Shown here one piece after another: positions 1 through 64,000 of a DNA stretch of 64,000 nt (positions within the stretch are counted from its first letter, which is position 1; each line of letters opens with the position of its first letter). The stretch spans positions 310,001 through 374,000 of the forward strand of contig NZ_QNQT01000003.1 in the NCBI RefSeq assembly GCF_003362805.1, read 5' to 3'. Origin of the DNA: Neobacillus piezotolerans (GTDB taxonomy: Bacteria > Bacillota > Bacilli > Bacillales > Cytobacillaceae). The notes under the pieces are model-generated. The model was not told the origin of the DNA, ran no database searches, and saw only the letters and a list, made by a program, of their open reading frames with translations. The position numbers and the translations under genes were made by a program.

Positions 1-77
1 CCGATTTCCCTTAGCATTTCCTCCTGCACTTCAGGAACGGTATTCGGTATGTATGGATGTGCTGTTTTTTTCATCAT
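1..77 (-). CDS. GcvPA-like glycine dehydrogenase subunit 1, N-terminal fragment (runs off the window)
   Basis: Only the first ~25 codons are visible. The reading frame starts at an ATG (77, or 74) behind a strong AAAGGAGAG ribosome site. The visible peptide carries the spacing Y-I-P-N-T-x6-M-L-x2-I-G, which is how the N-terminus of glycine decarboxylase P-protein subunit 1 (GcvPA) begins. GcvPA with GcvPB forms the PLP-dependent glycine-decarboxylating unit in Firmicutes. The gene starts 22 bp after the dehydrogenase gene on the same strand, so both are probably read from the sigma-54 promoter at 941-957. Family assignment rests on about 25 residues and is tentative; the rest of the gene lies outside. 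Confidence 0.55.
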   Translation of the reverse strand, partial: MMKKTAHPYIPNTVPEVQEEMLREI

Positions 78-99
78 TTTCTCTCCTTTTACATTTGAT

Positions 100-879
100 T
101 TAAGCCAAGCCGCCGCCGTCAACTGTCAATACGGTCCCTGTCACCCAGGAAGACATATCGCTTGCCAAAAATAACACGCCTTTTGCAATATCACGCGGCG
201 TTCCAATTCTCTCCAGCGGCCGTCCAACAGCAGAGGAGGACAGGAACTTAGCTTCATCCAACTGTAACTGCTTAGCTTCGTCCCGTAGAAGAGGCGTGTC
301 CGTATCACCCGGGCAAACGCAGTTCACACGAATGTTTTGGTTTCCATGGTCGATCGCCATTGCTTTCGTCAAATTCACAACTGCGGCCTTTGCCGCACAA
401 TAGGAGGCTGCCTGATCGCCGCCTTTTAAGCCCCAGCCTGAACCTGTGTTGACAATGCTGCCCCCGCCGTTTTTCTCCATGATTGGAATCACATATTTTG
501 ATAGTAAAAAAGCGCCTTTTAGAGAAACATTGATAACCAAATCCCAATCCTCTTCAGTATGCTCAACGACCGTTTTCCTGCGAATCAAACCAGCATTATT
601 AAATAAAACGTCAATTTTGCCAAATTGCTGCTCAACCTCGGAGGCTGCCCGTTCACAATCCGCCGCCGAAGTAACATCACATTTGAAGAACTCCGCTTTA
701 TATCCTCTGTCACGCAATTCCTTGGCGGCCTCGCCGCCGCGCTCTTCATTAATATCGAGCACCGCAACGGCTGCTCCCGCCTCGGCAAACAACTCGGCAG
801 TAGCGAGCCCGATTCCGGAAGCGCCGCCGGTTATCACCGCAACCTTATCTTTGATTCCCAATAGTTCTTCATAATTCAC
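100..879 (-). CDS. SDR family oxidoreductase
   Basis: Classical short-chain dehydrogenase/reductase of 259 residues, the usual length. The Rossmann glycine motif TGGASGIG is at residues 17-24, NNAG at 94-97, and the catalytic Y-x3-K at Y160/K164 with a serine near 147. The C-terminus VDGG is typical. An aspartate (D42) after beta-strand 2 suggests NAD(H) rather than NADP(H) preference. The start is GTG 879, because in-frame ATGs upstream run into a stop; GAAGGGATGGG supplies the ribosome site. It is probably cotranscribed with the GcvPA-like gene under sigma-54 control. The substrate cannot be read from sequence; the context suggests amino-acid or one-carbon catabolism (inference). Confidence 0.9.
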   Translation of the reverse strand: MNYEELLGIKDKVAVITGGASGIGLATAELFAEAGAAVAVLDINEERGGEAAKELRDRGYKAEFFKCDVTSAADCERAASEVEQQFGKIDVLFNNAGLIRRKTVVEHTEEDWDLVINVSLKGAFLLSKYVIPIMEKNGGGSIVNTGSGWGLKGGDQAASYCAAKAAVVNLTKAMAIDHGNQNIRVNCVCPGDTDTPLLRDEAKQLQLDEAKFLSSSAVGRPLERIGTPRDIAKGVLFLASDMSSWVTGTVLTVDGGGLA

Positions 880-940
880 TGCATTCCCATCCCTTCAAAA
901 TTTGGTTCGATAGAAAAACCATCTTTCACTTAATTAACCA

Positions 941-957
941 TGCAAGTACCGTGCCAA
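941..957 (-). promoter_or_regulatory. sigma-54 (-24/-12) promoter of the SDR operon
   Basis: Read on the minus strand the site is TTGGCACGGTACTTGCA, an excellent match to the sigma-54 consensus TGGCACG-N4-TTGCW with exactly 10 bp between the invariant GG and GC. It lies about 60 bp upstream of the SDR start codon and points at it. The divergent gene encodes a sigma-54 activator. Confidence 0.93.
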
Positions 958-1029
958 CTTTTGATTCTTCTGAAAATACTATCAATAAAGCGTTTTCATT
1001 TTCTTTTTCGAGAAAACACTCCTGCCATG

Positions 1030-1063
1030 TGTCAGAAATGACAAATTGCAGTCAGAAGTGACA
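1030..1063. promoter_or_regulatory. Tandem enhancer (UAS) sites for the divergent activator
   Basis: Two similar dyads: TGTCAGAAATGACA (1030-1043) and AGTCAGAAGTGACA (1050-1063). Both fit TGTCA-N4-TGACA and their centres are 20 bp apart (about two helical turns), 80-120 bp upstream of the -24 box. This is the geometry expected of an enhancer bound by a hexamer-forming sigma-54 activator with a Fis-type helix-turn-helix. That the 1285-2694 product binds here is an inference. Confidence 0.75.
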
Positions 1064-1206
1064 CTACTAATTTGAATATTAGTAATAATAAGTTAAGATG
1101 ATAGTATATAGATTCCAATAATACTTTGGTGTTGATTTTCGAACTTTTATTATCAACCTATAAACTCGGCTGGCCTTTTTTATTAAAAATAGTACGTGCC
1201 AGACGC

Positions 1207-1236
1207 TCACTAGTAATCTTCACAAATAACTAGTGA
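1207..1236. promoter_or_regulatory. 8-bp inverted repeat in front of the activator gene
   Basis: TCACTAGT (1207-1214) and ACTAGTGA (1229-1236) are perfect inverted arms with a 14-bp spacer, 50 bp upstream of the activator start. No T-run follows, so it looks more like an operator or mRNA leader hairpin than a terminator. Function unknown. Confidence 0.4.
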
Positions 1237-1284
1237 ATTCCCCGCCGTTTTTTCTAAAAGATGCAGCCCATTGGAGGATAATGA

Positions 1285-2694
1285 ATGCCGCTATTAAACT
1301 CTATTTCTAAAGTCATCCAGGCCTTTTCAAAATTGCTTCATGTCGAAATTGCTTGCTTTAATCCGAAAGGTGAACTGATTGCCGCGACAGAGGAATATAT
1401 TTTACGGAAAGGGACAAAGGTCCATGTTCCGTTTTTCAACAATTTGTATGGGCACCACATTACATTCCTTCATGAACCAGGCAAAATGCAATCGTGTGTA
1501 GGCTGCCATTTTATCAATCATTGCCCGTCCAAAGCGGAACTCGTTCAGGACATGATCATCAATGGGAAAAAATATGGCTATCTGTCATTCGTCAGTTTCT
1601 CGCCGGAAAACGAAGTCAAACTGATTGAAAATAAACAGTACTATATTGAATGGCTTTCCCGTTTAAAAGAAATCATTATTTCCATTTTGCGGGATACCGA
1701 TGTGTTTAAGGCGGCTGACAATCGCTATTTTGCCTTGGAAAATTATATTTTCGGTAAAAGTAAAGCGCTTACGGATATTCGGAAATTGATAAAGGGTATC
1801 CGCAATAGCACCTCGTCGATTTTAATTACTGGTGAAACCGGTACAGGAAAGAGTTTGCTTGCCCAGTATATTCACGAAATGAGCCTTGTGAGCAAAGGGC
1901 CGTTCGTCGAACTGAACTGCGCTGCCATTCCGGAAAGCTTATTTGAAAGCGAAATATTCGGCTATGAAGAAGGCGCGTTTACGAACGCGAAGAAGAGCGG
2001 GAAAAAGGGCTACTTTGAACTGGCCGATCACGGCACATTGTTCATGGATGAAATTGCCGATTTGCCTTTGAACCTGCAGCCGAAACTTTTAAAAGTGCTG
2101 CAGGATGGGATGATCATGCGCGTTGGCGGTACCAGTTCCAAAAAAGTAGACGTCCGGCTAATTTCGGCAACCAATCAGCCATTTAACGAGCTATTGGATG
2201 AAAAACGGTTCCGCTCTGATTTGTATTACCGTTTGAATGTCATTCCGATCACCATTCCGCCACTTCGCGAAAGAATGGAAGATTTAGCGCTTCTGGCCCT
2301 TCACTTTATAAAAAAATTGAAAGAGCGCACCGGAAAATTGATTGATTCCTGCTCAGAGGAATACATGGGCGTCCTCTCCGCCTATCACTGGCCGGGGAAT
2401 TTACGCGAGCTGGAAAATGTCATCGAGTACAGCATGAACATCGAGTCAAACAATGTTTTGACAACGGATTCCTTGCCGCCTTATCTAGCCAATTCAGCAG
2501 TGAGCCGACCCATCCTGGCAGGTAAATCGACCAGCCCAAAACCGGGCCTCGCAGAAGCAGAACGCGACGTAATTATCCAGAAATTGCAGGCGTACGAAAA
2601 CAGCTATACCGGAAAACAAAAGGCGGCAAAGGACTTAGGGATCAGCATCCGGACATTGTACAGGAAAATGGAGAAACTTGAAATTCATATTTAA
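1285..2694 (+). CDS. sigma-54-dependent transcriptional activator with cysteine-bearing sensor domain
   Basis: 469-residue bacterial enhancer-binding protein. Residues ~1-140 form a sensory domain with a C-x2-C-x5-C cluster (C71, C74, C80), suggestive of metal, redox or PocR-like ligand sensing. The AAA+ domain follows: Walker A GETGTGKS (183-190), Walker B LFMDEI (252-257), R-finger region FRSDLYYRLN. A Fis-type helix-turn-helix closes the protein (ISIRTLYRKM near the end). The sigma-54-contacting GAFTGA loop reads GAFTNA (230-235). ATG 1285 has GGAGG at 1273-1277; the ATG at 1281 is out of frame. It diverges from the SDR operon carrying a canonical sigma-54 promoter, so it very likely controls that operon in response to a small molecule (inference). 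Confidence 0.92.
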   Translation: MPLLNSISKVIQAFSKLLHVEIACFNPKGELIAATEEYILRKGTKVHVPFFNNLYGHHITFLHEPGKMQSCVGCHFINHCPSKAELVQDMIINGKKYGYLSFVSFSPENEVKLIENKQYYIEWLSRLKEIIISILRDTDVFKAADNRYFALENYIFGKSKALTDIRKLIKGIRNSTSSILITGETGTGKSLLAQYIHEMSLVSKGPFVELNCAAIPESLFESEIFGYEEGAFTNAKKSGKKGYFELADHGTLFMDEIADLPLNLQPKLLKVLQDGMIMRVGGTSSKKVDVRLISATNQPFNELLDEKRFRSDLYYRLNVIPITIPPLRERMEDLALLALHFIKKLKERTGKLIDSCSEEYMGVLSAYHWPGNLRELENVIEYSMNIESNNVLTTDSLPPYLANSAVSRPILAGKSTSPKPGLAEAERDVIIQKLQAYENSYTGKQKAAKDLGISIRTLYRKMEKLEIHI

Positions 2695-2793
2695 ATGGCG
2701 AGAAAGCAATCGGCGCAACTCTTTTTTCCTAACAAAAGCAGCCACCCACCAAACGTATGGCCGTTGTCCCAAAATCGGCTTAGTGAACCATGC

Positions 2794-2829
2794 AAAAAGA
2801 GGAGCTGGGATTATTGCCCGCTCCTCCTT
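2794..2829 (-). terminator. Rho-independent terminator of the HesB-like gene
   Basis: On the minus strand GAGGAGC and GCTCCTC arms, extended by GGG/CCC, enclose a short loop and are followed by TTTTT. It lies just after the HesB-like stop codon and also faces the 3' end of the sigma-54 activator gene. Confidence 0.8.
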
Positions 2830-2850
2830 TGCGTCGTACATACAAAAAAT

Positions 2851-3156
2851 CTACTTATTCACTTTCATCCCAAATGTCAGGATTTCAAAACTATTCTTAA
2901 GGATAAACCCATAATTATTCTTATGGTCGATTACGATATCTCCATCCAAATCGCCCACAACCTGCGGGTCAATAAGAATCGTGATTTCATCTACCTTAAA
3001 TACTTCTTCATCTTTTATTTGCTCAGCCTGAGCAAGTTCGTACACAAAGGTGGCACCTCAACCGGTTGTGCGGACCTGATTAATCTTTATGGTCTGTTCC
3101 GCGCCAAACACATGAATAAGCTGCTGTTTTGCATCATTCGATATTGTCACTTTCAT
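2851..3156 (-). CDS. HesB-like protein with in-frame TGA (candidate selenoprotein, or pseudogene)
   Basis: One continuous frame of 101 sense codons plus an internal TGA at codon 33 (3058-3060). The true start is ATG 3156 with GAGGTG six bases upstream; only the part after the TGA is an uninterrupted frame. The protein resembles small HesB/YqkB-type iron-sulfur biosynthesis proteins: the N-terminus begins like MKVTISNDAK, and the middle reads IDPQVVGDLDGDIVIDHK, then an NYGF segment. The TGA falls in TTG-x-GATF, the position of the Gly-Cys-Gly ligand cysteine in the family. The frame stays open and family-like for 68 codons after the TGA. A hairpin fitting the bacterial SECIS description lies 22 nt downstream. 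Either UGA is read as selenocysteine, or a Cys codon recently mutated to stop. A GTG at 3045 with GAGGTG in front could also allow restart. Confidence 0.6.
3019..3035 (-). promoter_or_regulatory. SECIS-like stem-loop after the in-frame TGA
   Basis: On the minus strand TTGCTCA and TGAGCAA form a perfect 7-bp stem closed by the 3-nt loop GGC. The loop lies 29 nt after the TGA. Bacterial SECIS elements are described, from memory, as having an apical loop about 16-37 nt from the UGA with a G among its first two bases; both hold here. The hairpin is within coding sequence, as is normal for bacterial SECIS. Function is unproven. Confidence 0.45.
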
Positions 3157-3358
3157 TTATTTCACCTCTATACTAATTTACCCCTCCCCAGGTGCATTAA
3201 TCAAAACTCCTGTCTGAAACAAGACTTTGCAGAATCAGAAAACGTTTCTCCCATCTGAAAAACGCTACTGATTGAAAGCCTGTGATTAGATAGGATTACT
3301 AGAAAGTTTAAATGAGGTGATCTCATGGTTGGCAGAAATGATGCATGCCAGTGCTCTC
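3157..3358. other. Intergenic stretch without recognised gene
   Basis: Holds the HesB-like ribosome site at its left edge and presumably that gene's promoter. No coding frame with a ribosome site is apparent. The right end merges into the 21-bp tandem array. Confidence 0.5.
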
Positions 3359-3456
3359 TTATCAGTAAGTAAACCCCTTTTATCAGTAAACGAAACCCTC
3401 TTATCAACAAACGAAACTCCTTTATCAGCAAACGGGACCCTCTTATTAGCAAACAC
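3359..3456. repeat. 21-bp-period tandem array (TTATCAGTAAACGAAACCC type)
   Basis: Four to five degenerate units each beginning TTATCAGTAA or a close variant recur at exactly 21 bp. The period is a multiple of three, so translation gives spurious repetitive peptides (LLIKGFR-like), but no ribosome site supports them. The same family recurs at 54069-54153. Confidence 0.8.
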
Positions 3457-3463
3457 GCGCACG

Positions 3464-5188
3464 TTATAAAAGCGTCACTCTCAACCCTGACTTAGCCCCC
3501 TCATTCTCCTCCAACAAATGCCCAAGCATCAAAAACACGCTCGATGTCCACGTAAACGCCGGATCACGCAAGCCATCCCCCGACAGAGCATTGAAATTTT
3601 CCGCCATCCCCGACGTTGACGCCATGCGACAAAACCTTCTCGCAATCTCAAGCGCCAGCTCTTCTTCCCCCGCTGACAGTAGTCCATCCACCACGAGCAT
3701 CGTCGTCGGCGCCCAAATAGGTCCCCGCCAGTAGCCATCTTCCTTATAGAACTGGCTGGACGGCAGCTCTGTCGCCAGGCCATTCTCTGTTAAAAAACCC
3801 TTATTTTTAATCCCGTCTACCAACTTCTCCCGAATCCCATCCGGAAGCCTTTTTCCAAGAATAATAGGAATATAGAGGACTAGGCTATCCGATTCAATCA
3901 CTTCATGCGTCCCGGATTTCTTCGCCACAAACCGCTCGCCATCCCAGAAATGATCAATCATGTTCGTCAATAGCCCCTCGGATTCCCGCCTCCACCTATC
4001 AGCCTCGCCCGCAAGGCCCAGCTTCTCAGCGATTTCCGCCAGCACGTCCATTTGCAGGACCAGGAACGATGACAGGTCCGGACTTTCCACCGGAGTTCCC
4101 TTTCGAAAAATCGTGCTGTTGTCCCAGCCACTGTCATTCCCGTGGTTATATTGCGGAATCCCATCCCCATCACTATCTTGGTACGTCAGCCACCAACGCG
4201 TCCAACTAGCCAACGGCCCGTACACTTCCCGCAATCTCTCCGCACTCACATAATCGGTCTGTTCCCAAATCCGCCTCAACGTCCAGCCATGGATTGGCGG
4301 CTTCGTAAAATTCCACAACGCAAACCGATTATTTACGAAATCCGGAAGCATCCCCGACTCATCCTGCAGGTCGAAAAAAATCATAAACTGGTCCCACGCA
4401 AGCTCCGGTGAATGCTTCGCAAGCGCCATCGCATTGAAACAATGATCCCAGCTCCAAATGTTCGTCATCCAGTTCTTCGACATGTACATCGCCGGCCGCG
4501 TCAACATCCCCTCCGGCGAAACGACGCACGACCACGTAATATAACCCGCCAGCTCCCGGCCCCCCGCATACTCCCCAGGCACCGAAAGAACACGCTGAAT
4601 CCACAACTCGTACTCCTTTTCAACGAGCTCTTGCCCTTTTGAAAAAGAAACATAGGATCTCGGCCGATACACAGTCGTATACTCTTCCATCACGCATTCC
4701 ATCTCCGTCGACGGTCCAGGAAGAAGATTCACGATGATTTTTTCACAGCGTTGCTCCTTGAACGGGGCATCCATCTCAATCCGCCCCTTTACCGCCGTAA
4801 GCATATAACGCATTTCCTGAGACGAATGATTCACTTCCCAGCGGTTCTCGCCAACAAGGGCAGCATAATCATAGGCACCGGTAATCCCCGTCAGCCTAAC
4901 CCCGACACCTACGCTCCATATTTGCAAAACCCGCGCTTCCGTAATGCAAAATTCCGCAAATCCGCCGTCCGTTTCTAGGCGCAGCAAACTCGGAGACATT
5001 TCAGGCTGATAGGACACGGGCTCGCCATCCCGAATCAACTCAATCCGGAACACCTCGCCAAAATTATTGTCCCCGTTCCGGATGTTCCGAATATAAAGCG
5101 CCCCATCCTCGCCGCCCCGTCTATGCTTCGGTGAAATCGTAATAAAAGAACCATATCGGCTAAAAGGGATTTTCTTAACATCAAACAT
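3464..5188 (-). CDS. Cytosolic glycoside hydrolase, MGH1/GH63-like (alpha/alpha-toroid)
   Basis: About 574 residues from ATG 5188, which has AAAGGAAG seven bases upstream; an upstream extension to 5272 lacks a ribosome site and family similarity. There is no signal peptide. The N-terminal third is beta-rich. The rest carries hallmarks of the MGH1-like/GH63 six-hairpin catalytic domain: the SWDHCFNAMALAKH segment, LQDESGMLPDFVNN, PPIHGW, SDGDGIPQYNHGNDSGWDNST, and WRGPIWAPTTM near the end. Such enzymes hydrolyse alpha-glucosides or alpha-mannosides, including mannosyl- or glucosylglycerate. It follows the ABC sugar importer on the same strand, so it probably cleaves the imported oligosaccharide (inference). 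Substrate not determinable. Confidence 0.8.
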   Translation of the reverse strand: MFDVKKIPFSRYGSFITISPKHRRGGEDGALYIRNIRNGDNNFGEVFRIELIRDGEPVSYQPEMSPSLLRLETDGGFAEFCITEARVLQIWSVGVGVRLTGITGAYDYAALVGENRWEVNHSSQEMRYMLTAVKGRIEMDAPFKEQRCEKIIVNLLPGPSTEMECVMEEYTTVYRPRSYVSFSKGQELVEKEYELWIQRVLSVPGEYAGGRELAGYITWSCVVSPEGMLTRPAMYMSKNWMTNIWSWDHCFNAMALAKHSPELAWDQFMIFFDLQDESGMLPDFVNNRFALWNFTKPPIHGWTLRRIWEQTDYVSAERLREVYGPLASWTRWWLTYQDSDGDGIPQYNHGNDSGWDNSTIFRKGTPVESPDLSSFLVLQMDVLAEIAEKLGLAGEADRWRRESEGLLTNMIDHFWDGERFVAKKSGTHEVIESDSLVLYIPIILGKRLPDGIREKLVDGIKNKGFLTENGLATELPSSQFYKEDGYWRGPIWAPTTMLVVDGLLSAGEEELALEIARRFCRMASTSGMAENFNALSGDGLRDPAFTWTSSVFLMLGHLLEENEGAKSGLRVTLL

Positions 5189-5284
5189 TAACCCACTTCC
5201 TTTATTTTCAAAAAAATTATGTAGATTGCCCAAAATTGTATAGTCTAATAGAACCTTGAGGTAGATCTCCAAACTTTTGTCCTG

Positions 5285-5655
5285 GTGCCCAAAGCTAACT
5301 CATGTTTGGACACAAAAGTGGGTTTTCAAAGCCTGCGTGTCCAAAGCTGACTCATGTTTGGACACAGAACTGAGTTTTCAAAGCCTGCGTGTCTAAAGTT
5401 GCCTCATGTTTCTACACATAATTGAGTTTTCTAAGCCTGTGTGTCCAAAGCTAACGCATGTTTGGACACAGAAGTGAGTTTTCTAAGCCTGCGTGTCCAA
5501 AACTAACTCATGTTTGGACACAGAACTGAGTTTTCTAAGCCTGCGTGTTCAAAGCTGACTTATGTTTGGAAACAAAAGTAACTTTTCATAGGTTGCGTGT
5601 CCAAAGCAGCCTCATGTTTGGACACGGTCGTGAGTTTTAATAAGCTACGAGTCCA
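5285..5655. repeat. 52-bp tandem array, ~7 units, each with a GTGTCCAAA/TTTGGACAC dyad
   Basis: Units of 52 bp recur about seven times between the glycoside hydrolase and the GC-rich repeat. Each unit holds the inverted arms GTGTCCAAA and TTTGGACAC around an 11-bp centre ending CATG, followed by a conserved tail like GAGTTTTCAAAGCCTGC. Several arms show paired changes. There is no coding potential, because 52 is not a multiple of 3. Confidence 0.9.
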
Positions 5656-5802
5656 AGTGAGGCATGGATATTGCCACAGCCTAAGGATTTCGGTCACTTT
5701 TTCTAGCTAAAGCTGATCCTTGGGGGGAACGAAATGAAAAAAGGTTCACCAAAGTTGCTAGCTAGGTTGAAAAAACTTTTACGCTCTTTGTTTTCAGAGC
5801 AA

Positions 5803-5932
5803 GTTGATTGGAGCGGAAGGCGCGAAGACTCCTGCGGGAAAAGCTGGCCAGGGGAGACCCCGCAGGCATGGGTTTCGCCGAGGAGGCTCCCGGACTGCCC
5901 GCGGAAAGCGAAGCGCCTGTAGCGCAAATCAA
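5803..5932. repeat. GC-rich Bacillaceae intergenic repeat, copy 1
   Basis: A 130-bp GC-rich block bounded by GTTGATT and AATCAAC (7-bp terminal inverted repeat). It contains ACTCCTGCGGGAA, GGGGAGACCCCGCAGG, GCCGAGGAGGCTC and CCGCGGAAAGCGAAGCGCC. Related copies are at 23721-24017 (inverted, interrupted) and 29278-29400 (diverged). The type is familiar as an abundant dispersed intergenic repeat in Bacillaceae; it has no coding frame of its own. Confidence 0.85.
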
Positions 5933-5976
5933 CCGCATGGTTACATGAAAATATAAGATTCTTGATACAACCTATT

Positions 5977-6005
5977 TAAAAAAATGGATGAACCAAGATT
6001 CATCC
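5977..6005 (-). terminator. Terminator of the sugar ABC transporter operon
   Basis: On the minus strand GGATGAA and TTCATCC arms with a 6-nt loop are followed by ATTTTTTT, about 40 bp after the stop of the distal permease. Confidence 0.8.
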
Positions 6006-6009
6006 ACAC

Positions 6010-6069
6010 AATCTATTATTTTTACCAAGTAGTCTGCACAATCTCTTATTTCAACCCAGTAGTCTGCAC
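6010..6069. repeat. 30-bp tandem duplication at the 3' end of the permease gene
   Basis: Two adjacent 30-bp copies (6010-6039 and 6040-6069) match at about 26 positions. The right-hand copy contains the last codons and stop of the permease; the left-hand copy is a non-coding duplicate just after the stop. Confidence 0.75.
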
Positions 6070-6873
6070 ACCCTCGACGATTTTCTTTTGCGCGAAAAAG
6101 AACAAAATAAGCGGGAAAATACTGATCAGGAACGTAACCGCCATGATGCCGTTCGTATCAACATTATGAACCCCTTTAAACGAAGCCAGGCCAAGCGTCA
6201 ACGTATATTTGCTCTGGTCATTCAGGAAAATCAGCGGGCCTAAATAATCATTCCAGCTGCCCAATATATTGAACACCGCAATCAGTACAATGACCGGCCA
6301 CACGAGCGGCAAATAGATTTTGTAATAGATTTGGAACACATTCGCCCCGTCCATTTTTGCCGCTTCATCCAGTTCTTTCGGAATCGACATAATGAATTGC
6401 CGCAATAGGAAAATATAAAACGCGGAACCGAACCAGGAAGGAACAATCAATGCCTTCAGTGTGTTGATCCAGCCAAACATATTAAATTCCATATATTGCG
6501 GGATCATCGTTACTTCCCATGGAATCATCATTGTCGCAAGCAAAATAATGAACAGCGTATCCCGCCCTTTAAATTGGAACCGCGCGAACCCGTACGCAAC
6601 AAGGGTGGATGAAATAATCTGTCCAAGGGTCGTCATGAACGTGACCACTAAACTATTCACCAGGAAAGTATTAAATGGCTGGCTGTTCCACGCTTTGGCA
6701 AAGTTCTCGAAGTGCCATGTGGAAGGAAAGAATTTCGGCGGATAAAGGCTAAGCTCTTCCGGCCCTTTCAGCGCGGTCATCACCATCCAAAAAAACGGCA
6801 AAAGAAATAAGAGTGACAGGGCAATCAACAAACCATAAACAATGATTTTCTGGATACGCATTTTCCCTTTCAT
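6046..6873 (-). CDS. Carbohydrate ABC transporter permease, MalG/AraQ type
   Basis: 275 residues with about six hydrophobic segments and the cytoplasmic EAA loop EAAKMDGANVFQIYYKIYLP (near residues 170-190) that docks on the ATPase. This is the second permease of a CUT1-family sugar importer. ATG 6873 has AAGGAGGTG upstream. The ATPase is not encoded here; CUT1 systems in Bacillus commonly share one MsmX-type ATPase (known for the family). It follows the first permease by 17 bp, so the two are cotranscribed. Confidence 0.92.
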   Translation of the reverse strand: MKGKMRIQKIIVYGLLIALSLLFLLPFFWMVMTALKGPEELSLYPPKFFPSTWHFENFAKAWNSQPFNTFLVNSLVVTFMTTLGQIISSTLVAYGFARFQFKGRDTLFIILLATMMIPWEVTMIPQYMEFNMFGWINTLKALIVPSWFGSAFYIFLLRQFIMSIPKELDEAAKMDGANVFQIYYKIYLPLVWPVIVLIAVFNILGSWNDYLGPLIFLNDQSKYTLTLGLASFKGVHNVDTNGIMAVTFLISIFPLILFFFAQKKIVEGVQTTGLK

Positions 6874-6890
6874 CCGGAATCGGCACCTCC

Positions 6891-7838
6891 TTACTTTTCT
6901 TTATTTTTAACTTCACTTTCGTAAAACACCCACATGCTCGATGATTTAAAGACAAGCATCGTTAAAGACAGCACAATAATGAACATGACCCACGCGTTGG
7001 CGGATGAATAGCCCATTTTGAAGTATTTGAACGCATTTTCGTACACATACATTGCATAGAAATAGGTCGACTGCATCGGGCCGCCGCCTGTCAGCACAAG
7101 TGCGAGCGTCAAGGTTTGGAACGCCCCGATAATCGTCATAATCAAATTGAAAAGAATTGTTGGCGACAATAAGGGAATCGTTATTTTGAAAAATTTATAG
7201 AGCTTCCCGGCCCCATCAATTTCCGCCGCCTCGTATAAATCCAACGGAATATTTTTCAAACCCGCCAGGAAAATCAGCATCATCGTCCCTTGTCCCCATA
7301 AACTGGCAATCACCATCGCAACAAGCGCCCAGTTTGTGTCATTCAGCCATCTCGGCCCCTCAATGCCTATGAAAGAAAGCAAGTAGTTCAATATTCCGTA
7401 TTCGCCATCGAAAACCGTCCCCCAAATCATCGCCAGCGCAACGCCGGAAATAACGGAAGGAACATAGAAAAACGTGCGGAAAAGCGAGCTTCCCTTTACC
7501 TTTTGGTTCAGCAAAACCGCCAGCAGCAAAGCTAAAATAATATTCAACGGAACAAAGATCATCGCATACTTCACCGTAATCCATAGGGAATGCCAAAACA
7601 GCGGGTCATCCGTAAACATCGTTATGTAGTTGGAAAGTCCGACAAATTCAACTTCCCCGACTATCGGCCAATCATAAAAACTAATCACAAGTGAAAACAA
7701 TAGCGGTCCAATGGTAAACACAACAAAGCCTATGATCCACGGTGCAATAAACAGATAGGGGACCAATTGGCCCCATTTCCTTTTCCTCTTAAGCGGAAGT
7801 GCCGAGGGTGCAGTATTAATACTTAAGCTGGATTTCAT
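6891..7838 (-). CDS. Carbohydrate ABC transporter permease, MalF/UgpA type
   Basis: 315 residues with six to seven transmembrane segments and EAA loop YEAAEIDGAGKLYKFFKIT. It is the first permease of the CUT1 importer. Start ATG 7838 is preceded by GGAGGAGG. It sits between the binding protein and the second permease; a hairpin at 7862-7901 separates it from the binding-protein gene. Confidence 0.92.
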   Translation of the reverse strand: MKSSLSINTAPSALPLKRKRKWGQLVPYLFIAPWIIGFVVFTIGPLLFSLVISFYDWPIVGEVEFVGLSNYITMFTDDPLFWHSLWITVKYAMIFVPLNIILALLLAVLLNQKVKGSSLFRTFFYVPSVISGVALAMIWGTVFDGEYGILNYLLSFIGIEGPRWLNDTNWALVAMVIASLWGQGTMMLIFLAGLKNIPLDLYEAAEIDGAGKLYKFFKITIPLLSPTILFNLIMTIIGAFQTLTLALVLTGGGPMQSTYFYAMYVYENAFKYFKMGYSSANAWVMFIIVLSLTMLVFKSSSMWVFYESEVKNKEK

Positions 7839-7861
7839 CGGATGCCTCCTCCTGCTTTTTG

Positions 7862-7901
7862 TAAAGGCCCCACAACACTCTGGTGGTTGTGGAGCCTTTT
7901 G
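7862..7901 (-). terminator. Intercistronic hairpin after the binding-protein gene
   Basis: Arms AAAGGC-CCACAAC and GTTGTGG-GCCTTTT form a strong stem right after the binding-protein stop. The downstream U-run is weak on the minus strand (TTTACAAAAAG), so partial termination or mRNA 3'-end protection is more likely than full termination. That would keep the binding protein in excess over the permeases. Confidence 0.6.
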
Positions 7902-7906
7902 CCAAT

Positions 7907-9160
7907 TTATTTAGATAAATATTTCTCCGAATCTTTCACGGCTTTATCGAGCAATGGCTTTGCATCCTGTCCAATCATGGCCGCATTTAGGGCGGCGGAC
8001 AGGTTGCGGTTTACCTCGTTCCAATTTTTATTCAATAGGAACGCCGGTGAATTATCCGCTTTTTCAAGCATCGTGTAGAAAGGCTTATACAATGGATCTT
8101 CCGTTACTTTCGTTTCTTCCACGACACTTTTGCGGACAGGAAGGTCTGCTGTTCTCATCTTGATTGCCTGATCAGAGGAAAAGAATTTCACAAACTTCCA
8201 GGCTAAATCCTTTTTCTTTGAATCTTTCGCGATTGAAATCGATGACGAGTTAATTAATCCTTTTACAGGCTTGGAATCAAACGCCGGCATCATCACTGTT
8301 CCAAAGTCTACTTTTGCATCTTTATAGCCTTGAATCGACCAAATACCATTGACGAGCATTCCAAGTTTGTTGGCCTTGAAAATCTCGCTTGCGCTTTGTT
8401 GATTCGCCCCGCCCGTCGAAACAGCAATTCCTTCCTTTACCATATCGCCGTACATTTGCAATGCATCAACCGTTTCTTTGCTATTCATGACTCCATCAAT
8501 TTTCGTGCCGTCATCCGAGATGAAACTTCCGCCGTTGCTCCAAACCAAACCTTGCAAATCATACGTATCTGGCTCGGACGTTACCGCAAATCCATATTGT
8601 TTCTTGCTTTTATCGGTTAGCTTCTTGGCAATATCTTTGAATTCATCCCAAGTCCAGCCTTCCTGCGGATAAGGAATCCCCGCTTCGTCAAACAGCTTTT
8701 TATTATAATAGACTACCATCGTGGAGAATCCAGCCGGCATTCCATATAGTTTTCCATCCACTTTTGAATAGTTGAAAAGCCCTTCGTAAAAATCATCCAT
8801 GTTGATATCGGAATCTTGCTCCGCATATCCATCAAGCGGTTCAAGCGATTGGTGGTACGTCGTAAAATCCCACATATACATTACATCCGGGGGGTTTTTT
8901 GCCCCGAATGAGGCGGCGATTTTTTGATCAAACCCATCTCCGTAAGCCTCAACCTGCACCTTTACATCTTTATTTTCTTTTTCAAAAGCTTTTGCGATAT
9001 CCTCCTGGATTTTCAGGGTATCTCCCGCATCCCAAGTGGCAAAGCGCAAAACTGTTTTTCCGTCCTTTTTTTCAGCCCCGGAAGAAGTGTTCGAACTGCA
9101 CGCGCTCAACAAAAGAGCAAATGCAACCAGCAGGGAAAACACTAAATTTCTTTTTTTCAT
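7907..9160 (-). CDS. Extracellular sugar-binding lipoprotein of the ABC importer
   Basis: About 417 residues. ATG 9160 is chosen because AGAGGGG lies just upstream and it begins a textbook lipoprotein signal (KKR, hydrophobic stretch, lipobox LSAC with the lipidated Cys near residue 23). A longer frame to 9214 would overlap the promoter-proximal operator. The body is family-1 solute-binding protein: GKTVLRFATWDAGD near the start, PPDVMYMWDFTTYHQ, YGMPAGFSTMVVYYNKKLFDEAG, GWTWDEF. Cell-surface capture of an oligosaccharide for the two permeases. First gene of the transport operon, next to a YesM/YesN-type two-component pair. Confidence 0.92.
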   Translation of the reverse strand: MKKRNLVFSLLVAFALLLSACSSNTSSGAEKKDGKTVLRFATWDAGDTLKIQEDIAKAFEKENKDVKVQVEAYGDGFDQKIAASFGAKNPPDVMYMWDFTTYHQSLEPLDGYAEQDSDINMDDFYEGLFNYSKVDGKLYGMPAGFSTMVVYYNKKLFDEAGIPYPQEGWTWDEFKDIAKKLTDKSKKQYGFAVTSEPDTYDLQGLVWSNGGSFISDDGTKIDGVMNSKETVDALQMYGDMVKEGIAVSTGGANQQSASEIFKANKLGMLVNGIWSIQGYKDAKVDFGTVMMPAFDSKPVKGLINSSSISIAKDSKKKDLAWKFVKFFSSDQAIKMRTADLPVRKSVVEETKVTEDPLYKPFYTMLEKADNSPAFLLNKNWNEVNRNLSAALNAAMIGQDAKPLLDKAVKDSEKYLSK

Positions 9161-9199
9161 AAGACCCCTCTTTTCGATAGTTTTTATAACTATTAAAAA

Positions 9200-9214
9200 A
9201 GTAACCGCTTTCAT
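9200..9214 (-). promoter_or_regulatory. Candidate CcpA (cre) site within a larger inverted repeat
   Basis: On the minus strand ATGAAAGCGGTTACT fits the cre consensus WTGNAANCGNWNNCW at every position. It forms one arm of an 11-bp inverted repeat, TAACCGCTTTC (9202-9212) with GAAAGCGGTTA (9227-9237), in the 5' region of the binding-protein gene. Carbon catabolite repression is the likely role; the dyad could alternatively serve the adjacent AraC-type response regulator. Confidence 0.6.
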
Positions 9215-9297
9215 TGTATCTTTAACGAAAGCGGTTAAACACTTCTATTTGTTTGAATTTTCGTGCAATTTTCGTTTGAAAATCGTCTTTTTGTTAG

Positions 9298-10050
9298 CTA
9301 GGTGTCGTCTTTTTGTTGGATTCGGAAATCAGATGGCGGGATGCCGGTGCATCTTTTAAACCATTTACTGAAATATTTGGCGTCCAGGATGCCAATTTGC
9401 TCCCCAACCTCTTGAATATTCACGTTAGTCCCCTTTAATAGCTGTTTTGCTAGCTGAAGACGTTTATCTTCAATAAAAGAATGGAGGCTGCAGCCCAATT
9501 TTTTCTTAAATAACGTGCTTAAATGGCTTCTGCTCATTCCTACGCAATCGGCAATGTCCTCTACGGTCATCGGTTCTGATATATTCGTGTCAATATACTC
9601 GATCGCTTGTTGAATGGCCTTTGGATGGCATGAAAAGTCTGGTTCTTCCTTTAAGGAGATTTCTGAAAGCTCATTTTGAAAAGCGGCCAGAAATTGGTTA
9701 AGTTCCTTGTCATCAAAATCCGTTTTCAATAAATAGCCCGATGCCCCCAGCTTTAAGCCTGCTTGGGCATACTCAAAATCCTTATGGCAGCTGAGCAGCA
9801 GAATTTTCGTCCGCGGCCTGAAGGCTTTTACTTTTTGTGAAAATTCCAGTCCATTCTCCTCCGGCATGACGATATCGGTAATGACCACATCCGGTTCGTG
9901 GCGCAAAAATTCTTCCCAGCCCCGTTTGCCATTCGGCGCATCGCCAACCACGGCCATCCCAAACCGTTCCCAATCGACCGTCGCCTTCAATCCCCGTCGC
10001 ACAATCGTATCATCATCGACTATTAACACTTTTATTGCTGCCCTGTTCAT
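9298..10050 (-). CDS. YesN-like response regulator (REC + AraC HTH)
   Basis: 250 residues. The receiver domain spans ~5-125 with acidic pocket VDDD (11-14), phosphoacceptor D59 in DVVITDIVMP, and K109-type lysine in YLLKTD. The C-terminal ~100 residues carry a tandem AraC/XylS helix-turn-helix (VEDIADCVGMSRSHLSTLFKKK; DAKYFSKWFKRCTGIPPSDFR). ATG 10050 overlaps the kinase gene by 38 bp, implying translational coupling. Expected to activate the sugar-transporter operon immediately downstream, as in other YesM/YesN-type systems (inference). Confidence 0.93.
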   Translation of the reverse strand: MNRAAIKVLIVDDDTIVRRGLKATVDWERFGMAVVGDAPNGKRGWEEFLRHEPDVVITDIVMPEENGLEFSQKVKAFRPRTKILLLSCHKDFEYAQAGLKLGASGYLLKTDFDDKELNQFLAAFQNELSEISLKEEPDFSCHPKAIQQAIEYIDTNISEPMTVEDIADCVGMSRSHLSTLFKKKLGCSLHSFIEDKRLQLAKQLLKGTNVNIQEVGEQIGILDAKYFSKWFKRCTGIPPSDFRIQQKDDT

Positions 10051-11713
10051 CCTGATCCACCCACCTTTTTGGCCAAGTTATCTTTATCGTGGTTCCTTCG
10101 CCAGCCACTGAATCCATGTCGATATGAAAATCAGTCCCATAATGAATAGAAAACTTTTGCCTTACATTATATAAGCCAACCCCGCCGCGCTTTTTTTCAT
10201 TCGGCCGTGTAAATAACCCTTCCAGCTTTTCCTGTGGAATCCCTTTTCCATTATCCTTTAAAACGAGCCGGAAATAAGAAAGGGTCTCTGAAAGCTCGAG
10301 GCTGATTGTCCCCTCCCCATCCTCGAATGCATGGAAAAAAATATTTTCGAGCATCGGCTGCAGGGTCATTCTTGGGATCAGCCCTTTTTCAAGCTGCTCA
10401 TCCATTTTCAATGTAAAGGTGAAGTTTTTCCCATACCGCATCTCCTGAATGGCAAAGAAATGCTGAAGCGCCTGAAGCTCTTCTTTTAACGGAATCAGCT
10501 CAATCGTAGAATCCAAGTTCTTTTCAAGCACTTTAATCAGATGCATGAGCATCTTTCCAATTTCCACATTCCCATCCATCCGGGCCTTCCATTGGATCGT
10601 ATTTAATGTGTTAAAAAGAAGATGCGGATTAATTTGATAATGAATCGCTTTCATTTCTGCCTCGCGCTTGGTTGCTTCTTTCTCCCTAACCTCTTCCATC
10701 AATTGCTTAATTTTCTCAACCATCCGGTTAAAATGGCCGCCAAGTTTGCCGATTTCATCCTTCTGGCCGTCCGCCAATAATTTTGTGTCGAAAATCCCCT
10801 TGCTTACTTCATCAATAGCCATTTTCAGTTTGAATATCCGTTTCGAAAATTGAGTTGAAAAAACATACGAAAGGATGAGGGCAAGGATAAATGCGATCAA
10901 AATGCCAATCGAAACCATTTTCAAGATGACTTGTGAAGATTGATAGAACTTGTCGCGGGGTACGCGAATCTCAACTTCCCAATTATTAATGTTCGTATTT
11001 TCCTTCGTTAAAATATCGTCGACCAAGTCCGCCTCCTCACTTTTCGAGTGATAGAGTGCTTGGCCCAATTCATTTCGAATCGTGATCCTGGATTGGAGAT
11101 CCTTCTCCAGCACCTCCATCAAGATATACAAGTCGTCGATATCTGTTTCGATTAAGAGATAGCTATTATTTAGTACGCCGTAGGAAAACTTCAATGGCAC
11201 AATTAAGCCAAGGACATGATCGACTTGATTGTCTTTAAGATGGTTCGGCTGATATATCCCTATTTCCGAGTCGCCGCTCCTAATTGTCCTTTTCCAAATA
11301 TCCTGCATCTTAAATTCCTTCATTAAAAAATCGTAATCACCGTAGTAATAGCCGGACGAAGTAATGATATAGATGCCACGGATGTTCGACTTTTTATGCG
11401 CCTGCAGAAGCCTCTGCAAATTATCCACTTCTTTAAAGTCCTCATAGGTTCGAGGCACCTCATTATGTAAATTAACAGAAGTATCATCCATTAAATACTG
11501 CTTAATTTCGGCTGCGCTAAAATACATATCTTCCAATATTTGATCCAGCTGCGTTTTAATCTTTTCGCCAGCAAAATGGTTATAATTTGATAGCTTCCCA
11601 TTCACCACTTTGGAAGACTGATCATACGAAATGATCCCCAGCGTCAGCAACGGAATCAACGCAACCACCAAAAACATGATAAACAATCTCTTCTGCGTAC
11701 TAAGATTAAGCAT
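10013..11713 (-). CDS. YesM-like sensor histidine kinase
   Basis: About 566 residues from ATG 11713; GTG 11722 and TTG 11737 are alternatives close to the AAGGGG ribosome site. N-terminal membrane segment, a ~240-residue extracellular sensor region, second membrane segment near 275-300, then HAMP (VSKGIFDTKLLADGQKDEIGKLGGHFN). The kinase is the His_kinase (LytS/YesM) type: phosphoacceptor His in HYQINPHLLFNTLN and ATP-binding DNGKGIP. Transcribed upstream of and overlapping its partner regulator; senses a sugar or cell-surface signal for the adjacent importer. Confidence 0.92.
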   Translation of the reverse strand: MLNLSTQKRLFIMFLVVALIPLLTLGIISYDQSSKVVNGKLSNYNHFAGEKIKTQLDQILEDMYFSAAEIKQYLMDDTSVNLHNEVPRTYEDFKEVDNLQRLLQAHKKSNIRGIYIITSSGYYYGDYDFLMKEFKMQDIWKRTIRSGDSEIGIYQPNHLKDNQVDHVLGLIVPLKFSYGVLNNSYLLIETDIDDLYILMEVLEKDLQSRITIRNELGQALYHSKSEEADLVDDILTKENTNINNWEVEIRVPRDKFYQSSQVILKMVSIGILIAFILALILSYVFSTQFSKRIFKLKMAIDEVSKGIFDTKLLADGQKDEIGKLGGHFNRMVEKIKQLMEEVREKEATKREAEMKAIHYQINPHLLFNTLNTIQWKARMDGNVEIGKMLMHLIKVLEKNLDSTIELIPLKEELQALQHFFAIQEMRYGKNFTFTLKMDEQLEKGLIPRMTLQPMLENIFFHAFEDGEGTISLELSETLSYFRLVLKDNGKGIPQEKLEGLFTRPNEKKRGGVGLYNVRQKFSIHYGTDFHIDMDSVAGEGTTIKITWPKRWVDQDEQGSNKSVNSR

Positions 11714-11910
11714 CGACTTCACCCGTCCCCTTATCAAAACAATACTAGATTGACCTTTTTTTGAAAAGTGGGAAAATACTTGTGGAAGGTGCTAAAAAAG
11801 GAATCAGGGATAGATTTGATAATATAGCCGTATGGCGGCAATTAGGTTCGTTGGTGTAATCAAGTCGTGGCGGCTGCCTTTTATTTTGATAAAAAACCCT
11901 TCAGGACAAT

Positions 11911-12379
11911 TATTCTGACAACCAAATCGGATTTTGGTCCTTGCTTGTCAGATATCCGCTCTTATTCTGACAACCATACCGGGTTTTCTCCCTTGGTTGT
12001 CAGATATCCACTCTTATTCTGACACCCAAACCCAGATTTTCACCCTTGGTTGTCAGATCTCCGCTCTTATTCTGACAGCCATACCGGATTTTCTCCCTTG
12101 GTTGTCAGATATCCCCTCTTATTCTGACAACCAAACCCAGATTTTCTCCCTGGGTTGTCAGATATCCACTCTTATTCTGACAACCAAACCGGATTTTTGC
12201 CCTTGCTTGCCAGATACCCCCTCTTATTTTGACAACTCTCCCCGGATTTTCGCCCCCGCTTGTCAGATATCCACTCTTTTCTGACAACCAAACCCAGATT
12301 ATCGCCCTTGGTTGTCAGATATCCGCTCTTATTCTGACAACCAAACCCAGATTATCACCCTTGGTTGTCAGATATCCGC
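11911..12379. repeat. 52-bp tandem array, ~9 units, each with a TCTGACAACC/GGTTGTCAGA dyad
   Basis: Nine units of 52 bp. Each starts CTTATTCTGACAACCAA (or a near variant), continues with a variable CCCAGATTTTCTCCC-like centre, then TTGGTTGTCAGATATCC. The inverted arms TCTGACAACC/GGTTGTCAGA would fold every unit into a hairpin. The open frame across it changes repeat phase every unit (52 is not a multiple of 3) and has no ribosome site. It sits between the kinase promoter region and glpQ. Confidence 0.92.
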
Positions 12380-12468
12380 CTACGAATTAGTAGAATTGCC
12401 AATTTTGCCGGCTAGCCAAACTCAACCATATGAATCCACATCAATGCAAAAAACATCATATTCACTAT

Positions 12469-12482
12469 TTACAATATTGTAA
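12469..12482. promoter_or_regulatory. 14-bp perfect palindrome upstream of glpQ
   Basis: TTACAATATTGTAA is a perfect dyad about 80 bp before the glpQ start. On the minus strand the neighbourhood also reads ATAACA-N5-GTTACA, vaguely like 11-bp-spaced PhoP half-sites, which would fit a phosphate-starvation gene. Assignment to any regulator is speculative. Confidence 0.35.
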
Positions 12483-12562
12483 CTACATTGTTATTCGCGC
12501 TTCACACTCTATTCATTTACGTTTATTAAACTCTAGTAGACTAATGAATGGAGGGATTTTAA

Positions 12563-13465
12563 ATGTTGATGAAAAATTTGTTCAGAAATGTGATGATGTC
12601 GGCAGCATTCATCGGTATTGGGGCTGGGGCAGTCAGCCAGGTACAGGCGGCGGAAACGATTGAGCCTTCTCTGAATCCGAACAAAATCATGAATGTTGCG
12701 CATCGCGGTGCATCCGGTTATGCTCCTGAGCATACGATTCCTGCTTACGGGCTTGGCCAGCAAATGAAAGGTGACTACATAGAAATCGATCTCCAAATGA
12801 CAAAAGATGGCGAACTGATTGCCATGCATGATGAAACGCTGGACCGCACAACCAACGGAACCGGCAATGTAAAAGACTTTACGCTTGCGGAAATCAAACA
12901 GCTTGATGCAGGTTCCTGGTTCAATGAGAAATATCCGGAGTATGCAAAGCCTGAGTACGCGGGCCTTAAAGTTCCGACATTGCAGGAAGTCATTGAAACA
13001 TTCGGTACCGGTGCCCGCTATTACATCGAAACAAAATCTCCTGAAGTGTACCCTGGCATGGAAGAAAAACTTGTGGAAATCCTGAACGAGTATAACTTGA
13101 CAGGGAAAAATGTACCTTCCAGCAAAGTCATCGTTCAATCGTTCAGCGCGGACAGCCTGAAAATCGTCCACGAAATGGATCCAACCATCCCATTGGTCCA
13201 ACTGCTCTGGTACGATCAGCCTGCGACTTTGACCGATGAAGAACTGGAAGAGTACAAATCTTATAGCATCGGGCTTGGCATGAATTATGGCGCAATCGAT
13301 GAAGCCTATGTACAAAAAGTCCGTGATAGCGGCCTTCTGATTCATCCATATACAGTCAACGAAACTGCTGATATGGAAAAACTGCTTGATTGGGGCGTAA
13401 CAGGCATGTTCACCAACTTCCCGGATCGCCTCCAGGAAGTCCTGCAAAAGCGCAACTCAAAATAA
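12563..13465 (+). CDS. glpQ: Secreted glycerophosphodiester phosphodiesterase
   Basis: 300 residues with a signal peptide of ~30 residues (cleavage after VQA-A is likely). The GDPD TIM barrel has all signature blocks: [14 protein letters not shown] (catalytic H and R, metal-binding E), [26 protein letters not shown] (E-x-D and second catalytic His), and YIETKSPE. It hydrolyses deacylated phospholipids, or teichoic-acid glycerophosphate, to glycerol-3-phosphate outside the membrane. ATG 12563 follows GGAGGG by 8 bp. It stands alone; phosphate control by PhoPR is known for B. subtilis glpQ and possible here. Confidence 0.93.
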
Positions 13466-13879
13466 GCCTGTTCACACGCAGCAAATGGGTCCGGCTTTCG
13501 GATGCTTTTGGAAAAAGCCATATATGAATGTTGCCATAGGACCTACACTGTTTTCATAATTAATTAATCTTTTTACTACGAAATTTCATAATCTGTTAAA
13601 ACAAGCTTAATAATTAAAGCCTATACTAATAATTGCAGACGGCGTTTTCTGATCAATACACGCTCTGGTTTCGGCATTAATTAAAATTTTTGTCGGGGCT
13701 ATGATCTTTGTTCGGACAAACACCAATTCTTTTCTTCAATGGTAATTTGGTCAAACAGAGGCGGCCCCCAAGCCGCCTCCCCCCCAATTTAATGAATCTC
13801 TTCTGCGTATGGCCTCTCCCAAATCCAAACAATACTAAATTTACTTTTTAAAAAAGTAGAAAATACTAAATCCCATACT
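13466..13879. other. Intergenic stretch without gene; one strong hairpin
   Basis: No coding frame with a ribosome site. GAGGCGGC (13758-13765) and GCCGCCTC (13772-13779) form a GC-rich hairpin lacking a clear U-run on either strand; it may still end the glpQ transcript. Confidence 0.5.
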
Positions 13880-13914
13880 AAAAAGGAGCGAGAATATTAT
13901 TTCCCGCCCCTCCT
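13880..13914 (-). terminator. Terminator of the CAP-domain gene
   Basis: Minus-strand stem GGGGCGGGA with TCTCGCTCC (G-U pairs included), followed by TTTTT, 37 bp past the stop codon. Confidence 0.75.
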
Positions 13915-13950
13915 ACAGCATTCATTTTTTTCCTTAGCTGAACCACTTGT

Positions 13951-15159
13951 TTATTTATTACAATTCGCCAAAGCAATCTTCTCTTTGGAAGGAGTCTCGT
14001 AGGTTACCCGGCTGTCACGGTCAACATAGTAGCCGCCACCCAACCCGAGTAACTTGGTTCCTTTAAAGGCGTAAATCCGGTACACATCCCCTTTTTTAAG
14101 GATGCGGGAAAAAATTAGCTTATTATCCTTAAGTTTATATAAGGTTGTGTCGCTTTTAATGGTTGCTAATCCTAACTGGCCTTTCTTCAACTCTAGCCCC
14201 TTCCACATGACCTTCACAGGCGGCTTCGGACAGATAGGCGCCTTAGGTGTTGTCTTGGCTGGTGGCGGCGAAGCAGGATAAGGGTCTGCTTTCGTGGTGA
14301 AAGACCAGGTTTTGCTGCGGTTTTCCTCCGCATTGCCATCAAAGTAGGATACTGTTGCAGTGTATGTAGTGTTATACTTCAACTCCTGTTTCGGGAAGAA
14401 GTAGGAGTCGCCAACCGCATTTGTTTCCTGGAATACAGGGAGAATCGTGCCTTTAGGATCTTTAAGTGTAAGGGTCATGCCTTCCGCCCACTGTTTGCCC
14501 GGAGTGTAGTAAGAAATAATGTATCCCGTTTTGGCTACACCAAACGGCGCGATAGGGTTCGGGTTTTCGAAACCGTAGAAACCGATCTCAACATCTTTTT
14601 GTCCGTCATATGGATAAACACTAGCCTCAGAAGCGTAATAGTCATCTTCAAACGTGTAACCCGCGGTATTTAACACATACGAAGAACCATTGTACGAAAG
14701 ACCGATCTCCTTTATATCCGGACTCAAAATAATACTTCTGTGGTACGCGGTATTCACTAGCTGATCAATGTTAACTTTTACACCCCTTGGAGAGTATGCA
14801 ATCACTTCTCCTAAACTAACATTATCGGTCATTCCAGCTGCCAGCATTCTTTCCAGCAATCCGCTGCCAGTGTACCCCGGTTTTCCTGCTTCCTCTCTAT
14901 GCCCGGATTCATGATTCAGCTTCAGGTAATTCGCATGATTGGCCGAGGCTTTGTTAAGCAATGGGTTGAGTTTTACCTCCGGAATCCCCATCGCTCTGCG
15001 GATACTGTTTAGATAGTTTAAACTATCAATTTGGTCTTTGGTAAATGCGTTCTCCGCCGCTTCAACTTTGTTTGGTTGCGAAATAGCCGGCGTGAAGTTC
15101 GATACCCCTAAAGCCGTCGTTAGAGCCAGCGCAATCGCCACACACTTCTTCAATTTCAT
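13951..15159 (-). CDS. Secreted CAP (SCP/YkwD-like) domain protein with C-terminal SH3-like region
   Basis: 402 residues. Signal peptide ~1-35 (KLKK, hydrophobic core, cleavage near VEA-AEN). CAP domain ~40-170: LNYLNSIRRAMGIPEVKLNP, ASANHANYLKLN, an HxxE-like HREEAGKPGYTG segment, and NTAYHRSIILSP. A linker with an Ig-like segment (NTTYTATVSYFDG) precedes a proline-rich spacer (PASPPPAKTTPKAP) and a C-terminal SH3-like part. CAP proteins in Bacillus are secreted or spore-associated with unknown activity. Start ATG 15159, AGGGGG upstream. Monocistronic. Confidence 0.88.
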   Translation of the reverse strand: MKLKKCVAIALALTTALGVSNFTPAISQPNKVEAAENAFTKDQIDSLNYLNSIRRAMGIPEVKLNPLLNKASANHANYLKLNHESGHREEAGKPGYTGSGLLERMLAAGMTDNVSLGEVIAYSPRGVKVNIDQLVNTAYHRSIILSPDIKEIGLSYNGSSYVLNTAGYTFEDDYYASEASVYPYDGQKDVEIGFYGFENPNPIAPFGVAKTGYIISYYTPGKQWAEGMTLTLKDPKGTILPVFQETNAVGDSYFFPKQELKYNTTYTATVSYFDGNAEENRSKTWSFTTKADPYPASPPPAKTTPKAPICPKPPVKVMWKGLELKKGQLGLATIKSDTTLYKLKDNKLIFSRILKKGDVYRIYAFKGTKLLGLGGGYYVDRDSRVTYETPSKEKIALANCNK

Positions 15160-15242
15160 TCCAATAGTTCCCCCTAATGCTTTATCTTTTTATATAAAAA
15201 ATATGCTTCATATATGAAATAAGTAAAATATGTATCTGGTTT

Positions 15243-15668
15243 CTATATGCGTTTTGGTCTGTCCTTTCTTATCTCCATCCAATCCAAAGGACGTGAAACA
15301 GGATCAAAACCAACTTTACTATAAACCCCATGAGCATCCTTCGTAATTAATAGCCATTGATATACGTCCGTTAATTCTTCATGACCAAGTATATATTGGA
15401 TCATTTTTTGGCCAAGTCCTTTTCTTCTAAAGCTTTCATCAACATACACATCAAGAATATAGGCAAATCTTGTTTTATCAGAAATCACCCTTGCATAACC
15501 TATCTGATTAGTGTCAATAAAAACCCCAACAACCAATGCCGAATTCTCAGCACCTTTTATTACTTCGTCAACTTTTATTCCCTTACACCAAAATGCATTT
15601 GAAAGCATTTCAGTAACCTTTTCAAAATCCATATTTTTCAATCCATCTTTAATCGTAATACCTTCCAT
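15243..15668 (-). CDS. GNAT family N-acetyltransferase
   Basis: 141 residues with the GNAT fold: motif A VYVDESFRRKGLGQKMIQYIL carries the acetyl-CoA pyrophosphate loop RRKGLG, and the C-terminal WLLITKDAHGVYSKVGFDPV is motif B. AGGGGGAGAA lies before ATG 15668. The substrate is unknown. It lies 83 bp upstream of the CAP gene on the same strand and may be cotranscribed. Confidence 0.9.
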   Translation of the reverse strand: MEGITIKDGLKNMDFEKVTEMLSNAFWCKGIKVDEVIKGAENSALVVGVFIDTNQIGYARVISDKTRFAYILDVYVDESFRRKGLGQKMIQYILGHEELTDVYQWLLITKDAHGVYSKVGFDPVSRPLDWMEIRKDRPKRI

Positions 15669-15774
15669 ATTTCTCCCCCTAAATCGATTGTAATATTTTT
15701 CTAATACGAACTAATCACATTATACAGAAAGTGGATAATTCTGCATATAAGTACAATTTACAACATTATTCTTT

Positions 15775-15930
15775 GGGGAAAAATTGGCCCATACACCATG
15801 CCTACGCTTTCACAGCCAGACAGAAAATACCCGCCATTTGCCATCCTTCTACACGCCACACGCCGAACAAGCAAAACTAAAAGAGAAAACGCCCCCCTTA
15901 AACCGCAGCTGCAGCTTAAAAGGGGGCGCC
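15775..15930. repeat. Dispersed terminator-bearing repeat, copy 1
   Basis: Begins GGGGAAAAATTGGCCCATAC and ends in a hairpin with arms CGCCCCC and GGGGGCG. On the minus strand the hairpin is followed by TTTTCTCTTTT, so it should terminate the 15957-16163 gene just upstream. Copies 2 and 3 (20637-20757, 31549-31667) keep both the CCCATACAC end and the hairpin. Confidence 0.75.
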
Positions 15931-15956
15931 ATTCTACTTTTTTCACAAAAAATCCA

Positions 15957-16163
15957 TTACCAAGTTACAAACATAAACATTTTATAGATTCCATATAGCA
16001 TTGCAAGACTAGCAATTGATCCCGAAGCCCTTCTCGGTACTCTCATTTTTATTAGTAGTAATTTTAAGAAAAGAGCAAGGACAAAAGGAGGAAACAATAC
16101 CAGAAAAAGATTCAGAAGCAAATCATTCATAAAAGGCTTTAAAGGACTAAAATCAATTTGCAT
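15957..16163 (-). CDS. Small membrane protein, unknown function
   Basis: 68 residues with two hydrophobic segments (about 13-38 and 48-66) separated by a basic loop containing MRVPRRASG. AGAAGG lies six bases before ATG 16163 and a terminator hairpin follows, so it is likely a real gene. No family recognised. Near the large helicase gene but not obviously cotranscribed with it. Confidence 0.6.
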   Translation of the reverse strand: MQIDFSPLKPFMNDLLLNLFLVLFPPFVLALFLKLLLIKMRVPRRASGSIASLAMLYGIYKMFMFVTW

Positions 16164-16266
16164 AATTTACCTTCTTTCATACATTTTCCTTTATACACTA
16201 ATATATTCCATTATATCTAAATCCCTATATTTACAGAAGCTTACATTTTAAATTCAAGAAAAATAC

Positions 16267-16292
16267 CCTAAAAGCAAGAATGCTTTTAGGGC
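16267..16292 (-). terminator. Hairpin with U-run on the minus strand
   Basis: CCCTAAAAGCA and TGCTTTTAGGG arms with a 4-nt loop, then TATTTTTC on the minus strand. It lies between the helicase gene and the small membrane gene, so it ends read-through from the helicase gene. Confidence 0.7.
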
Positions 16293-16470
16293 ATAAATTG
16301 AGTTTAACCATCCAATTGTTATATTAACCTGCATAAAAAAATGGTGATAAACACACGGTTATCGCCGCTATAAGACCCTGTTGGGTTCGACAGAAATTAC
16401 ATAACTACCGCTATAAAGCCGAAAAAAGGGATTCGACTCACCTACTACTTGATAAAATTACACATAATAA

Positions 16471-16493
16471 CGGCCTGAACAAAGTCCAGACCG
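16471..16493 (-). terminator. Terminator immediately after the helicase-nuclease gene
   Basis: Minus-strand stem CGGTCTGGA with TTCAGGCCG (two wobble pairs) followed by TTATTAT, 14 bp past the stop codon. Confidence 0.6.
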
Positions 16494-16506
16494 CCACACA
16501 ATACTA

Positions 16507-19500
16507 TTAATTAACAACCTTCTCCAAATCCCGCTCCTTCTTCAGCAGCTCCTTCACCCTCTGATCAATTCTCTCTATCTCCACGGAAGGATTCTTCCAC
16601 CAGTTGCGGCTCCAGATCCTTTCGATCGTCCAGCCGCGGTTTTCGAGGAATCTCTGCCGGTAGATGTCCCGTTCCTTTGCATTGGCGGAACTGTGGTACA
16701 TGGCTCCGTCGCATTCGACTCCCAGAATATATCTGGAGGAATCGTTTGGATGGACAATGGCCATATCGATGCGGTACCCGGACATCCCGACTTGAGTTGC
16801 TACTTCATATCCGAGGTTTCGCAACTGTTTATACACTTGCTCCTCAAACGGAGAGTCGAAATGCAAATCCAGTTTCTGAACATGGGTGTTTACGTTTTCG
16901 TTAATCTCTTGAATCACGGCGCTAATCTGGTCGCGCTGCTGGGTTGAGATGGCTTTTACATATTTCAGATAGGACTTCAACAGCTTTGGACCGACATGGG
17001 ATGCGTTGGCAACGTTGAGTTCTTCCGGCTCGACGCTTGATACGACAACAATGCCCTCTTTAGCGCGGGTGATGGCAACGTTGAGGTAGTTTTCCCCGCC
17101 TTTTTTGTTGAGCATACCAAATCGGTTGTAGACTTTGCCTTCTTCATTTTTCGCATAGGCGATGGAAAACAGGATGATATCCCGTTCGTCCCCCTGGACA
17201 TTCTCGATGTTCTTTACAAAGACACGCTCATCCAGGTCGCGGGACATTTTTTGGCTATAGACCGCGTTGAACTCTTCGTCTTCCGCAGCGCGTTTTTCGA
17301 TCAAATCCAAAATCTTTGTCTGCTGCTTGGCGTTGAAGGTGATGATTCCAACCGTCTTCCCAGGCTGCTTGATCAAAATGTCCTTCAAGGTACGAACGAC
17401 TTCTTCCGCCTCAACTTCATTACACTGATTGATCCATCTTCCATCGGCCATTTTCCACTGCAAGGCAGGAGGATTCTTGAACGGAATGACGTTCGGAGCA
17501 ATCTGCACATAACCATTATAAAAAGCATGGTTGGAGAAATTAATCAGCTCCTCATATAGAGAACGGTAATGCCATTGAAGAATTTTCTCCGGGAATCGCC
17601 TTTTCGCCAGGTTCAGCAGGCTCACAGATTCATCCGTTTCATACTCTCCCTCCTCATCCTCGTCATCGTTCACAATCGAAGACTGGAACATGGTAAACGG
17701 AGGCAGCTGTTTTTCATCTCCCGCAACAATCAGCTGTTTGGCGCGGTAAACGGATGGAATCCCGCTTTCAACCGTACACTGTGAGGCCTCGTCAAAGATT
17801 ACCAGGTCAAACAAGCCCTCTTGAAGCGGAAAAATTGAAGAAACGATTTCCGGTGATGCAAGCCATACAGGCAGGATGTCAACGAGACCGTTGCTGGCAA
17901 AATTGTTTACCACCCTTCTAACTGGCCAAATCTGCCTCTTCTTCCCCACCTGATGTTTGAGCTCTTTCAAGTTCTTAGGAAATTGGCGTTGAGCAGCATC
18001 CACATTCTTCGTTAATGAATGGATCAGGTACTGAGTAGCAACCTTCCGCTTTTCCTCAATGAGCTGTGCAAATGCGGTACGAATCCTGTTGAATTCATTT
18101 GTAGAAATCTTTTGCACCTCAGGATGCTTCCTCTCTGTCTGCTCAATCCATTGGACGAACGCAGAGTTGATGAACAGGTCTTTCCAAAGTTCCGGCAGGT
18201 CAGCCCCCGTCCCTTTTTTGGCCTGCAATTTTTCAATGATGTTTTTCTCCACTTCAGAAAGTGCGTTCCAATAACTATCCATTTGCTGAAGGTCCTCAAA
18301 GTCCCTGTGGACATACTCAAGCATTTTATCCAAGTCTTTTAAAGGAATATCCCCTTCAGAGATCCGCTTCTTGAATTTGTCTACCACATCATCATTGAAA
18401 TATCTCTTGAGCTTCTCAATCTCATCCGCCATTTCTTTCGTTACTTTTCCAAGCTGATGCATCGTGATGAGGGACTGTTTAATTTTCAACCACTCAGTCG
18501 AGTTGGTCCCCTTAAACTTCTCCCCTTCGAGCAACTCTTCAATGATCGACTTTCCGGAAAAAGAAGTCCACCACCAGAGCCTGAGTCCTTGAAGTGTCTT
18601 CTTGTTTCCATCTTCAAGGTCAGGATAAATTTTCTCGAGTTTATTTTCGACTAACCACGTATAGGCCGGCGTAATCTTTTTATAGTCCAAGGACTCCAGG
18701 TATTCTGCAGATTGCTTTGCTTTTTGAATAGCCTTCTCTAGCAGTTCAACAGCTTCGAGCTTGTCTTTGATGCTAAAAGAAGCAAATGATTTTCGAGGCT
18801 TCAAATGATACTCCTCATAGCCGAAGCGTTCGTACCATTCCGCATAGGTGTAGACCTTCCCCGCAATATCATCCAGGTTATCCCGATTTAAATTCGATAG
18901 CACCGCAAATAAATCAATAATCTGGCTAGTTTCCTCTACCGGTTTCGCACGGCCATATAAATCATAGAGCCTGAAGCCAAAATTTTGATACTCATATAAC
19001 GCCTTTGCAATTTTATTCAGCAGGTCCTCATGGGCTGCAAGCTTCTTTGAAACAGAAGCCAGGAACTGAACTGCTTCCTGGTAAGAGATCATATTGTGCT
19101 CAAGAACAGTAGCAACCTTAGCATAAAGCCGCTTCCGGTCATTTTTCTCATCATGGATAAGCGCGACATTATTACTTAAGCCAAGGCCATCCAACCTTTG
19201 ATAAACGACATCAAGTGCAGCACGCTTCTGGCAGACAACAAGAATCTTCTTCCCTCTGTTCAATCCATCTGTAATCAGGTTGACGATAACCTGTGACTTC
19301 CCTGTTCCAGGAGGGCCATGCACAACTATTCCCTTCTTATAACGTGCTTCCTTAATAATCTCTTCCTGTGAGCCGTCTGCCTGAAGAAGATTAAGAATCT
19401 CGACAGGCTGATTGGACTCTTCCCCTACTTCCTCATCTTCAAGTTCTTCTCCACTTTCAGAATCAAGTTGAGAAATCAACGTACCCACCAAACCGAGGCG

Positions 19501-20259
19501 GCTGTCTTCTTCCGAAAGCGAGATAAGCTCATCATAATCTTTCACAAGAGAAGAACTCCCTTGAGGAAAATTACCGATAACGGCATTTTCCAGCATTGTC
19601 ATATTCGCTACTTCCGGAACTTCATTCGTTTTATATTGTATAAGCCTTGTGATCCCTGTCTTTGTAAACGAAACTTTCATTTCATTTTCCTGTAAAAATG
19701 ACAGCCAGGCATCATAATCAAAATTCTTTGCCATTTCAGCGGCTTTTTCAAAAAACTCTTCCGAATAAGAGGTATTATTCAATTTTCTAAACGCCAGGAA
19801 CAAGGTCCGGTTAATCTGAGGACCACCTTCTTCCACCTTTAACAGCCATTTCTGCGAACCAACATTGCTCTTCTCAATACGCAGTGGATAAAGAAATAAA
19901 GGTGCTTGAAAAAACGTTCCATCTATTAAAGTTCCCGAAAGAAAAGGGAAGCCAAGGTAAAAGTCATGGACACCCGTCTCTTCCTCAATCCCCTTCATGT
20001 TCCTCGCCAAATCTGTTAGACCCTTCGATAGAGCCATAGAGTGCTCATCGTCGAGGGTGGGTTTCAATATCGTAATATCACTCTTTGACTGCTTAATGAT
20101 CTTCTCTACAATGGATTGGCAATCAGGGCCATTTGCCACCTTATCCAACTCAGCCAAATCAAAGCTCCATTTGTTATATAGCTTTAAAAGCCGGATCGAC
20201 CGATTGCGGCGGCTGATGTCATTCAATTTGTCCCTCATGTGGATTAAGTTTTCTTTCAT
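16507..20259 (-). CDS. DUF4011-type superfamily 1 helicase with C-terminal endonuclease domain (Hhe-like)
   Basis: 1250 residues from ATG 20259, which follows AGAGGA at 9 bp; an upstream ATG at 20340 has no usable ribosome site. Order: DUF4011-like N-terminus (LNDISRRNRSIRLLKLYNKW); SF1 motif I GPPGTGKS near residue 313; a long inserted helical region ~390-790; motif II VIFDEASQC near 821 with VAGDEKQLPP; motif V/VI VQGDERDI and VAITRAK near 1020-1065; C-terminal PD-(D/E)xK/Vsr-like nuclease ~1135-1240 with GYRIDMAIVHP and GVECDGAMYHSS. This matches, from memory, the DUF4011-helicase-Vsr architecture reported as a phage-defence gene (Hhe). Single-gene transcription unit with its own terminator. 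Near an McrBC/Mrr operon, supporting a defence role (inference). Confidence 0.85.
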   Translation of the reverse strand: MKENLIHMRDKLNDISRRNRSIRLLKLYNKWSFDLAELDKVANGPDCQSIVEKIIKQSKSDITILKPTLDDEHSMALSKGLTDLARNMKGIEEETGVHDFYLGFPFLSGTLIDGTFFQAPLFLYPLRIEKSNVGSQKWLLKVEEGGPQINRTLFLAFRKLNNTSYSEEFFEKAAEMAKNFDYDAWLSFLQENEMKVSFTKTGITRLIQYKTNEVPEVANMTMLENAVIGNFPQGSSSLVKDYDELISLSEEDSRLGLVGTLISQLDSESGEELEDEEVGEESNQPVEILNLLQADGSQEEIIKEARYKKGIVVHGPPGTGKSQVIVNLITDGLNRGKKILVVCQKRAALDVVYQRLDGLGLSNNVALIHDEKNDRKRLYAKVATVLEHNMISYQEAVQFLASVSKKLAAHEDLLNKIAKALYEYQNFGFRLYDLYGRAKPVEETSQIIDLFAVLSNLNRDNLDDIAGKVYTYAEWYERFGYEEYHLKPRKSFASFSIKDKLEAVELLEKAIQKAKQSAEYLESLDYKKITPAYTWLVENKLEKIYPDLEDGNKKTLQGLRLWWWTSFSGKSIIEELLEGEKFKGTNSTEWLKIKQSLITMHQLGKVTKEMADEIEKLKRYFNDDVVDKFKKRISEGDIPLKDLDKMLEYVHRDFEDLQQMDSYWNALSEVEKNIIEKLQAKKGTGADLPELWKDLFINSAFVQWIEQTERKHPEVQKISTNEFNRIRTAFAQLIEEKRKVATQYLIHSLTKNVDAAQRQFPKNLKELKHQVGKKRQIWPVRRVVNNFASNGLVDILPVWLASPEIVSSIFPLQEGLFDLVIFDEASQCTVESGIPSVYRAKQLIVAGDEKQLPPFTMFQSSIVNDDEDEEGEYETDESVSLLNLAKRRFPEKILQWHYRSLYEELINFSNHAFYNGYVQIAPNVIPFKNPPALQWKMADGRWINQCNEVEAEEVVRTLKDILIKQPGKTVGIITFNAKQQTKILDLIEKRAAEDEEFNAVYSQKMSRDLDERVFVKNIENVQGDERDIILFSIAYAKNEEGKVYNRFGMLNKKGGENYLNVAITRAKEGIVVVSSVEPEELNVANASHVGPKLLKSYLKYVKAISTQQRDQISAVIQEINENVNTHVQKLDLHFDSPFEEQVYKQLRNLGYEVATQVGMSGYRIDMAIVHPNDSSRYILGVECDGAMYHSSANAKERDIYRQRFLENRGWTIERIWSRNWWKNPSVEIERIDQRVKELLKKERDLEKVVN

Positions 20260-20421
20260 TGCTTTAGGTCCTCTTTCGTTATGGTCATTTATCTCTTCAT
20301 AATATCGCACATTCCTACAATATTCGATGTTGTTATACATCCTTCATTATATCAAAAATTGGAAATTTACCATTACGTTGTATAAATATATTGGTTCTGC
20401 AGAGGATGTATTCCTGCAGAA

Positions 20422-20463
20422 TAAAAAGCCCTGGACATCAAAAGTGAATTGCTGTCCAGGGCT
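20422..20463 (-). terminator. Strong hairpin upstream of the helicase gene
   Basis: Perfect 11-bp arms AGCCCTGGACA and TGTCCAGGGCT; on the minus strand TTTTTATT follows. It would insulate the helicase gene from upstream minus-strand transcription. Confidence 0.65.
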
Positions 20464-20636
20464 TTGCTAATTTTAAGACTGCTTTTGTGGAAAACCGTCC
20501 CCATGTTCGTATGGCTTCCCACACACCATAAAGGAAGAACAACGTGGGTTCCTGAGTATGATTGAGTGTATTTCTAATGGGCATTGTCCATATTCCTTCT
20601 ATTAAAAGAACGAATGAAAGCCATTAAAGAGATTTT

Positions 20637-20757
20637 AAGGGAAATTTCCCCATACACTAAGCCCCATTCCCACAGCAGACTTCCAATACAATCCGTCCAC
20701 CGTGCACCCCAAAACGCCCCCGTCAGAACCGCGAAAAGCAGTTCTGACGGGGGCGTT
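20637..20757. repeat. Dispersed terminator-bearing repeat, copy 2
   Basis: Contains CCCATACACTAAGCCCC at one end and a 15-bp perfect hairpin at the other: CGCCCCCGTCAGAAC (20715-20729) with GTTCTGACGGGGGCG (20741-20755). GTTTTGGGG follows on the minus strand. No minus-strand gene ends directly in front of it, unlike copies 1 and 3. Confidence 0.8.
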
Positions 20758-20928
20758 AATCTTTCAACCCCAAAAACTTACTACTTTTTGAACTTTTTGT
20801 GTCTATTGTGTGTCTTTTTTCTGAAAATTATAATATAATAAAAATATACAAATTGTTATATTCATATAGTTATTAACATCTGGATAGTGGAAACCATGAA
20901 ACAAATCTATAATGAAGGGAAGATGGGG

Positions 20929-21213
20929 ATGGAAGCGAATGTATGCCAACACTGCGGGCAGGCTGCGTTTGTGGTTAAGGAAAAACCAGTGGAAAAAAAG
21001 GGGCTAATGTATGTAGTGATGGGGTGGATCTTTGCTGCACTTGCGGTGGTGTACCTGCCAATCATTTTCGGCGGGATGGCCTTGTACATTGGGGCAAATA
21101 CCTTTTTTGACTATAACAGGACGCACGGTGCAATTCTTATGGCCTGTGCCATGTTTGCCACAATTATAGGTTTGCTGTTCAGTACGTTAGTGGCTGGGAC
21201 GTTTGTTATCTAG
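20929..21213 (+). CDS. Small zinc-ribbon membrane protein
   Basis: About 94 residues from ATG 20929, chosen because AAGGGA precedes it by 8 bp; longer starts (20896, GTG 20887) are possible. It begins with a C-x2-C knuckle (CQHCG). Two transmembrane segments follow (about 25-50 and 66-92). A cysteine-bearing head on a small double-spanning membrane protein; no named family recognised. Followed by a clear terminator. Confidence 0.65.
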   Translation: MEANVCQHCGQAAFVVKEKPVEKKGLMYVVMGWIFAALAVVYLPIIFGGMALYIGANTFFDYNRTHGAILMACAMFATIIGLLFSTLVAGTFVI

Positions 21214-21216
21214 ATA

Positions 21217-21253
21217 AAAGAGGAAGGCCCTGCTATGTATGCCTTCCTCTTTT
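21217..21253. terminator. Bidirectional terminator
   Basis: AAAAGAGGAAGGC and GCCTTCCTCTTTT arms enclose a 12-nt loop, with U-runs on both strands. It ends the zinc-ribbon gene and blocks convergent transcription from the beta-propeller gene. Confidence 0.85.
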
Positions 21254-21328
21254 CATTCTCCATAAGCAATACCAACAGTTCTCTGCTTTCAAATGAGTCC
21301 CACCAATGAAGCCACCGGGAAAACCACG

Positions 21329-21370
21329 GGGACGGTTCTTCTGGCATCAATAAGCCACTCGAACCGTCCC
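21329..21370. repeat. GGGACGGTTC inverted-repeat element
   Basis: GGGACGGTTC (21329-21338) and GAACCGTCCC (21361-21370) form a 10-bp hairpin just past the beta-propeller gene. The core GGGACGGTTCT recurs alone at about 30401-30411, and GTCCGTCCCC appears in the terminator at 62019-62064. This short motif appears to be a dispersed element; it may act as a terminator stem here. Confidence 0.55.
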
Positions 21371-21388
21371 AATGGCACCATGGCATGA

Positions 21389-23572
21389 TCACCTCAACCC
21401 AAGAGCCCCGATCTGTCTGTACGATTTCAGGTCATGGCTTGTGATTTTTTCCGGTGATACGGCGAAAAGGGTATCACCGATATACAAGAGCCGCTTGATC
21501 TCTGTATTGTATTCCTCATAAATAGATGGCTTCTCGCTGTCCATATGAGTAATTTTCGACTGAAGCGTGAATCCTTTTTCCGGATCGATGCTGTATACAT
21601 AAGCTCCCTGGTATTCGAAAATTTGATCGTATTCATTTGCCTTGTTGTTTTGATATACGGAAATCGGGAAGGCAAACAGACCTTTATCTTTGTTGAACAG
21701 CAGTGCTTTATGGTCATGATTCAGCGGTGAATGCGTCCCTCTCCCGCCGATGATTTTTGTAAATTTCTCTTTTGGATTGCTCATGTCACTGACATCGAAC
21801 AGCGAAATTTTGACGCCGTCAGTCAGGATGATCGGCTGAGCACCTGCTTCTTTCGCCGCCACGAATTTCGTATCATGCCCGAATCCGATTATATGATTTT
21901 CATCATAAGGATGCAGGTAGTTGCTGAACCCTGGAATCTTCAGTTCCCCCAGCACTTTTGGTTTTGCAGGATTGCTTGCCTCAATGACGAAAAGCGGATC
22001 CGTTTCCTTGAAGGTAACCATATAGATGCGATCGCCCATGAATCTCGCGGAATAAATCCTCTCACCCCGCGCCAGTGATTCAAGCTTTCCGGCGGGCTTT
22101 AGATTTTTATCCAAGATATAGAGGGCATTGGAGGATGGACTGTTATCGTCCCAGGCATATCCCTTTGTCGTCACGATTCGGAAATAGCCATCATGTTCGT
22201 CCATGGAAAACTGATTGAGCACGGTGCCTTGGACTAATGCCGACCCCTGAAATTCCACGTCCATCCCTTTGATCGAAAACTTATGGATCGTCGTATCCGG
22301 TGCCGTCAGCCGATTCCAATCCCCCCGCGGACGCTCGGCCCAATTCGCAATCGCGAGATACAGATTTTCCTTTGACATGTACAGTTGTTCCCCGCTTCCA
22401 AGGTAGGTGGTGACAGCGGCTTTTTTTCCATGATGATTGAGGTCGATTGCTGCAATCATTGTATAATTAGGCTCTTTTGATTCCGGGAAATAATTGATCT
22501 CATCATAACTGACGATTTGTTCCGATGGCTTTGATGCTGTATCTGAATACTTCGGACGAATATCAATGGCTTCGTTTTCGCGCAGCAGCCAGTATTCAGG
22601 ATGGTGTCTCGTGACCAGATACACAATCCCTTCCACTTTCCGCGCCGACACATAGCCTCCCTCCAGTTCAACCTCCCTTACCTGGACTGGTTTTGCCGGA
22701 TTTTTCACATCATAGATGATGGCCTTTGCCGAATGCATAATCGGGGCAATCTTAGCATCCTTAACGACTTGTTCATATGGCTGCGGAATATTGTGATACT
22801 GATGGCCGATGACGACCAATTTCCCTTCGTGTAAAAAAAGCTGGTACGGCATGAACTCCCTGTTATATGAAATCTTCGACAGAAGCTTCATTTCCTCTTC
22901 TGGCGCAGCGTGAATGATGCGAACTTCATTTTCTTCAGCCTGAAAAATATGCTTTCCGTCTGTTTTGACAAGGTCCGCTTCGTCGACTCCCTGGACTTGA
23001 TTGTTCGTTTCGGAGTAGCCTGCCCCCCCGTTAGCTGTATCAGCGGCTGATTTTCCGTCGCTCTTTGACGACTCTTCTGCACCACCCTTAAACCACCAGC
23101 CGCCCGAAGTTTTTTCTTGCTTCAAAATATTTTTAAAATAACCATTCAACTTTTCCTTCGATCCGATGACAGGAAGGCTTTCTTTTACAACAAACTTCCA
23201 GGATTTAACCCCTCCCAAGCTTCTCCCTGCCGAGGATTCAAGGCCTTTAGTAAAATTCAGTGTGTAAAATCTTGCGTCATGAGGATACCCGCCTCCAGGA
23301 GGGTCAACATAGATGGTTTTTTGATCATCGCTAAGAGACAGTTTTGTTTTGAATTTCTTGCCTTGATCATCCAAAACATAAATTGAATCAGAATGAAGAC
23401 TTTCTTTCGCGACTTTTTCGGTAAACTGAATGCTCCAAACCTTATTCGCCATGACAATGGCCTCTCCTTCTCCATCCCACGCATTGGCCACTTTGAACTG
23501 CGTTGAAAAATAGTAAGAAAGACCGGCAATCAACAGCAGCGAAATCCCGCCTAAAATGATCCATTTTTTCAT
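21389..23572 (-). CDS. Membrane-anchored beta-propeller protein (Beta_propel family)
   Basis: About 727 residues from ATG 23572 (AGGAGGGG five bases upstream). One N-terminal membrane segment (residues 2-20), no lipobox. Residues ~30-125 form an Ig-like domain of the SbsA type (VANKVWSIQFTEKVAKESL, ending SWKFVVKE). The rest is a Beta_propel (PF09826-type) domain opening with the family hallmark NNQVQGVDEADLVKTDG, with repeated blade motifs (YSARFMGDRIYMVTF, FDVSDMSNPKE). Extracellular, function unknown. Monocistronic. It lies between the two defence loci and is not obviously related to them. Confidence 0.88.
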   Translation of the reverse strand: MKKWIILGGISLLLIAGLSYYFSTQFKVANAWDGEGEAIVMANKVWSIQFTEKVAKESLHSDSIYVLDDQGKKFKTKLSLSDDQKTIYVDPPGGGYPHDARFYTLNFTKGLESSAGRSLGGVKSWKFVVKESLPVIGSKEKLNGYFKNILKQEKTSGGWWFKGGAEESSKSDGKSAADTANGGAGYSETNNQVQGVDEADLVKTDGKHIFQAEENEVRIIHAAPEEEMKLLSKISYNREFMPYQLFLHEGKLVVIGHQYHNIPQPYEQVVKDAKIAPIMHSAKAIIYDVKNPAKPVQVREVELEGGYVSARKVEGIVYLVTRHHPEYWLLRENEAIDIRPKYSDTASKPSEQIVSYDEINYFPESKEPNYTMIAAIDLNHHGKKAAVTTYLGSGEQLYMSKENLYLAIANWAERPRGDWNRLTAPDTTIHKFSIKGMDVEFQGSALVQGTVLNQFSMDEHDGYFRIVTTKGYAWDDNSPSSNALYILDKNLKPAGKLESLARGERIYSARFMGDRIYMVTFKETDPLFVIEASNPAKPKVLGELKIPGFSNYLHPYDENHIIGFGHDTKFVAAKEAGAQPIILTDGVKISLFDVSDMSNPKEKFTKIIGGRGTHSPLNHDHKALLFNKDKGLFAFPISVYQNNKANEYDQIFEYQGAYVYSIDPEKGFTLQSKITHMDSEKPSIYEEYNTEIKRLLYIGDTLFAVSPEKITSHDLKSYRQIGALGLR

Positions 23573-23720
23573 ATTTACCCCTCCTGTAAGATTAGACGGG
23601 AGCATTGCCGATCTTGTGTCATGGCTTTAGGAAAAAAAGTGCCCGGCCCCGCTTGCGAACAATACATTAATGCATCTTTTTCGGTTCTTCATCACAAAAA
23701 GTGGTTTTCGCATATATTTT
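23573..23720. other. Promoter-side intergenic stretch of the beta-propeller gene
   Basis: No gene seen; contains the AGGAGGGG ribosome site at its left edge and presumably the promoter. Confidence 0.4.
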
Positions 23721-24017
23721 GATTTACGCTCCAGGCGCTTCGCTTTCCGCGGGCAGTAAAGCTGCTACCTGAAAATACTCCAAGAATAGCATCTGTGAAA
23801 AGCTTCGTGTAGCTTTGCGACGAGCTGAAGTTAATCATCCTTGAATAATCTTTGGCGCAGGAGCACAATGGAGCCTCCTCGGCGAAACCCATGCCTGCGG
23901 GGTCTCCCCTGGCCAGCTTTTCCCGCCAGGACGTTGAATAATCTTCCTCGAAAAGCATCGCAGGAGAAACTGCGACGCATTTTCGAAAGAGTCTGCGCGC
24001 CTTCCCCTCCAATCAAC
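23721..24017. repeat. GC-rich Bacillaceae repeat, copy 2 (inverted, with two insertions)
   Basis: Reverse-oriented relative to copy 1. The blocks GCGCTTCGCTTTCCGCGGGCAG, GAGCCTCCTCGGCGAAACCC to TTTTCCCGC, and GCGCGCCTTCC to CCAATCAAC are conserved. Extra sequence of ~112 bp (about 23757-23868) and ~62 bp (about 23929-23990) separates them. Both insertions contain TTGAATAATCTT. Confidence 0.75.
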
Positions 24018-24073
24018 ATATAAGTCAGGCATTTAATCTGAAATTTGTTCGGATACTTCAATATAAAAAACAC

Positions 24074-24103
24074 AAAAAACCAAGAATTTTTTCTTGGTTT
24101 TTT
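24074..24103. terminator. Terminator of the mcrC operon
   Basis: AAAAAACCAAGAA and TTCTTGGTTTTTT arms with a 4-nt loop, U-runs on both strands, 22 bp after the McrC stop. Confidence 0.85.
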
Positions 24104-24125
24104 GCGGATAGACATGCCATGCCTT

Positions 24126-25166
24126 CTATCTAGCTTTATCCAACATTACTATTTTTAATAAATTCTCATATATCCTATTCCATGAATCCTCAAGATTAAT
24201 AGTGACAACCTGCATTTTTATCCGTTCATCCCATTGATATACCTCATCTACTTCCTTACCATTGTAAGGGTAAATCAACACCCCTCTTATCTGCGGGTAG
24301 GACGGTTGGTGCATAAGATAGGTGAAGAGTTGATACAGGTTGTGACTACGAAAGGAGGACTTCCCATAATTCTCCTGAAAAATATACTTATAGAACTTGG
24401 CATCGATAATAATCTTTTCATGGCCGTTTTTATGTGTAAGTGAGACATCCGTTTGCATCGATGGCAATAACTCCTTGTTGCCGACTAGACGCCAGTGCAA
24501 GATTTCCGAGGCCACTCGATACTCGTTTTGCTCAATCCGATAAAAGTTGAAAAGAAACTTTTCAAAAAGATGATTTAAGGATCTCTCATCCAGTTCAGCT
24601 GAAAAGAGACTCCAGTCGCCTTGTTTATGGGATAACAGCACAAGTTCGTGCAGTAGTCTGGCAAGATGGATCATCCGCTTGTAATGGACTGTATGTCTTC
24701 CGAATTGTATACGAGAAAATATTCCCCTGGTAAGCTTCATTGCCTCTGTTTCGTTCATTGCTTCCAACAGGATAAAACTTTTCTTCCTTATATCCTCTCT
24801 TATAAGCCGATTAACATGAATGTTCTTTAATGTCGATTTCATTACCTGATTGAGCATAATATTCGCTGAATACTGATCCTTCTCACAAACGACCACTGGC
24901 ATCTTGAATATGATATACGGCATTGATTCAGTCATTACCATTCTGCCGCCTAGGTTTTTCGTCGGTGATACCCGTGTAACATAGTCTTTAACAAGCCGAT
25001 GATGGATCAAAGTCTCCGCTTCTTTTAGAAACTGGCTTGCAAGGAAGTCATAAGTGATTAAATCCTGATCAACTGCATTCAAACTGTTGATAAGTTCCGG
25101 CATTTCATTGGCATAACTCAATAGGCAGAAAAGGTTGCGAATAGGTACCTTAAACAATCCATCCAT
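24126..25166 (-). CDS. mcrC: McrC family endonuclease subunit of a McrBC-type restriction system
   Basis: 346 residues from ATG 25166 (GGAAGG at 8 bp), starting 4 bp after the McrB stop; a GTG at 25190 has no ribosome site. N-terminal MDGLFKVPIRNLFCLLSYANEMPEL is typical of the short McrC-like group. The C-terminal PD-(D/E)xK nuclease core is MQTDVSL...KIIIDAKFYK (D then D-x-K) around residues 250-275. It supplies DNA cleavage to the McrB GTPase motor in type IV restriction of modified DNA. Third gene of the mrr-mcrB-mcrC operon. Confidence 0.88.
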   Translation of the reverse strand: MDGLFKVPIRNLFCLLSYANEMPELINSLNAVDQDLITYDFLASQFLKEAETLIHHRLVKDYVTRVSPTKNLGGRMVMTESMPYIIFKMPVVVCEKDQYSANIMLNQVMKSTLKNIHVNRLIREDIRKKSFILLEAMNETEAMKLTRGIFSRIQFGRHTVHYKRMIHLARLLHELVLLSHKQGDWSLFSAELDERSLNHLFEKFLFNFYRIEQNEYRVASEILHWRLVGNKELLPSMQTDVSLTHKNGHEKIIIDAKFYKYIFQENYGKSSFRSHNLYQLFTYLMHQPSYPQIRGVLIYPYNGKEVDEVYQWDERIKMQVVTINLEDSWNRIYENLLKIVMLDKAR

Positions 25167-25170
25167 CTCA

Positions 25171-27753
25171 TCATCCTTCCAAAAGGCCACGTGCTACTTC
25201 AGGCCGGTCGTAGAAGTACTCCTCTAGAAGCGGGCTGATTTCAAATGAAATGATTCCCTGAAACCATTCGTTTTCATCCATTTCAGCCGGTTTAAATCCA
25301 AAGAATGAATGACCGATAGCATATCCTGCCCCCAACTGATAATCCTCAACGATTTCACGGTTAATCTTTTCAACCGTATAAAGGATTCTTTCAATCATAC
25401 GGGCAGAAACTCCTTGTTGGTCAAGAGCAAGCTTCCATTTTTCATTAAAGGCTGGTTCAATCGAAACAAATGCAAACCTTCTCCTTAATGCTACCTCCAA
25501 TTGTGCAAGAGAACGGTCAGCGGTATTCATCGTACCAATTAAATAGACATTTGCGGGCACAGTAAACTTTCTTTTTGAATATCCCATTGTCACGTATTCA
25601 TCGCGTTTGTCACCCTCAATCAGCATAAACAACTCACCAAAAATTTTGGAAAGGTTCCCGCGGTTGATTTCATCTATGATAAAATAATAATCTTTATCAG
25701 GGTTTTCAAGAGCGCTCTGGCAAAAATCATAGAAGATCCCGGTTTGTAAAGAGAATCCATTCTCATCCGGACGGTAGCCCATAACAAAATCTTCGTATGC
25801 ATAGCTTTGATGGAATTGGACCACCTGCACCCTTGAATCATCTTTCTCACCCATAAGCGAATAGGCAAGCCGTTTTGAAACGAATGTTTTACCGACACCC
25901 GGAGGTCCCTGGAGAATCATGTTCTTCTTATAACGGAGCAAATTTGCAATGGTATTGTATTTTTCCTCATCCATAAAGACTTCTTTCAGGAAATCATCTT
26001 TGGAATATGGCTCCTTAGTTGCCTCGAGAGTAAATTCCTCCCTCCCTTTTTCGAGAGCCTCCTTAAGTGCAGGCTTTAGTATCCATTTAAAATGATGTTC
26101 GTCTGTATACTCCCCATCAAATAAAATAGCCCAATAAATCGGTTCACCATTTTCCCTATGCGGGACAGGAACTCCAGTACTTGCAATAACTCTTTTCGCC
26201 AGTTGTACGACAGGAGTATTAAAGGAACTGAAATGCTTGTCCAGTGCTTGAGCCAATTGGGTTGCTGTTGCCCCGCCACCCAACTCAAGCATTTTTATAA
26301 GATACTCCATATCACTCTTCTTAACTACCGTCTCATCGTGAAGCAGTTCAGCCCAAGTTTCCGCAGTGATTGAAGAAGGAAAAGCATAAATTTGTTTATC
26401 TTCATTCACTTTAGAGGGTACATCTCCCTCCAGTTGTTCCTTATACTGTATAAGCAAAGTTCTCATATTGTGACTAAACTCTTCGTAGGTAAAAGATTCA
26501 TTATCTGTGATAAATAATGAGTCCTCACCCCTTTTGGCGTGCTGGTCGCCATATAAAAGGCCATAGCGAATCCCATTCTCATCAATTGAAACGAAAAACT
26601 GCGGAGCCGTCCGATGGGTGGCATGCCCCTTTTCATATACAGCCAGCCAACATTCCGACCCGCCAAAGTTCTGGTTCCAGCTGTAGCCATTCAAAACCTT
26701 GTCTTCAACAAAGTTTAAGCCGTTAGCCTCTTCCAGCTGACGGATCGCCCCGTGAATCTTCCTTTGTTCTTCAGTTACTTTCTTTTTCTTATCAAAATAA
26801 TAGAGTTGGAACAAAATCGTAAAATTGTTCCATGATTGCAGGATATTTGTGTCATACCTCTGCTTTACATCCTCTTTTATATCCTCCAGTTCCTCGATGG
26901 ACAAATGGCCGAATTCTATTATTTTCTCAATCGCTTTAAACTTAATTAAATTTACCTTTTCAGATTTTTGATACACGTTCCTTAAGGCTTGCAATGTACT
27001 GGAATCAAGGTTGGAAATCGCATCAAGCATTTTTTCGGGACTCTGTTTGAACATTGCTAAGTCTGCAGCTAGCCCATACAAGTACTCAACAGCACTTTCC
27101 ACTTTAATCTTATGGTATTGGGTGCTACAGAAGAAAAAATCCTGGATATCAAGCATGCTTAACCCAGGATACACAGGTTGAAGGTGCTCTAAGGCAATCT
27201 GGCAAACAGTGTAATAGGTTTCATAATTGCTCCCCACAGTCCCAAGTTTCAATTCAATCCCGAAGCTTCTCTTTAAATCCGTAAAAACTTCCTGCTTATA
27301 AAGAGGATATTTCTCCAAATCCATGGCTGCCAACAGATAGCCAAATAACGGCGCACCCAGCGAAAGTTGAGAATTAAATGCTTTTCCGGCCTCTCGGAAT
27401 GCCTCAATCCGTTCTTCAAGAGAATGTGGGGATTTATATAGATGATTCCAAAGCTCAGCCACTTCCTCAGGACGCTCTTCGGCATACTTAACCAAATCCC
27501 CCGTATTGCTCCAATGAACGAAACTTCCTGCGGGCGGATTTTCCTTCTGAATCTTCCTGGCCATTTCGGCAACATTCCGTTCCGTTATTTCCTGGGGTTT
27601 CATCACTTCATTCAACCGGGAAAGGATTTCAAGTTTATATGCCTCGTCATACTGTTCCGTTTCCTTAAAGGCCAGATATTTCTTGAAGGAAATAGCCAGG
27701 TAATTGTCTCTCAAAAGTGTTCTTTGCAGATCTTCGATATTCATAGATTCCAC
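25171..27753 (-). CDS. mcrB: McrB-like AAA+ GTPase motor subunit
   Basis: 860 residues. A long N-terminal specificity region (~1-330) precedes a DUF3578/MrcB_N-like segment (around 350-420). The AAA+ motor has Walker A GPPGVGKT near residue 612, Walker B/sensor IIDEINRGNLSKIFGELF near 694 and the McrB signature GTMNTADRSLAQLE near 741. GTP hydrolysis by McrB drives translocation and cleavage with McrC. Start GTG 27753 with GGATGGGAG upstream; ATG 27744 is an alternative. The N-terminal region, which sets which modified base is recognised, is unlike E. coli McrB as far as can be judged. Confidence 0.88.
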   Translation of the reverse strand: MESMNIEDLQRTLLRDNYLAISFKKYLAFKETEQYDEAYKLEILSRLNEVMKPQEITERNVAEMARKIQKENPPAGSFVHWSNTGDLVKYAEERPEEVAELWNHLYKSPHSLEERIEAFREAGKAFNSQLSLGAPLFGYLLAAMDLEKYPLYKQEVFTDLKRSFGIELKLGTVGSNYETYYTVCQIALEHLQPVYPGLSMLDIQDFFFCSTQYHKIKVESAVEYLYGLAADLAMFKQSPEKMLDAISNLDSSTLQALRNVYQKSEKVNLIKFKAIEKIIEFGHLSIEELEDIKEDVKQRYDTNILQSWNNFTILFQLYYFDKKKKVTEEQRKIHGAIRQLEEANGLNFVEDKVLNGYSWNQNFGGSECWLAVYEKGHATHRTAPQFFVSIDENGIRYGLLYGDQHAKRGEDSLFITDNESFTYEEFSHNMRTLLIQYKEQLEGDVPSKVNEDKQIYAFPSSITAETWAELLHDETVVKKSDMEYLIKMLELGGGATATQLAQALDKHFSSFNTPVVQLAKRVIASTGVPVPHRENGEPIYWAILFDGEYTDEHHFKWILKPALKEALEKGREEFTLEATKEPYSKDDFLKEVFMDEEKYNTIANLLRYKKNMILQGPPGVGKTFVSKRLAYSLMGEKDDSRVQVVQFHQSYAYEDFVMGYRPDENGFSLQTGIFYDFCQSALENPDKDYYFIIDEINRGNLSKIFGELFMLIEGDKRDEYVTMGYSKRKFTVPANVYLIGTMNTADRSLAQLEVALRRRFAFVSIEPAFNEKWKLALDQQGVSARMIERILYTVEKINREIVEDYQLGAGYAIGHSFFGFKPAEMDENEWFQGIISFEISPLLEEYFYDRPEVARGLLEG

Positions 27754-27830
27754 GACACTCCCATCCTTTTGCCCCTCAATTCCAATCTATTTAAAAAGTA
27801 CAGCACATCTTCCATGGAGGATACATAATA

Positions 27831-28823
27831 TTACTCAGGCACATACATCTTCTTTAATGGTAAAAGGGCCTTTGTCTCACTCGGCATTTTTTCATACCAA
27901 ATGACAATCAAATTCACCAACTCTTCCAAATCTACCAGTCTTACTGAATTGTGCTTCGCCACCGCTTCAGCATGAGAAGTAAACCCGCCAGTTGAAACGA
28001 AAAGGCTATTTGCATCAATTGGATTTGCTCCAAGGAGCTGTTGGATTTCAGGAGCAGATGCAGTACTTTTTCGATGTTTAACCTGCACTTTTATAATCGG
28101 CTTTTCAAATCCAAATGCATCTTTAAAGGCTAATATGTCAACCCCGCCATCTGGTCCTTTGGGACTTACTTTTACGTTATAACCCATTGAAACTAGTAAT
28201 CCTCCAACTAACTCCTGCATTTCCCATGGATCTAACTGATCCACTTTATCCTGCACCATTACCAGTGCCTTGCTAAGTAAATCCTCTACTATTTCTTCTG
28301 TTTCTTCATCATCCGGGGTTAAGTCGGGAGTCAATGAAGGATTTCTTAACAACTTTTCTAATTCGCTGCCCCAATCATCAACCCTAAAGACAGTTAGCAC
28401 CGAACCCAAGCTATTCCTAGCCGCTTGGGAAAGTAAATCTCTTGAAACAGTTTGATTCTCCCATTTTATCCTTAGATGATTTGGATAATCCGGATCCCCT
28501 ATTTGATTGTCAAAAAAGTGCCCCTCTAGGACAGAACCAATCAGATACTCTCTTTTCTCTTTGGAGTAAGTAATTACTCTATCACCTGGACGAATTTCTC
28601 TGCTAAACCTCCACACCTGGCCTACCCAACTTCTTATCGAGTTTGGCTTAGAATCTGAATAAATCTTTTGAGCTTTTCTTTCCAAATCTTCCTTAGAAGA
28701 AAATAATCTTGGGTTCCCTAATTGAGGCCATCCAATCGAAGCCAGCCCCTGCTCTTTCCATGTAGGAATAAGTTCATTGTAATCCCCTGCGCGAACCATC
28801 CACCACTTTTTCAAATTATTCAC
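27831..28823 (-). CDS. Mrr-like type IV restriction endonuclease with N-terminal PUA/EVE-like reader
   Basis: 330 residues (or 327 if TTG 28814, which has the better-spaced GAGGTG, is the start). The first ~110 residues (WWMVRAGD, SIGWPQLG, RPGDRVITYSKEKREYLIG) resemble PUA/EVE-type modules that bind modified bases. The C-terminal ~150 residues are an Mrr_cat domain: LDPWEMQELVGGLLVSMGY, then GPDGGVDILAF and IKVQVKHR (catalytic D and Q-x-K). First gene of the operon, 77 bp before mcrB. The arrangement suggests a reader-nuclease partner of McrBC (inference). Confidence 0.85.
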   Translation of the reverse strand: MNNLKKWWMVRAGDYNELIPTWKEQGLASIGWPQLGNPRLFSSKEDLERKAQKIYSDSKPNSIRSWVGQVWRFSREIRPGDRVITYSKEKREYLIGSVLEGHFFDNQIGDPDYPNHLRIKWENQTVSRDLLSQAARNSLGSVLTVFRVDDWGSELEKLLRNPSLTPDLTPDDEETEEIVEDLLSKALVMVQDKVDQLDPWEMQELVGGLLVSMGYNVKVSPKGPDGGVDILAFKDAFGFEKPIIKVQVKHRKSTASAPEIQQLLGANPIDANSLFVSTGGFTSHAEAVAKHNSVRLVDLEELVNLIVIWYEKMPSETKALLPLKKMYVPE

Positions 28824-29277
28824 CTCTTCAATTAAGTAAATCTATCAACATTTCACAAAAAACTTCAATCATCATAACTTCTATTTCTTTCATGGAAAAC
28901 CCTTCAATTTTTGATTATTAAACAGTTTTTACAGGGAAGATGTTATCACGGACATGATAGCCTACATGATAAATGAAGATCCGGGTTTCGCCGAGTTGTT
29001 CACTTATCTCTTTGCAGCCAGGATTGGAAATGACCTTTGGAGAAGCTGGAGGATTTGGACGGAATGCCGCCGTGTTTCTTTTCGCAAAAACAGCGGAGGC
29101 AGGAGCGGTTTAATGGTGAAGTGCTAAGTGCACAATCAATGAACCATAGACAAATTGTTTAGTTCGCTCATCCGTTACATAACACTTCAAATTGTGCAGG
29201 TTCATTGGCTTGGTGTTTAGTCATCATGGCTCATCACCTGATATATAGTGTTCTATAATATAAAGGGAATGTAAGTT
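28824..29277. other. Intergenic stretch with possible decayed coding fragment
   Basis: Promoter region of the mrr-mcrBC operon. Around 28950-29160 two overlapping plus-strand frames look protein-like (for example LEKLEDLDGMPPCFF and AELFTYLFAARIGNDLW), but neither has a convincing start or recognisable family, so this may be a gene remnant. Confidence 0.35.
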
Positions 29278-29400
29278 GATTGGAACGGAGGGTGGCGACT
29301 CCTGCGGGAATAGCGGGATAGCCGAGACCCTGGACTGAGCGTAGCGAGGGAAGCGGCTCGGCCCCGCCCGCGGAAAGCGTCCACCCGGAGTGGAAATCCG
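29278..29400. repeat. GC-rich Bacillaceae repeat, copy 3 (diverged)
   Basis: Starts GTTGATTGGAACGGAGGG, then GACTCCTGCGGGAA, CCGAGACCC, GCGTAGCGAGGGAAGCGG and CCCGCGGAAAGCG. The right end differs from copy 1 (CACCCGGAGTGGAAATCCGG). Confidence 0.75.
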
Positions 29401-29431
29401 GACGCACTGTTACTTCAATTTATATGTTAAA

Positions 29432-29480
29432 TAAAAAAAGACTATAGAAAAACTCGAAAATCTGAGTTTATCTACAGTCT
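29432..29480 (-). terminator. Terminator of the ASCH-DUF2269 operon
   Basis: A 17-bp stem with 15 matches (AGACTGTAGATAAACTC with GAGTTTTTCTATAGTCT) followed by TTTTTTTATTT on the minus strand. A second perfect hairpin, AGTGACAGGCA with TGCCTGTCACT, lies next to it at about 29483-29510. Confidence 0.85.
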
Positions 29481-29548
29481 GAAGTGACAGGCAAATGCTG
29501 CCTGTCACTATTAGTATGGTGTGAAACAAGAATTGACAAATGTACGGT

Positions 29549-29989
29549 TCACCACAACTTCGGCTTCACGACCATGAACCAGAGCATCGCCATTAATAAA
29601 ATGATGTAGATCCAGATGGTGCGCTTCAGTTTTGCGGCAAGTGCTCGTTTATTTGCACCTTCTTCGGCAAATTTCCGAAGTGTTGGCGAGAATGCCCGTC
29701 CCAGGAAAAAGAGGGAGGCGAACAGCAGCCCCAGGGTTCCAACAATCCACGGCGTCTTCCATGTCCAGGGGCCGAGGATGACGAGCAGCACTCCTGTTCC
29801 AATCAGTACATGGCCGGCGTGCTTGGACAGCCGCACGACTGACTTCAACAAAGCCAAATAGGCCTCCAGCTCTTTCCCCACAGCATCAGGAAGTTTTTTC
29901 ACAATGGGCAGCAAAATAAAGAACGGCCCAATTGACGCAATCACACTTGCGACGTGAAGATAAATAATGATTCGGTACACTAAATCCAT
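29549..29989 (-). CDS. DUF2269-like integral membrane protein
   Basis: 146 residues, four hydrophobic segments (about 7-28, 56-76, 82-97, 123-143). It resembles small predicted membrane proteins of the DUF2269 type, with a conserved His in the first helix (IIIYLHVASVIASIGPF) and RLSKHAGHVLIGTGVLL. Function unknown. It starts 4 bp after the ASCH gene stop with only a weak AAGAA in front, so translation is probably coupled. Confidence 0.7.
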   Translation of the reverse strand: MDLVYRIIIYLHVASVIASIGPFFILLPIVKKLPDAVGKELEAYLALLKSVVRLSKHAGHVLIGTGVLLVILGPWTWKTPWIVGTLGLLFASLFFLGRAFSPTLRKFAEEGANKRALAAKLKRTIWIYIILLMAMLWFMVVKPKLW

Positions 29990-29992
29990 TTC

Positions 29993-30337
29993 TTATTCTT
30001 CAACAGGACTGAATTCATGCACCCAGACGCGCATTTGCGGAAGCCATGGCATTCCCGGATGATAAGATAGGATCGACTGCTTGTACGCTTCTACATTTTC
30101 AAAGCCTTCGCGCTCGGCATCCGCGTCTGTCAATTCTCCAAGTGATTGGGAATAGACATTATCCACAACGAATTTCTTTCCTTTTAACTCCATGATTTCG
30201 CCTACATCAGCATAACGGCCGTTACGGCGCGTAGCCGTTTTTTTGCCTTCCAGCACTTTATTGATGTCATCTTCCATTGTGATAAGACGCTCAATCTCAC
30301 ACGTTTTTGGCGGCAAAGCATTGTTCTGTTCTGTCAT
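29993..30337 (-). CDS. ASCH domain protein
   Basis: 114 residues from ATG 30337 (GGGAG at 8 bp; an ATG at 30352 is too close to its purine run). Carries the ASCH signature G-K-K-T-A-T-R-R, with downstream beta-strands (GEIMELKGKKFVVDNVYS). ASCH domains are PUA-like nucleic-acid or nucleoside binding folds; some are amidohydrolases on N4-acetylcytidine. Exact role unknown. First gene of a two-gene unit with the DUF2269 protein. Confidence 0.85.
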   Translation of the reverse strand: MTEQNNALPPKTCEIERLITMEDDINKVLEGKKTATRRNGRYADVGEIMELKGKKFVVDNVYSQSLGELTDADAEREGFENVEAYKQSILSYHPGMPWLPQMRVWVHEFSPVEE

Positions 30338-30411
30338 TTTAAAAACTCCCATCCTTTAGCTAATCTATAATGTATCATAGATTGAAAAAGAAGTTCCACA
30401 GGGACGGTTCT

Positions 30412-31428
30412 TTAAAAACTTTTTGCTGGAATCAGTGAAAACCTTTCTTTAACTTCCCCGACCGCTTCACCTGAATCATTCATAACCACAGACGGTTTCA
30501 AGCTTCTTAATCTCGCGATGGTATCTTTATTGTCGTACTCAATTTGCTCAAGGATAGATGCAACAATAGTTGGCCAAACCTCTTCTGAACCATTTAAAAC
30601 TTTTAAGGCAAATCCAATTCTTTGATTTTTCAAACCAAAGCAGTAGACACCCTGCGCTCCCCCCTTCGCAACAATGTTTTGATCTTGCAGCAGGACGGAG
30701 CAAATAAATTTCTCTGAAGCAACCATATGAGGGTATTCGTTCATCGCCGGGGTCATATCCCTCACAGCTTTTTGCAACAAAGGATCCTCAATTAAATCAG
30801 GGCATGCTAATTTCAAATAAGTGGCAGCCATATTTTTTAGCGGGACTGCAAAAACAGGTACCCCGCAGCCATCTTTTCCAACAACAATCTCAGAAACGGG
30901 TATTTCCGATAAGGCAGAGAGGATCAACATAATCTGCTGTTGAAGGGGATGGCCCACTTCCCAATACCCTTCAACCGGGTAGCCAAGCTCACGGCAAGCG
31001 GCAACAAACCCCATATGCTTACCCGCACAGTTATGGTAAAGTCTCCTCTTCCCCTTATTTGCCCAAATCATTTCTTCCCTTGGCGCAGTATTTAAGGGAT
31101 AAGAACAAGGACAAAATAGTTCATCCTCAGAAACAGGCAACTTCTTTAACATCGATTCAAGGGCAGCAATATGGTAAGGTTCCCCTCTGTGCGATGCTGT
31201 AAACAAAGCAGCTTCTTCCCGCGTCAACCCATATTTCGTTATAATGTCTGATAAAAACACAGGCAATGCTTGAATGGGCTTGGCAGCAGACCGGTAATAA
31301 GTATAGTGATGATCATCCCCTACATGGAAAATCGTTTCAAGCCTTTCGTTTACCCCGCAAATCATTCCGATATGAACATTTTCAAGTAACCCTGCCCTTG
31401 ATTCTTCCACTAAGATTTCTGCCTTCAT
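30412..31428 (-). CDS. Asparaginase, type II thermolabile family (Asparaginase_II)
   Basis: 338 residues, typical for the PF06089-type asparaginases, unrelated in fold to AnsA/AnsB. Recognisable blocks: YYRSAAKPIQALPVF (S/K nucleophile region), FTASHRGEPYHI, CPCSYPLN, LYHNCAGKHMGFVAAC, VGKDGCGVPVFAVPL. Likely hydrolyses L-asparagine to aspartate and ammonia in the cytosol. ATG 31428 follows GAGGAG. Monocistronic. Confidence 0.87.
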   Translation of the reverse strand: MKAEILVEESRAGLLENVHIGMICGVNERLETIFHVGDDHHYTYYRSAAKPIQALPVFLSDIITKYGLTREEAALFTASHRGEPYHIAALESMLKKLPVSEDELFCPCSYPLNTAPREEMIWANKGKRRLYHNCAGKHMGFVAACRELGYPVEGYWEVGHPLQQQIMLILSALSEIPVSEIVVGKDGCGVPVFAVPLKNMAATYLKLACPDLIEDPLLQKAVRDMTPAMNEYPHMVASEKFICSVLLQDQNIVAKGGAQGVYCFGLKNQRIGFALKVLNGSEEVWPTIVASILEQIEYDNKDTIARLRSLKPSVVMNDSGEAVGEVKERFSLIPAKSF

Positions 31429-31548
31429 CTTCCTACATCTCCTCTTACTTAAAGAACTTTTTCGAATTCAATATGTACGGTATAAAAAACCCAACTCTAT
31501 TATAATGGAAAACATGTAAATTCCCCCTCATTTTTTAAGGGCTTTTTT

Positions 31549-31667
31549 GGGGAAAAATTGGCCCATACACCATGCCCGCCTTCCATAGACAAACTTCAAA
31601 TACACGCCGTTCTCCCTGCACACCAAAACGCCCCCGTCAGAACCTATACAGCGGTTCTGGCGGGGGC
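31549..31667. repeat. Dispersed terminator-bearing repeat, copy 3
   Basis: Starts GGGGAAAAATTGGCCCATAC like copy 1 and ends in a hairpin like copy 2 (CGCCCCCGTCAGAACC with GGTTCTGGCGGGGGC). The hairpin followed by GTTTT on the minus strand lies 40 bp past the hydrolase gene, so it doubles as its terminator. Confidence 0.8.
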
Positions 31668-31706
31668 TCCTACCAGGTCAGATGGATATCTTGAAAGCTT
31701 CCTTTT

Positions 31707-32525
31707 TCATTTTTTCAAAAACTCATCAACAAGTGCGTTAAATGTTTCACTATGCTCCCAGAACATCATGTGCCCGCCCAGGACCTGTACCTCTGTAGCA
31801 GGAGCGAGCTTGTTCATATATGCCCTCGCCGTTTCCCCCCAGTGTTCTGCCACAACCATGAGCGTAGGCACGGACATTCCCGCCTGCCTTGCTTCCTCCC
31901 GGTAATCGGAAAACACTCCGCTTGCAAACAAATTAGCCGCAATATAGTATGGAGTCTTCATCGATTGCTCCACAATCCAGGTCAATTCTTCCTCGTTCAG
32001 CTCTCTTTGGACCATCACGCCAGTCGTATAACCAGTGATGAACTCCCTTTGCCCTGCAGGAGTCCGCAAAAATGTATTGTACGCCGCTGCCAGATCGTCA
32101 AGCTTGCCCTCCACCCACTCTTCATTCTCATGAATGGACAGGGATTTCGGAGGCATATCCACAAATATCATGGCCTTGATGTTATCCGTCCCCTTCTGCC
32201 TGATATATTCCCAGACTGCCAGACACCCGAACGACCAGCCCATGAGCGTCACATTTTTAAGTTCCAGGTCCAGCGCATCCAATACCTTCGCCAAATCCTC
32301 TCCATGGGTAACATAATCATTGCCATGAAGGGAAACCGTCGAACGGCCATGGCTTCTCGGATCAAGAACAATCACCCTGTTTGTTTTTGAAAAATGGGCC
32401 ACTTGTTTTGAAAAGACTTCAGTCGTAAACGTGAAACCTGGAATGCAGACAATCGGATCCCCATTCCCTGTATCCTGCACAAACAATTCCACCCCGGGCC
32501 CAACCTCGATATAACGATCAGCCAT
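31707..32525 (-). CDS. Alpha/beta hydrolase
   Basis: 272 residues from ATG 32525 (GGAGGG at 8 bp; the frame is open further upstream but without a ribosome site). Alpha/beta-hydrolase fold: oxyanion strand IVCIPGFTFTTEVF, DPRSHGRS, nucleophile elbow GWSFG, late acid region VPTLMVVAEHWG and catalytic His in GGHMMFWEH. Substrate unknown; resembles peroxidase/esterase-type hydrolases. Confidence 0.88.
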   Translation of the reverse strand: MADRYIEVGPGVELFVQDTGNGDPIVCIPGFTFTTEVFSKQVAHFSKTNRVIVLDPRSHGRSTVSLHGNDYVTHGEDLAKVLDALDLELKNVTLMGWSFGCLAVWEYIRQKGTDNIKAMIFVDMPPKSLSIHENEEWVEGKLDDLAAAYNTFLRTPAGQREFITGYTTGVMVQRELNEEELTWIVEQSMKTPYYIAANLFASGVFSDYREEARQAGMSVPTLMVVAEHWGETARAYMNKLAPATEVQVLGGHMMFWEHSETFNALVDEFLKK

Positions 32526-32807
32526 TGGTTTATCCCTCCATATTAAGTTCTTACCTACCATCATCCTATTACTCGTTATATCAAAAAATTCCCAGGCCGC
32601 CTCTGAAACCCTTGATGAATTGGAAGGCATAGCCCGCCTGACTGAAGCAATCTCCTATTAGGGAAGCGATAAATTCGATTGGAACGAATTCGCACCGTTC
32701 ATTTCTTTTTTGAAAAAATCACCTGAACTCTGTCTATTAGAGAAGTGTAGTCCCTATTTGATTTCACGGACTAACATGCATTTTTTACCGCATCTAATTA
32801 CTGCTGT

Positions 32808-33080
32808 TTACCCAAATACTGCCCTCAGTGAATGGTTGATTTGAGTGTCAGAAGGAATTTTAATAAACTCACGTTTACTTACAACGCTTTCAATTAATGG
32901 AGTGAGTATATTCAATGCAAAACGACTTCTGTCCGAAGATGCATACATATCCTTTAATAGTGATCCACTTAGCTTTCTTTTCCTGAAGTCACAATCAAGC
33001 ATATGATATTCCCCACCATATTCAATACATTTATTTTCTCCCGCGAATAGTATTCGCGTAACTGCATATAGGTTGATCAC
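32808..33080 (-). CDS. Hypothetical protein (doubtful)
   Basis: Open frame of 90 codons, or 64 codons if started at an internal ATG (about 33002) preceded by GTGGGG. Predicted soluble and mixed alpha/beta, with SDRSRFALNILTPLIESVV in the middle; no family recognised. The longest start (GTG 33080) has its purine run too close. It could be a gene or a remnant. Confidence 0.3.
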   Translation of the reverse strand: MINLYAVTRILFAGENKCIEYGGEYHMLDCDFRKRKLSGSLLKDMYASSDRSRFALNILTPLIESVVSKREFIKIPSDTQINHSLRAVFG

Positions 33081-33200
33081 TCCTAGCCAAGGGCGTAATC
33101 ATCGAATTGTTTAGCCGTTGTGTCCGGGCCAAAAAGGAGTTAGAAATCCTGTTTCTCGAATAGCTTATCAGGAAATAAGACTTAGCATAAACTTACCTTC

Positions 33201-34244
33201 TTAAAATTTCTTGATCAATTCTTTTTTCTCAGTTAACTTATACCCATTTGGATTCATTTGCTGCCACATCCAGGCATCACGGCACATGTCCTCAATTCCC
33301 TTGACTGCCTTCCATCCAAGTTCAACTCGAGCTTTAGTTGGGTCAGCATAACAGACCGCAACATCACCAGGCCTTCTATCGACTATTTTATAAGGGATAT
33401 GAACCCCTGTGACTTTCTCAAAAGCGTAAATAAGCTCAAGGACACTGTAACCCTTACCGGTTCCTAAATTGTATGCCTCGATACCCGTTGTTTCCATTAC
33501 TTGTCCTAAAGCCCTCAAATGTCCCAAAGCTAGATCGACTACATGGATATAGTCCCTGACACCTGTACCATCTACTGTCGGATAGTCATTCCCGAATATC
33601 TGCAGCTCCTGCAACTTACCAATAGCAACTTGAGTGATATACGGCATTAGGTTATTTGGAATTCCGTTAGGATCCTCACCAAGTCGGCCACTCTCATGGG
33701 CTCCAATCGGATTAAAATATCTCAACAAAGAAATACTCCAACTAGGATCAGAAATATATATATCACGGAGAATCTCTTCAATCATCAACTTCGTCCGGCC
33801 ATATGGGTTCATTGCTCCAAGCAAACATTCTTCGGTAATTGGGTTTCTTTCCGGAATCCCGTAAACCGTAGCAGATGAGCTAAAAACAAGTTTTTTTACT
33901 CCATTCTTCTTCATAACATCACAAAGATTAAGCGTAGCCGTTATATTATTTTGATAATAAAAAAGCGGGATGGAAACAGATTCCCCCACTGCTTTCAATC
34001 CCGCAAAATGAATAACTGCATCTATTTGATTCTCTTGAAATACGGCCTCTAAATCGCCCCTGTTAAGAAGGTCAACCTCATAGAATTTAAATTCTCTCTC
34101 CGTTAAATTTCTTACTTCATAAAGAGAGGTTATTTTGCTATTTGAAAAATTATCAACAATAACAATATCCTGACCTGCTTGCAACAATTCCAAAGCTGTA
34201 TGGCTGCCGATATACCCTGCACCACCAGTAATGAGTATAGCCAT
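33201..34244 (-). CDS. galE: UDP-glucose 4-epimerase
   Basis: 347 residues, the usual GalE length. N-terminal NAD motif GGAGYIGSH at residues 7-15, VDNFSNS, catalytic SSSATVYG and Y-x3-K (YGRTK), and GTGKGYSVLE near the C-terminus. Interconverts UDP-glucose/galactose (possibly GlcNAc/GalNAc) for the exopolysaccharide. ATG 34244 follows AAAGGCGG. It is the promoter-distal gene of the polysaccharide locus, separated from it by ~520 bp and a hairpin directly in its leader. Confidence 0.95.
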   Translation of the reverse strand: MAILITGGAGYIGSHTALELLQAGQDIVIVDNFSNSKITSLYEVRNLTEREFKFYEVDLLNRGDLEAVFQENQIDAVIHFAGLKAVGESVSIPLFYYQNNITATLNLCDVMKKNGVKKLVFSSSATVYGIPERNPITEECLLGAMNPYGRTKLMIEEILRDIYISDPSWSISLLRYFNPIGAHESGRLGEDPNGIPNNLMPYITQVAIGKLQELQIFGNDYPTVDGTGVRDYIHVVDLALGHLRALGQVMETTGIEAYNLGTGKGYSVLELIYAFEKVTGVHIPYKIVDRRPGDVAVCYADPTKARVELGWKAVKGIEDMCRDAWMWQQMNPNGYKLTEKKELIKKF

Positions 34245-34264
34245 AAAAATACCGCCTTTACGTG

Positions 34265-34296
34265 AAAAGGAAGAAGACCATGTCTTCTTCCTTTTT
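34265..34296. terminator. Hairpin in the galE leader
   Basis: AAAAGGAAGAAGA and TCTTCTTCCTTTT, 13-bp perfect arms with a 5-nt loop, U-rich on both sides, ending about 20 bp before the galE start codon. Too close to galE for a promoter in between, so on the minus strand it must be read through: an attenuator or leaky terminator. Confidence 0.7.
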
Positions 34297-34767
34297 ATAA
34301 TAATTATATTAAACCTAGCAACCCACTTACTTCTGTAGGCTTTTTTCTAGGCGTCTTAGGTTAGATCCTGGTACTTTTTACATGTGGAAGCGAAGGTTGT
34401 TGATTCACTCTTAGATTTTTGCCCATAAACCAACCTTTGGAACCACCCTCTCCTTCTATTACTATACAACAATCGTCGTTGTTGCACAGGGATAGTTGTA
34501 TATATTTTCCAATATCGAAAGAACCACCTATGATTAGATTTTTATTTTTTTGACTAAAAACAAGAATAAATTATTAAACTGTAAACTATTTGTTTCAACA
34601 CTAGTGATTAATTATTAATCTAAATAAAGTCAATTTTATTCGATTTAATCCTATAGGATGACAGGCTAATCTAATCTTGAAACACCTCTTTGAAACATTA
34701 CTACTCAAGCGTTGCCCTCCAGCCAAAAACAATATACCTAAATAAGGTAAATCCAAAACCTTACCAC
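34297..34767. other. AT-rich intergenic stretch between glycosyltransferase gene and galE
   Basis: No coding frame with a ribosome site. It could hold a galE promoter, but none could be assigned. Confidence 0.4.
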
Positions 34768-36114
34768 TTAATTTTCAAAGAAAATATTTAACTTCTTTCT
34801 CATTCTTATTACTAATTTAAATCTTAATAAAAATTTTTTAAAAGGGACTAACTGAAATTCACGTTTTAATTTCCCATAAATCCCAGGGCGATTTTCTCTT
34901 ACCCAATTATATATATACTTAAAGTCGTCAGTTCTTTTTGCAGAATTTGATAAATAATATGAAATAGTTTTATATGCATTAAAATCTAACCAATCATTCA
35001 TGTCTTTTAAATCATAACCATATTGATCAACTGCCATATTTTTTATAATGATTTTTTCATTTAAATTTTGAATTAAAAACTCTCTACTAAGATTAAAAGT
35101 AATATTTTCCCCATGAATTCTATATACTCCAACAATCGAATCAATAAAACCCGCATGTCCTACTAATAATGAACGTAAATAGATTGATGCATCGTTTACC
35201 ATATTCATATTTAATATACCCATCTCAACGAGACAATCTCGTTTAAAGACAGTAGTTAAAGTTGAAGCAGGTTTAGGATAACCTTTCTTCTCAAAATTTA
35301 ATAGATAGTTATTTTTATTAACTATTTTACCCAAGCCTAAAATCGATATCTCTAATTGTTTTTTTATAGTGCGTTCAAGAAAAACATTGGCTGCAACAAA
35401 GGATACTTCAGGATGATCAATATGAAATTTTATTGCTTTACTTATATAGTTCATATCCACTAAATAATCATCATCATCCAAGAATAATATATACTCACCA
35501 TTTCCAAATAATTCAAAAGCTTCTCTTCGATTATTGCCTGGTCCGCAATTTTTTTCTTTTTTTATATAAATAACACGAGGTTCATTACAAAAATACTCTT
35601 TCACCATTAATTCAGTACCATCCAAAGAATTGTCGTCAATAATAATAATCTCCAAATTTGGGTAGTCTTGAGACAACAAGCTATTTAATGCTTGAACAAG
35701 ATAATTTTTTCTATTATAAGTAGTAATAATTATACTGACCTTTGGGTAATTAAAAGTGTTAGAAAAGGTCATTTTCGTATATACTTGACCTTTTTTCTTA
35801 AGGACATGTTTAATATTTATTATTAAATTATCTAATTCTTTACTTTTTCTTATATCAAATTGTTTTTCTAAATAAAATCTAAGAACATCTTCTGAAACTT
35901 TTCCTTCGAGAAATTGAAAAATTAATTGTGATAGGGTTTTTAAATATTTATTTTCACCTTTTCTATGAACGTCACACTTATTGAAAAAATCAGTAATTAT
36001 TTCCACTAATTTTTCATATTCAAATGTTTCCATTTTAAAATTATTTATATTTTCATTCAATAAATTAAATAGTGAGTAACAATATGCATGTTCACTATCT
36101 CTACCTAGCTTCAT
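34768..36114 (-). CDS. Glycosyltransferase family 2 with ~120-residue N-terminal extension
   Basis: 448 residues. GT-A core starts near residue 128: VSIIITTYNRKNYLVQALNSLLSQ, IIIIDDNSLDG, and the metal-binding LFLDDDDYL motif. The helical, lysine-rich first ~120 residues are not part of the GT2 fold and are unassigned. ATG 36114 follows GGAGG. Last glycosyltransferase of the AT-rich cassette. Adds a sugar to the lipid-linked repeat unit in the cytoplasm; the sugar cannot be specified. Confidence 0.88.
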   Translation of the reverse strand: MKLGRDSEHAYCYSLFNLLNENINNFKMETFEYEKLVEIITDFFNKCDVHRKGENKYLKTLSQLIFQFLEGKVSEDVLRFYLEKQFDIRKSKELDNLIINIKHVLKKKGQVYTKMTFSNTFNYPKVSIIITTYNRKNYLVQALNSLLSQDYPNLEIIIIDDNSLDGTELMVKEYFCNEPRVIYIKKEKNCGPGNNRREAFELFGNGEYILFLDDDDYLVDMNYISKAIKFHIDHPEVSFVAANVFLERTIKKQLEISILGLGKIVNKNNYLLNFEKKGYPKPASTLTTVFKRDCLVEMGILNMNMVNDASIYLRSLLVGHAGFIDSIVGVYRIHGENITFNLSREFLIQNLNEKIIIKNMAVDQYGYDLKDMNDWLDFNAYKTISYYLSNSAKRTDDFKYIYNWVRENRPGIYGKLKREFQLVPFKKFLLRFKLVIRMRKKLNIFFEN

Positions 36115-36198
36115 ATAATTGCCTCCAAGTAAAATAAGTTTAAAAATTAAATTTTTTAAACTTATTAGTTAATCGTTACCCCTTTCAAAACAAGAGAT

Positions 36199-37722
36199 CT
36201 AATGTTTTAATGACTGTACATTATTTTTAATTAAACGCTTATAAAAAAAACTTTTTGTATACCTGAAACTTTCTCTTTCAAATATTGAAATAAATATAAA
36301 ATAGATGGGTAGTAATATTACAGTTAAGATGACTGCAAAGATAATGAAAGTTTTATATGAAGTGGGATTTATATTGATTCCATTACTAATATTAATTAAA
36401 ACTATGAAACACCCAACATTAGTTAACCATCTTCTAACAGTTACCCATGGGTTTCTCCCTAATATATATTTATTTGTATAAATAATAATATCAATTGTTC
36501 GATAAATTACCGCTACAAGGGTCCCTAACAAAACCCCATATATACCCAGTAAATTTACAAATACAATAGAAAGAACTATATTAATTATAGTTTCACTTAT
36601 AGAACGAATTTGAGTTTGTTTAAAATGTCCTGCTATATTTATAATATTATTACAAGCTGAGCGGGCGTTTATTAATAATTTTATTGAAATAAATAAAACA
36701 GGTAACCATTTATCGATATAATTTATATCATCTATTCCAGAAGTATATAATTTCATAAATGGCAAAATTAAAATATAGGTGATAGTAAATAAAGAAAATA
36801 CAAACGCCATATAATAAACTTCATATGTGTTAAATAACCTCATAAACTTACTTTTATTATTTTGATAAGATTGGCCTAATAAAAAGGTAATACTTCCATT
36901 TACCGTACTTGCTATTGTTTCAACCATAGTAAAAACCATATTATATAATACATAAACACTTACAATTCTTAAATTACTAAACAGAGTGAGAATGAGAACA
37001 TCAGTATTACTAAAAACTAATGATGAAATTTGGTGAATTAGAGCAGAATTTTTATGTGAAATTGCTTTAAAGTTTGGAGTTGCAGATAGATTAATCCAAT
37101 TATAATTTCTATTAATATACATAATGAAAATTAAAATTTGTACTAATGTTAAAATAAAGAAAGAGGCTTGAACTGCAATCATATTGAATCCCAATAATAA
37201 TAATACAATTTTCGCTAAGTTACTTAGTATATTTATTATTGTAGATATAGAAGTAATTATATAATTTTTTCCTTCAGACATAAGTAGAATTTTGTATTTA
37301 CCTTGAAAATAGTAGTTAAACGCTCCACCCAATCCAGTGAACAATATAACCAACATTACGGTAGCCTTATTTATATTAGAATGAATTACCATTGGGTATA
37401 TTGCAGACAGTAATATAACAGCAAAAAAATAAAAAATCCCTGTTTTTTTATAATAACTAGAAGTTGCAGCTAATATTTCATTTATACTGTTTTTATCCCC
37501 ATCTGCAGCAGGTTTATATAATGCTTGTAAAGATGCAGCACCGACACCTGCTTCCAATAAAGAAAAATAGACTATTATTTGACTAATTGATACGACCAAC
37601 CCATTTACTTCCGACCCAAAGTTAACCAATAAAAGCCTAGGGATAAAAATCCCTAGGCTTATTGTAATAATCTGACTTCCTATACCGGTAAATAAATTGA
37701 GAAAACTTCGTTTAGCTCTCAT
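36199..37722 (-). CDS. Polysaccharide flippase (Wzx-like, MOP superfamily)
   Basis: 507 residues with 12-14 hydrophobic helices; N-terminal NLFTGIGSQIITISLGIFIPRLLL and LLEAGVGAASLQALY are typical of PST/Wzx flippases. Moves the undecaprenyl-linked repeat unit across the membrane. ATG 37722 is preceded by AAAGGAG. Strongly AT-rich. Confidence 0.9.
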   Translation of the reverse strand: MRAKRSFLNLFTGIGSQIITISLGIFIPRLLLVNFGSEVNGLVVSISQIIVYFSLLEAGVGAASLQALYKPAADGDKNSINEILAATSSYYKKTGIFYFFAVILLSAIYPMVIHSNINKATVMLVILFTGLGGAFNYYFQGKYKILLMSEGKNYIITSISTIINILSNLAKIVLLLLGFNMIAVQASFFILTLVQILIFIMYINRNYNWINLSATPNFKAISHKNSALIHQISSLVFSNTDVLILTLFSNLRIVSVYVLYNMVFTMVETIASTVNGSITFLLGQSYQNNKSKFMRLFNTYEVYYMAFVFSLFTITYILILPFMKLYTSGIDDINYIDKWLPVLFISIKLLINARSACNNIINIAGHFKQTQIRSISETIINIVLSIVFVNLLGIYGVLLGTLVAVIYRTIDIIIYTNKYILGRNPWVTVRRWLTNVGCFIVLINISNGININPTSYKTFIIFAVILTVILLPIYFIFISIFERESFRYTKSFFYKRLIKNNVQSLKH

Positions 37723-37776
37723 GAAAAACTCCTTTAGAGGGTCAAAACATAACGGAAAACTTATTAAAGCTATTTT

Positions 37777-38865
37777 TTATTTTTTTAAGTATTTATCCAA
37801 CTTTTCAAAATGTCTTTCTGAATTAATAACTTGGTTTGAAACATCTATTAAATTTGTTTTCATAGATTCAAAAACTTGCTTTGGCTCAAGACTATATATG
37901 TTTTCAAAGTCCGTAAACAAACCTTTAAATCCAATATCCTTCATAACATTTGTCATTTTCTCACTATAAACAATTGGATATACTGGCTTCTTATAAATCC
38001 AACCTAGGATCATAGAATGGAATCTTGTCGCAACAATAAAACTTGAATTTGCTATAACTTTTAATGCTTTTTCAATATCTAACTTATACAAAAAGGTAGT
38101 TATATTTTTTAAATAAGTCTTTGGAATTAAATTCATTACTGTTTTGACTGCTTCATTATCCCCCTCAAGTTCACAAAAGGACATTAGAGTAACTCTATAT
38201 CCTTTTTCAATAAAATAAACTGCTATATCTTTTACTTTTTTATAATATATCTCATCATAATTGGCTAAATATTTTCTGACAGAGGGCTTTATAACCGAAA
38301 TTAAAATATTATTATCTTGCTTTTCAGTTTCCTCCCTCTTCAACTGGAATATGATGTCATCTCCCATCCTAACATTACTTAATTGGTCAAACATTTTATA
38401 TGAATGCTTTTCTCTAAAGCATATGTCAGTGAATTCCTCGAAAACGGCCTTATATTCTAAAAAATAATCCTTTTCCTTATAAGGCCCAAAGTTTGCCCCT
38501 AAAAGGAAAAATGGTTTATTTTCAATTCTCATATTTTTTATATTTTTTAAGCCTTCTCTCCAGTTCTCTCCCTGAATAAATAAGGACCCACCAATGAAAA
38601 CACCAATATCACAACTTTTGGCGATAACTTTACGAACAAAAAAATCACTTCTACATACTGCATTTACGGCGAAGTTAATTCCTCTAACCATAAGAGAATC
38701 ATTTGGGAAAATAGTTAAATTATTTACGTCTTTAAATAAGAGTTTATAGTCTCTTGGAGCATATAAAACAAAATTGGTATTGGGATACCTTTGACATAAA
38801 ATCTTTATGAATAAATCATCACCCAAATTAAAGGTGGTATATGCATACACCATAACCTTCTTCAT
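37777..38865 (-). CDS. Polysaccharide pyruvyl transferase family protein
   Basis: 362 residues with the family start VYAYTTFNLGDDLFIKILCQRYP and the C-terminal FIVATRFHSMILGWIYKKPVYPI block. Family members add pyruvate ketals from PEP to sugars of extracellular polysaccharides, introducing negative charge. ATG 38865 with AAAGGG. In the cassette between the Wzx gene and a terminator-like hairpin. Confidence 0.88.
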   Translation of the reverse strand: MKKVMVYAYTTFNLGDDLFIKILCQRYPNTNFVLYAPRDYKLLFKDVNNLTIFPNDSLMVRGINFAVNAVCRSDFFVRKVIAKSCDIGVFIGGSLFIQGENWREGLKNIKNMRIENKPFFLLGANFGPYKEKDYFLEYKAVFEEFTDICFREKHSYKMFDQLSNVRMGDDIIFQLKREETEKQDNNILISVIKPSVRKYLANYDEIYYKKVKDIAVYFIEKGYRVTLMSFCELEGDNEAVKTVMNLIPKTYLKNITTFLYKLDIEKALKVIANSSFIVATRFHSMILGWIYKKPVYPIVYSEKMTNVMKDIGFKGLFTDFENIYSLEPKQVFESMKTNLIDVSNQVINSERHFEKLDKYLKK

Positions 38866-39282
38866 AGTATCAGCCCTTTAATTACTATATAAAAAAATTA
38901 ACATATTTATTAGCATACTCAATATATTTTTTCTATATTTATAATTACTAACGTTAATTTACATTCTATATTTTTTTATGTCCTAGGTAGTTACATCAAA
39001 TGCCCATTTCAATTTAAATAGTGTTAAATTAATTAACATCATTAATTTCAACTCAAGCCTATAAGGCATAGATAATAGTAACTTCCAAAATGTCGAAATA
39101 ATAAATGGTCAAACAAACTTTTACGACTTGAGAAAGCGGAAAATCCCTATGCCGAATATAAGATTATCACCGGCAAAGGACTGGAAAGTAGAAATCCTTT
39201 TATACAGAAAGAACCTGCTGTTGACGAGTGACGGCCAATATAAAGAGTTTTCAAAATGAACAGTCTTAGGTAACGCCCTAAT
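38866..39282. other. Intergenic stretch with a short gene-like fragment
   Basis: Near 39118-39232 a plus-strand frame reads a protein-like tail (LEKAENPYAEYKIITGKG, then GLESRNPFIQKEPAVDE and stop) without start or promoter. It may be a remnant of a gene displaced when the cassette was exchanged. The rest is AT-rich with nothing assignable. Confidence 0.35.
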
Positions 39283-39320
39283 AAAAAAGCGAAGCTCCAT
39301 ATTAATTTGGGCCCGCTTTT
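39283..39320 (-). terminator. Internal terminator within the polysaccharide cassette
   Basis: Minus-strand stem AAAGCG...CGCTTT extended by an imperfect GGCCCA/TGGAGCT pairing and followed by TTTTTT. It lies between the 39530-40540 and 37777-38865 genes, so full-length transcription needs read-through. Confidence 0.6.
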
Positions 39321-39529
39321 GTGTAACGACTCCACCTACCAGAAATATTTACCTTTTCTTTTTTAAAATCGGAAGTTACACAATAGCATTTTATGCCCAT
39401 TACTTAATTTTAGGTAAAATTTAATGTATAACCAACTCAATATTTCCAAAAACACTATTTAATACCAGGTGTTGTCATACACGTTTTAATGAAAGACAAT
39501 TATGAAACTGATTCAATAATAATAAGTTT

Positions 39530-40540
39530 TTAAAAACTTGGGGTTTTAAATTCACTTTTTTTAAATAATCCCCATAACTTTACTATAGAAAATATTGAAA
39601 TGGGCAACTGCTTATAAATAAGCAGTCTAAGAAATAAGTACTTTTTAGACATTTTGTTTATTGACATCATAGTATCTCGTAATCCATTGTTTAAACATAC
39701 ATTCTTAATTAATTTAATTTTATATTCAAATGAATTCTGGGAGATATTCACTAGGCCAACCAAATAGCTTATTGTTGTTTTAAACAGATAAATATTAATA
39801 GCGTCATAATTAATTTCTTTGTTGGCACTTTCCTTTAGGAAACAAATTAATCGACTATGGAGCTGCTGTGTTGTCATTAATAAATCCTCTTGAAAACGAA
39901 GTGAAAGCGATTCATAGTTTTCTCTCCTATAATAATATAAGCATTCATCAATACAACTCATGGTATTAGATGATTTTAAATAATCTAAATTGAATAATAA
40001 ATCTTCGCCTAAAAACTGATTTTCTTCAAAATAATGAGTTATTAAATTTCGTTTATATAATTTATTACAAGGGGAGTTAACACAACCAGGCAAATAATTT
40101 TCTGCAATATATTCACAAATTAATTGCTTATTTTTCAATAATTTTTCTTTGCATTCAATTTTTGTGAATTTTCCATAACTAACTATAATATAGCCACACA
40201 TTACTAAATCTGAATTATCTTTCAAAATTGAAGAAAGTAGTATTTCAACCATTTTTAAATCTATATAATCATCACTATCAATAAACATTATATATTGACC
40301 ACTTGAAATTTCTAAACCTGTATTTCTTGCGGAAGATACACCTTCATTTTTTTTATGGATTACAATTATTCTTCTATCTTTTAAAGCATACTCATCACAT
40401 ATTTCTCCACTTGCATCGGTGGATCCATCATTAACTAATATTATTTCGATTTCTTTATAACTTTGTTTTATCACACTATCTATGCATTTCTTAAGATATT
40501 TTTCAACGTTAAATACCGGGATAATTATGCTAACCTTCAC
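39530..40540 (-). CDS. Glycosyltransferase family 2
   Basis: 336 residues. KVSIIIPVFNVEKYLKKCID at the N-terminus, ILVNDGSTDASG, and the D-x-D-type MFIDSDDYI identify a GT2. EpsJ/EpsH-like in B. subtilis terms. GTG 40540 follows GAGGTG. Ends at a strong stem-loop about 210 bp downstream. Confidence 0.92.
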   Translation of the reverse strand: MKVSIIIPVFNVEKYLKKCIDSVIKQSYKEIEIILVNDGSTDASGEICDEYALKDRRIIVIHKKNEGVSSARNTGLEISSGQYIMFIDSDDYIDLKMVEILLSSILKDNSDLVMCGYIIVSYGKFTKIECKEKLLKNKQLICEYIAENYLPGCVNSPCNKLYKRNLITHYFEENQFLGEDLLFNLDYLKSSNTMSCIDECLYYYRRENYESLSLRFQEDLLMTTQQLHSRLICFLKESANKEINYDAINIYLFKTTISYLVGLVNISQNSFEYKIKLIKNVCLNNGLRDTMMSINKMSKKYLFLRLLIYKQLPISIFSIVKLWGLFKKSEFKTPSF

Positions 40541-40550
40541 TGAAACACCT

Positions 40551-41762
40551 CTATTTATCAGTTTGTAATGTGTCTTTTTTAAAACCGCTATTTTTTAAAA
40601 TGATAATAAGCAGTAAGATATTCCAAATTGGTTTATAAGAGTATAAAGACATAGACAAACCCATAATCATATATCCTAAAAAGCTTGAAGCAACAACATA
40701 CGCTCCTAGATTATATGACTTTTTAAAATATAATAAATAAAATACAAATAAAATGAAGACTCCAAAAATTCCAATCTCCATTAATGATTCTACCCAAATG
40801 TTATGAGCAACATTTCCGTTATATGTGAAATAACGAATTGTTCCTGCACCCCATCCAAAAATTTGATTAAAAATTGGAGATTGCCGGTAGTTATTAATAA
40901 CGCTTTCCCAAATTTCCCATCTGTCCGCTCCTCCATCCCTTAGAGTAAAAGCGATATCATATCTATTTGCAACTGATTCCGGCATCATATTTAAAACAAA
41001 ATTAAAGATTAACCCTAAGATTGAAATAAGTACCGATAAGATTGCTATTGATGAAAATCTTTTTTTTACATCTTTCATCCGCATTAAACTATAGAATAAA
41101 ATAGAAACAATAATTGCCATTAACCCTCCGCGCGAACCTGTTAGAAGAACAAAAACTAGAAAGACAATCATTTTTATTATTGATAGTTTATTCTTTTTTT
41201 TCGTAAAATCATCTAAATAATATATAATAGGAAATATAAAGAAACCAGTTAAATAGTTTGGATCCTGATAGACACCATTAATTGCTATAGTAAGCCTTTC
41301 TCCTCCAATAATGTTTCTATCTGCGTAAAATAACATCAATACTACGGTAAGCCACCCGCTAAAAGCAAAAGACTTTTTTATTAGTGCAAGTTCTCTATGG
41401 TTATAGGTAAACATAGATAAAATTAGAATAACTGTAATATTTAAAACAATAGTAATTATTCTTTGCTGAGTAAATGCAACATCATAACTGTAGTAACTTG
41501 TTAAGGTAATTATTATTAAATAAAATAACGGTACTGCAAAAAATCGATCTATTCTAATTTTTACATATTTGAGGTATATTAATGAACCTACCAAAGGTAG
41601 AAAAATTAATATTCTTGCTAAAGATACTCCTGGTACTACCGATAGGAAGTCTAGCGGTGCAAGGAAAAGATAAAATGCTAACAACTGAGTTCTAATACTA
41701 ATTTTATTGTTTTTATCCATTCCGTTATTCTTCGTTGAGTATATTCGATATGCTTTTATCAT
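40551..41762 (-). CDS. O-antigen ligase/polymerase family membrane protein (Wzy-like)
   Basis: 403 residues from ATG 41762 (GGGGTGATCT upstream; the longer frame to 41813 has no ribosome site). About 10-12 membrane helices with the Wzy_C/ligase hallmark LTGSRGGLMA and a large external loop (NRYDIAFTLRDGGADRWEIW). Polymerises repeat units on the outer membrane face. Eleven bp upstream of the next glycosyltransferase gene. Confidence 0.88.
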   Translation of the reverse strand: MIKAYRIYSTKNNGMDKNNKISIRTQLLAFYLFLAPLDFLSVVPGVSLARILIFLPLVGSLIYLKYVKIRIDRFFAVPLFYLIIITLTSYYSYDVAFTQQRIITIVLNITVILILSMFTYNHRELALIKKSFAFSGWLTVVLMLFYADRNIIGGERLTIAINGVYQDPNYLTGFFIFPIIYYLDDFTKKKNKLSIIKMIVFLVFVLLTGSRGGLMAIIVSILFYSLMRMKDVKKRFSSIAILSVLISILGLIFNFVLNMMPESVANRYDIAFTLRDGGADRWEIWESVINNYRQSPIFNQIFGWGAGTIRYFTYNGNVAHNIWVESLMEIGIFGVFILFVFYLLYFKKSYNLGAYVVASSFLGYMIMGLSMSLYSYKPIWNILLLIIILKNSGFKKDTLQTDK

Positions 41763-41821
41763 AGTGAGATCACCCCAATCATTCTCATCTTTATTTTTCA
41801 CTATGGTAGGCATAATAGATT

Positions 41822-42901
41822 TTATTTATATAACATTTCATATTTGATAGCCATTTTTTTTGATGAAAACCTACTTGATGCTACCTTTGCAGCAATTCCC
41901 AATTTTTCTTGAAGAGTAATGTCATAAATTAATTTTAGTAATGCTTCTGAAATTTTGCCATCGTTTATACCAACCAGTAATCCTGTCTTATTATCCTCTA
42001 TCATATCTGGGATACCACCTACTGCAGTAGCAACTATCGGAACCCCCGTACCCATTGCCTCTATCAATGAAATTGGCATACCTTCCCAAAGAGATGGAAG
42101 GACAAAGATATCCGCCTCGTTTAAATACGGGTAAACATTTGAAATTGAACCTAAAAATTCAACACTGGATTCTAAATTTAATTCTTTTACTCTCACCCTA
42201 ATCCGTTTTTCTAATTCTCCTGTACCTATCAATTTTAATACAGTGTTAGGTGCTTTTTCATGGACAAGTTTGAAACTATTAATCAATCCTATATGATTTT
42301 TTTGCTCTGAGAAGCGACCGATATGAAGGATTTTAATCAAACGATTATTTTCTCCATATTCATTTTTTTCAATACACTCTTCTAAATTTATTCCGTTATA
42401 AATCATGGGTACTTGATTATCCGATAGTCGATATTCCTGGATTATGGAATTTTTTATAATAGGACTTATAGAGACTGGAATAACTTTCATAAATTTATAA
42501 CAAAACCAATTAATTTTCCTTCCGAATTTTCCAACCTCTTCCTTTGCAATATTATGTACCGTATGAACTTTTATTGGTACCTTCGCAAAAAATGCTGCAG
42601 GAATTGCGTAGGGCATTGTAAAAAGGTGCGTATGAATGGCGTCAGGTTTTTTTTCCTTCAATAACTTATATAGTCTAAAAAAGACCTTGAAATCAAAACC
42701 TTTTTTCTTGTTTAAAAAAAGAATAGGTATTTTTTGATCTTCTAATCTTTCTGTAATAGCAGAGTGGTATTCATATAGGCTAACAACCAATATATCCATT
42801 TTATTTGATGCTAGTGCAACTGACAGATGCTCTACCATTATCTCTGCACCACCAAGACCTAAATAAGGTATTATTTGTATCACTCTTTTTTTCGATTCCA
42901 T
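41822..42901 (-). CDS. Glycosyltransferase family 4 (EpsF/EpsD-like)
   Basis: 359 residues, GT-B fold. N-terminal QIIPYLGLGGAEIMVEHLS; donor-binding C-terminal part LHIGRFSEQKNH and LPSLWEGMPISLIEAMGTGVPIVAT, the E-x7-E motif of GT4. ATG 42901 with AAAGGTG. Cytoplasmic or peripheral-membrane sugar transfer in repeat-unit assembly. Confidence 0.92.
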   Translation of the reverse strand: MESKKRVIQIIPYLGLGGAEIMVEHLSVALASNKMDILVVSLYEYHSAITERLEDQKIPILFLNKKKGFDFKVFFRLYKLLKEKKPDAIHTHLFTMPYAIPAAFFAKVPIKVHTVHNIAKEEVGKFGRKINWFCYKFMKVIPVSISPIIKNSIIQEYRLSDNQVPMIYNGINLEECIEKNEYGENNRLIKILHIGRFSEQKNHIGLINSFKLVHEKAPNTVLKLIGTGELEKRIRVRVKELNLESSVEFLGSISNVYPYLNEADIFVLPSLWEGMPISLIEAMGTGVPIVATAVGGIPDMIEDNKTGLLVGINDGKISEALLKLIYDITLQEKLGIAAKVASSRFSSKKMAIKYEMLYK

Positions 42902-42999
42902 AAAAAGTACACCTTTCTACAACAATATTTCTATTTTATTCTGATATGGAAAATCTACTACGTGTACTATAGCAAAGGGCACACTTTATATTGTTTTAA

Positions 43000-44040
43000 T
43001 TATAAATGTTTGACAAACTCTCCGATTACTTTTTTAGATGAATATTGTTTAGCTCTTTTTAAACATTTTTTTTTCATACTATTAGTCCGTAAAGGTTCTT
43101 TAGCAATTTGATAAAGGATTTCTTCCAATTCTGTGGTTTGCATAAAATTATAAATATAACCAGTTTGATCTTGAATTATTATTTCTTCCGCAGAATTCCA
43201 ATTTGAAGCAATAACCGGTATTCCAGCAGCGTAAGCATCAATGATAGTACCAGGAATCCCCTCTGTTCTAAAATGTGTTGGAAATAACAATACAAAATAT
43301 TTTTTTAAAATATCTACAGTGTCATTAAAATTTACCATACCTTTATATGAGATATAACTTGGAAAATTCTCCTCTAGTTTTTCGAACCTTTCCATATATT
43401 TTTCATCTATTTGACCATAAATGTCCAATATGAAAATTTCTCTATCAAATATTCTATTTAATTTTTTTACTGCTTCAATCGCATCTTCAATACCTTTTTC
43501 TTTTATAACTCTTGAAAAGGTACAAAGTTTATATGGTTCCTCAAGGTTATATTCTAATTCGTTTTCTTCAAGAATTTCTAACCTTTTAAAATTTGGAAGG
43601 TATTCAATATTTTTCAAACCCAATTTATCTAAATCCTCAATCATTTTATACGTTTCAACAAAAATGGTATCAAATTTTTGTAATATATTTTTTAAACTGG
43701 GGTTCTTCTCCAACAGTTCAGGTAACCAGCCTCCTATTACCACATAATGCAATTTCTTGTTATTAAAGAATTTTTTAAACAGAAAAAATAAAGGTGCAAA
43801 AACCTTTAATCCATTATTTGCCGGCATAATTATAATATTTTGACAATTTACCATTAATAAAAAACTCTTTATTATTAATTTAATTGGATTACGCTTCCAA
43901 CCATGAGAATCAATCGTCTTTAGTTTATGACTTCCAAAATGTCTTTTCAATTCTTCAGTTATCAATTTAGTCTTAATTGTCTGACCATTAAGGAGATTTT
44001 TTTCATTACCAAAATGACCGCACACTCCTATTTTGTACAT
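43000..44040 (-). CDS. Glycosyltransferase, GT4-like
   Basis: 346 residues. CTFSRVIKEKGIEDAIEAV and LFPTHFRTEGIPGTIIDAYAAGIPVIAS form the donor-site E-x7-E-like signature of GT4. The N-terminal half is shortened and divergent (IGVCGHFGNEKNLLNGQTIKT). ATG 44040 with GGGGG about 13 bp upstream. Confidence 0.85.
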   Translation of the reverse strand: MYKIGVCGHFGNEKNLLNGQTIKTKLITEELKRHFGSHKLKTIDSHGWKRNPIKLIIKSFLLMVNCQNIIIMPANNGLKVFAPLFFLFKKFFNNKKLHYVVIGGWLPELLEKNPSLKNILQKFDTIFVETYKMIEDLDKLGLKNIEYLPNFKRLEILEENELEYNLEEPYKLCTFSRVIKEKGIEDAIEAVKKLNRIFDREIFILDIYGQIDEKYMERFEKLEENFPSYISYKGMVNFNDTVDILKKYFVLLFPTHFRTEGIPGTIIDAYAAGIPVIASNWNSAEEIIIQDQTGYIYNFMQTTELEEILYQIAKEPLRTNSMKKKCLKRAKQYSSKKVIGEFVKHL

Positions 44041-44098
44041 AGAAACATAAAAACCCCCATTATTTTATTAATAAAATACGAACTAAACTAGCTTAAAA

Positions 44099-45265
44099 TT
44101 AATCCCTTCCAAACAAATCCCTTGTATATACCTTATCAGCAATATCTTCCATCTCGGGGGTAAATCTATTCGCTATAATCACATCTGAAACTGTCTTAAA
44201 CTCATCAAGATCGTTTATTACCCAGGAATTATAGAATTTATCTGTGCATAGAGTCGGCTCATACACTATTACTTCTATTCCCTTTGCTTTAATACGTTTC
44301 ATTACACCTTGAATTGCTGACTGCCTAAAATTATCAGAGTCTGTTTTCATAGTAAGTCTATAAATACCAACAACCTTAGGGTTCCTGTTTATAATCATCT
44401 CAGCAATATGATCTTTTCTAGTTCTATTTGCCTCAACAATTGCAGTCATTATATTATTTGGTACATTTGCATAATTAGCTAATAACTGCTTTGTATCTTT
44501 GGGAAGACAGTAGCCTCCATAACCAAAAGAAGGATTATTATAATGATTACCTATTCGAGGATCGAGTCCAACACCATCAATAATTTGTTTAGTATTTAAT
44601 CCTCTAACCTCCGCATATGAATCTAGCTCATTAAAAAAGGCGACTCTCATGGCAAGATAGGTATTTGCAAACAGTTTAATTGCTTCTGCTTCCGTCGAAT
44701 TTGTAAATAGGATGGGAATATCTTCTTTGATAGCTCCTTTTACTAATAAATTTGCAAACACTTTAGCTCTATATGATTGTTCGCCAATTACAATTCTTGA
44801 AGGATACAAGTTATCATAAAGCGCTTTTCCTTCTCTTAAAAACTCTGGTGAAAAAATAATGTTTTTTGTTTCAAACTTTTCCTTTATTTTCTCTGTATAA
44901 CCTACTGGAACGGTTGACTTAATTACCATAACAGCTTCTGGATTAATTGATAATACATCGGCAATAACATCTTCAACTGTTCTAGTATTAAAATTATTTT
45001 TTTTCGGATCATAATTTGTTGGGGTTGATATGATTACATACTCTGCATCTTTGTATGCCTTATAATTATCTATTGTTGCTGTTAGGTTCAGTTCCTTTGT
45101 GGCTAAATATTCTTCAATCTCATTATCTATTATTGGAGATCTTTTATTGTTAATCATATCTACTTTTTCTTTATTAATATCAAGGGCAATGACCTCATTA
45201 TGTTGAGATAATAAAATTGCATTAGATAAGCCTACATACCCAATTCCTGTGATTGTAATTTTCAC
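44099..45265 (-). CDS. UDP-glucose 6-dehydrogenase (HasB/Ugd type)
   Basis: 388 residues from GTG 45265 (GGAGG at 8 bp). Rossmann start [18 protein letters not shown], middle [11 protein letters not shown], catalytic cysteine in [14 protein letters not shown] (typical of the streptococcal HasB group) and [20 protein letters not shown]. Oxidises UDP-glucose to UDP-glucuronate, so the polymer probably contains uronic acid. A GDP-mannose dehydrogenase role is less likely. Confidence 0.92.
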
Positions 45266-45301
45266 AAAAACTTCCTCCATCTTATCTTAAGCCAGAAATG
45301 C

Positions 45302-46039
45302 CTAGAGATAATGTTTCTTAACTGCATTTATTCCATAGAAAAAGAAAAAGTATATGCATCTCAGTAAGGATAATTTCTCAATGTTTCTGCAATTATTCCA
45401 ATGATTCTTAGCAGCTTTAAATTTATCATTTGAAATAGAACCTACAACTTTTCTATAATATGCTAAACTTTCATTTAATCCATATGCCAAGTGCCCGTCT
45501 CTGAGAAGTTTCGCCCATGTCATTGAATCATGATCTTTTTTAACATTAACTAATCTAACTTCACCAACTAACTCAGTGTTTATCATTACTGTTAGTGTTC
45601 CAATAATAGTATTTTTCATAAATTGACTATAGTTAAGCGTAGATGGAACCTTAATGACTTTATTTTCTTTTTCTCTTAATATTTCGTATCCTGTAAATGA
45701 AAATCCGATTTTATTTTCAATCATAAATTTTAACTGTTTTTCTAATTTATTTGGTTTCCACATATCATCAGCATCTAAAAAGGCTATATATTTCCCTTTT
45801 GCTCTTTGAAGTGCTTCATTTCTTGCGGCAGCCGCCCCCGAGTTGATGTTTAATTTTAAATACTTAATTCGTTGATCTTTAAAATCGTTAACTACTTCTC
45901 TTGTATTATCAGTGGAACAGTCATCAACAATCAGCAGTTCCCATTTAGAATAAGTTTGAGCTACAACACTCTTTACCGTGTCTGCAATATATTTTTCAGA
46001 ATTATATACTGGAGTAATTATTGATACTAAATCATCCAT
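45302..46039 (-). CDS. Glycosyltransferase family 2
   Basis: 245 residues, short GT2. SIITPVYNSEKYIADTVKSVV, LLIVDDCSTDNT, IAFLDADDMWKPNKL. Small size and the NHWNNCRNIEKLSLLRCIYFF tail resemble enzymes acting early on the lipid-linked unit. ATG 46039 with GGAGAA. Confidence 0.92.
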   Translation of the reverse strand: MDDLVSIITPVYNSEKYIADTVKSVVAQTYSKWELLIVDDCSTDNTREVVNDFKDQRIKYLKLNINSGAAAARNEALQRAKGKYIAFLDADDMWKPNKLEKQLKFMIENKIGFSFTGYEILREKENKVIKVPSTLNYSQFMKNTIIGTLTVMINTELVGEVRLVNVKKDHDSMTWAKLLRDGHLAYGLNESLAYYRKVVGSISNDKFKAAKNHWNNCRNIEKLSLLRCIYFFFFYGINAVKKHYL

Positions 46040-46096
46040 TGTTTATTCTCCCCACTCCAAAACTTTCTATATGTTTTCATAAATATGTTTGATATT

Positions 46097-46933
46097 TCAT
46101 TCCCCACTGAAACTTCTTCTTATTTTTTCTATTTCCAAAATTGCACTGATGTTGTTGATTACTGAACTAACTGCCATTTTTTTTATTAGGTTTCTCCAAG
46201 GGTAAAGTAAATAAATAGCCATTTTAAATGTGTTTCTATACTGAACATGTAATTTACAATATGCCTTACGAAATCCAAAATATTTAACCAGATATTCTTG
46301 AAAATTTGTAATGTGACGGATGCTCCGTTCTCCATCATTAACATATTTCTTTTTTTGAGTATTTAGATAGTTATAAAGCATTGTGTAAACTAAAGCAGCG
46401 GATACCTTTTTAGACAAATATTTAGGCGCAAATTTCATTGTTGTTAAATTAACATAGTCATCATATACATGATTCAAAGCATAAGCTGCTAAACTACCTT
46501 CTTCTTTATCAAAAGCACCATAGTATTCCACTTTAGGATTGTCATCATCTTTAATGCACTGTGATAAAAAAAGCTCTTTAGTCATTGCTCTTCCTGCATT
46601 AACATAGTTGTTAAAAGCATTAAGATACACTGAAAATAATTCTTCTGAAAACTCTCTTGGTGAAATTACTCTTACATCAAAATTTTTCAAGCCGCTAATT
46701 ATTTCATACCTTCTTTTTTTGTTTAGTTTACTAATATCCATCTCGTCATCTTTTATACAGTACCACCATTCAGTTTCATACCCGCAATCAAAATCCGTTG
46801 TCCAACGTGCAAACAAAGACAGACCTTCACCTGTTTTCCATATAACACCATCATTAATGTATTTAATATCCGGGTTTACATGTGGTGGGTTTGATGAAAT
46901 TATTGCATGATTATAATACTTCCAACCATTCAT
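46097..46933 (-). CDS. GNAT-like acyltransferase of the polysaccharide cassette
   Basis: 278 residues. The sequence resembles GNAT/FemAB-type proteins found in exopolysaccharide loci: GEGLSLFARWTTDFDCGYETEWWYCIKD, a central NNYVNAGRAM segment, GSLAAYALNHVYDDYVNLTTMKF, and SIRHITNFQEYLVKYFGFRKAY, which looks like a GNAT C-terminal motif. No clear P-loop-like R-x2-G-x-G is visible, so assignment is by overall pattern. It may acetylate the amino sugar made by the upstream dehydratase and aminotransferase (inference). ATG 46933 with AAGGTGAG. Confidence 0.6.
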   Translation of the reverse strand: MNGWKYYNHAIISSNPPHVNPDIKYINDGVIWKTGEGLSLFARWTTDFDCGYETEWWYCIKDDEMDISKLNKKRRYEIISGLKNFDVRVISPREFSEELFSVYLNAFNNYVNAGRAMTKELFLSQCIKDDDNPKVEYYGAFDKEEGSLAAYALNHVYDDYVNLTTMKFAPKYLSKKVSAALVYTMLYNYLNTQKKKYVNDGERSIRHITNFQEYLVKYFGFRKAYCKLHVQYRNTFKMAIYLLYPWRNLIKKMAVSSVINNISAILEIEKIRRSFSGE

Positions 46934-46952
46934 ACTGATATCTCACCTTACC

Positions 46953-47651
46953 TTAACTGATGCTTATTTTCCTACTCATTTCCATGGCAGCTGAATACTC
47001 ATCCTTAGTAATCCTCTTCTTCCTAAGTAAATAATCACCAAAATCTTCTGCAGTATCCAATCCTTCTGCACTAATCCCATCTCTTTTAAATACTTTACTT
47101 ACTGTCATAAATATAATCTGGCAATCTCTTAAAAATGTAATTCTATTTACATAATCAAGATCCAAAGCTATTTTTTTCTCCCAAGCAATACCATTACGAC
47201 CATTAACTTGTGCCCATCCAGTTAAGCCTGGTAATACACTGTGTCTCTCTCTCTGTTTGTAATTCATAAACAGCATATCCCGTACAAGTTGTGGTCTAGG
47301 CCCTACTATTGACATATCACCTTTAACAATATTAAATAATTCCGGTAGTTCATCAAGAGAAGTAGAACGTAAAAATCTGCCAAACTTTGTCAACCTAACA
47401 CTATCAGGAAGCAATTCTCCATTCTCATTTCTCTCATCCGTCATCGTTCGAAACTTATACATTGTGAAGATTGTCTCATTTAACCCCGGCCTTTTTTGCT
47501 TAAAAATCACTGGACTCCCTAATTTCATTCTCACAAGAATAGTAACAACTAAGAAGAACGGACTAAGAATAACGATAGCAATTAAAGATAAGATAAAATC
47601 CATCGGTCTCTTTATAAATCTTCTATAAATACCACCTTTTAAATTCTTCAT
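46953..47651 (-). CDS. Undecaprenyl-phosphate sugar-phosphate transferase (EpsL/PglC-like)
   Basis: 232 residues from ATG 47651, overlapping the aminotransferase stop as TAATG. Bacterial sugar transferase (monotopic PGT): KRPMDFILSLIAIVILSPFFL membrane hairpin, KQKRPGLNETIFTMYKFRTM, SLDELPELFNIVKGDMSIVGPRP (catalytic D-E), LPGLTGWAQVNGRNGIAWEKK. Short PglC-like form without the N-terminal membrane block of WcaJ. Starts the repeat unit by loading the first sugar on undecaprenyl phosphate. Confidence 0.93.
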   Translation of the reverse strand: MKNLKGGIYRRFIKRPMDFILSLIAIVILSPFFLVVTILVRMKLGSPVIFKQKRPGLNETIFTMYKFRTMTDERNENGELLPDSVRLTKFGRFLRSTSLDELPELFNIVKGDMSIVGPRPQLVRDMLFMNYKQRERHSVLPGLTGWAQVNGRNGIAWEKKIALDLDYVNRITFLRDCQIIFMTVSKVFKRDGISAEGLDTAEDFGDYLLRKKRITKDEYSAAMEMSRKISIS

Positions 47652-48781
47652 TACTGTAACCACAACCCCTTAATAATCCTACAAACCCTCACTAAATCCT
47701 CATCCGTCATTTTCGTATCAGACGGCAAACAAACACCATTCTCAAATAATTTCTCTGCTATATCAGTTCCAACAAAATCATACTTCTCAAAGAACGGCTG
47801 CATATGCATTGGCTTCCAAAATGGCCTTGACTCAATATTCTCAGCTTCCAATGCTTCAAATACATCAATAGGTCTCACTCTACCGGTCAAAGTCATTGTA
47901 CTTAACCAATAATTAGGCTCATTCCAATCATTGCTTGGCATGAACTCAACACCATCAAGCTCGCTTAACTCTCTCTTGTAAAACTCAAATAAGTAATTCT
48001 TTTTAATTACTCTTTGACCTAGAACCTTAAGCTGCCCTCTGCCAATCCCAGCAACAACATTACTCATCCTGTAGTTAAAACCTAATTCACTATGTTGATA
48101 ATGTCTTGCTTGATCTCTAGATTGGGTAGACCAAAATCTTACCTTCGCAATTCTCTCTTCATTATTTGAAACAAGCATTCCGCCACCGGAAGTAGTGATA
48201 ATCTTGTTTCCATTAAAAGAGAAGATGCCATAATCACCAAATGTCCCAGTATGCTTACCTTTATAGTAAGTACCCAATGACTCAGCAGCATCTTCTATAA
48301 CCGCTACATTATGTTTCTTACAAATATCCATAATCTTATCTATATCAGCGGACAAGCCATATAGATGAACAATAATAACTGCCTTTACTTCTGGATACTT
48401 CTTAAATGCCTCTTCCAAAGCTTTAGGACTCATGTTCCAAGTTTCATAATCGCTATCTATAAAAACAGGAACTGCATTTTGATAGATGATTGGGTTTGCA
48501 GTAGCAGAGAAAGTAAGTGTTGGGCAGAAAACAATATCCCCTTCCCCAACTCCTGCTGCTTTGAGCGCTAAATGAATAGCAGCCGTTCCTGAAGATAGTG
48601 CCGCAGCCGCTTTCGAGCCAACTTTCTCAACCAGTTCTCTTTCGAAACCATTTACGTTTTCACCAAGAGGTGCAATCCAGTTTGTATCAAAAGCTTCCTT
48701 TATATATTGCATCTCATAACCTTCATCACTCATATGAGGTGAGGAGAGGAATATTTTTTCCTTCACTTTTGTCGACTCCAT
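47651..48781 (-). CDS. DegT/DnrJ/EryC1/StrS aminotransferase (EpsN/PglE-like)
   Basis: 376 residues. PLP-dependent sugar aminotransferase: ALSSGTAAIHLALKAAGVGEGD, EDAAESLGTYYKGKHTGTFGDYGIFSFNGNKIITTSGGGM (Schiff-base Lys in GNKIIT), NYRMSNVVAGIGRGQL. Converts the UDP-4-keto-6-deoxy sugar produced by the 49094-50914 dehydratase into a 4-amino sugar. ATG 48781 with GGAAG at 8 bp. First gene downstream of the terminator at 49036-49084. Confidence 0.93.
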   Translation of the reverse strand: MESTKVKEKIFLSSPHMSDEGYEMQYIKEAFDTNWIAPLGENVNGFERELVEKVGSKAAAALSSGTAAIHLALKAAGVGEGDIVFCPTLTFSATANPIIYQNAVPVFIDSDYETWNMSPKALEEAFKKYPEVKAVIIVHLYGLSADIDKIMDICKKHNVAVIEDAAESLGTYYKGKHTGTFGDYGIFSFNGNKIITTSGGGMLVSNNEERIAKVRFWSTQSRDQARHYQHSELGFNYRMSNVVAGIGRGQLKVLGQRVIKKNYLFEFYKRELSELDGVEFMPSNDWNEPNYWLSTMTLTGRVRPIDVFEALEAENIESRPFWKPMHMQPFFEKYDFVGTDIAEKLFENGVCLPSDTKMTDEDLVRVCRIIKGLWLQ

Positions 48782-49035
48782 CTTCTAGACTTCCTTCCCG
48801 TGTTTGTAAATATTTTAGAAGATTAGAACTTACTTGGAATATTCATTTCTAATTCCTACTAACTTCTAAACCACCAAAATTGTTATCTATTTCTTATACA
48901 TCCCTCGTAATACCAATTCAACTTACCAAGTAAATACAAGATAAATAAACACCAGAGAACCATTCTTAACCGAGTTTCTTCCTATTTATGTAAAACTTTT
49001 TCAATCCGCCTTAAAAATTTACAATAAGGCCTATA

Positions 49036-49084
49036 CACAAAAACACATCTCCCACCTATAGGTTTTGAGTGAGAGATGTGTTTT
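49036..49084 (-). terminator. Terminator between the dehydratase gene and the rest of the eps-like operon
   Basis: AAACACATCTC (49041-49051) with GAGATGTGTTT (49073-49083): 11-bp perfect arms. The minus-strand 3' side reads GATGTGTTTTTGTG. Located ~10 bp after the dehydratase stop, downstream of the EAR-type RNA. Confidence 0.75.
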
Positions 49085-49093
49085 AAAAAGCAG

Positions 49094-50914
49094 CTATTTC
49101 GCTATCGTAAAAATTCTGTTCTTTTTCCTGTTGGCGAGATTGATTACAAAGGCTTTTATTTCATTAGATGTGAAGTGGTTAAACCGTTCAAGAAGGTACT
49201 GAATTTCCTCTTCTTGCTCCAATAAAGCTTTCCCAATAAAAATCTTTGGATAAATCGGCTCTGGATATACCTCTTTTTCATTAAGAAGCTCCTCAAACAT
49301 CTTTTCCCCTGGACGGATTCCAGAGAATTTAATCCCGATTTCTTCTATAGTATAGCCCGACAGTTTGATCAGGTTTTTGGCAAGGTCTACAATCTTTACC
49401 GGTTCACCCATGTCCAGGACAAATATCTCTCCACCCTTAGCAAGAGCTCCTGCCTGGATAACAAGGCGGGAGGCTTCCGGGATGGTCATGAAATAACGAG
49501 TCATGTCCTCATGGGTAACAGTTACCGGGCCGCCTGCTTGGATTTGTTTTTTGAACAAAGGGATAACGCTTCCACGGCTGCCGAGTACGTTTCCAAACCG
49601 GACAGCCACAAACTTTGTTTCACTTTCCTGGTCAAGCTTTTGAATGACCATTTCCGCAATCCGCTTTGTTGATCCCATAACATTTGTTGGATTGACCGCT
49701 TTATCGGAAGAAATAAGGACGAATGTTTTTACCCCGAATGTGTCTGCCGCCTCGGCAACATTTTTAGTACCAAAGACATTGTTTTTGACTGCTTCCCGAG
49801 GGTTGTACTCCATTAACGGTACATGTTTATGTGCCGCAGCATGATAAACAACATCTGGTTTATGTACTTCCATTACCTTGAACATCCTATTCCGATCCTG
49901 GATGTCACCGATGACCGGGACGATTTCAATTTTCTCACCGTAGCTACTCCGCAATTCCATATCAATTAGGTAGATACTGTTCTCCCCGTGGCCAAGGAGG
50001 ACAATTTTAGCAGGGGAAAAGCTGGAAATCTGACGGCAGATTTCCGAACCAATCGAACCGCCGGCACCTGTAACAAGGACAGTTTTACCAGAAATATCAC
50101 TTGAGATTTTCTCCATATCCAGCTTTACAGGCTCGCGGCCAAGCAGGTCCTCAACTTCTACGTCCCTTACGTGGCTAACTGAGATTTTCCCAGTCACTAA
50201 ATCCTCAAGCTTCGGAAGGATTTGCGTTTTCGCTTTCGTCTTGGAACATTCGGTGAAAATTTTGTTCAGTTCTGCCTTGCTTAATGAAGGAATCGCGATA
50301 ATGATATTGTCGATACCCAATTTTGTGACAGTACTTTCGATGCAATGTATTCCGCCAATTACCGGGATATTAAGGTAGTGAAGTTTCTGTTTCCTAAGAT
50401 CATCATCAATGAACGCGACCGGGCACAGTTCCGCCTCCTGGCTCTTTTGGAGCTGCCTGGCGACCATTCGCCCCGCTGATCCAGCGCCAACAATCAATGC
50501 CTTTTTCTTCCCTTTATTCCGGTGGAAGTAGGCATCACGGAACGTCCGCCATACAAAGCGTGAACCGCCTATGGACAAGATGTAGACCATCCATGTGCTT
50601 ACCAATCCCCTAAACATGACCCCGTTGTAGACAAAATGTTCAGTCAGACCTGTCACCACAACAGAAAAGGTGACCGCTTTTACAATCGCAAGCAGTTCCC
50701 CGATGCTGGCGTATTCCCATGCCTTTTGGTAAAGACCGTAATAAAAAGAAAAGATATGATGGCAGATTAGCATGGTGATTGCACTTGTGGACACGATCCC
50801 GAATGAAGTTATGCCAAGCGACGGATGGAGCGGGATATAGCTTACGTAAACGGCTGACAGGACTAGGATGGAATCAATCAGGACCAGCAATGCAAGGCGG
50901 GATTTAAAGGCCAC
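49094..50914 (-). CDS. Nucleoside-diphosphate-sugar 4,6-dehydratase (EpsC/CapD/PglF-like)
   Basis: 606 residues. Four N-terminal membrane helices (~1-120); a CoA-binding-like Rossmann domain (VGAGSAGRMVARQLQKS near 142); a catalytic SDR domain with TGAGGSIGSEICRQ near 282, LISSDKAVNPTNVMGSTKR near 405-425, and YFMTIPEASRLVIQAG. The usual SDR tyrosine is methionine (VMGSTK), characteristic of WbpM/PglF-type UDP-GlcNAc 4,6-dehydratases. GTG 50914 with AAGGGG at 8 bp. Makes the keto sugar for the aminotransferase. Confidence 0.93.
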   Translation of the reverse strand: MAFKSRLALLVLIDSILVLSAVYVSYIPLHPSLGITSFGIVSTSAITMLICHHIFSFYYGLYQKAWEYASIGELLAIVKAVTFSVVVTGLTEHFVYNGVMFRGLVSTWMVYILSIGGSRFVWRTFRDAYFHRNKGKKKALIVGAGSAGRMVARQLQKSQEAELCPVAFIDDDLRKQKLHYLNIPVIGGIHCIESTVTKLGIDNIIIAIPSLSKAELNKIFTECSKTKAKTQILPKLEDLVTGKISVSHVRDVEVEDLLGREPVKLDMEKISSDISGKTVLVTGAGGSIGSEICRQISSFSPAKIVLLGHGENSIYLIDMELRSSYGEKIEIVPVIGDIQDRNRMFKVMEVHKPDVVYHAAAHKHVPLMEYNPREAVKNNVFGTKNVAEAADTFGVKTFVLISSDKAVNPTNVMGSTKRIAEMVIQKLDQESETKFVAVRFGNVLGSRGSVIPLFKKQIQAGGPVTVTHEDMTRYFMTIPEASRLVIQAGALAKGGEIFVLDMGEPVKIVDLAKNLIKLSGYTIEEIGIKFSGIRPGEKMFEELLNEKEVYPEPIYPKIFIGKALLEQEEEIQYLLERFNHFTSNEIKAFVINLANRKKNRIFTIAK

Positions 50915-51082
50915 GTCATTTTCCCCTTTCGAACTAAATTATTTCTCTTTATACGAAAGTATGTAATTTTAGTAAATTTTTCCAAGTAAGCTTAAAAAAT
51001 AAATATCTAATGAAAAAATAGTGTAAACAGTGTTAACTACCCTATCCTTTCATTAGACATCTACCGATACAATATAAATAAG

Positions 51083-51233
51083 TGGGCATCTAACCCGCCC
51101 TCACACCATGCAATTGACGACATGCGTCTAAGGAGGGAAGTCCTCCCACTGCATGGCCGAGTGCCTCCAGGTATAACGGACAGGAAAGCCTCGCCGGCCG
51201 GGACACGCTGGCCCCGGCAGAAAGTATGGACCA
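51083..51233 (-). ncRNA. EAR-type (epsC) structured leader RNA, processive antitermination element
   Basis: A GC-rich structured block in an otherwise AT-rich gap between the phosphatase and epsC-like genes, the same setting as B. subtilis EAR (between epsB and epsC). On the minus strand several stems are visible: GCCGG..CCGGC closing a GGG/CCC stem, CCATGCA..TGCATGG, GGGAGG..CCTCC, GACG-CATGT-CGTC, and GGGC..GCCC at the 3' end. EAR is known to promote read-through of terminators in long eps operons (Irnov and Winkler). Assignment by position and structure, not alignment. Confidence 0.75.
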
Positions 51234-51259
51234 TATTAGAAGCCTATGTCTGACGTTAA

Positions 51260-52024
51260 TTAAAATAAACCAAAGAATTTTTTCTGTTTTATCCGTACCG
51301 GAATTTCGCGGTGGGGGTGCTTGCCTTCAGCCAGAAGTTCGGCGTTTTCCCTTAACATGAAAACTATATCCATTCCGTAAGCAGTCTTGATGGTGCTATA
51401 TGCCTTGTCCATCATGAAGCCACGGTTTGTTGAGTTATGCGCATCGGAAGCGACAAAATGAGTAAGATTAGACTCCAACAGCTGGAGGGAGAATTTCTGA
51501 ATTTTTTTGCCGAATGAACCAGCAGCGCTTGCGGCTGTAATCTGGGAAAGCGCACCTTTTTTAATTAGCTGGTAAAGAACTTCCGGGCGTTCGATCAGTT
51601 CCTGGTTCCGCTCAGGATGTGCTATTACCGGCACGTATCCTTTTAACTGCAAGTCAAAAAACAACTTTTCCGTATAAGCAGGCACATGGTTTGCAGGGAA
51701 TTCTATCAATATATACTCCGAACCAGCCAATGGCTGGATTTCCCCGTTCTCAATTCCATCTAGTAGTTCCCCATAAATCCGGACTTCCTGCCCGGGTAGT
51801 ACCTTCAGATCGATTCCTTCTTTTTGAAGCGCATCATTTAGCTGGTGTGTTTTTTCGAGGATGGAGTTCTTTGGATTTACATCGTGGCTGTTAAGGTGAT
51901 GGGGGGTAGCGATGATTTTCCTGATGCCCTGTCCTAGCGCGGCTTTTGCCATTGCAATGGACTCTTGTAAACCCTTAGCACCGTCATCGACATCCGGTAT
52001 AATATGACAATGAACATCCACCAT
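51260..52024 (-). CDS. PHP-type tyrosine-protein phosphatase (CpsB/YwqE)
   Basis: 254 residues from ATG 52024 (GGTGGG upstream). PHP metal motifs: MVDVHCHIIPDVDDGAKG, IIATPHH, VLPGQEVRIYGELL, IAHPERNQEL and HFVASDAHN. Mn-dependent dephosphorylation of the cognate BY-kinase, controlling chain length. 97 bp after the kinase gene; the EAR-type RNA follows it. Confidence 0.93.
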   Translation of the reverse strand: MVDVHCHIIPDVDDGAKGLQESIAMAKAALGQGIRKIIATPHHLNSHDVNPKNSILEKTHQLNDALQKEGIDLKVLPGQEVRIYGELLDGIENGEIQPLAGSEYILIEFPANHVPAYTEKLFFDLQLKGYVPVIAHPERNQELIERPEVLYQLIKKGALSQITAASAAGSFGKKIQKFSLQLLESNLTHFVASDAHNSTNRGFMMDKAYSTIKTAYGMDIVFMLRENAELLAEGKHPHREIPVRIKQKKFFGLF

Positions 52025-52121
52025 TGTACCCACCATCTTCCCAAAATTTTACCAATCTGTGTGCTTTTAATACTATCAGCACTACGTTAAAGCGTAAAGG
52101 GGGAGTTTTTGTCGAAAGGTG

Positions 52122-52838
52122 TTATTTGCCTCCATAGTATTGATAGTAATAGTCATTAGACTTGATTTCCTTATGATTTAGGACTGTTCCCAGTAGCTTG
52201 CCTTGTGCTGCATCGAGCAATTCTTTTGCCTTCGTAATAAGCTCGATTTGAGTCTTCCCACTGTATATGACAAGCAGGGTGCCATCACACTTATTGGCGA
52301 GAATTTGTGCGTCGGTTACCGCTAAGACCGGAGGCGTGTCGAAAATGACCAAGTCGAACATTTCAAGCGCCTCTTCAAAAAGCTGTCCCATTGTTGCCGC
52401 GCCTAATAGTTCCGCGGGGTTGGGCGGGATAGGGCCGCTAGAGAGGACATACAAGTCTTCCACATCAGTATTCCGGACAGCTTCAGAAAACGAAATCTGC
52501 TTTGTCAGGACGTTTGTCATTCCAAATGTATTTGGCAGGTTAAACGTGTAATGCACAGTCGGTCTCCTCATATCGGCGTCGACAAGCAGGACCTTTTTCC
52601 CTTGCTGCGCGAAAACGACAGCAAGGTTCGACGCCGTTGTTGACTTCCCTTCGGAAGGTCCAGATGACGTGACCATCAGCGACCGTACTTCGCGGTCGAC
52701 TGATGAAAACTGTATATTTGTCCGGATTGTCCGGTATTGTTCGGAAATAGTTGATTTCGGGTCAAATAAGGTGACAAGCATGACCCGATTGGGCGCCGCC
52801 AATGTTTTGTGTTTTTTTCTAAATGCCAACTTTTTCAC
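52122..52838 (-). CDS. BY-family tyrosine kinase (CpsD/EpsB/YwqD-like)
   Basis: 238 residues from GTG 52838; TTG 52829 has better-spaced GAGGTG and is an alternative. Walker A SSGPSEGKSTTASNLA near residue 58, Walker A' LLVDADMRRP, Walker B VIFDTPP, and a C-terminal tyrosine cluster NDYYYQYYGGK that is autophosphorylated. Overlaps the modulator gene by 20 bp. Regulates polymerisation and export with the Wzz-like partner. Confidence 0.94.
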   Translation of the reverse strand: MKKLAFRKKHKTLAAPNRVMLVTLFDPKSTISEQYRTIRTNIQFSSVDREVRSLMVTSSGPSEGKSTTASNLAVVFAQQGKKVLLVDADMRRPTVHYTFNLPNTFGMTNVLTKQISFSEAVRNTDVEDLYVLSSGPIPPNPAELLGAATMGQLFEEALEMFDLVIFDTPPVLAVTDAQILANKCDGTLLVIYSGKTQIELITKAKELLDAAQGKLLGTVLNHKEIKSNDYYYQYYGGK

Positions 52839-53565
52839 CTCTTGCTCTTGTTCTCCGCTCAGTCCGCTTTGTTTTCATCTCGATAATTTTGTCATTATCG
52901 ATCGTCGCAATCACGCCAAGCACTGGCAAACCGAGGATACGGTCAATGTCCTGTTCGGTTTTAATAGTGTTGTCGAAATACTCCAGAAGGAACGCAAGGC
53001 CAACGCCTGCCATTAAACCTACGACAATTGCGATTGCAATATTGAGGAGTGGACGCGGCTTAATTGGTTCCGGGTTCTCTTTTACTTCAGCCTTCGCGAG
53101 AATGTTGACGTTATCGACGTTCATAATTTTTACGATTTCTTCTTTAAACACAGAGGCGGTTTCATTGGCGATTCTCGCAGCCACCACCGGATCTGGATCC
53201 TGGACGGACACGTTGACGACTTGGGAATCTTTTTCGCTGCCGACAGTGATTTTTTCATTCAAGTTCACCGTTTCACCGAGTTTAAGATTGTCTTTGACAA
53301 TGTCGAGAATTGCAGGGCTTTTAATGATGACGTTGTACGTATTAATAAGCTGAAGGTTCGTCTGCACTTCGCTATAATTGTAGACTGCCTGTTCACTTTT
53401 ATTCTGGTTTACGAGGATTTGGGTAGAGGCCTGGTAAATGGGCGTCAGGATAAAGAATGAGACTATACCGCTGATAATGGCGGCTATGCAAGTTATGGTC
53501 AGGATTAGCCCAAGTCGTTTTTTTAATGTTTCAAGCAATTCTTTCAAACTAATTGTTTCTTCCAT
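52819..53565 (-). CDS. Wzz/YveK-type chain-length modulator and kinase activator (EpsA-like)
   Basis: 248 residues. Wzz domain with two membrane helices (~18-40 and ~175-200): SLKELLETLKKRLGLILTITC, proline-containing PRPLLNIAIAIVVGLMAGVGLAFLLEYFDNTI. The cytoplasmic tail activates the adjacent kinase. ATG 53565 with AGGAGG. First gene of the eps-like operon. Confidence 0.93.
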   Translation of the reverse strand: MEETISLKELLETLKKRLGLILTITCIAAIISGIVSFFILTPIYQASTQILVNQNKSEQAVYNYSEVQTNLQLINTYNVIIKSPAILDIVKDNLKLGETVNLNEKITVGSEKDSQVVNVSVQDPDPVVAARIANETASVFKEEIVKIMNVDNVNILAKAEVKENPEPIKPRPLLNIAIAIVVGLMAGVGLAFLLEYFDNTIKTEQDIDRILGLPVLGVIATIDNDKIIEMKTKRTERRTRARGEKVGI

Positions 53566-53797
53566 GAAGTCCTCCTGCTTTCTTGTAAAACTTTCTTCAT
53601 TATATAAACCAAATCGGTATAAATATGTGACTAATGTCTTAAAATGGTGGATTTTCTACTTATTTGAAAAGTTTCCATTGAGACTATTAAACCACAATTC
53701 TGCCAAAAAATGTAGGAAATTTTATACTTTTCTAGATTTTGGGTGTTTTATTTTTTGAAAATGGGGTGATAAAAAATTTTATAGGTTTTTAAGCATG
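53566..53797. promoter_or_regulatory. Leader/promoter region of the eps-like operon
   Basis: AT-rich, no gene. Must contain the operon promoter since a terminator lies just upstream. No -10/-35 pair stands out enough to assign. Confidence 0.45.
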
Positions 53798-53832
53798 CAA
53801 AAACCCGCGAGCGATAGCGGGTTTTTTTGGCG
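53798..53832. terminator. Bidirectional terminator upstream of the eps-like operon
   Basis: AAAAACCCGC and GCGGGTTTTT arms with an 8-nt loop; U-runs on both strands. Insulates the operon from the GH26 gene. Confidence 0.85.
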
Positions 53833-54068
53833 TTACTATATTGTATCGGTAAATTGTCCTTATATGACTACCAGGATATTTGTTAATTCAGGGTGTCCTT
53901 GGACCCCCGAAGAGCAGAGCCAATCGCACCCCTAAACGGTATGTACTTGGCTGTATTTGATCAGATGATTCCAAATTGCGCTTGCAGTTGATTAACCAAG
54001 GGCCGTGTTGGCTTGCAAGCAAAACCTTCGAAGCACAAAACTGACTGTGTACGAGCGGATGCAGATTG

Positions 54069-54153
54069 TTTATCAGCGGATGAGCCCCTTTTATCAGTAT
54101 TCGGAAAGTCTTTATCAGCAAACAGAACCCTTTTATCAGTAAATAAAAGATTC
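54069..54153. repeat. 21-bp-period tandem array, second locus
   Basis: Four units starting TTATCAG at exactly 21-bp intervals (TTATCAGCGGATGAGCCCC, TTATCAGTATTCGG, TTATCAGCAAACAGAACCC, TTATCAGTAAATAAAAG). Same family as 3359-3456, some 50 kb away. Confidence 0.8.
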
Positions 54154-54224
54154 ATGGATTCGCCGATTTTTATCTATAAAGAGCTATTCGAGCCGGTATA
54201 GAGTGAATTAGCGGACTATACAAA

Positions 54225-54262
54225 AACTGCCCAGCATCGTGTCTGGGCAGTTTTTTTTGATA
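54225..54262. terminator. Terminator of the GH26 gene
   Basis: CTGCCCAG and CTGGGCAG arms, 8-nt loop, T-runs on both strands, ~15 bp past the GH26 stop. Confidence 0.9.
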
Positions 54263-54271
54263 CCAACTAAC

Positions 54272-55912
54272 CTATTTGTAATTTAGCCCCTTCACCACCG
54301 CCGGCTGGGCCATTCCTTTTTTAAATGCTTCTGCGCTTGCAGGCGATGTGCGGATGCGGAAATCGAATGGGCCATGTGCCTGGTCAAACCAGACAGCGAT
54401 TTTTATATTTGGGTAAGTGCGTGGGATTTCTTCGAATGCAGTTGTGATCCATTCGGCTTTGTTGCCGCCGGTTTCGACTGTTCCGAACTCCCCTATCATG
54501 AGCGGTTTACCGTAATAGGAACGGGAGTATTCCCAGTACAGGTCGCCGTAAAGCGTGTCGATGTATTGGTAGTTGTTCCATTGGGTTTTGCCGAAGTTGT
54601 ACGATGTCATGCCGACGAAATCGACGTATTTGTCACCCGGGAAGTACATGTGCGCTTCGTTCCATTCGAAGTACGGGGATGACACATGGTTCGGGTTCCA
54701 GACAAAGTAAGCATTGTCCGTTCCGTTCTTTTTAAACAGTTCGACGATATGCCTGAAGGTGAGCTTGTATAGGTCCGGGTCGTTGTATGTGTTCTTGTGG
54801 GACCACGCGGACCAGTCACCATTCATTTCGTTGCCGAGCCTGAACAGGACCGGCCCCTTTAGGCTCTTGACGGTTTTCGCCCAGGTGAGCAGGTTTTTAT
54901 CAAAGGAGCCATTGATGATATTTTCGACGACATCGGCATTTGTGCTTGAATTTGCTTTTTCAAATAAAATGGTAACGATTGGGAGTTTGTCTCCGTCGAG
55001 CAGCTCTTTCGTGTATTCGTCATAGCTGCTGTCGATCGGTTTATAAAACATTTGCGCTCCGAGCGGGTTTTCAAGGTATTCGTTCAGGGCGTCAATGTCC
55101 CTCGATTTTGGCATGTACGCGCCCATGACGAAATGGTTTTTCGGGATGATGAGCGAATCATATTTGTGTTTGAGCCTGACTTCCGGGTTGGGTGGGTTCG
55201 CTTTGATCACCGTATTCAGGTCCATCTGGGTTGGAGAAACAGTTTTTAAGGTTGATGCCATTTGGATGAGCGCGGCCTTCATCGGTTCGAAATGCTTCTC
55301 GTCCGTTTTGAGCTGAAAAGTGAACACCCGGTTCCCTCTTGTTAAGAACAGATAACTGTACCGGTTCATGTCATGGTCGATTCCCTGAATGGCCGGCCTG
55401 GCATAATCGATTTGTCTCGCGGCAAAGCCTTGCTTCCACCACCGTTTGTCGGCGGTAATGTTCGGCTTGAGCGTTTCAATAGTCTTTGTGATGTAGCCAA
55501 CCGGCGAGGTCCACGCTTTGTCAACGTTTTGCACGGTCAGGTCAATCCGGAAATCTTTCGTAAACAGCCTTGTGTAATTGGGTGCCTGGCGGCTGTCGAT
55601 TTCCCACTCCTTCGGGAAGCTCAACTGAAAGCCGTTCCAATTGTTTGTATAGGTGGCAGTCGTTTCGCTTGTAGTTAGCGTGGTTACATTGTCCGGGTGG
55701 AGCGACCGGCTTTTCTGCTCATTTTTCCAAAGAACATAAAAATCCCCGCCGGTAAACTCTTCCACATACGGCTTTTCTTTCGCTGGCTTTGCTGTAGCTT
55801 GAATTGATGCCTGTTCCCGTATGTTTTGGGCATTATTCGGTTGCGAAACGAACCAGTAAGCGCCGCCGCCAAGCACAGAGAGGCATACCAATATGATCAG
55901 TAGTTTCTTCAT
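54272..55912 (-). CDS. Secreted or anchored GH26-like endoglycanase with N-terminal accessory domain
   Basis: 546 residues. N-terminal membrane/signal segment (~3-22, KKLLIILVCLSVLGGGAYW) without lipobox. Residues ~90-225 form a PsbP/DUF-like accessory domain (FQLSFPKEWEIDS, DLTVQNVDKAW). The C-terminal ~300 residues resemble GH26: FRLGNEMNGDWSAW carries the acid/base Glu, and PLMIGEFGTVETGGNKAEW the nucleophile Glu. Possible beta-mannanase or exopolysaccharide depolymerase. ATG 55912 with GGGAGAG. Adjacent to the eps-like operon, so it may trim or release the polymer (inference). Confidence 0.8.
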   Translation of the reverse strand: MKKLLIILVCLSVLGGGAYWFVSQPNNAQNIREQASIQATAKPAKEKPYVEEFTGGDFYVLWKNEQKSRSLHPDNVTTLTTSETTATYTNNWNGFQLSFPKEWEIDSRQAPNYTRLFTKDFRIDLTVQNVDKAWTSPVGYITKTIETLKPNITADKRWWKQGFAARQIDYARPAIQGIDHDMNRYSYLFLTRGNRVFTFQLKTDEKHFEPMKAALIQMASTLKTVSPTQMDLNTVIKANPPNPEVRLKHKYDSLIIPKNHFVMGAYMPKSRDIDALNEYLENPLGAQMFYKPIDSSYDEYTKELLDGDKLPIVTILFEKANSSTNADVVENIINGSFDKNLLTWAKTVKSLKGPVLFRLGNEMNGDWSAWSHKNTYNDPDLYKLTFRHIVELFKKNGTDNAYFVWNPNHVSSPYFEWNEAHMYFPGDKYVDFVGMTSYNFGKTQWNNYQYIDTLYGDLYWEYSRSYYGKPLMIGEFGTVETGGNKAEWITTAFEEIPRTYPNIKIAVWFDQAHGPFDFRIRTSPASAEAFKKGMAQPAVVKGLNYK

Positions 55913-55977
55913 GCGTAGTGCTCTCCCCAGATGTGGTTTCTCTATATTTTTTAGTGATTATGCTAGCAGGTGCTAGC

Positions 55978-56072
55978 TTTTATGAACCGATTTTGTGAAT
56001 TTATGAACCGGGTTAATGCTTTTTTGAACCGGTTTCGAAATTTATAAACCGATTTCTGATTTTATGAACACG
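55978..56072. repeat. ~20-21-bp tandem array (TTTATGAACCGATTT type)
   Basis: Five degenerate units with core TATGAACCGATTT at 21, 21, 20 and 20 bp. Unrelated in sequence to the TTATCAG family but similar in period. Lies upstream of the GH26 gene, beyond its promoter region. Confidence 0.75.
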
Positions 56073-56200
56073 CCCCATTGTGCGGAACTGCCGGAGTTTG
56101 GACAGCTTACTCCTATTAACCTATTCCTCCATTTTGAACCTGGCAATCCTTCCTTAGAACGACCCTATTGACCGATTGCTCCATGATTAACCTTAAATCT

Positions 56201-57379
56201 CTATTGCTGAATATGCTGGACTCCAGTTTCCACTTGGAAGTCTTCCGGGCGTTTGTTTCTGAGACCGAAGTAATACAGTATTGATTCGACAATCCGGGCG
56301 GAGGCGTGTCCGTCGCCGTACGGGTTTGATGCTTTTGCCATTTGCTCGTGGGCCGCTTCGTCGGAAAGCAGTTCGTTTGCCATTCGGTAAATGGTCATTT
56401 CGTCCGTTCCAGCTAGCTTCAAAGTACCGGCCTTCACTCCTTCCGGCCGCTCGGTCGTGTCGCGCAGCACGAGGACGGGCACACCCAATGACGGCGCCTC
56501 TTCCTGCACGCCACCTGAATCCGTCAGGATCAGGTGCGCGCGAGCCGCGAAGTTGTGGAAATCGATTACATCAAGCGGCTCGATCAAATGGATGCGCGGG
56601 TTGTCCCCGAGGATCCGGTTGGCGGTTTCGCGGACGACCGGGTTCATATGTACCGGGTATACAACCTGGATGTCACTGTGTTCGGCAACGAGCCTGCTGA
56701 TGGCGCGGAACATGTTTTCCATCGGGTCGCCAAGGTTTTCGCGGCGATGCGCAGTCATAAGGACGAGCCTGTCAGTGCCGAGCTTTTCAAGGACTGGATG
56801 GGCGTACGTTTCTTTCACAGTCGTTTTAAGCGCGTCAATCGCTGTATTGCCGGTTACGAAAATGGTATCGGTTTTCTTGTTTTCCTCGGTCAGGTTTTGC
56901 CGGGACTGGCTTGTCGGCGAGAAATGCAGATCGGCCATTACTCCGGTCAACTGCCTGTTCATTTCTTCAGGGTACGGGGAATACTTGTCCCACGTGCGGA
57001 GGCCCGCTTCGACATGGCCGATCGGGATTTGGTTGTAAAAAGCGGCTAGGCTCGCGACGAAAGTCGTGGAAGTGTCGCCGTGAACGAGCACCATGTCCGG
57101 CTTCGTTTCCTTAAAGACGCTGTCCAGCCCCTCAAGCGCCCTTACAGTGACGCCGGCAAGCGTTTGACGTTCCTTCATTATATTCAGGTCATGGTCGGGG
57201 GTTATTTGAAAAATGTCCAGCACCTGGTCGAGCATTTGCCTGTGCTGGGCGGTAACGGTAACAATCGATTCAATTTCCGCTGTTCTTTCGAGCTCCTTCA
57301 CCAGTGGCGCCATTTTAATCGCTTCCGGCCTTGTTCCAAATACAGTCATGATCTTCAACTTCTCGTTTGACAACTCCAT
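56201..57379 (-). CDS. mnaA: UDP-N-acetylglucosamine 2-epimerase (non-hydrolysing)
   Basis: About 392 residues. VFGTRPEAIKMAPLV near the N-terminus, VHGDTSTTFVASLAA, HVEAGLRT, TAHRRENLGDP, LTDSGGVQEEAPSLGVPVLVLRDTTERPE. Interconverts UDP-GlcNAc and UDP-ManNAc for teichoic acid or exopolysaccharide. Start uncertain: ATG 57379, GTG 57403 or TTG 57373; GTGGAGAG sits close to 57379. Higher GC than the cassette to its left. Confidence 0.93.
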   Translation of the reverse strand: MELSNEKLKIMTVFGTRPEAIKMAPLVKELERTAEIESIVTVTAQHRQMLDQVLDIFQITPDHDLNIMKERQTLAGVTVRALEGLDSVFKETKPDMVLVHGDTSTTFVASLAAFYNQIPIGHVEAGLRTWDKYSPYPEEMNRQLTGVMADLHFSPTSQSRQNLTEENKKTDTIFVTGNTAIDALKTTVKETYAHPVLEKLGTDRLVLMTAHRRENLGDPMENMFRAISRLVAEHSDIQVVYPVHMNPVVRETANRILGDNPRIHLIEPLDVIDFHNFAARAHLILTDSGGVQEEAPSLGVPVLVLRDTTERPEGVKAGTLKLAGTDEMTIYRMANELLSDEAAHEQMAKASNPYGDGHASARIVESILYYFGLRNKRPEDFQVETGVQHIQQ

Positions 57380-57403
57380 CTCTCCACTCAATGTTCTATT
57401 CAC

Positions 57404-57743
57404 CTTAAATGCCGGGCAAAAGATCTCGGCAGGTTAGTTGTAGTTTCAACTGAACCGGCATCCCTCATACTTTTCCACCTGTTTTCATGGCGGGAGGCAT
57501 ATGAGCCCTATTTCCTATTTTATTATTTTTAAAATATAACAAAATTTACAATGTTAATACTGAAACATTTTTCCAAATTCCTTAAAATCGCTTTATTTAT
57601 ACAACAATTTCCTTGATAGGAAATAAACACAATCGTGTTTGTAATAATATCGTAATATAATTTAATATGTGGTTTGTCAGACGATAGACCTAATTCGTTT
57701 GAATCTTCAAAACAAAAAATAGATTGGAAAGGGGGTCCGCTTG
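57404..57743. other. Divergent promoter region between mnaA and the TagA-like gene
   Basis: AT-rich, no gene; divergent starts on both sides require promoters here, none confidently placed. Confidence 0.5.
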
Positions 57744-58511
57744 ATGACGCGGATTTTTTCTTTGGAATTCTCCGACAAGGATTTTTCCGAGACGACTGAA
57801 CTATTATCCGAAAAACTCGCGGCCCCCGACGGCGGGCCGTTCCATGTGATGACGGTGAACGCCGAAATTGCCGGGAAAATCCTCCGGGACCCGGAGCTGC
57901 AAGAGATTGCGGACGGTGCGGATTTTTTAACCCCGGACGGAGTGGGGATTTTGCTTGCCGGCAAGGTGGCCGGCGGCGTGCTAACGGAGCGTGTCACTGG
58001 CTATGACCTGATTTGGGCGCTTCTTCGCGAAAACGAGCACCGGAGGATACGGGTGTTCCTGCTCGGTTCGCGGGAATCTGCCATCCAGGACGCGGCGGCG
58101 AGGCTCCAAGCGGAATTTCCGCTTGTGTCGTTCGCCTATCACCATGGGTTTTTTTCCAAAAATGAAGAAAACGAAGTTGTCGAGCGGATTCGTGCTTTCG
58201 GTCCGGACCTATTGTTGGTTGGGCTTGGGTTTCCGCGGCAGGATTTGTTTATTCAGCGGTATAAGCGCCGGTTGGGTGCGCGTGTGGTGATGGGTGTTGG
58301 CGGGAGTTTTGATGTGATTGCGGGGAGAGAGCGGCGTGCTCCTGTTTGGGTGCAAAGGCTTGGGCTTGAGTGGGGGTACCGGATGCTTTCGAATCCTTCG
58401 CGGCTGCACAAGCTGGTGCCTGTCGCCTGGTTTGGGCTGCGGGTTTTGGGCGCGTTTTTTAGGAATGAGGATACAGATATAGAAAAGAATACAGTTGAGA
58501 GGGGTTCATGA
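57744..58511 (+). CDS. WecB/TagA/CpsF family (GT26) glycosyltransferase
   Basis: 255 residues from ATG 57744 (AAGGGGG at 8 bp). GT26 blocks: HVMTVNAEIAGKIL, DFLTPDGVGILLAGK, RVTGYDLIWALL, LLGSRESAIQDAA, LLLVGLGFPRQDLFI, VVMGVGGSFDVIAG. Transfers ManNAc or a related sugar onto undecaprenyl-PP-GlcNAc; MnaA lies next door and would supply UDP-ManNAc. Its stop overlaps the next start (ATGA). Confidence 0.92.
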   Translation: MTRIFSLEFSDKDFSETTELLSEKLAAPDGGPFHVMTVNAEIAGKILRDPELQEIADGADFLTPDGVGILLAGKVAGGVLTERVTGYDLIWALLRENEHRRIRVFLLGSRESAIQDAAARLQAEFPLVSFAYHHGFFSKNEENEVVERIRAFGPDLLLVGLGFPRQDLFIQRYKRRLGARVVMGVGGSFDVIAGRERRAPVWVQRLGLEWGYRMLSNPSRLHKLVPVAWFGLRVLGAFFRNEDTDIEKNTVERGS

Positions 58512-59761
58512 TGGAGACAGCGGTTCCTGTTATTATTGATACTTTACAGTATGTGTTGTTGTTTTTCTGGACGTATTGGCTGGTGATCAGCTTCTGGGGG
58601 TTCAAGAAACCGAAGAAGCTGAAGGAGTTCGCCCCAAAGAAGCGTTTCTTGTTGCTGGTTGCCGCTCATAATGAGGAGAGCGTGATTGGGCAGCTTGTGA
58701 AGAATTTGAAGTCGCTTGATTATCCGAAAGAGTTGTACGAGGTTTGTGTGATTGCGGATAATTGTGATGATAATACAGCGAAGATTGCGCGGGAGTTGGG
58801 CGCGACGGTGCTTGAGCACACGTATTTGCCTGGCGAGCCTAAGGGGAAGCCGTATGCGATTAAGTATGCGGTGGATACGTATGGCGATCGTTTGGTGACT
58901 GATTTTGACGGGGTTTCGTTCTTTGATGCGGATAATCTGGTGTCCCCGAACTTTTTGAAGGAAATGAATAATCATTTGCATGCGGGCCACCGATTGATCC
59001 AGTGTTACTTGGATTCGAAAAATCCGAACGATAACTGGGTGAGCCTGTCGTATGCGGCGAGTTATTTCTATATGAACCGGGCCTGGCAGTTGGCAAAAAG
59101 CCACATCGGCCTTGGAAATGCGGTCGGCGGGACTGGTTTCGTTGTCGAAACGAAGCTTTTTAACGAGGTTGGCTGGTCAGCGCGTTCGTTGACGGAAGAT
59201 CTGGAGTTTACGATGCAGTGCCTATTACGAGGTGAAAAAGCGCATTGGTGCCACTTCGCGAGGGTGTTTGATGAGAAGCCTCAAAGCTTTATTGCTTCAT
59301 GTGTGCAGCGTTTGCGCTGGGCCAGAGGCCACTGGGATGTGTGCTTCAAGTATACGCCGAAGCTTTTGTGGAGGAGTTTGTCACGTCTCGATATTAAGGC
59401 GTTTGACGGGGTGCTGTATTTGTTGAACCCTGGTAAGATTGTGCTGAATACGGTGACGGCGGCTGTGATTTATATGTCGATCTTTATGGACGCTGGCTGG
59501 TTCAATCCGATTATGCCTTGGTATATCTGGCTGACGATGCTTGTGTTCCAGTTCTACTATGTGGCGTTTACGATTGTGAAGGATTCGCTGCAGAAGGTGA
59601 GTTTTGTTCGCAGTTTTGTGAGTATGATCCTGTTTAATTTGAGCTATATTCCGTTGTTCGTGTGGAGCTTGCTTACGTTCAAGAACAAGAGCTGGAATCC
59701 GACGAAGCATTCACGCGGGATTGAGCTTGATGATATGCAGGCGCCTGGGGCTGGGATGTAG
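58508..59761 (+). CDS. Membrane glycosyltransferase family 2, processive-synthase-like
   Basis: 417 residues. N-terminal helix (~8-30); GT2 core LLVAAHNEESVIGQLVKNL, D-D in CVIADNCDDNT, D-x-D FFDADNLVSP, TED motif RSLTEDLEF and QxxRW as CVQRLRWARGHWD. Three to four C-terminal helices. The complete D, DxD, TED, QxxRW set is that of processive beta-glycan synthases. It could polymerise or extend a glycan. ATG overlaps the previous stop, so it is cotranscribed. Confidence 0.9.
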   Translation: MMETAVPVIIDTLQYVLLFFWTYWLVISFWGFKKPKKLKEFAPKKRFLLLVAAHNEESVIGQLVKNLKSLDYPKELYEVCVIADNCDDNTAKIARELGATVLEHTYLPGEPKGKPYAIKYAVDTYGDRLVTDFDGVSFFDADNLVSPNFLKEMNNHLHAGHRLIQCYLDSKNPNDNWVSLSYAASYFYMNRAWQLAKSHIGLGNAVGGTGFVVETKLFNEVGWSARSLTEDLEFTMQCLLRGEKAHWCHFARVFDEKPQSFIASCVQRLRWARGHWDVCFKYTPKLLWRSLSRLDIKAFDGVLYLLNPGKIVLNTVTAAVIYMSIFMDAGWFNPIMPWYIWLTMLVFQFYYVAFTIVKDSLQKVSFVRSFVSMILFNLSYIPLFVWSLLTFKNKSWNPTKHSRGIELDDMQAPGAGM

Positions 59762-59809
59762 GTTTTACGGTTCCGGCTTTGATGCTTGCGTGAGAATATT
59801 TTTTAAAGG

Positions 59810-59848
59810 AACCCCACTTTGGCCGATTGGCCGGAGTGGGGTTTTTTA
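59810..59848 (+). terminator. Terminator of the TagA-like/GT2 operon
   Basis: AACCCCACT and AGTGGGGTT arms with a GGCC-GGCC inner stem, then TTTTTATT on the plus strand. Confidence 0.92.
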
Positions 59849-59965
59849 TTTGGAATTGAACAGAGCACAGGCAGTTAGGCTTGGATAGTCTATTTAGTCT
59901 TGAGTTAGAAAGTGGATTTTTGCTCTAATCGATAAAGGTTTCGGGCAAACTGAAGGGTTTTAAGG

Positions 59966-60151
59966 CTGGGTTCTGGAAATATCCATTTCCTGGATGAAAA
60001 AAAGAATGAAGTCCTTCCGCTTGCACTTGAGATTCTTCATGAGAAATGGCAATTATACGAACTAGTCAATTGTATTTCTCCAGGGACTGGCATAGCCCAG
60101 GACATGAGCGGACTTGAAGTGGAACTTCATCAATCTGAATCTGAAACGTAA
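59966..60151 (+). pseudogene. Gene remnant (C-terminal fragment, no start)
   Basis: An open frame ending at TAA 60149-60151 reads protein-like sequence (HFLDEKKNEVLPLALEILHE, QLYELVNCISPGTGIAQDM) but has no start codon with a ribosome site and is preceded by a stop in frame. Likely the tail of a degraded gene; family unknown. Confidence 0.35.
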
Positions 60152-60395
60152 ATTTTATTAATGACGGGAGCTCCACTAAGCCTGCTGGCGGCCGTCGAGT
60201 ATTTCATCTTTGGTAACGAGTCATTAGGAGTACGGCGATGTCTTAACGAGTTCCCTACTAAACGATATTGAATTTGATTACACCGGAAAATTTTACCTTT
60301 TTAAAATTCGACAAATTTCGTCAAGCACTTCTTTCCATTTATGTTAATATTTAAATCGCATTTAAAAAGAAAGAGTAGGTGGGGGTTAACACATC

Positions 60396-61034
60396 ATGGA
60401 AACTGAATCTATGCTCCAGGAAAGCACGGAACCAAAGAAAAGCAAATCAAAATCCATCATTCTGCTGGCAATATTAGCGCTTGTTGTGATTGCAGGAGGT
60501 TTTTTTGGGTACAACTCGTACCAGGCTTCCGCAAAAGAAAAAGACGAATTTGCTTACGCCAAGAATTATTGGGATGCCGCTTACTCAATGATCAGTGGCG
60601 GGGCTACTGCCGAAGAAGTGACAAACACTTACGTATCGGTATGGCGAGATACGATCTATGATGATCAATATGTCCTGGATGGAAAAGTCAATTATTCATC
60701 TGACTTCAATATATCGCTGGCTGCCGCAAGAAAGCACCATGCAGCTGAAATAGCAGGGTTGATCGTAAATGATGAACATGTTAAAGGATTGATGAAAAAA
60801 CTAAATGACCCTCCAAAAAAATACGAAAAGCTTCATGATATGCTTTTAGATATGTACACAGTTTATAAGGCCCACACCGAAATGGCCGAGGACCCATCCG
60901 GTTCACTTGATTCATTTAGTAAGTCACTTAGAGATAATGCAGTTGAATTTTCATCCATTTGGGAGAAGCTGAATGTCATGATTCCAGAGGATGAAGCATT
61001 CAAAAAAGCAAAACTTGAAATCGATACAGAGTAA
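60396..61034 (+). CDS. Membrane-anchored hypothetical protein
   Basis: 212 residues. A lysine-rich cytoplasmic start (PKKSKSKS), a single membrane helix (~22-42), then an extracellular mostly helical domain of ~165 residues with no cysteines. No family recognised; overall form (one helix plus helical exodomain of conserved length) is common in small Bacillus surface proteins. ATG 60396 with GGTGGGGG ~10 bp upstream. A terminator hairpin follows at about 61036-61062. Confidence 0.75.
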   Translation: METESMLQESTEPKKSKSKSIILLAILALVVIAGGFFGYNSYQASAKEKDEFAYAKNYWDAAYSMISGGATAEEVTNTYVSVWRDTIYDDQYVLDGKVNYSSDFNISLAAARKHHAAEIAGLIVNDEHVKGLMKKLNDPPKKYEKLHDMLLDMYTVYKAHTEMAEDPSGSLDSFSKSLRDNAVEFSSIWEKLNVMIPEDEAFKKAKLEIDTE

Positions 61035-61035
61035 A

Positions 61036-61062
61036 CGAGAGGGAGATACCCCTCTTTTTTTG
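61036..61062 (+). terminator. Terminator of the membrane-anchored hypothetical gene
   Basis: GAGAGGG with CCCTCT arms followed by TTTTTTT immediately after the stop codon. Confidence 0.8.
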
Positions 61063-61238
61063 TCCAAAATATCCTTTAATAATGGAGATTCGATATGTCA
61101 GTTGAATTTGAAAATTACAAAAGGCATACCAATACACCTATCATTTCGTATTCTTGAGATACATTAAACAACAAATATTATTATGACGATATTTAATATA
61201 TTGTTAATCACGAGGGATAAGGGGGGACACCTTGTATT

Positions 61239-61931
61239 ATGGAGCCAACAATGATTTTTTCACTATTTGCCGCTCTTATTCGAAAATTAAATGGAGATAG
61301 GCAGTTCGAACTTTTAAACTCAGCCCTAGCTGCAAATTTAGAAAAATTAAATGAATTGGAAAAGGGCATTGATGCCTTACAAAAGGGTCCTCTGTACAGT
61401 GCCAATATCTATCTAAGTGATGCGGTTAAAGATCATCGAACAGAGAGAGAAAGAGAAGAAAATATAAAAAGTGCCATGAGATGTTTTATTGACGCTCTAG
61501 GGATAATTGAAGCTGGAACATTGAATGGTTCAAAAAGACAAAATGAAAAAGCAATAGTTGAGTTATTTATCGGTTATTGCTGGTTATCATTGAAGAGCAA
61601 AGAAGATTTCCATTATTGGATTGCGCGTTGTATTTCCAGTTTGAATTTAGAAGTAAATAGTTTAAAGCAGAGTTTAGACAATCTTAGAAATGAAAAAGAA
61701 AATTTGTTAAGAAAAGAAAAGAAATCACTAGATGTTGCAAATATCGCAATATTAGGAGGAGGGCCCATAGGTTTTGTACTTGGAAAAGCCTCAAAATACA
61801 CTATAGGAAAATACATTGCTTCATTTTTTGAGGAAATTAATGACTTAATAGAAAAATTGGAGGGGGAAATCCAAGTTATAGAAAAGTCAAAAGAAATATG
61901 CTACTTAATTCACTCTAATGCGGATTTTTAA
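61239..61931 (+). CDS. Hypothetical protein with coiled coil and glycine-rich membrane segment
   Basis: 230 residues, no family recognised. Helical N-terminal ~130 residues; a predicted coiled coil (~135-165, LKQSLDNLRNEKENLLRKEKKSL); a glycine-rich hydrophobic stretch (VANIAILGGGPIGFVLGKA, ~170-190); helical amphipathic tail. Pattern suggests a membrane-inserting or membrane-associated protein. ATG 61239 has GGGGGG at a rather long 12-bp distance, ATG 61251 is an alternative. Lower GC than its neighbours. Confidence 0.6.
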   Translation: MEPTMIFSLFAALIRKLNGDRQFELLNSALAANLEKLNELEKGIDALQKGPLYSANIYLSDAVKDHRTEREREENIKSAMRCFIDALGIIEAGTLNGSKRQNEKAIVELFIGYCWLSLKSKEDFHYWIARCISSLNLEVNSLKQSLDNLRNEKENLLRKEKKSLDVANIAILGGGPIGFVLGKASKYTIGKYIASFFEEINDLIEKLEGEIQVIEKSKEICYLIHSNADF

Positions 61932-62018
61932 ACCGGAATTTAATTGTGGACCGATTCGAAATGAAATATAGGGCATTACGTAAGGCCTGATTTAAAGGAT
62001 TACCATTATTACGAAGTA

Positions 62019-62064
62019 AAAAAGGAGTGAAGCATTAGAGGTCCGTCCCCTGCTTCACTCCTTC
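62019..62064 (-). terminator. Terminator of the VOC gene pair
   Basis: AAGGAGTGAAGCA and TGCTTCACTCCTT: 13-bp perfect arms, followed by TTTTTTAC on the minus strand. The loop contains the dispersed GTCCGTCCCC core. Confidence 0.88.
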
Positions 62065-62076
62065 ATTGTCCCCTTT

Positions 62077-62490
62077 TTAATCGTTCACTGCATGTGATTC
62101 CATATACATGATTTCCCAATAGTGTCCGTCCGGGTCCTGATAGCTTCGGTAATACATGAATCCCTGGTCATGCGGCTCGCTTACTTCTTTACCACCGGCC
62201 GCTACAGCTTTGTCGACTATTTCGTTTACTTGCTCCCTGCTTTCAGTTGAAAGGGCAATGATCACCCCTGTCGTTTCGTTTGGATCTGGCAGCTCCTTTT
62301 TCGTAAACGACTGAAAGAATGGCTGGACGAGAAGCATTGCATAGATGTTCTCGCCGATTATCATGCAGGTTGCTTTTTCATCGGTGAATTGAGGATTGAA
62401 TTCATAGCCGATTTGCTTGTAGAACTCGATTGATCTGTTCAGGTCTTTTACTGGCAGGTTGACAAAGATTTGGTTTGATTGGACTCCCAC
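62077..62490 (-). CDS. VOC family (glyoxalase/bleomycin-resistance fold) protein
   Basis: 137 residues. QIFVNLPVKDLNRSIEFYKQIGYEFNPQF is the first beta-alpha-beta module; DQGFMYYRSYQDPDGHYWEIMYM holds the second with the metal-type E (DPDGHYWE). GTG 62490 with GGAGGG. Function (isomerase, dioxygenase or resistance protein) unknown. Partner VOC gene 21 bp upstream on the same strand. Confidence 0.9.
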   Translation of the reverse strand: MGVQSNQIFVNLPVKDLNRSIEFYKQIGYEFNPQFTDEKATCMIIGENIYAMLLVQPFFQSFTKKELPDPNETTGVIIALSTESREQVNEIVDKAVAAGGKEVSEPHDQGFMYYRSYQDPDGHYWEIMYMESHAVND

Positions 62491-62511
62491 TTTTTATCCC
62501 TCCATTATTTT

Positions 62512-62892
62512 TTATTTGGTTTTTTCCATTACCGCGAAATAATTGCTTTCATCATCCGCAAAGTTGAATACCCTGCCTGAAGGCATTTTTACGATTTCCC
62601 CTACGGTAACGTTCTTCGATGATAGGTTCTCATATAAGTTGTCCAGATTATCAGTAAAGAACATTAATGAAGGTGTGCCAAGATTTAATTCAGGCTCCAT
62701 TTTGGCGATAAGTTCCTTGTTGTGGAGGACAATTGTTGTTTGGACGTCTTCCGCTGGAGCAATTTCAATCCATCTCATTGGGCCGTTCGTTTCGTCTGCT
62801 TTTACGACAAATCCCGCCTTTTCGGTCCAGAATTTCACCGCTCCATCCTGGTCATTTACATACAGCATGATCTGGCCAACCGTGTTAAACAT
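62512..62892 (-). CDS. VOC family protein
   Basis: 126 residues from ATG 62892 (AGAGGT at 8 bp). TVGQIMLYVNDQDGAVKFWTEKAGFVVKAD opens the first module and the C-terminus reads PSGRVFNFADDESNYFAVME. In an operon with the next VOC gene; an AraC-type regulator lies just upstream on the same strand and may control both. Confidence 0.9.
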   Translation of the reverse strand: MFNTVGQIMLYVNDQDGAVKFWTEKAGFVVKADETNGPMRWIEIAPAEDVQTTIVLHNKELIAKMEPELNLGTPSLMFFTDNLDNLYENLSSKNVTVGEIVKMPSGRVFNFADDESNYFAVMEKTK

Positions 62893-63059
62893 ATTTTTCA
62901 ACCTCTTTCCTTAAATGTTTTTAATTTGGATTTTTTGAGTCAAACTGCCTTCCCCTTCACATCATGCGACATTTTCAAAGGCATTAACTATACATATTGG
63001 CCACCTTTCGTTTTCATTTTGGACAATCTTATACCAATATTATCACTGTCAATATGTTT

Positions 63060-63854
63060 TTATTTCTCATGGATTGCTGTCTTAGTTCGTTGAAGGAAGT
63101 TATTCATCAATCTGGGAATCGAGATGAGAATTGGGGGATCGTCTAGTTGGGCTGCTCGGAGGTGTAGATCCTGGTGCGGGACTTGCTCATTCCCGTTGAC
63201 CTGTATGGAACCTGTCGGCTTGTACCTTAACGTTGTGTGGGGAATCAGGACGGACCGCGCATTCATTCCCCATGAAACAGATGTGGCGAACAAATAATAT
63301 AGGCCGGGTTTTACGTTTTTAAACTGGAATTCACCAAGCGAAAACAAAAGAGTGCCGTAAAGCGGCATGCCTTCCGGGATGGGCTTTGGAAATAAGCCTA
63401 CCAGGATGACCCCTTCAAACTCCTCATCCGTAAAGACGGTTCCTTTTACAGATAAGGGATTTTTCGCACTATGTTGAAAGCCTGTTGTTCCACCCAGCTG
63501 CTGGAGCGAGTTCAGAAGGGTTTCCGCTTCCTCCTGGGTATTGCGGAAATTGGCTGGCGTTACCCCGACGCTGTTCGTAAACCGGGTCGTAAATGTCCCT
63601 AAACTTTGCTGCCCGATCTCCAGGGCAATATCGCGGACACACATATTTGTGTTAAGCAATAACTCCTTTGCCCGCTGCAAGCGCATCGAGGAAACAAAAT
63701 ACAAAGGCGGCAAGCCCGTTTCCTGTTTAAAAATCCTGCTGAAATGAAAGGGACTATACGCCACATGGCTGGCCAATTTATCGAGGGTTATTTCATCATA
63801 CAGGTGCGTTTGAATATAGTTGATTGCCTCAGTAATTTCAATTTGCCTAGTCAT
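63060..63854 (-). CDS. AraC family transcriptional regulator
   Basis: 264 residues from ATG 63854 (GAGGT close upstream; GTG 63857 possible). The DNA-binding tandem helix-turn-helix is N-terminal (~8-105): ITLDKLASHVAYSPFHFSRIFKQETG and VRDIALEIGQQSLGTFTTRFTNSVGVTPANFR. A ~150-residue C-terminal domain of unknown ligand follows. This HTH-first layout resembles SoxS/Rob-type regulators. Lies upstream of the VOC pair on the same strand. Confidence 0.9.
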   Translation of the reverse strand: MTRQIEITEAINYIQTHLYDEITLDKLASHVAYSPFHFSRIFKQETGLPPLYFVSSMRLQRAKELLLNTNMCVRDIALEIGQQSLGTFTTRFTNSVGVTPANFRNTQEEAETLLNSLQQLGGTTGFQHSAKNPLSVKGTVFTDEEFEGVILVGLFPKPIPEGMPLYGTLLFSLGEFQFKNVKPGLYYLFATSVSWGMNARSVLIPHTTLRYKPTGSIQVNGNEQVPHQDLHLRAAQLDDPPILISIPRLMNNFLQRTKTAIHEK

Positions 63855-63890
63855 CACTACCTCACTTTTGGATATGGCGTTAAATATCTC

Positions 63891-63914
63891 CTAAAAGAAG
63901 TATTCGTTATTCAT
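63891..63914 (-). CDS. Seven-codon upstream ORF before the AraC gene
   Basis: ATG 63914 opens MNNEYFF and stops at 63891-63893. It is preceded by a perfect AGGAGG nine bases upstream, far stronger than the regulator's own site 37 bp further on. Could be a leader peptide controlling the regulator, or chance. Confidence 0.35.
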   Translation of the reverse strand: MNNEYFF

Positions 63915-64000
63915 TTGAACTATCCTCCTAGTGTTATTGGGAAAAAACAAAAAGAGGAATAAACCGCTTGTAATACTTACTCACTGGGAATAGAAAAGGA

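Follow-up and report, generated by a model that had tools for sequence, protein, structure and literature searches.

A candidate HesB/IscA-fold selenoprotein subfamily with an in-frame TGA in Neobacillus piezotolerans and its relatives

Introduction

The A-type carriers IscA, SufA and ErpA have three conserved cysteines, one internal and two C-terminal. For selenoproteins, the available parts of a recent compilation count 119 prokaryotic families or subfamilies, with differing selenocysteine (Sec) positions or motifs treated as separate subfamilies; the printed version of Table 1 contains a single HesB-like entry (UxGP, TIGR01911; PMC13188914). In 2006, Sec-to-Cys changes were reported among HesB-like proteins, along with a Cys member that retained a SECIS-like remnant, in a text whose accessible portion also gives three selenoproteins in Bacillales (PMC1794560); 'HesB-like' genes were counted in 86 organisms, according to the portion available of PMC5029168. 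HesB sequences have been described as too short and too diverged for clustering as one family (PMC1914089, in excerpt), and for the homologue in M. maripaludis, HesB-like function has been called unclear (PMC11097638, in excerpt). YneR/PdhI inhibits the pyruvate dehydrogenase E1 component in B. subtilis (PMC10090944, in excerpt).

The gene described here lies in a 64,000-nucleotide stretch of the Neobacillus piezotolerans genome (assembly GCF_003362805.1, contig NZ_QNQT01000003.1, positions 310,001 to 374,000), referred to as the window. It very probably encodes a small selenoprotein of the A-type-carrier fold in which UGA codon 33 is read as Sec, and which constitutes a separate subfamily in its order; this reading is based on the conserved TGA, a constrained RNA element, the Sec machinery of the host, co-occurrence with selA, Cys/Sec exchange among relatives, and the predicted fold.

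Results

Reading frame and gene neighborhood

The features of the locus, in window coordinates, are as follows.

3156..2851, minus strand: candidate HesB/IscA-fold selenoprotein CDS by translation, 101 residues, Sec at position 33, TAG stop at 2853-2851
3060-3058, minus strand: in-frame TGA, codon 33, putative Sec codon; present in 33/33 distinct orthologous CDS, in the column where Cys-bearing relatives have an invariant Cys
3162..3168, minus strand: GAGGTGA, resembling a ribosome-binding site by sequence, 5 nt upstream of the ATG
3035-3019, minus strand: bSECIS-type hairpin in the mRNA, 7-bp stem TTGCTCA-GGC-TGAGCAA with the GGC loop at 3028-3026
1285-2694, plus strand: sigma-54-dependent regulator gene, downstream of the window gene and convergent with it
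3464-5272, minus strand: glycoside-hydrolase-like gene, upstream of the window gene

Translation reproduced the frame of the original prediction, which runs from the ATG at 3156 through 32 codons to a TGA, flanked by TTG and GATF, and then through 68 sense codons to the TAG; the accompanying claim that the TGA takes the place of the conserved cysteine also held, since the same column is an invariant cysteine in Cys-bearing relatives. A GAGGTGA or similar motif precedes the ATG in most orthologues (not counted).

A promoter scan found none, with 1.7 expected by chance. Upstream of the gene, window positions 3356-3454 consist of 4.7 tandem copies of an imperfect 21-bp unit, with 80% matches. When the gene neighborhood of the window was compared with that of 24 named loci, no neighbor family was common to most of the 25; the largest cluster (seven loci) was a frame antisense to the window gene itself, and other clusters reached at most six loci. 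Neighbor families are thus too rare across these 25 loci for a functional partner to be proposed. In 4 of the 25 loci, the opposite strand nearby carries a gene resembling NifS-type cysteine desulfurases (by eye). A protein-mode search of a plasmid collection gave no match.

Orthologues in the family

Matches to the window protein were found in 54 of the 193 genomes of the family. All 37 matches at E <= 1e-11, distributed over 36 genomes, carry exactly one in-frame stop, and this stop is TGA; the remaining 23 weaker matches (at most 31% identity) carry no in-frame stop. From 54 loci, 30 from the family search and 24 named ones from Neobacillus, Mesobacillus, Niallia and Bacillus, 33 distinct orthologous CDS were obtained, and in every one of them the TGA stands at codon 33; the first stop is never TAA or TAG. 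The close relatives therefore carry TGA, not TGC or TGT, at this codon, and of the two options raised by the original prediction, Sec insertion or a very fresh nonsense mutation, the first is supported and the second is excluded by a TGA that the relatives have in common. At the Sec site, 33/33 predicted proteins read U-[GS]-A-[TA]; none of them contains a cysteine, so that Sec would be their only chalcogen side chain besides methionine. Mean pairwise pN/pS among the orthologous CDS is 0.35 for the part that precedes the TGA and 0.25 for the part that follows it.

Two further loci are of note. In Peribacillus glennii (L088), the gene is a remnant in which residues 75-97 are recognizable among many stops; this partial locus, matching over these residues only, was excluded from the CDS set. 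A 7-kb sequence (L149, in G019) holds a second copy of the gene at a distance of about 5 kb; it keeps the TGA and the hairpin, but its N-terminus has diverged, and it may be a duplicate in decay.

Close members of the subfamily were found only within the order of the window genome (Bacillales, to judge by the named members); in a phylum-wide search with the 28-row profile, one of 398 sampled genomes matched, Neobacillus piezotolerans itself.

A conserved hairpin downstream of the TGA

The hairpin starts 22 nt past the TGA, at a UGA-to-loop distance of 29 nt, and is the perfect 7-bp stem with GGC loop that had been predicted. Taken alone, the hairpin of this single sequence is weak evidence. 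The 60 nt from the UGA fold at -11.1 kcal/mol (z -0.33; 68/200 shuffles equally good), the isolated 18-nt hairpin reaches -6.7 kcal/mol against a published bSECIS limit of -7.5, and in a control, gap-free hairpins of at least 7 bp obeying the same loop and spacing rules occurred at 104/2040 codon positions of the same genes. It is the conservation of the hairpin at the same place, with almost no synonymous change, that marks it as non-accidental. Under bSECIS constraints taken from section 5 of PMC13188914, a stem of at least 7 bp lies at exactly the same place in 32 of the 33 distinct orthologous CDS, the remaining one having 6 bp; throughout the set the stem measures 6-9 bp, the loop is GGN (GGT, GGC or GGG), and it lies 29 nt from the UGA.

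Synonymous divergence (pS) across the 33 CDS drops from a level of roughly 0.6-0.7 to 0.015 over the hairpin codons 40-45; windows away from the hairpin range over 0.56-0.91, and the two that include the TGA give 0.47-0.51. Within the hairpin, GAA, CTT and CAG are each used in 33/33 CDS, GCT and GAG in 32/33; the lone GCC pairs with the lone GGG, both in the same sequence (L045), a compensatory change from U-A to C-G that is a single event among 28 sequences and that 12/500 shuffles also reach. The hairpin alignment (A3) and the profile alignment (A2) have 28 rows each, picked from the 33 distinct CDS. An Rfam search of window positions 1-8000 at E <= 5 returned nothing; thus no library family covers the hairpin.

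Selenocysteine machinery and other TGA-bearing genes of the host

All four components of the Sec pathway were found in the 4.53-Mb Neobacillus piezotolerans assembly, together with further genes of selenoprotein type.

selB: C1:895707, 362 bits
selA: C35:200168, 561 bits
tRNA-Sec: C1:772128, 65.2 bits; ARAGORN: SeC, tca
selD: C35:198702, 396 bits; the gene itself carries a TGA
FdhA, formate dehydrogenase alpha subunit (L103): G000:C12:210219, TGA in R-I-U-H-S
Second FdhA-like gene (L104): G000:C32:193969, TGA in T-U-H-A-P, followed by a hairpin
Second HesB-type gene (L028): G000:C35, 12670-12960, about 8 kb from selA, TGA in G-I-G-U-G-G-P (UxGP type)

The host genome thus has no fewer than five selenoprotein-type genes with a TGA. 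A genome without selB or selC would have spoken against Sec insertion; selA, selB, selC and selD are all present. The original prediction took the Sec pathway to be absent from most Bacillus, which is at odds with this lineage, where 172 of the 193 family genomes have selA. Every genome with a strong TGA orthologue (36/36) has selA; since selA is so common across the family, this co-occurrence is modest evidence.

Sec/Cys exchange and selA across the order

An order-wide profile search covered 397 genomes and found matches in 288, of which the best were listed and a part examined; the more distant relatives had either TGA or Cys in the same alignment column. Among 58 genomes chosen from these 288, selA was present in 25/25 chosen for a TGA match vs. 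8/33 chosen for a Cys match, where the gene of one genome in the TGA set (G527) has an additional stop close to the end, and where a TGA genome may also hold a Cys paralogue, such as L002 in Neobacillus piezotolerans, of a type that we take to be YqkB. Inspection of the sequences confirmed the class of G527 and of five genes from the set of 33 with Cys. Within one genus (g88), a Cys-bearing genome (G358) lacks selA and three TGA-bearing genomes (G279, G334, G383) have it; as an exception, G307 of genus g30 has Cys and yet selA. Corrected for kinship, five independent Sec/Cys contrasts are left, in which selA agrees in about 3.2 on average and is never opposite, too few for significance.

In a phylogenetic tree of 76 rows and 104 columns (L089 and L090 omitted as repeats of L086 and L084), the window subfamily and its nearest kin form an all-Sec clade of 22 rows (support 100/96); with few columns and long branches, the root and the deep order of this tree are unsure. 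A second clade of 16 rows (99/97) combines 13 Sec and 3 Cys members of a type with the motif D-T-[YF]-E-U-S-T, here called DTYEUST; its Cys members L124 and L157 are placed on well-supported inner branches, and L158 on branches of 88 only. Altogether, the DTYEUST type comprises 13 Sec genes (L096, L097, L131-L141) and eight Cys genes (L124, L157, L158, L163-L167), the latter in genomes of which 7/8 lack selA. The loop codon is CTG in 13/13 Sec members; the loop GG formed by CTG-GAT is absent in 8/8 Cys genes, where the loop codon is CTA, CTT, CTT or TTA in four and unrecognizable in the other four. Among the examined Sec relatives that fall outside the window subfamily, the loop also holds GG, from CTG GAT or CAG GAT. 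A gap-free bSECIS test on the rows of 29 relatives found nothing in L131 and L140, a different hairpin in L133, L134 and L136, and only 4 bp in L135 and L138.

Several further observations were made among these relatives. In 12 of the 13 genomes with a DTYEUST gene (a raw count), this gene and selA share a contig, about 16-39 kb apart, possibly as part of a Sec gene neighborhood. L099 (in G314), a GSUS protein with TGA, stands on the tree beside a 22-row all-Cys YqkB-like clade, and may represent a Cys-to-Sec change or an early Sec form. The gene in G527 (L168) is a GGUS-type relative whose TGA stands where expected; its additional stop lies close to where the match ends. One homologue from the order search (G487:C23:99327-99626) has a single in-frame TAG.

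Fold and family membership

The read-through protein matches PF01521 (Fe-S_biosyn) over residues 1-100 with 30.9 bits (cut-off 26.3); in a six-frame scan of the genome, the same locus scored 25.5 bits, just below this cut-off. All 28 subfamily members scanned match PF01521 at E <= 0.001. AlphaFold, with Sec modelled as Cys, predicted an IscA/YneR fold (pLDDT 81.3 for the best of five models, 66.6-72.3 for the others). Of the curated selenoprotein models, TIGR01911 (HesB_rel_seleno) gave 23.7 bits (cut-off 66.35), NF038090 (IscA_HesB_Se) 19.5 bits (cut-off 85) and NF041239 (CC/Se motif family (seleno)protein) 18.2 bits (cut-off 40), and the window protein exceeded the cut-off of none of the models in the NCBIfam release of June 2026. 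TIGR01911 is matched at E <= 0.01 by 26/28 members of the subfamily; its UxGP motif is absent from all 33 proteins, which have U-[GS]-A-[TA] instead. The second HesB-type gene of the host, L028, scores 22.4 bits against TIGR01911 and also stays below the cut-offs of this model and of NF038090, despite its UxGP-type motif. The label 'HesB-like' in the original prediction is therefore apt for domain and fold, but not in the sense of the described HesB-like selenoprotein family, whose cut-off the protein does not reach.

Alternative readings

The assembly does show a stop codon, as would be the case if the gene were the young pseudogene of a Cys protein, freshly interrupted by a nonsense mutation; yet the identical TGA recurs in 33/33 orthologous CDS from several genera, purifying selection persists downstream of it (pN/pS 0.25), and the Sec machinery of the genome is complete. 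With a TGA common to the orthologues and both halves of the protein conserved, this explanation was rejected as improbable to the point of being negligible. A gene split by a true UGA stop into two short peptides would have its second start at the internal GTG (3045), from which a 64-residue frame does open, and the corresponding codon (column 38) reads GTG in 17 of the 33 CDS and ATG in another 12; however, it is GAG, which is not a start, in 4/33, no sequence resembling a ribosome-binding site precedes GTG 3045 (by eye), the first stop is TGA in 33/33 and never TAA or TAG, and the Cys relatives are one continuous chain. The split gene was rejected, and we consider it very improbable. Low-level read-through of UGA occurs in Bacillus subtilis, and by ordinary near-cognate suppression the codon might be read as another amino acid, such as tryptophan; against this, the column holds Cys in relatives, not Trp, and a constrained downstream hairpin accompanies the Sec machinery, so that near-cognate suppression was likewise rejected and is hardly credible here.

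Two other alternatives concern the identity and the action of the protein. That the window gene simply belongs to the described HesB-like selenoproteins (TIGR01911, UxGP) would agree with the shared Pfam domain, with Sec at the position of the conserved Cys, and with the weak match (23.7 bits for the window protein; E <= 0.01 in 26/28 members); the unmet cut-off of 66.35 bits, the motif U-[GS]-A-[TA] in place of UxGP, and a separate U-G-G-P gene in the same genome (L028, though itself below the cut-off at 22.4 bits) speak against it and make such an assignment quite unlikely; the tree has 104 columns and a long branch at this point. A regulatory protein similar to YneR/PdhI, rather than a metal or cluster binder, is somewhat less unlikely but still not favored; the YneR-like protein L004 of the same genome has no Cys at the Sec position, which implies that action of this kind needs no conserved residue there.

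Discussion

We infer that Sec is actually inserted at codon 33 of the window gene. In the proposed mechanism, the hairpin 22 nt downstream of the UGA would recruit SelB with Sec-tRNA(UCA) to this codon, and Sec would be inserted where Cys-bearing relatives keep their conserved cysteine. Since the 33 proteins have no cysteine, each chain would offer one selenol, and the three-Cys site of classical IscA/SufA is impossible. By analogy, our best guess for the role of the protein is a homo-oligomeric binder whose selenol may ligate a metal or an Fe-S cluster, or may carry labile selenium or sulfur; redox or regulatory use would be alternative guesses.

Following the rule that a distinct motif makes a distinct subfamily, as given in the available parts of PMC13188914, the window gene represents a new subfamily. 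The accessible portions of PMC1794560, PMC13188914, PMC9312934, PMC5029168, PMC10090944, PMC1914089, PMC1242214 and PMC11097638 contain no description of it, and none appears among the matches listed from the open-licence literature, in which no YqkB selenoprotein and no Neobacillus selenoprotein were found. Earlier 'HesB-like' counts, as far as the available parts of PMC5029168 and PMC1794560 show them, may include unnamed members of the subfamily. Sec/Cys exchange and a SECIS remnant are not new in kind, given the precedent in the accessible text of PMC1794560.

The finding adds one more subfamily to the selenoproteome of Bacillaceae-type bacteria, with genes that annotation can readily mistake for truncated genes or pseudogenes. 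The relatives provide a natural Sec/Cys series, with the RNA loop missing from DTYEUST-type Cys genes, and a protein with Sec as its lone chalcogen besides methionine is suited to asking why HesB-like proteins use Sec. More tentatively, and less likely than not, the order could hold a large unrecognized clan of small A-type-fold selenoproteins (at least the UGAT, DTYEUST, GGUS/GGUG and GSUS types), most of them with a single chalcogen that does all the work; Sec and Cys forms would have replaced each other repeatedly along with the Sec pathway, and the protein would tie selenium status to Fe-S or central metabolism in aerobic spore formers.

Compared with known systems, the window protein resembles the HesB-like selenoproteins of TIGR01911 in its Fe-S_biosyn domain, its length of about 100 residues, Sec at the conserved Cys, and the downstream bSECIS; it differs in lacking UxGP, in its score (23.7 vs. 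66.35 bits), and in close members found here only within the order of the window genome. From IscA, SufA and ErpA it is distinguished by the missing two C-terminal cysteines and by Sec in place of the first, internal one. The YneR-like L004, in contrast, has neither Cys nor Sec at this position. The YqkB-type Cys proteins, represented in the same genome by L002 (G-S-C-S), are of similar length, share the Cys/Sec column and are found by the same profile; in L002, Cys replaces Sec, the codons for the GG loop are absent, and identity to the window protein is 23%. The subfamily is related to these YqkB-type proteins, and by cut-off it is placed outside the described UxGP family of HesB-like selenoproteins.
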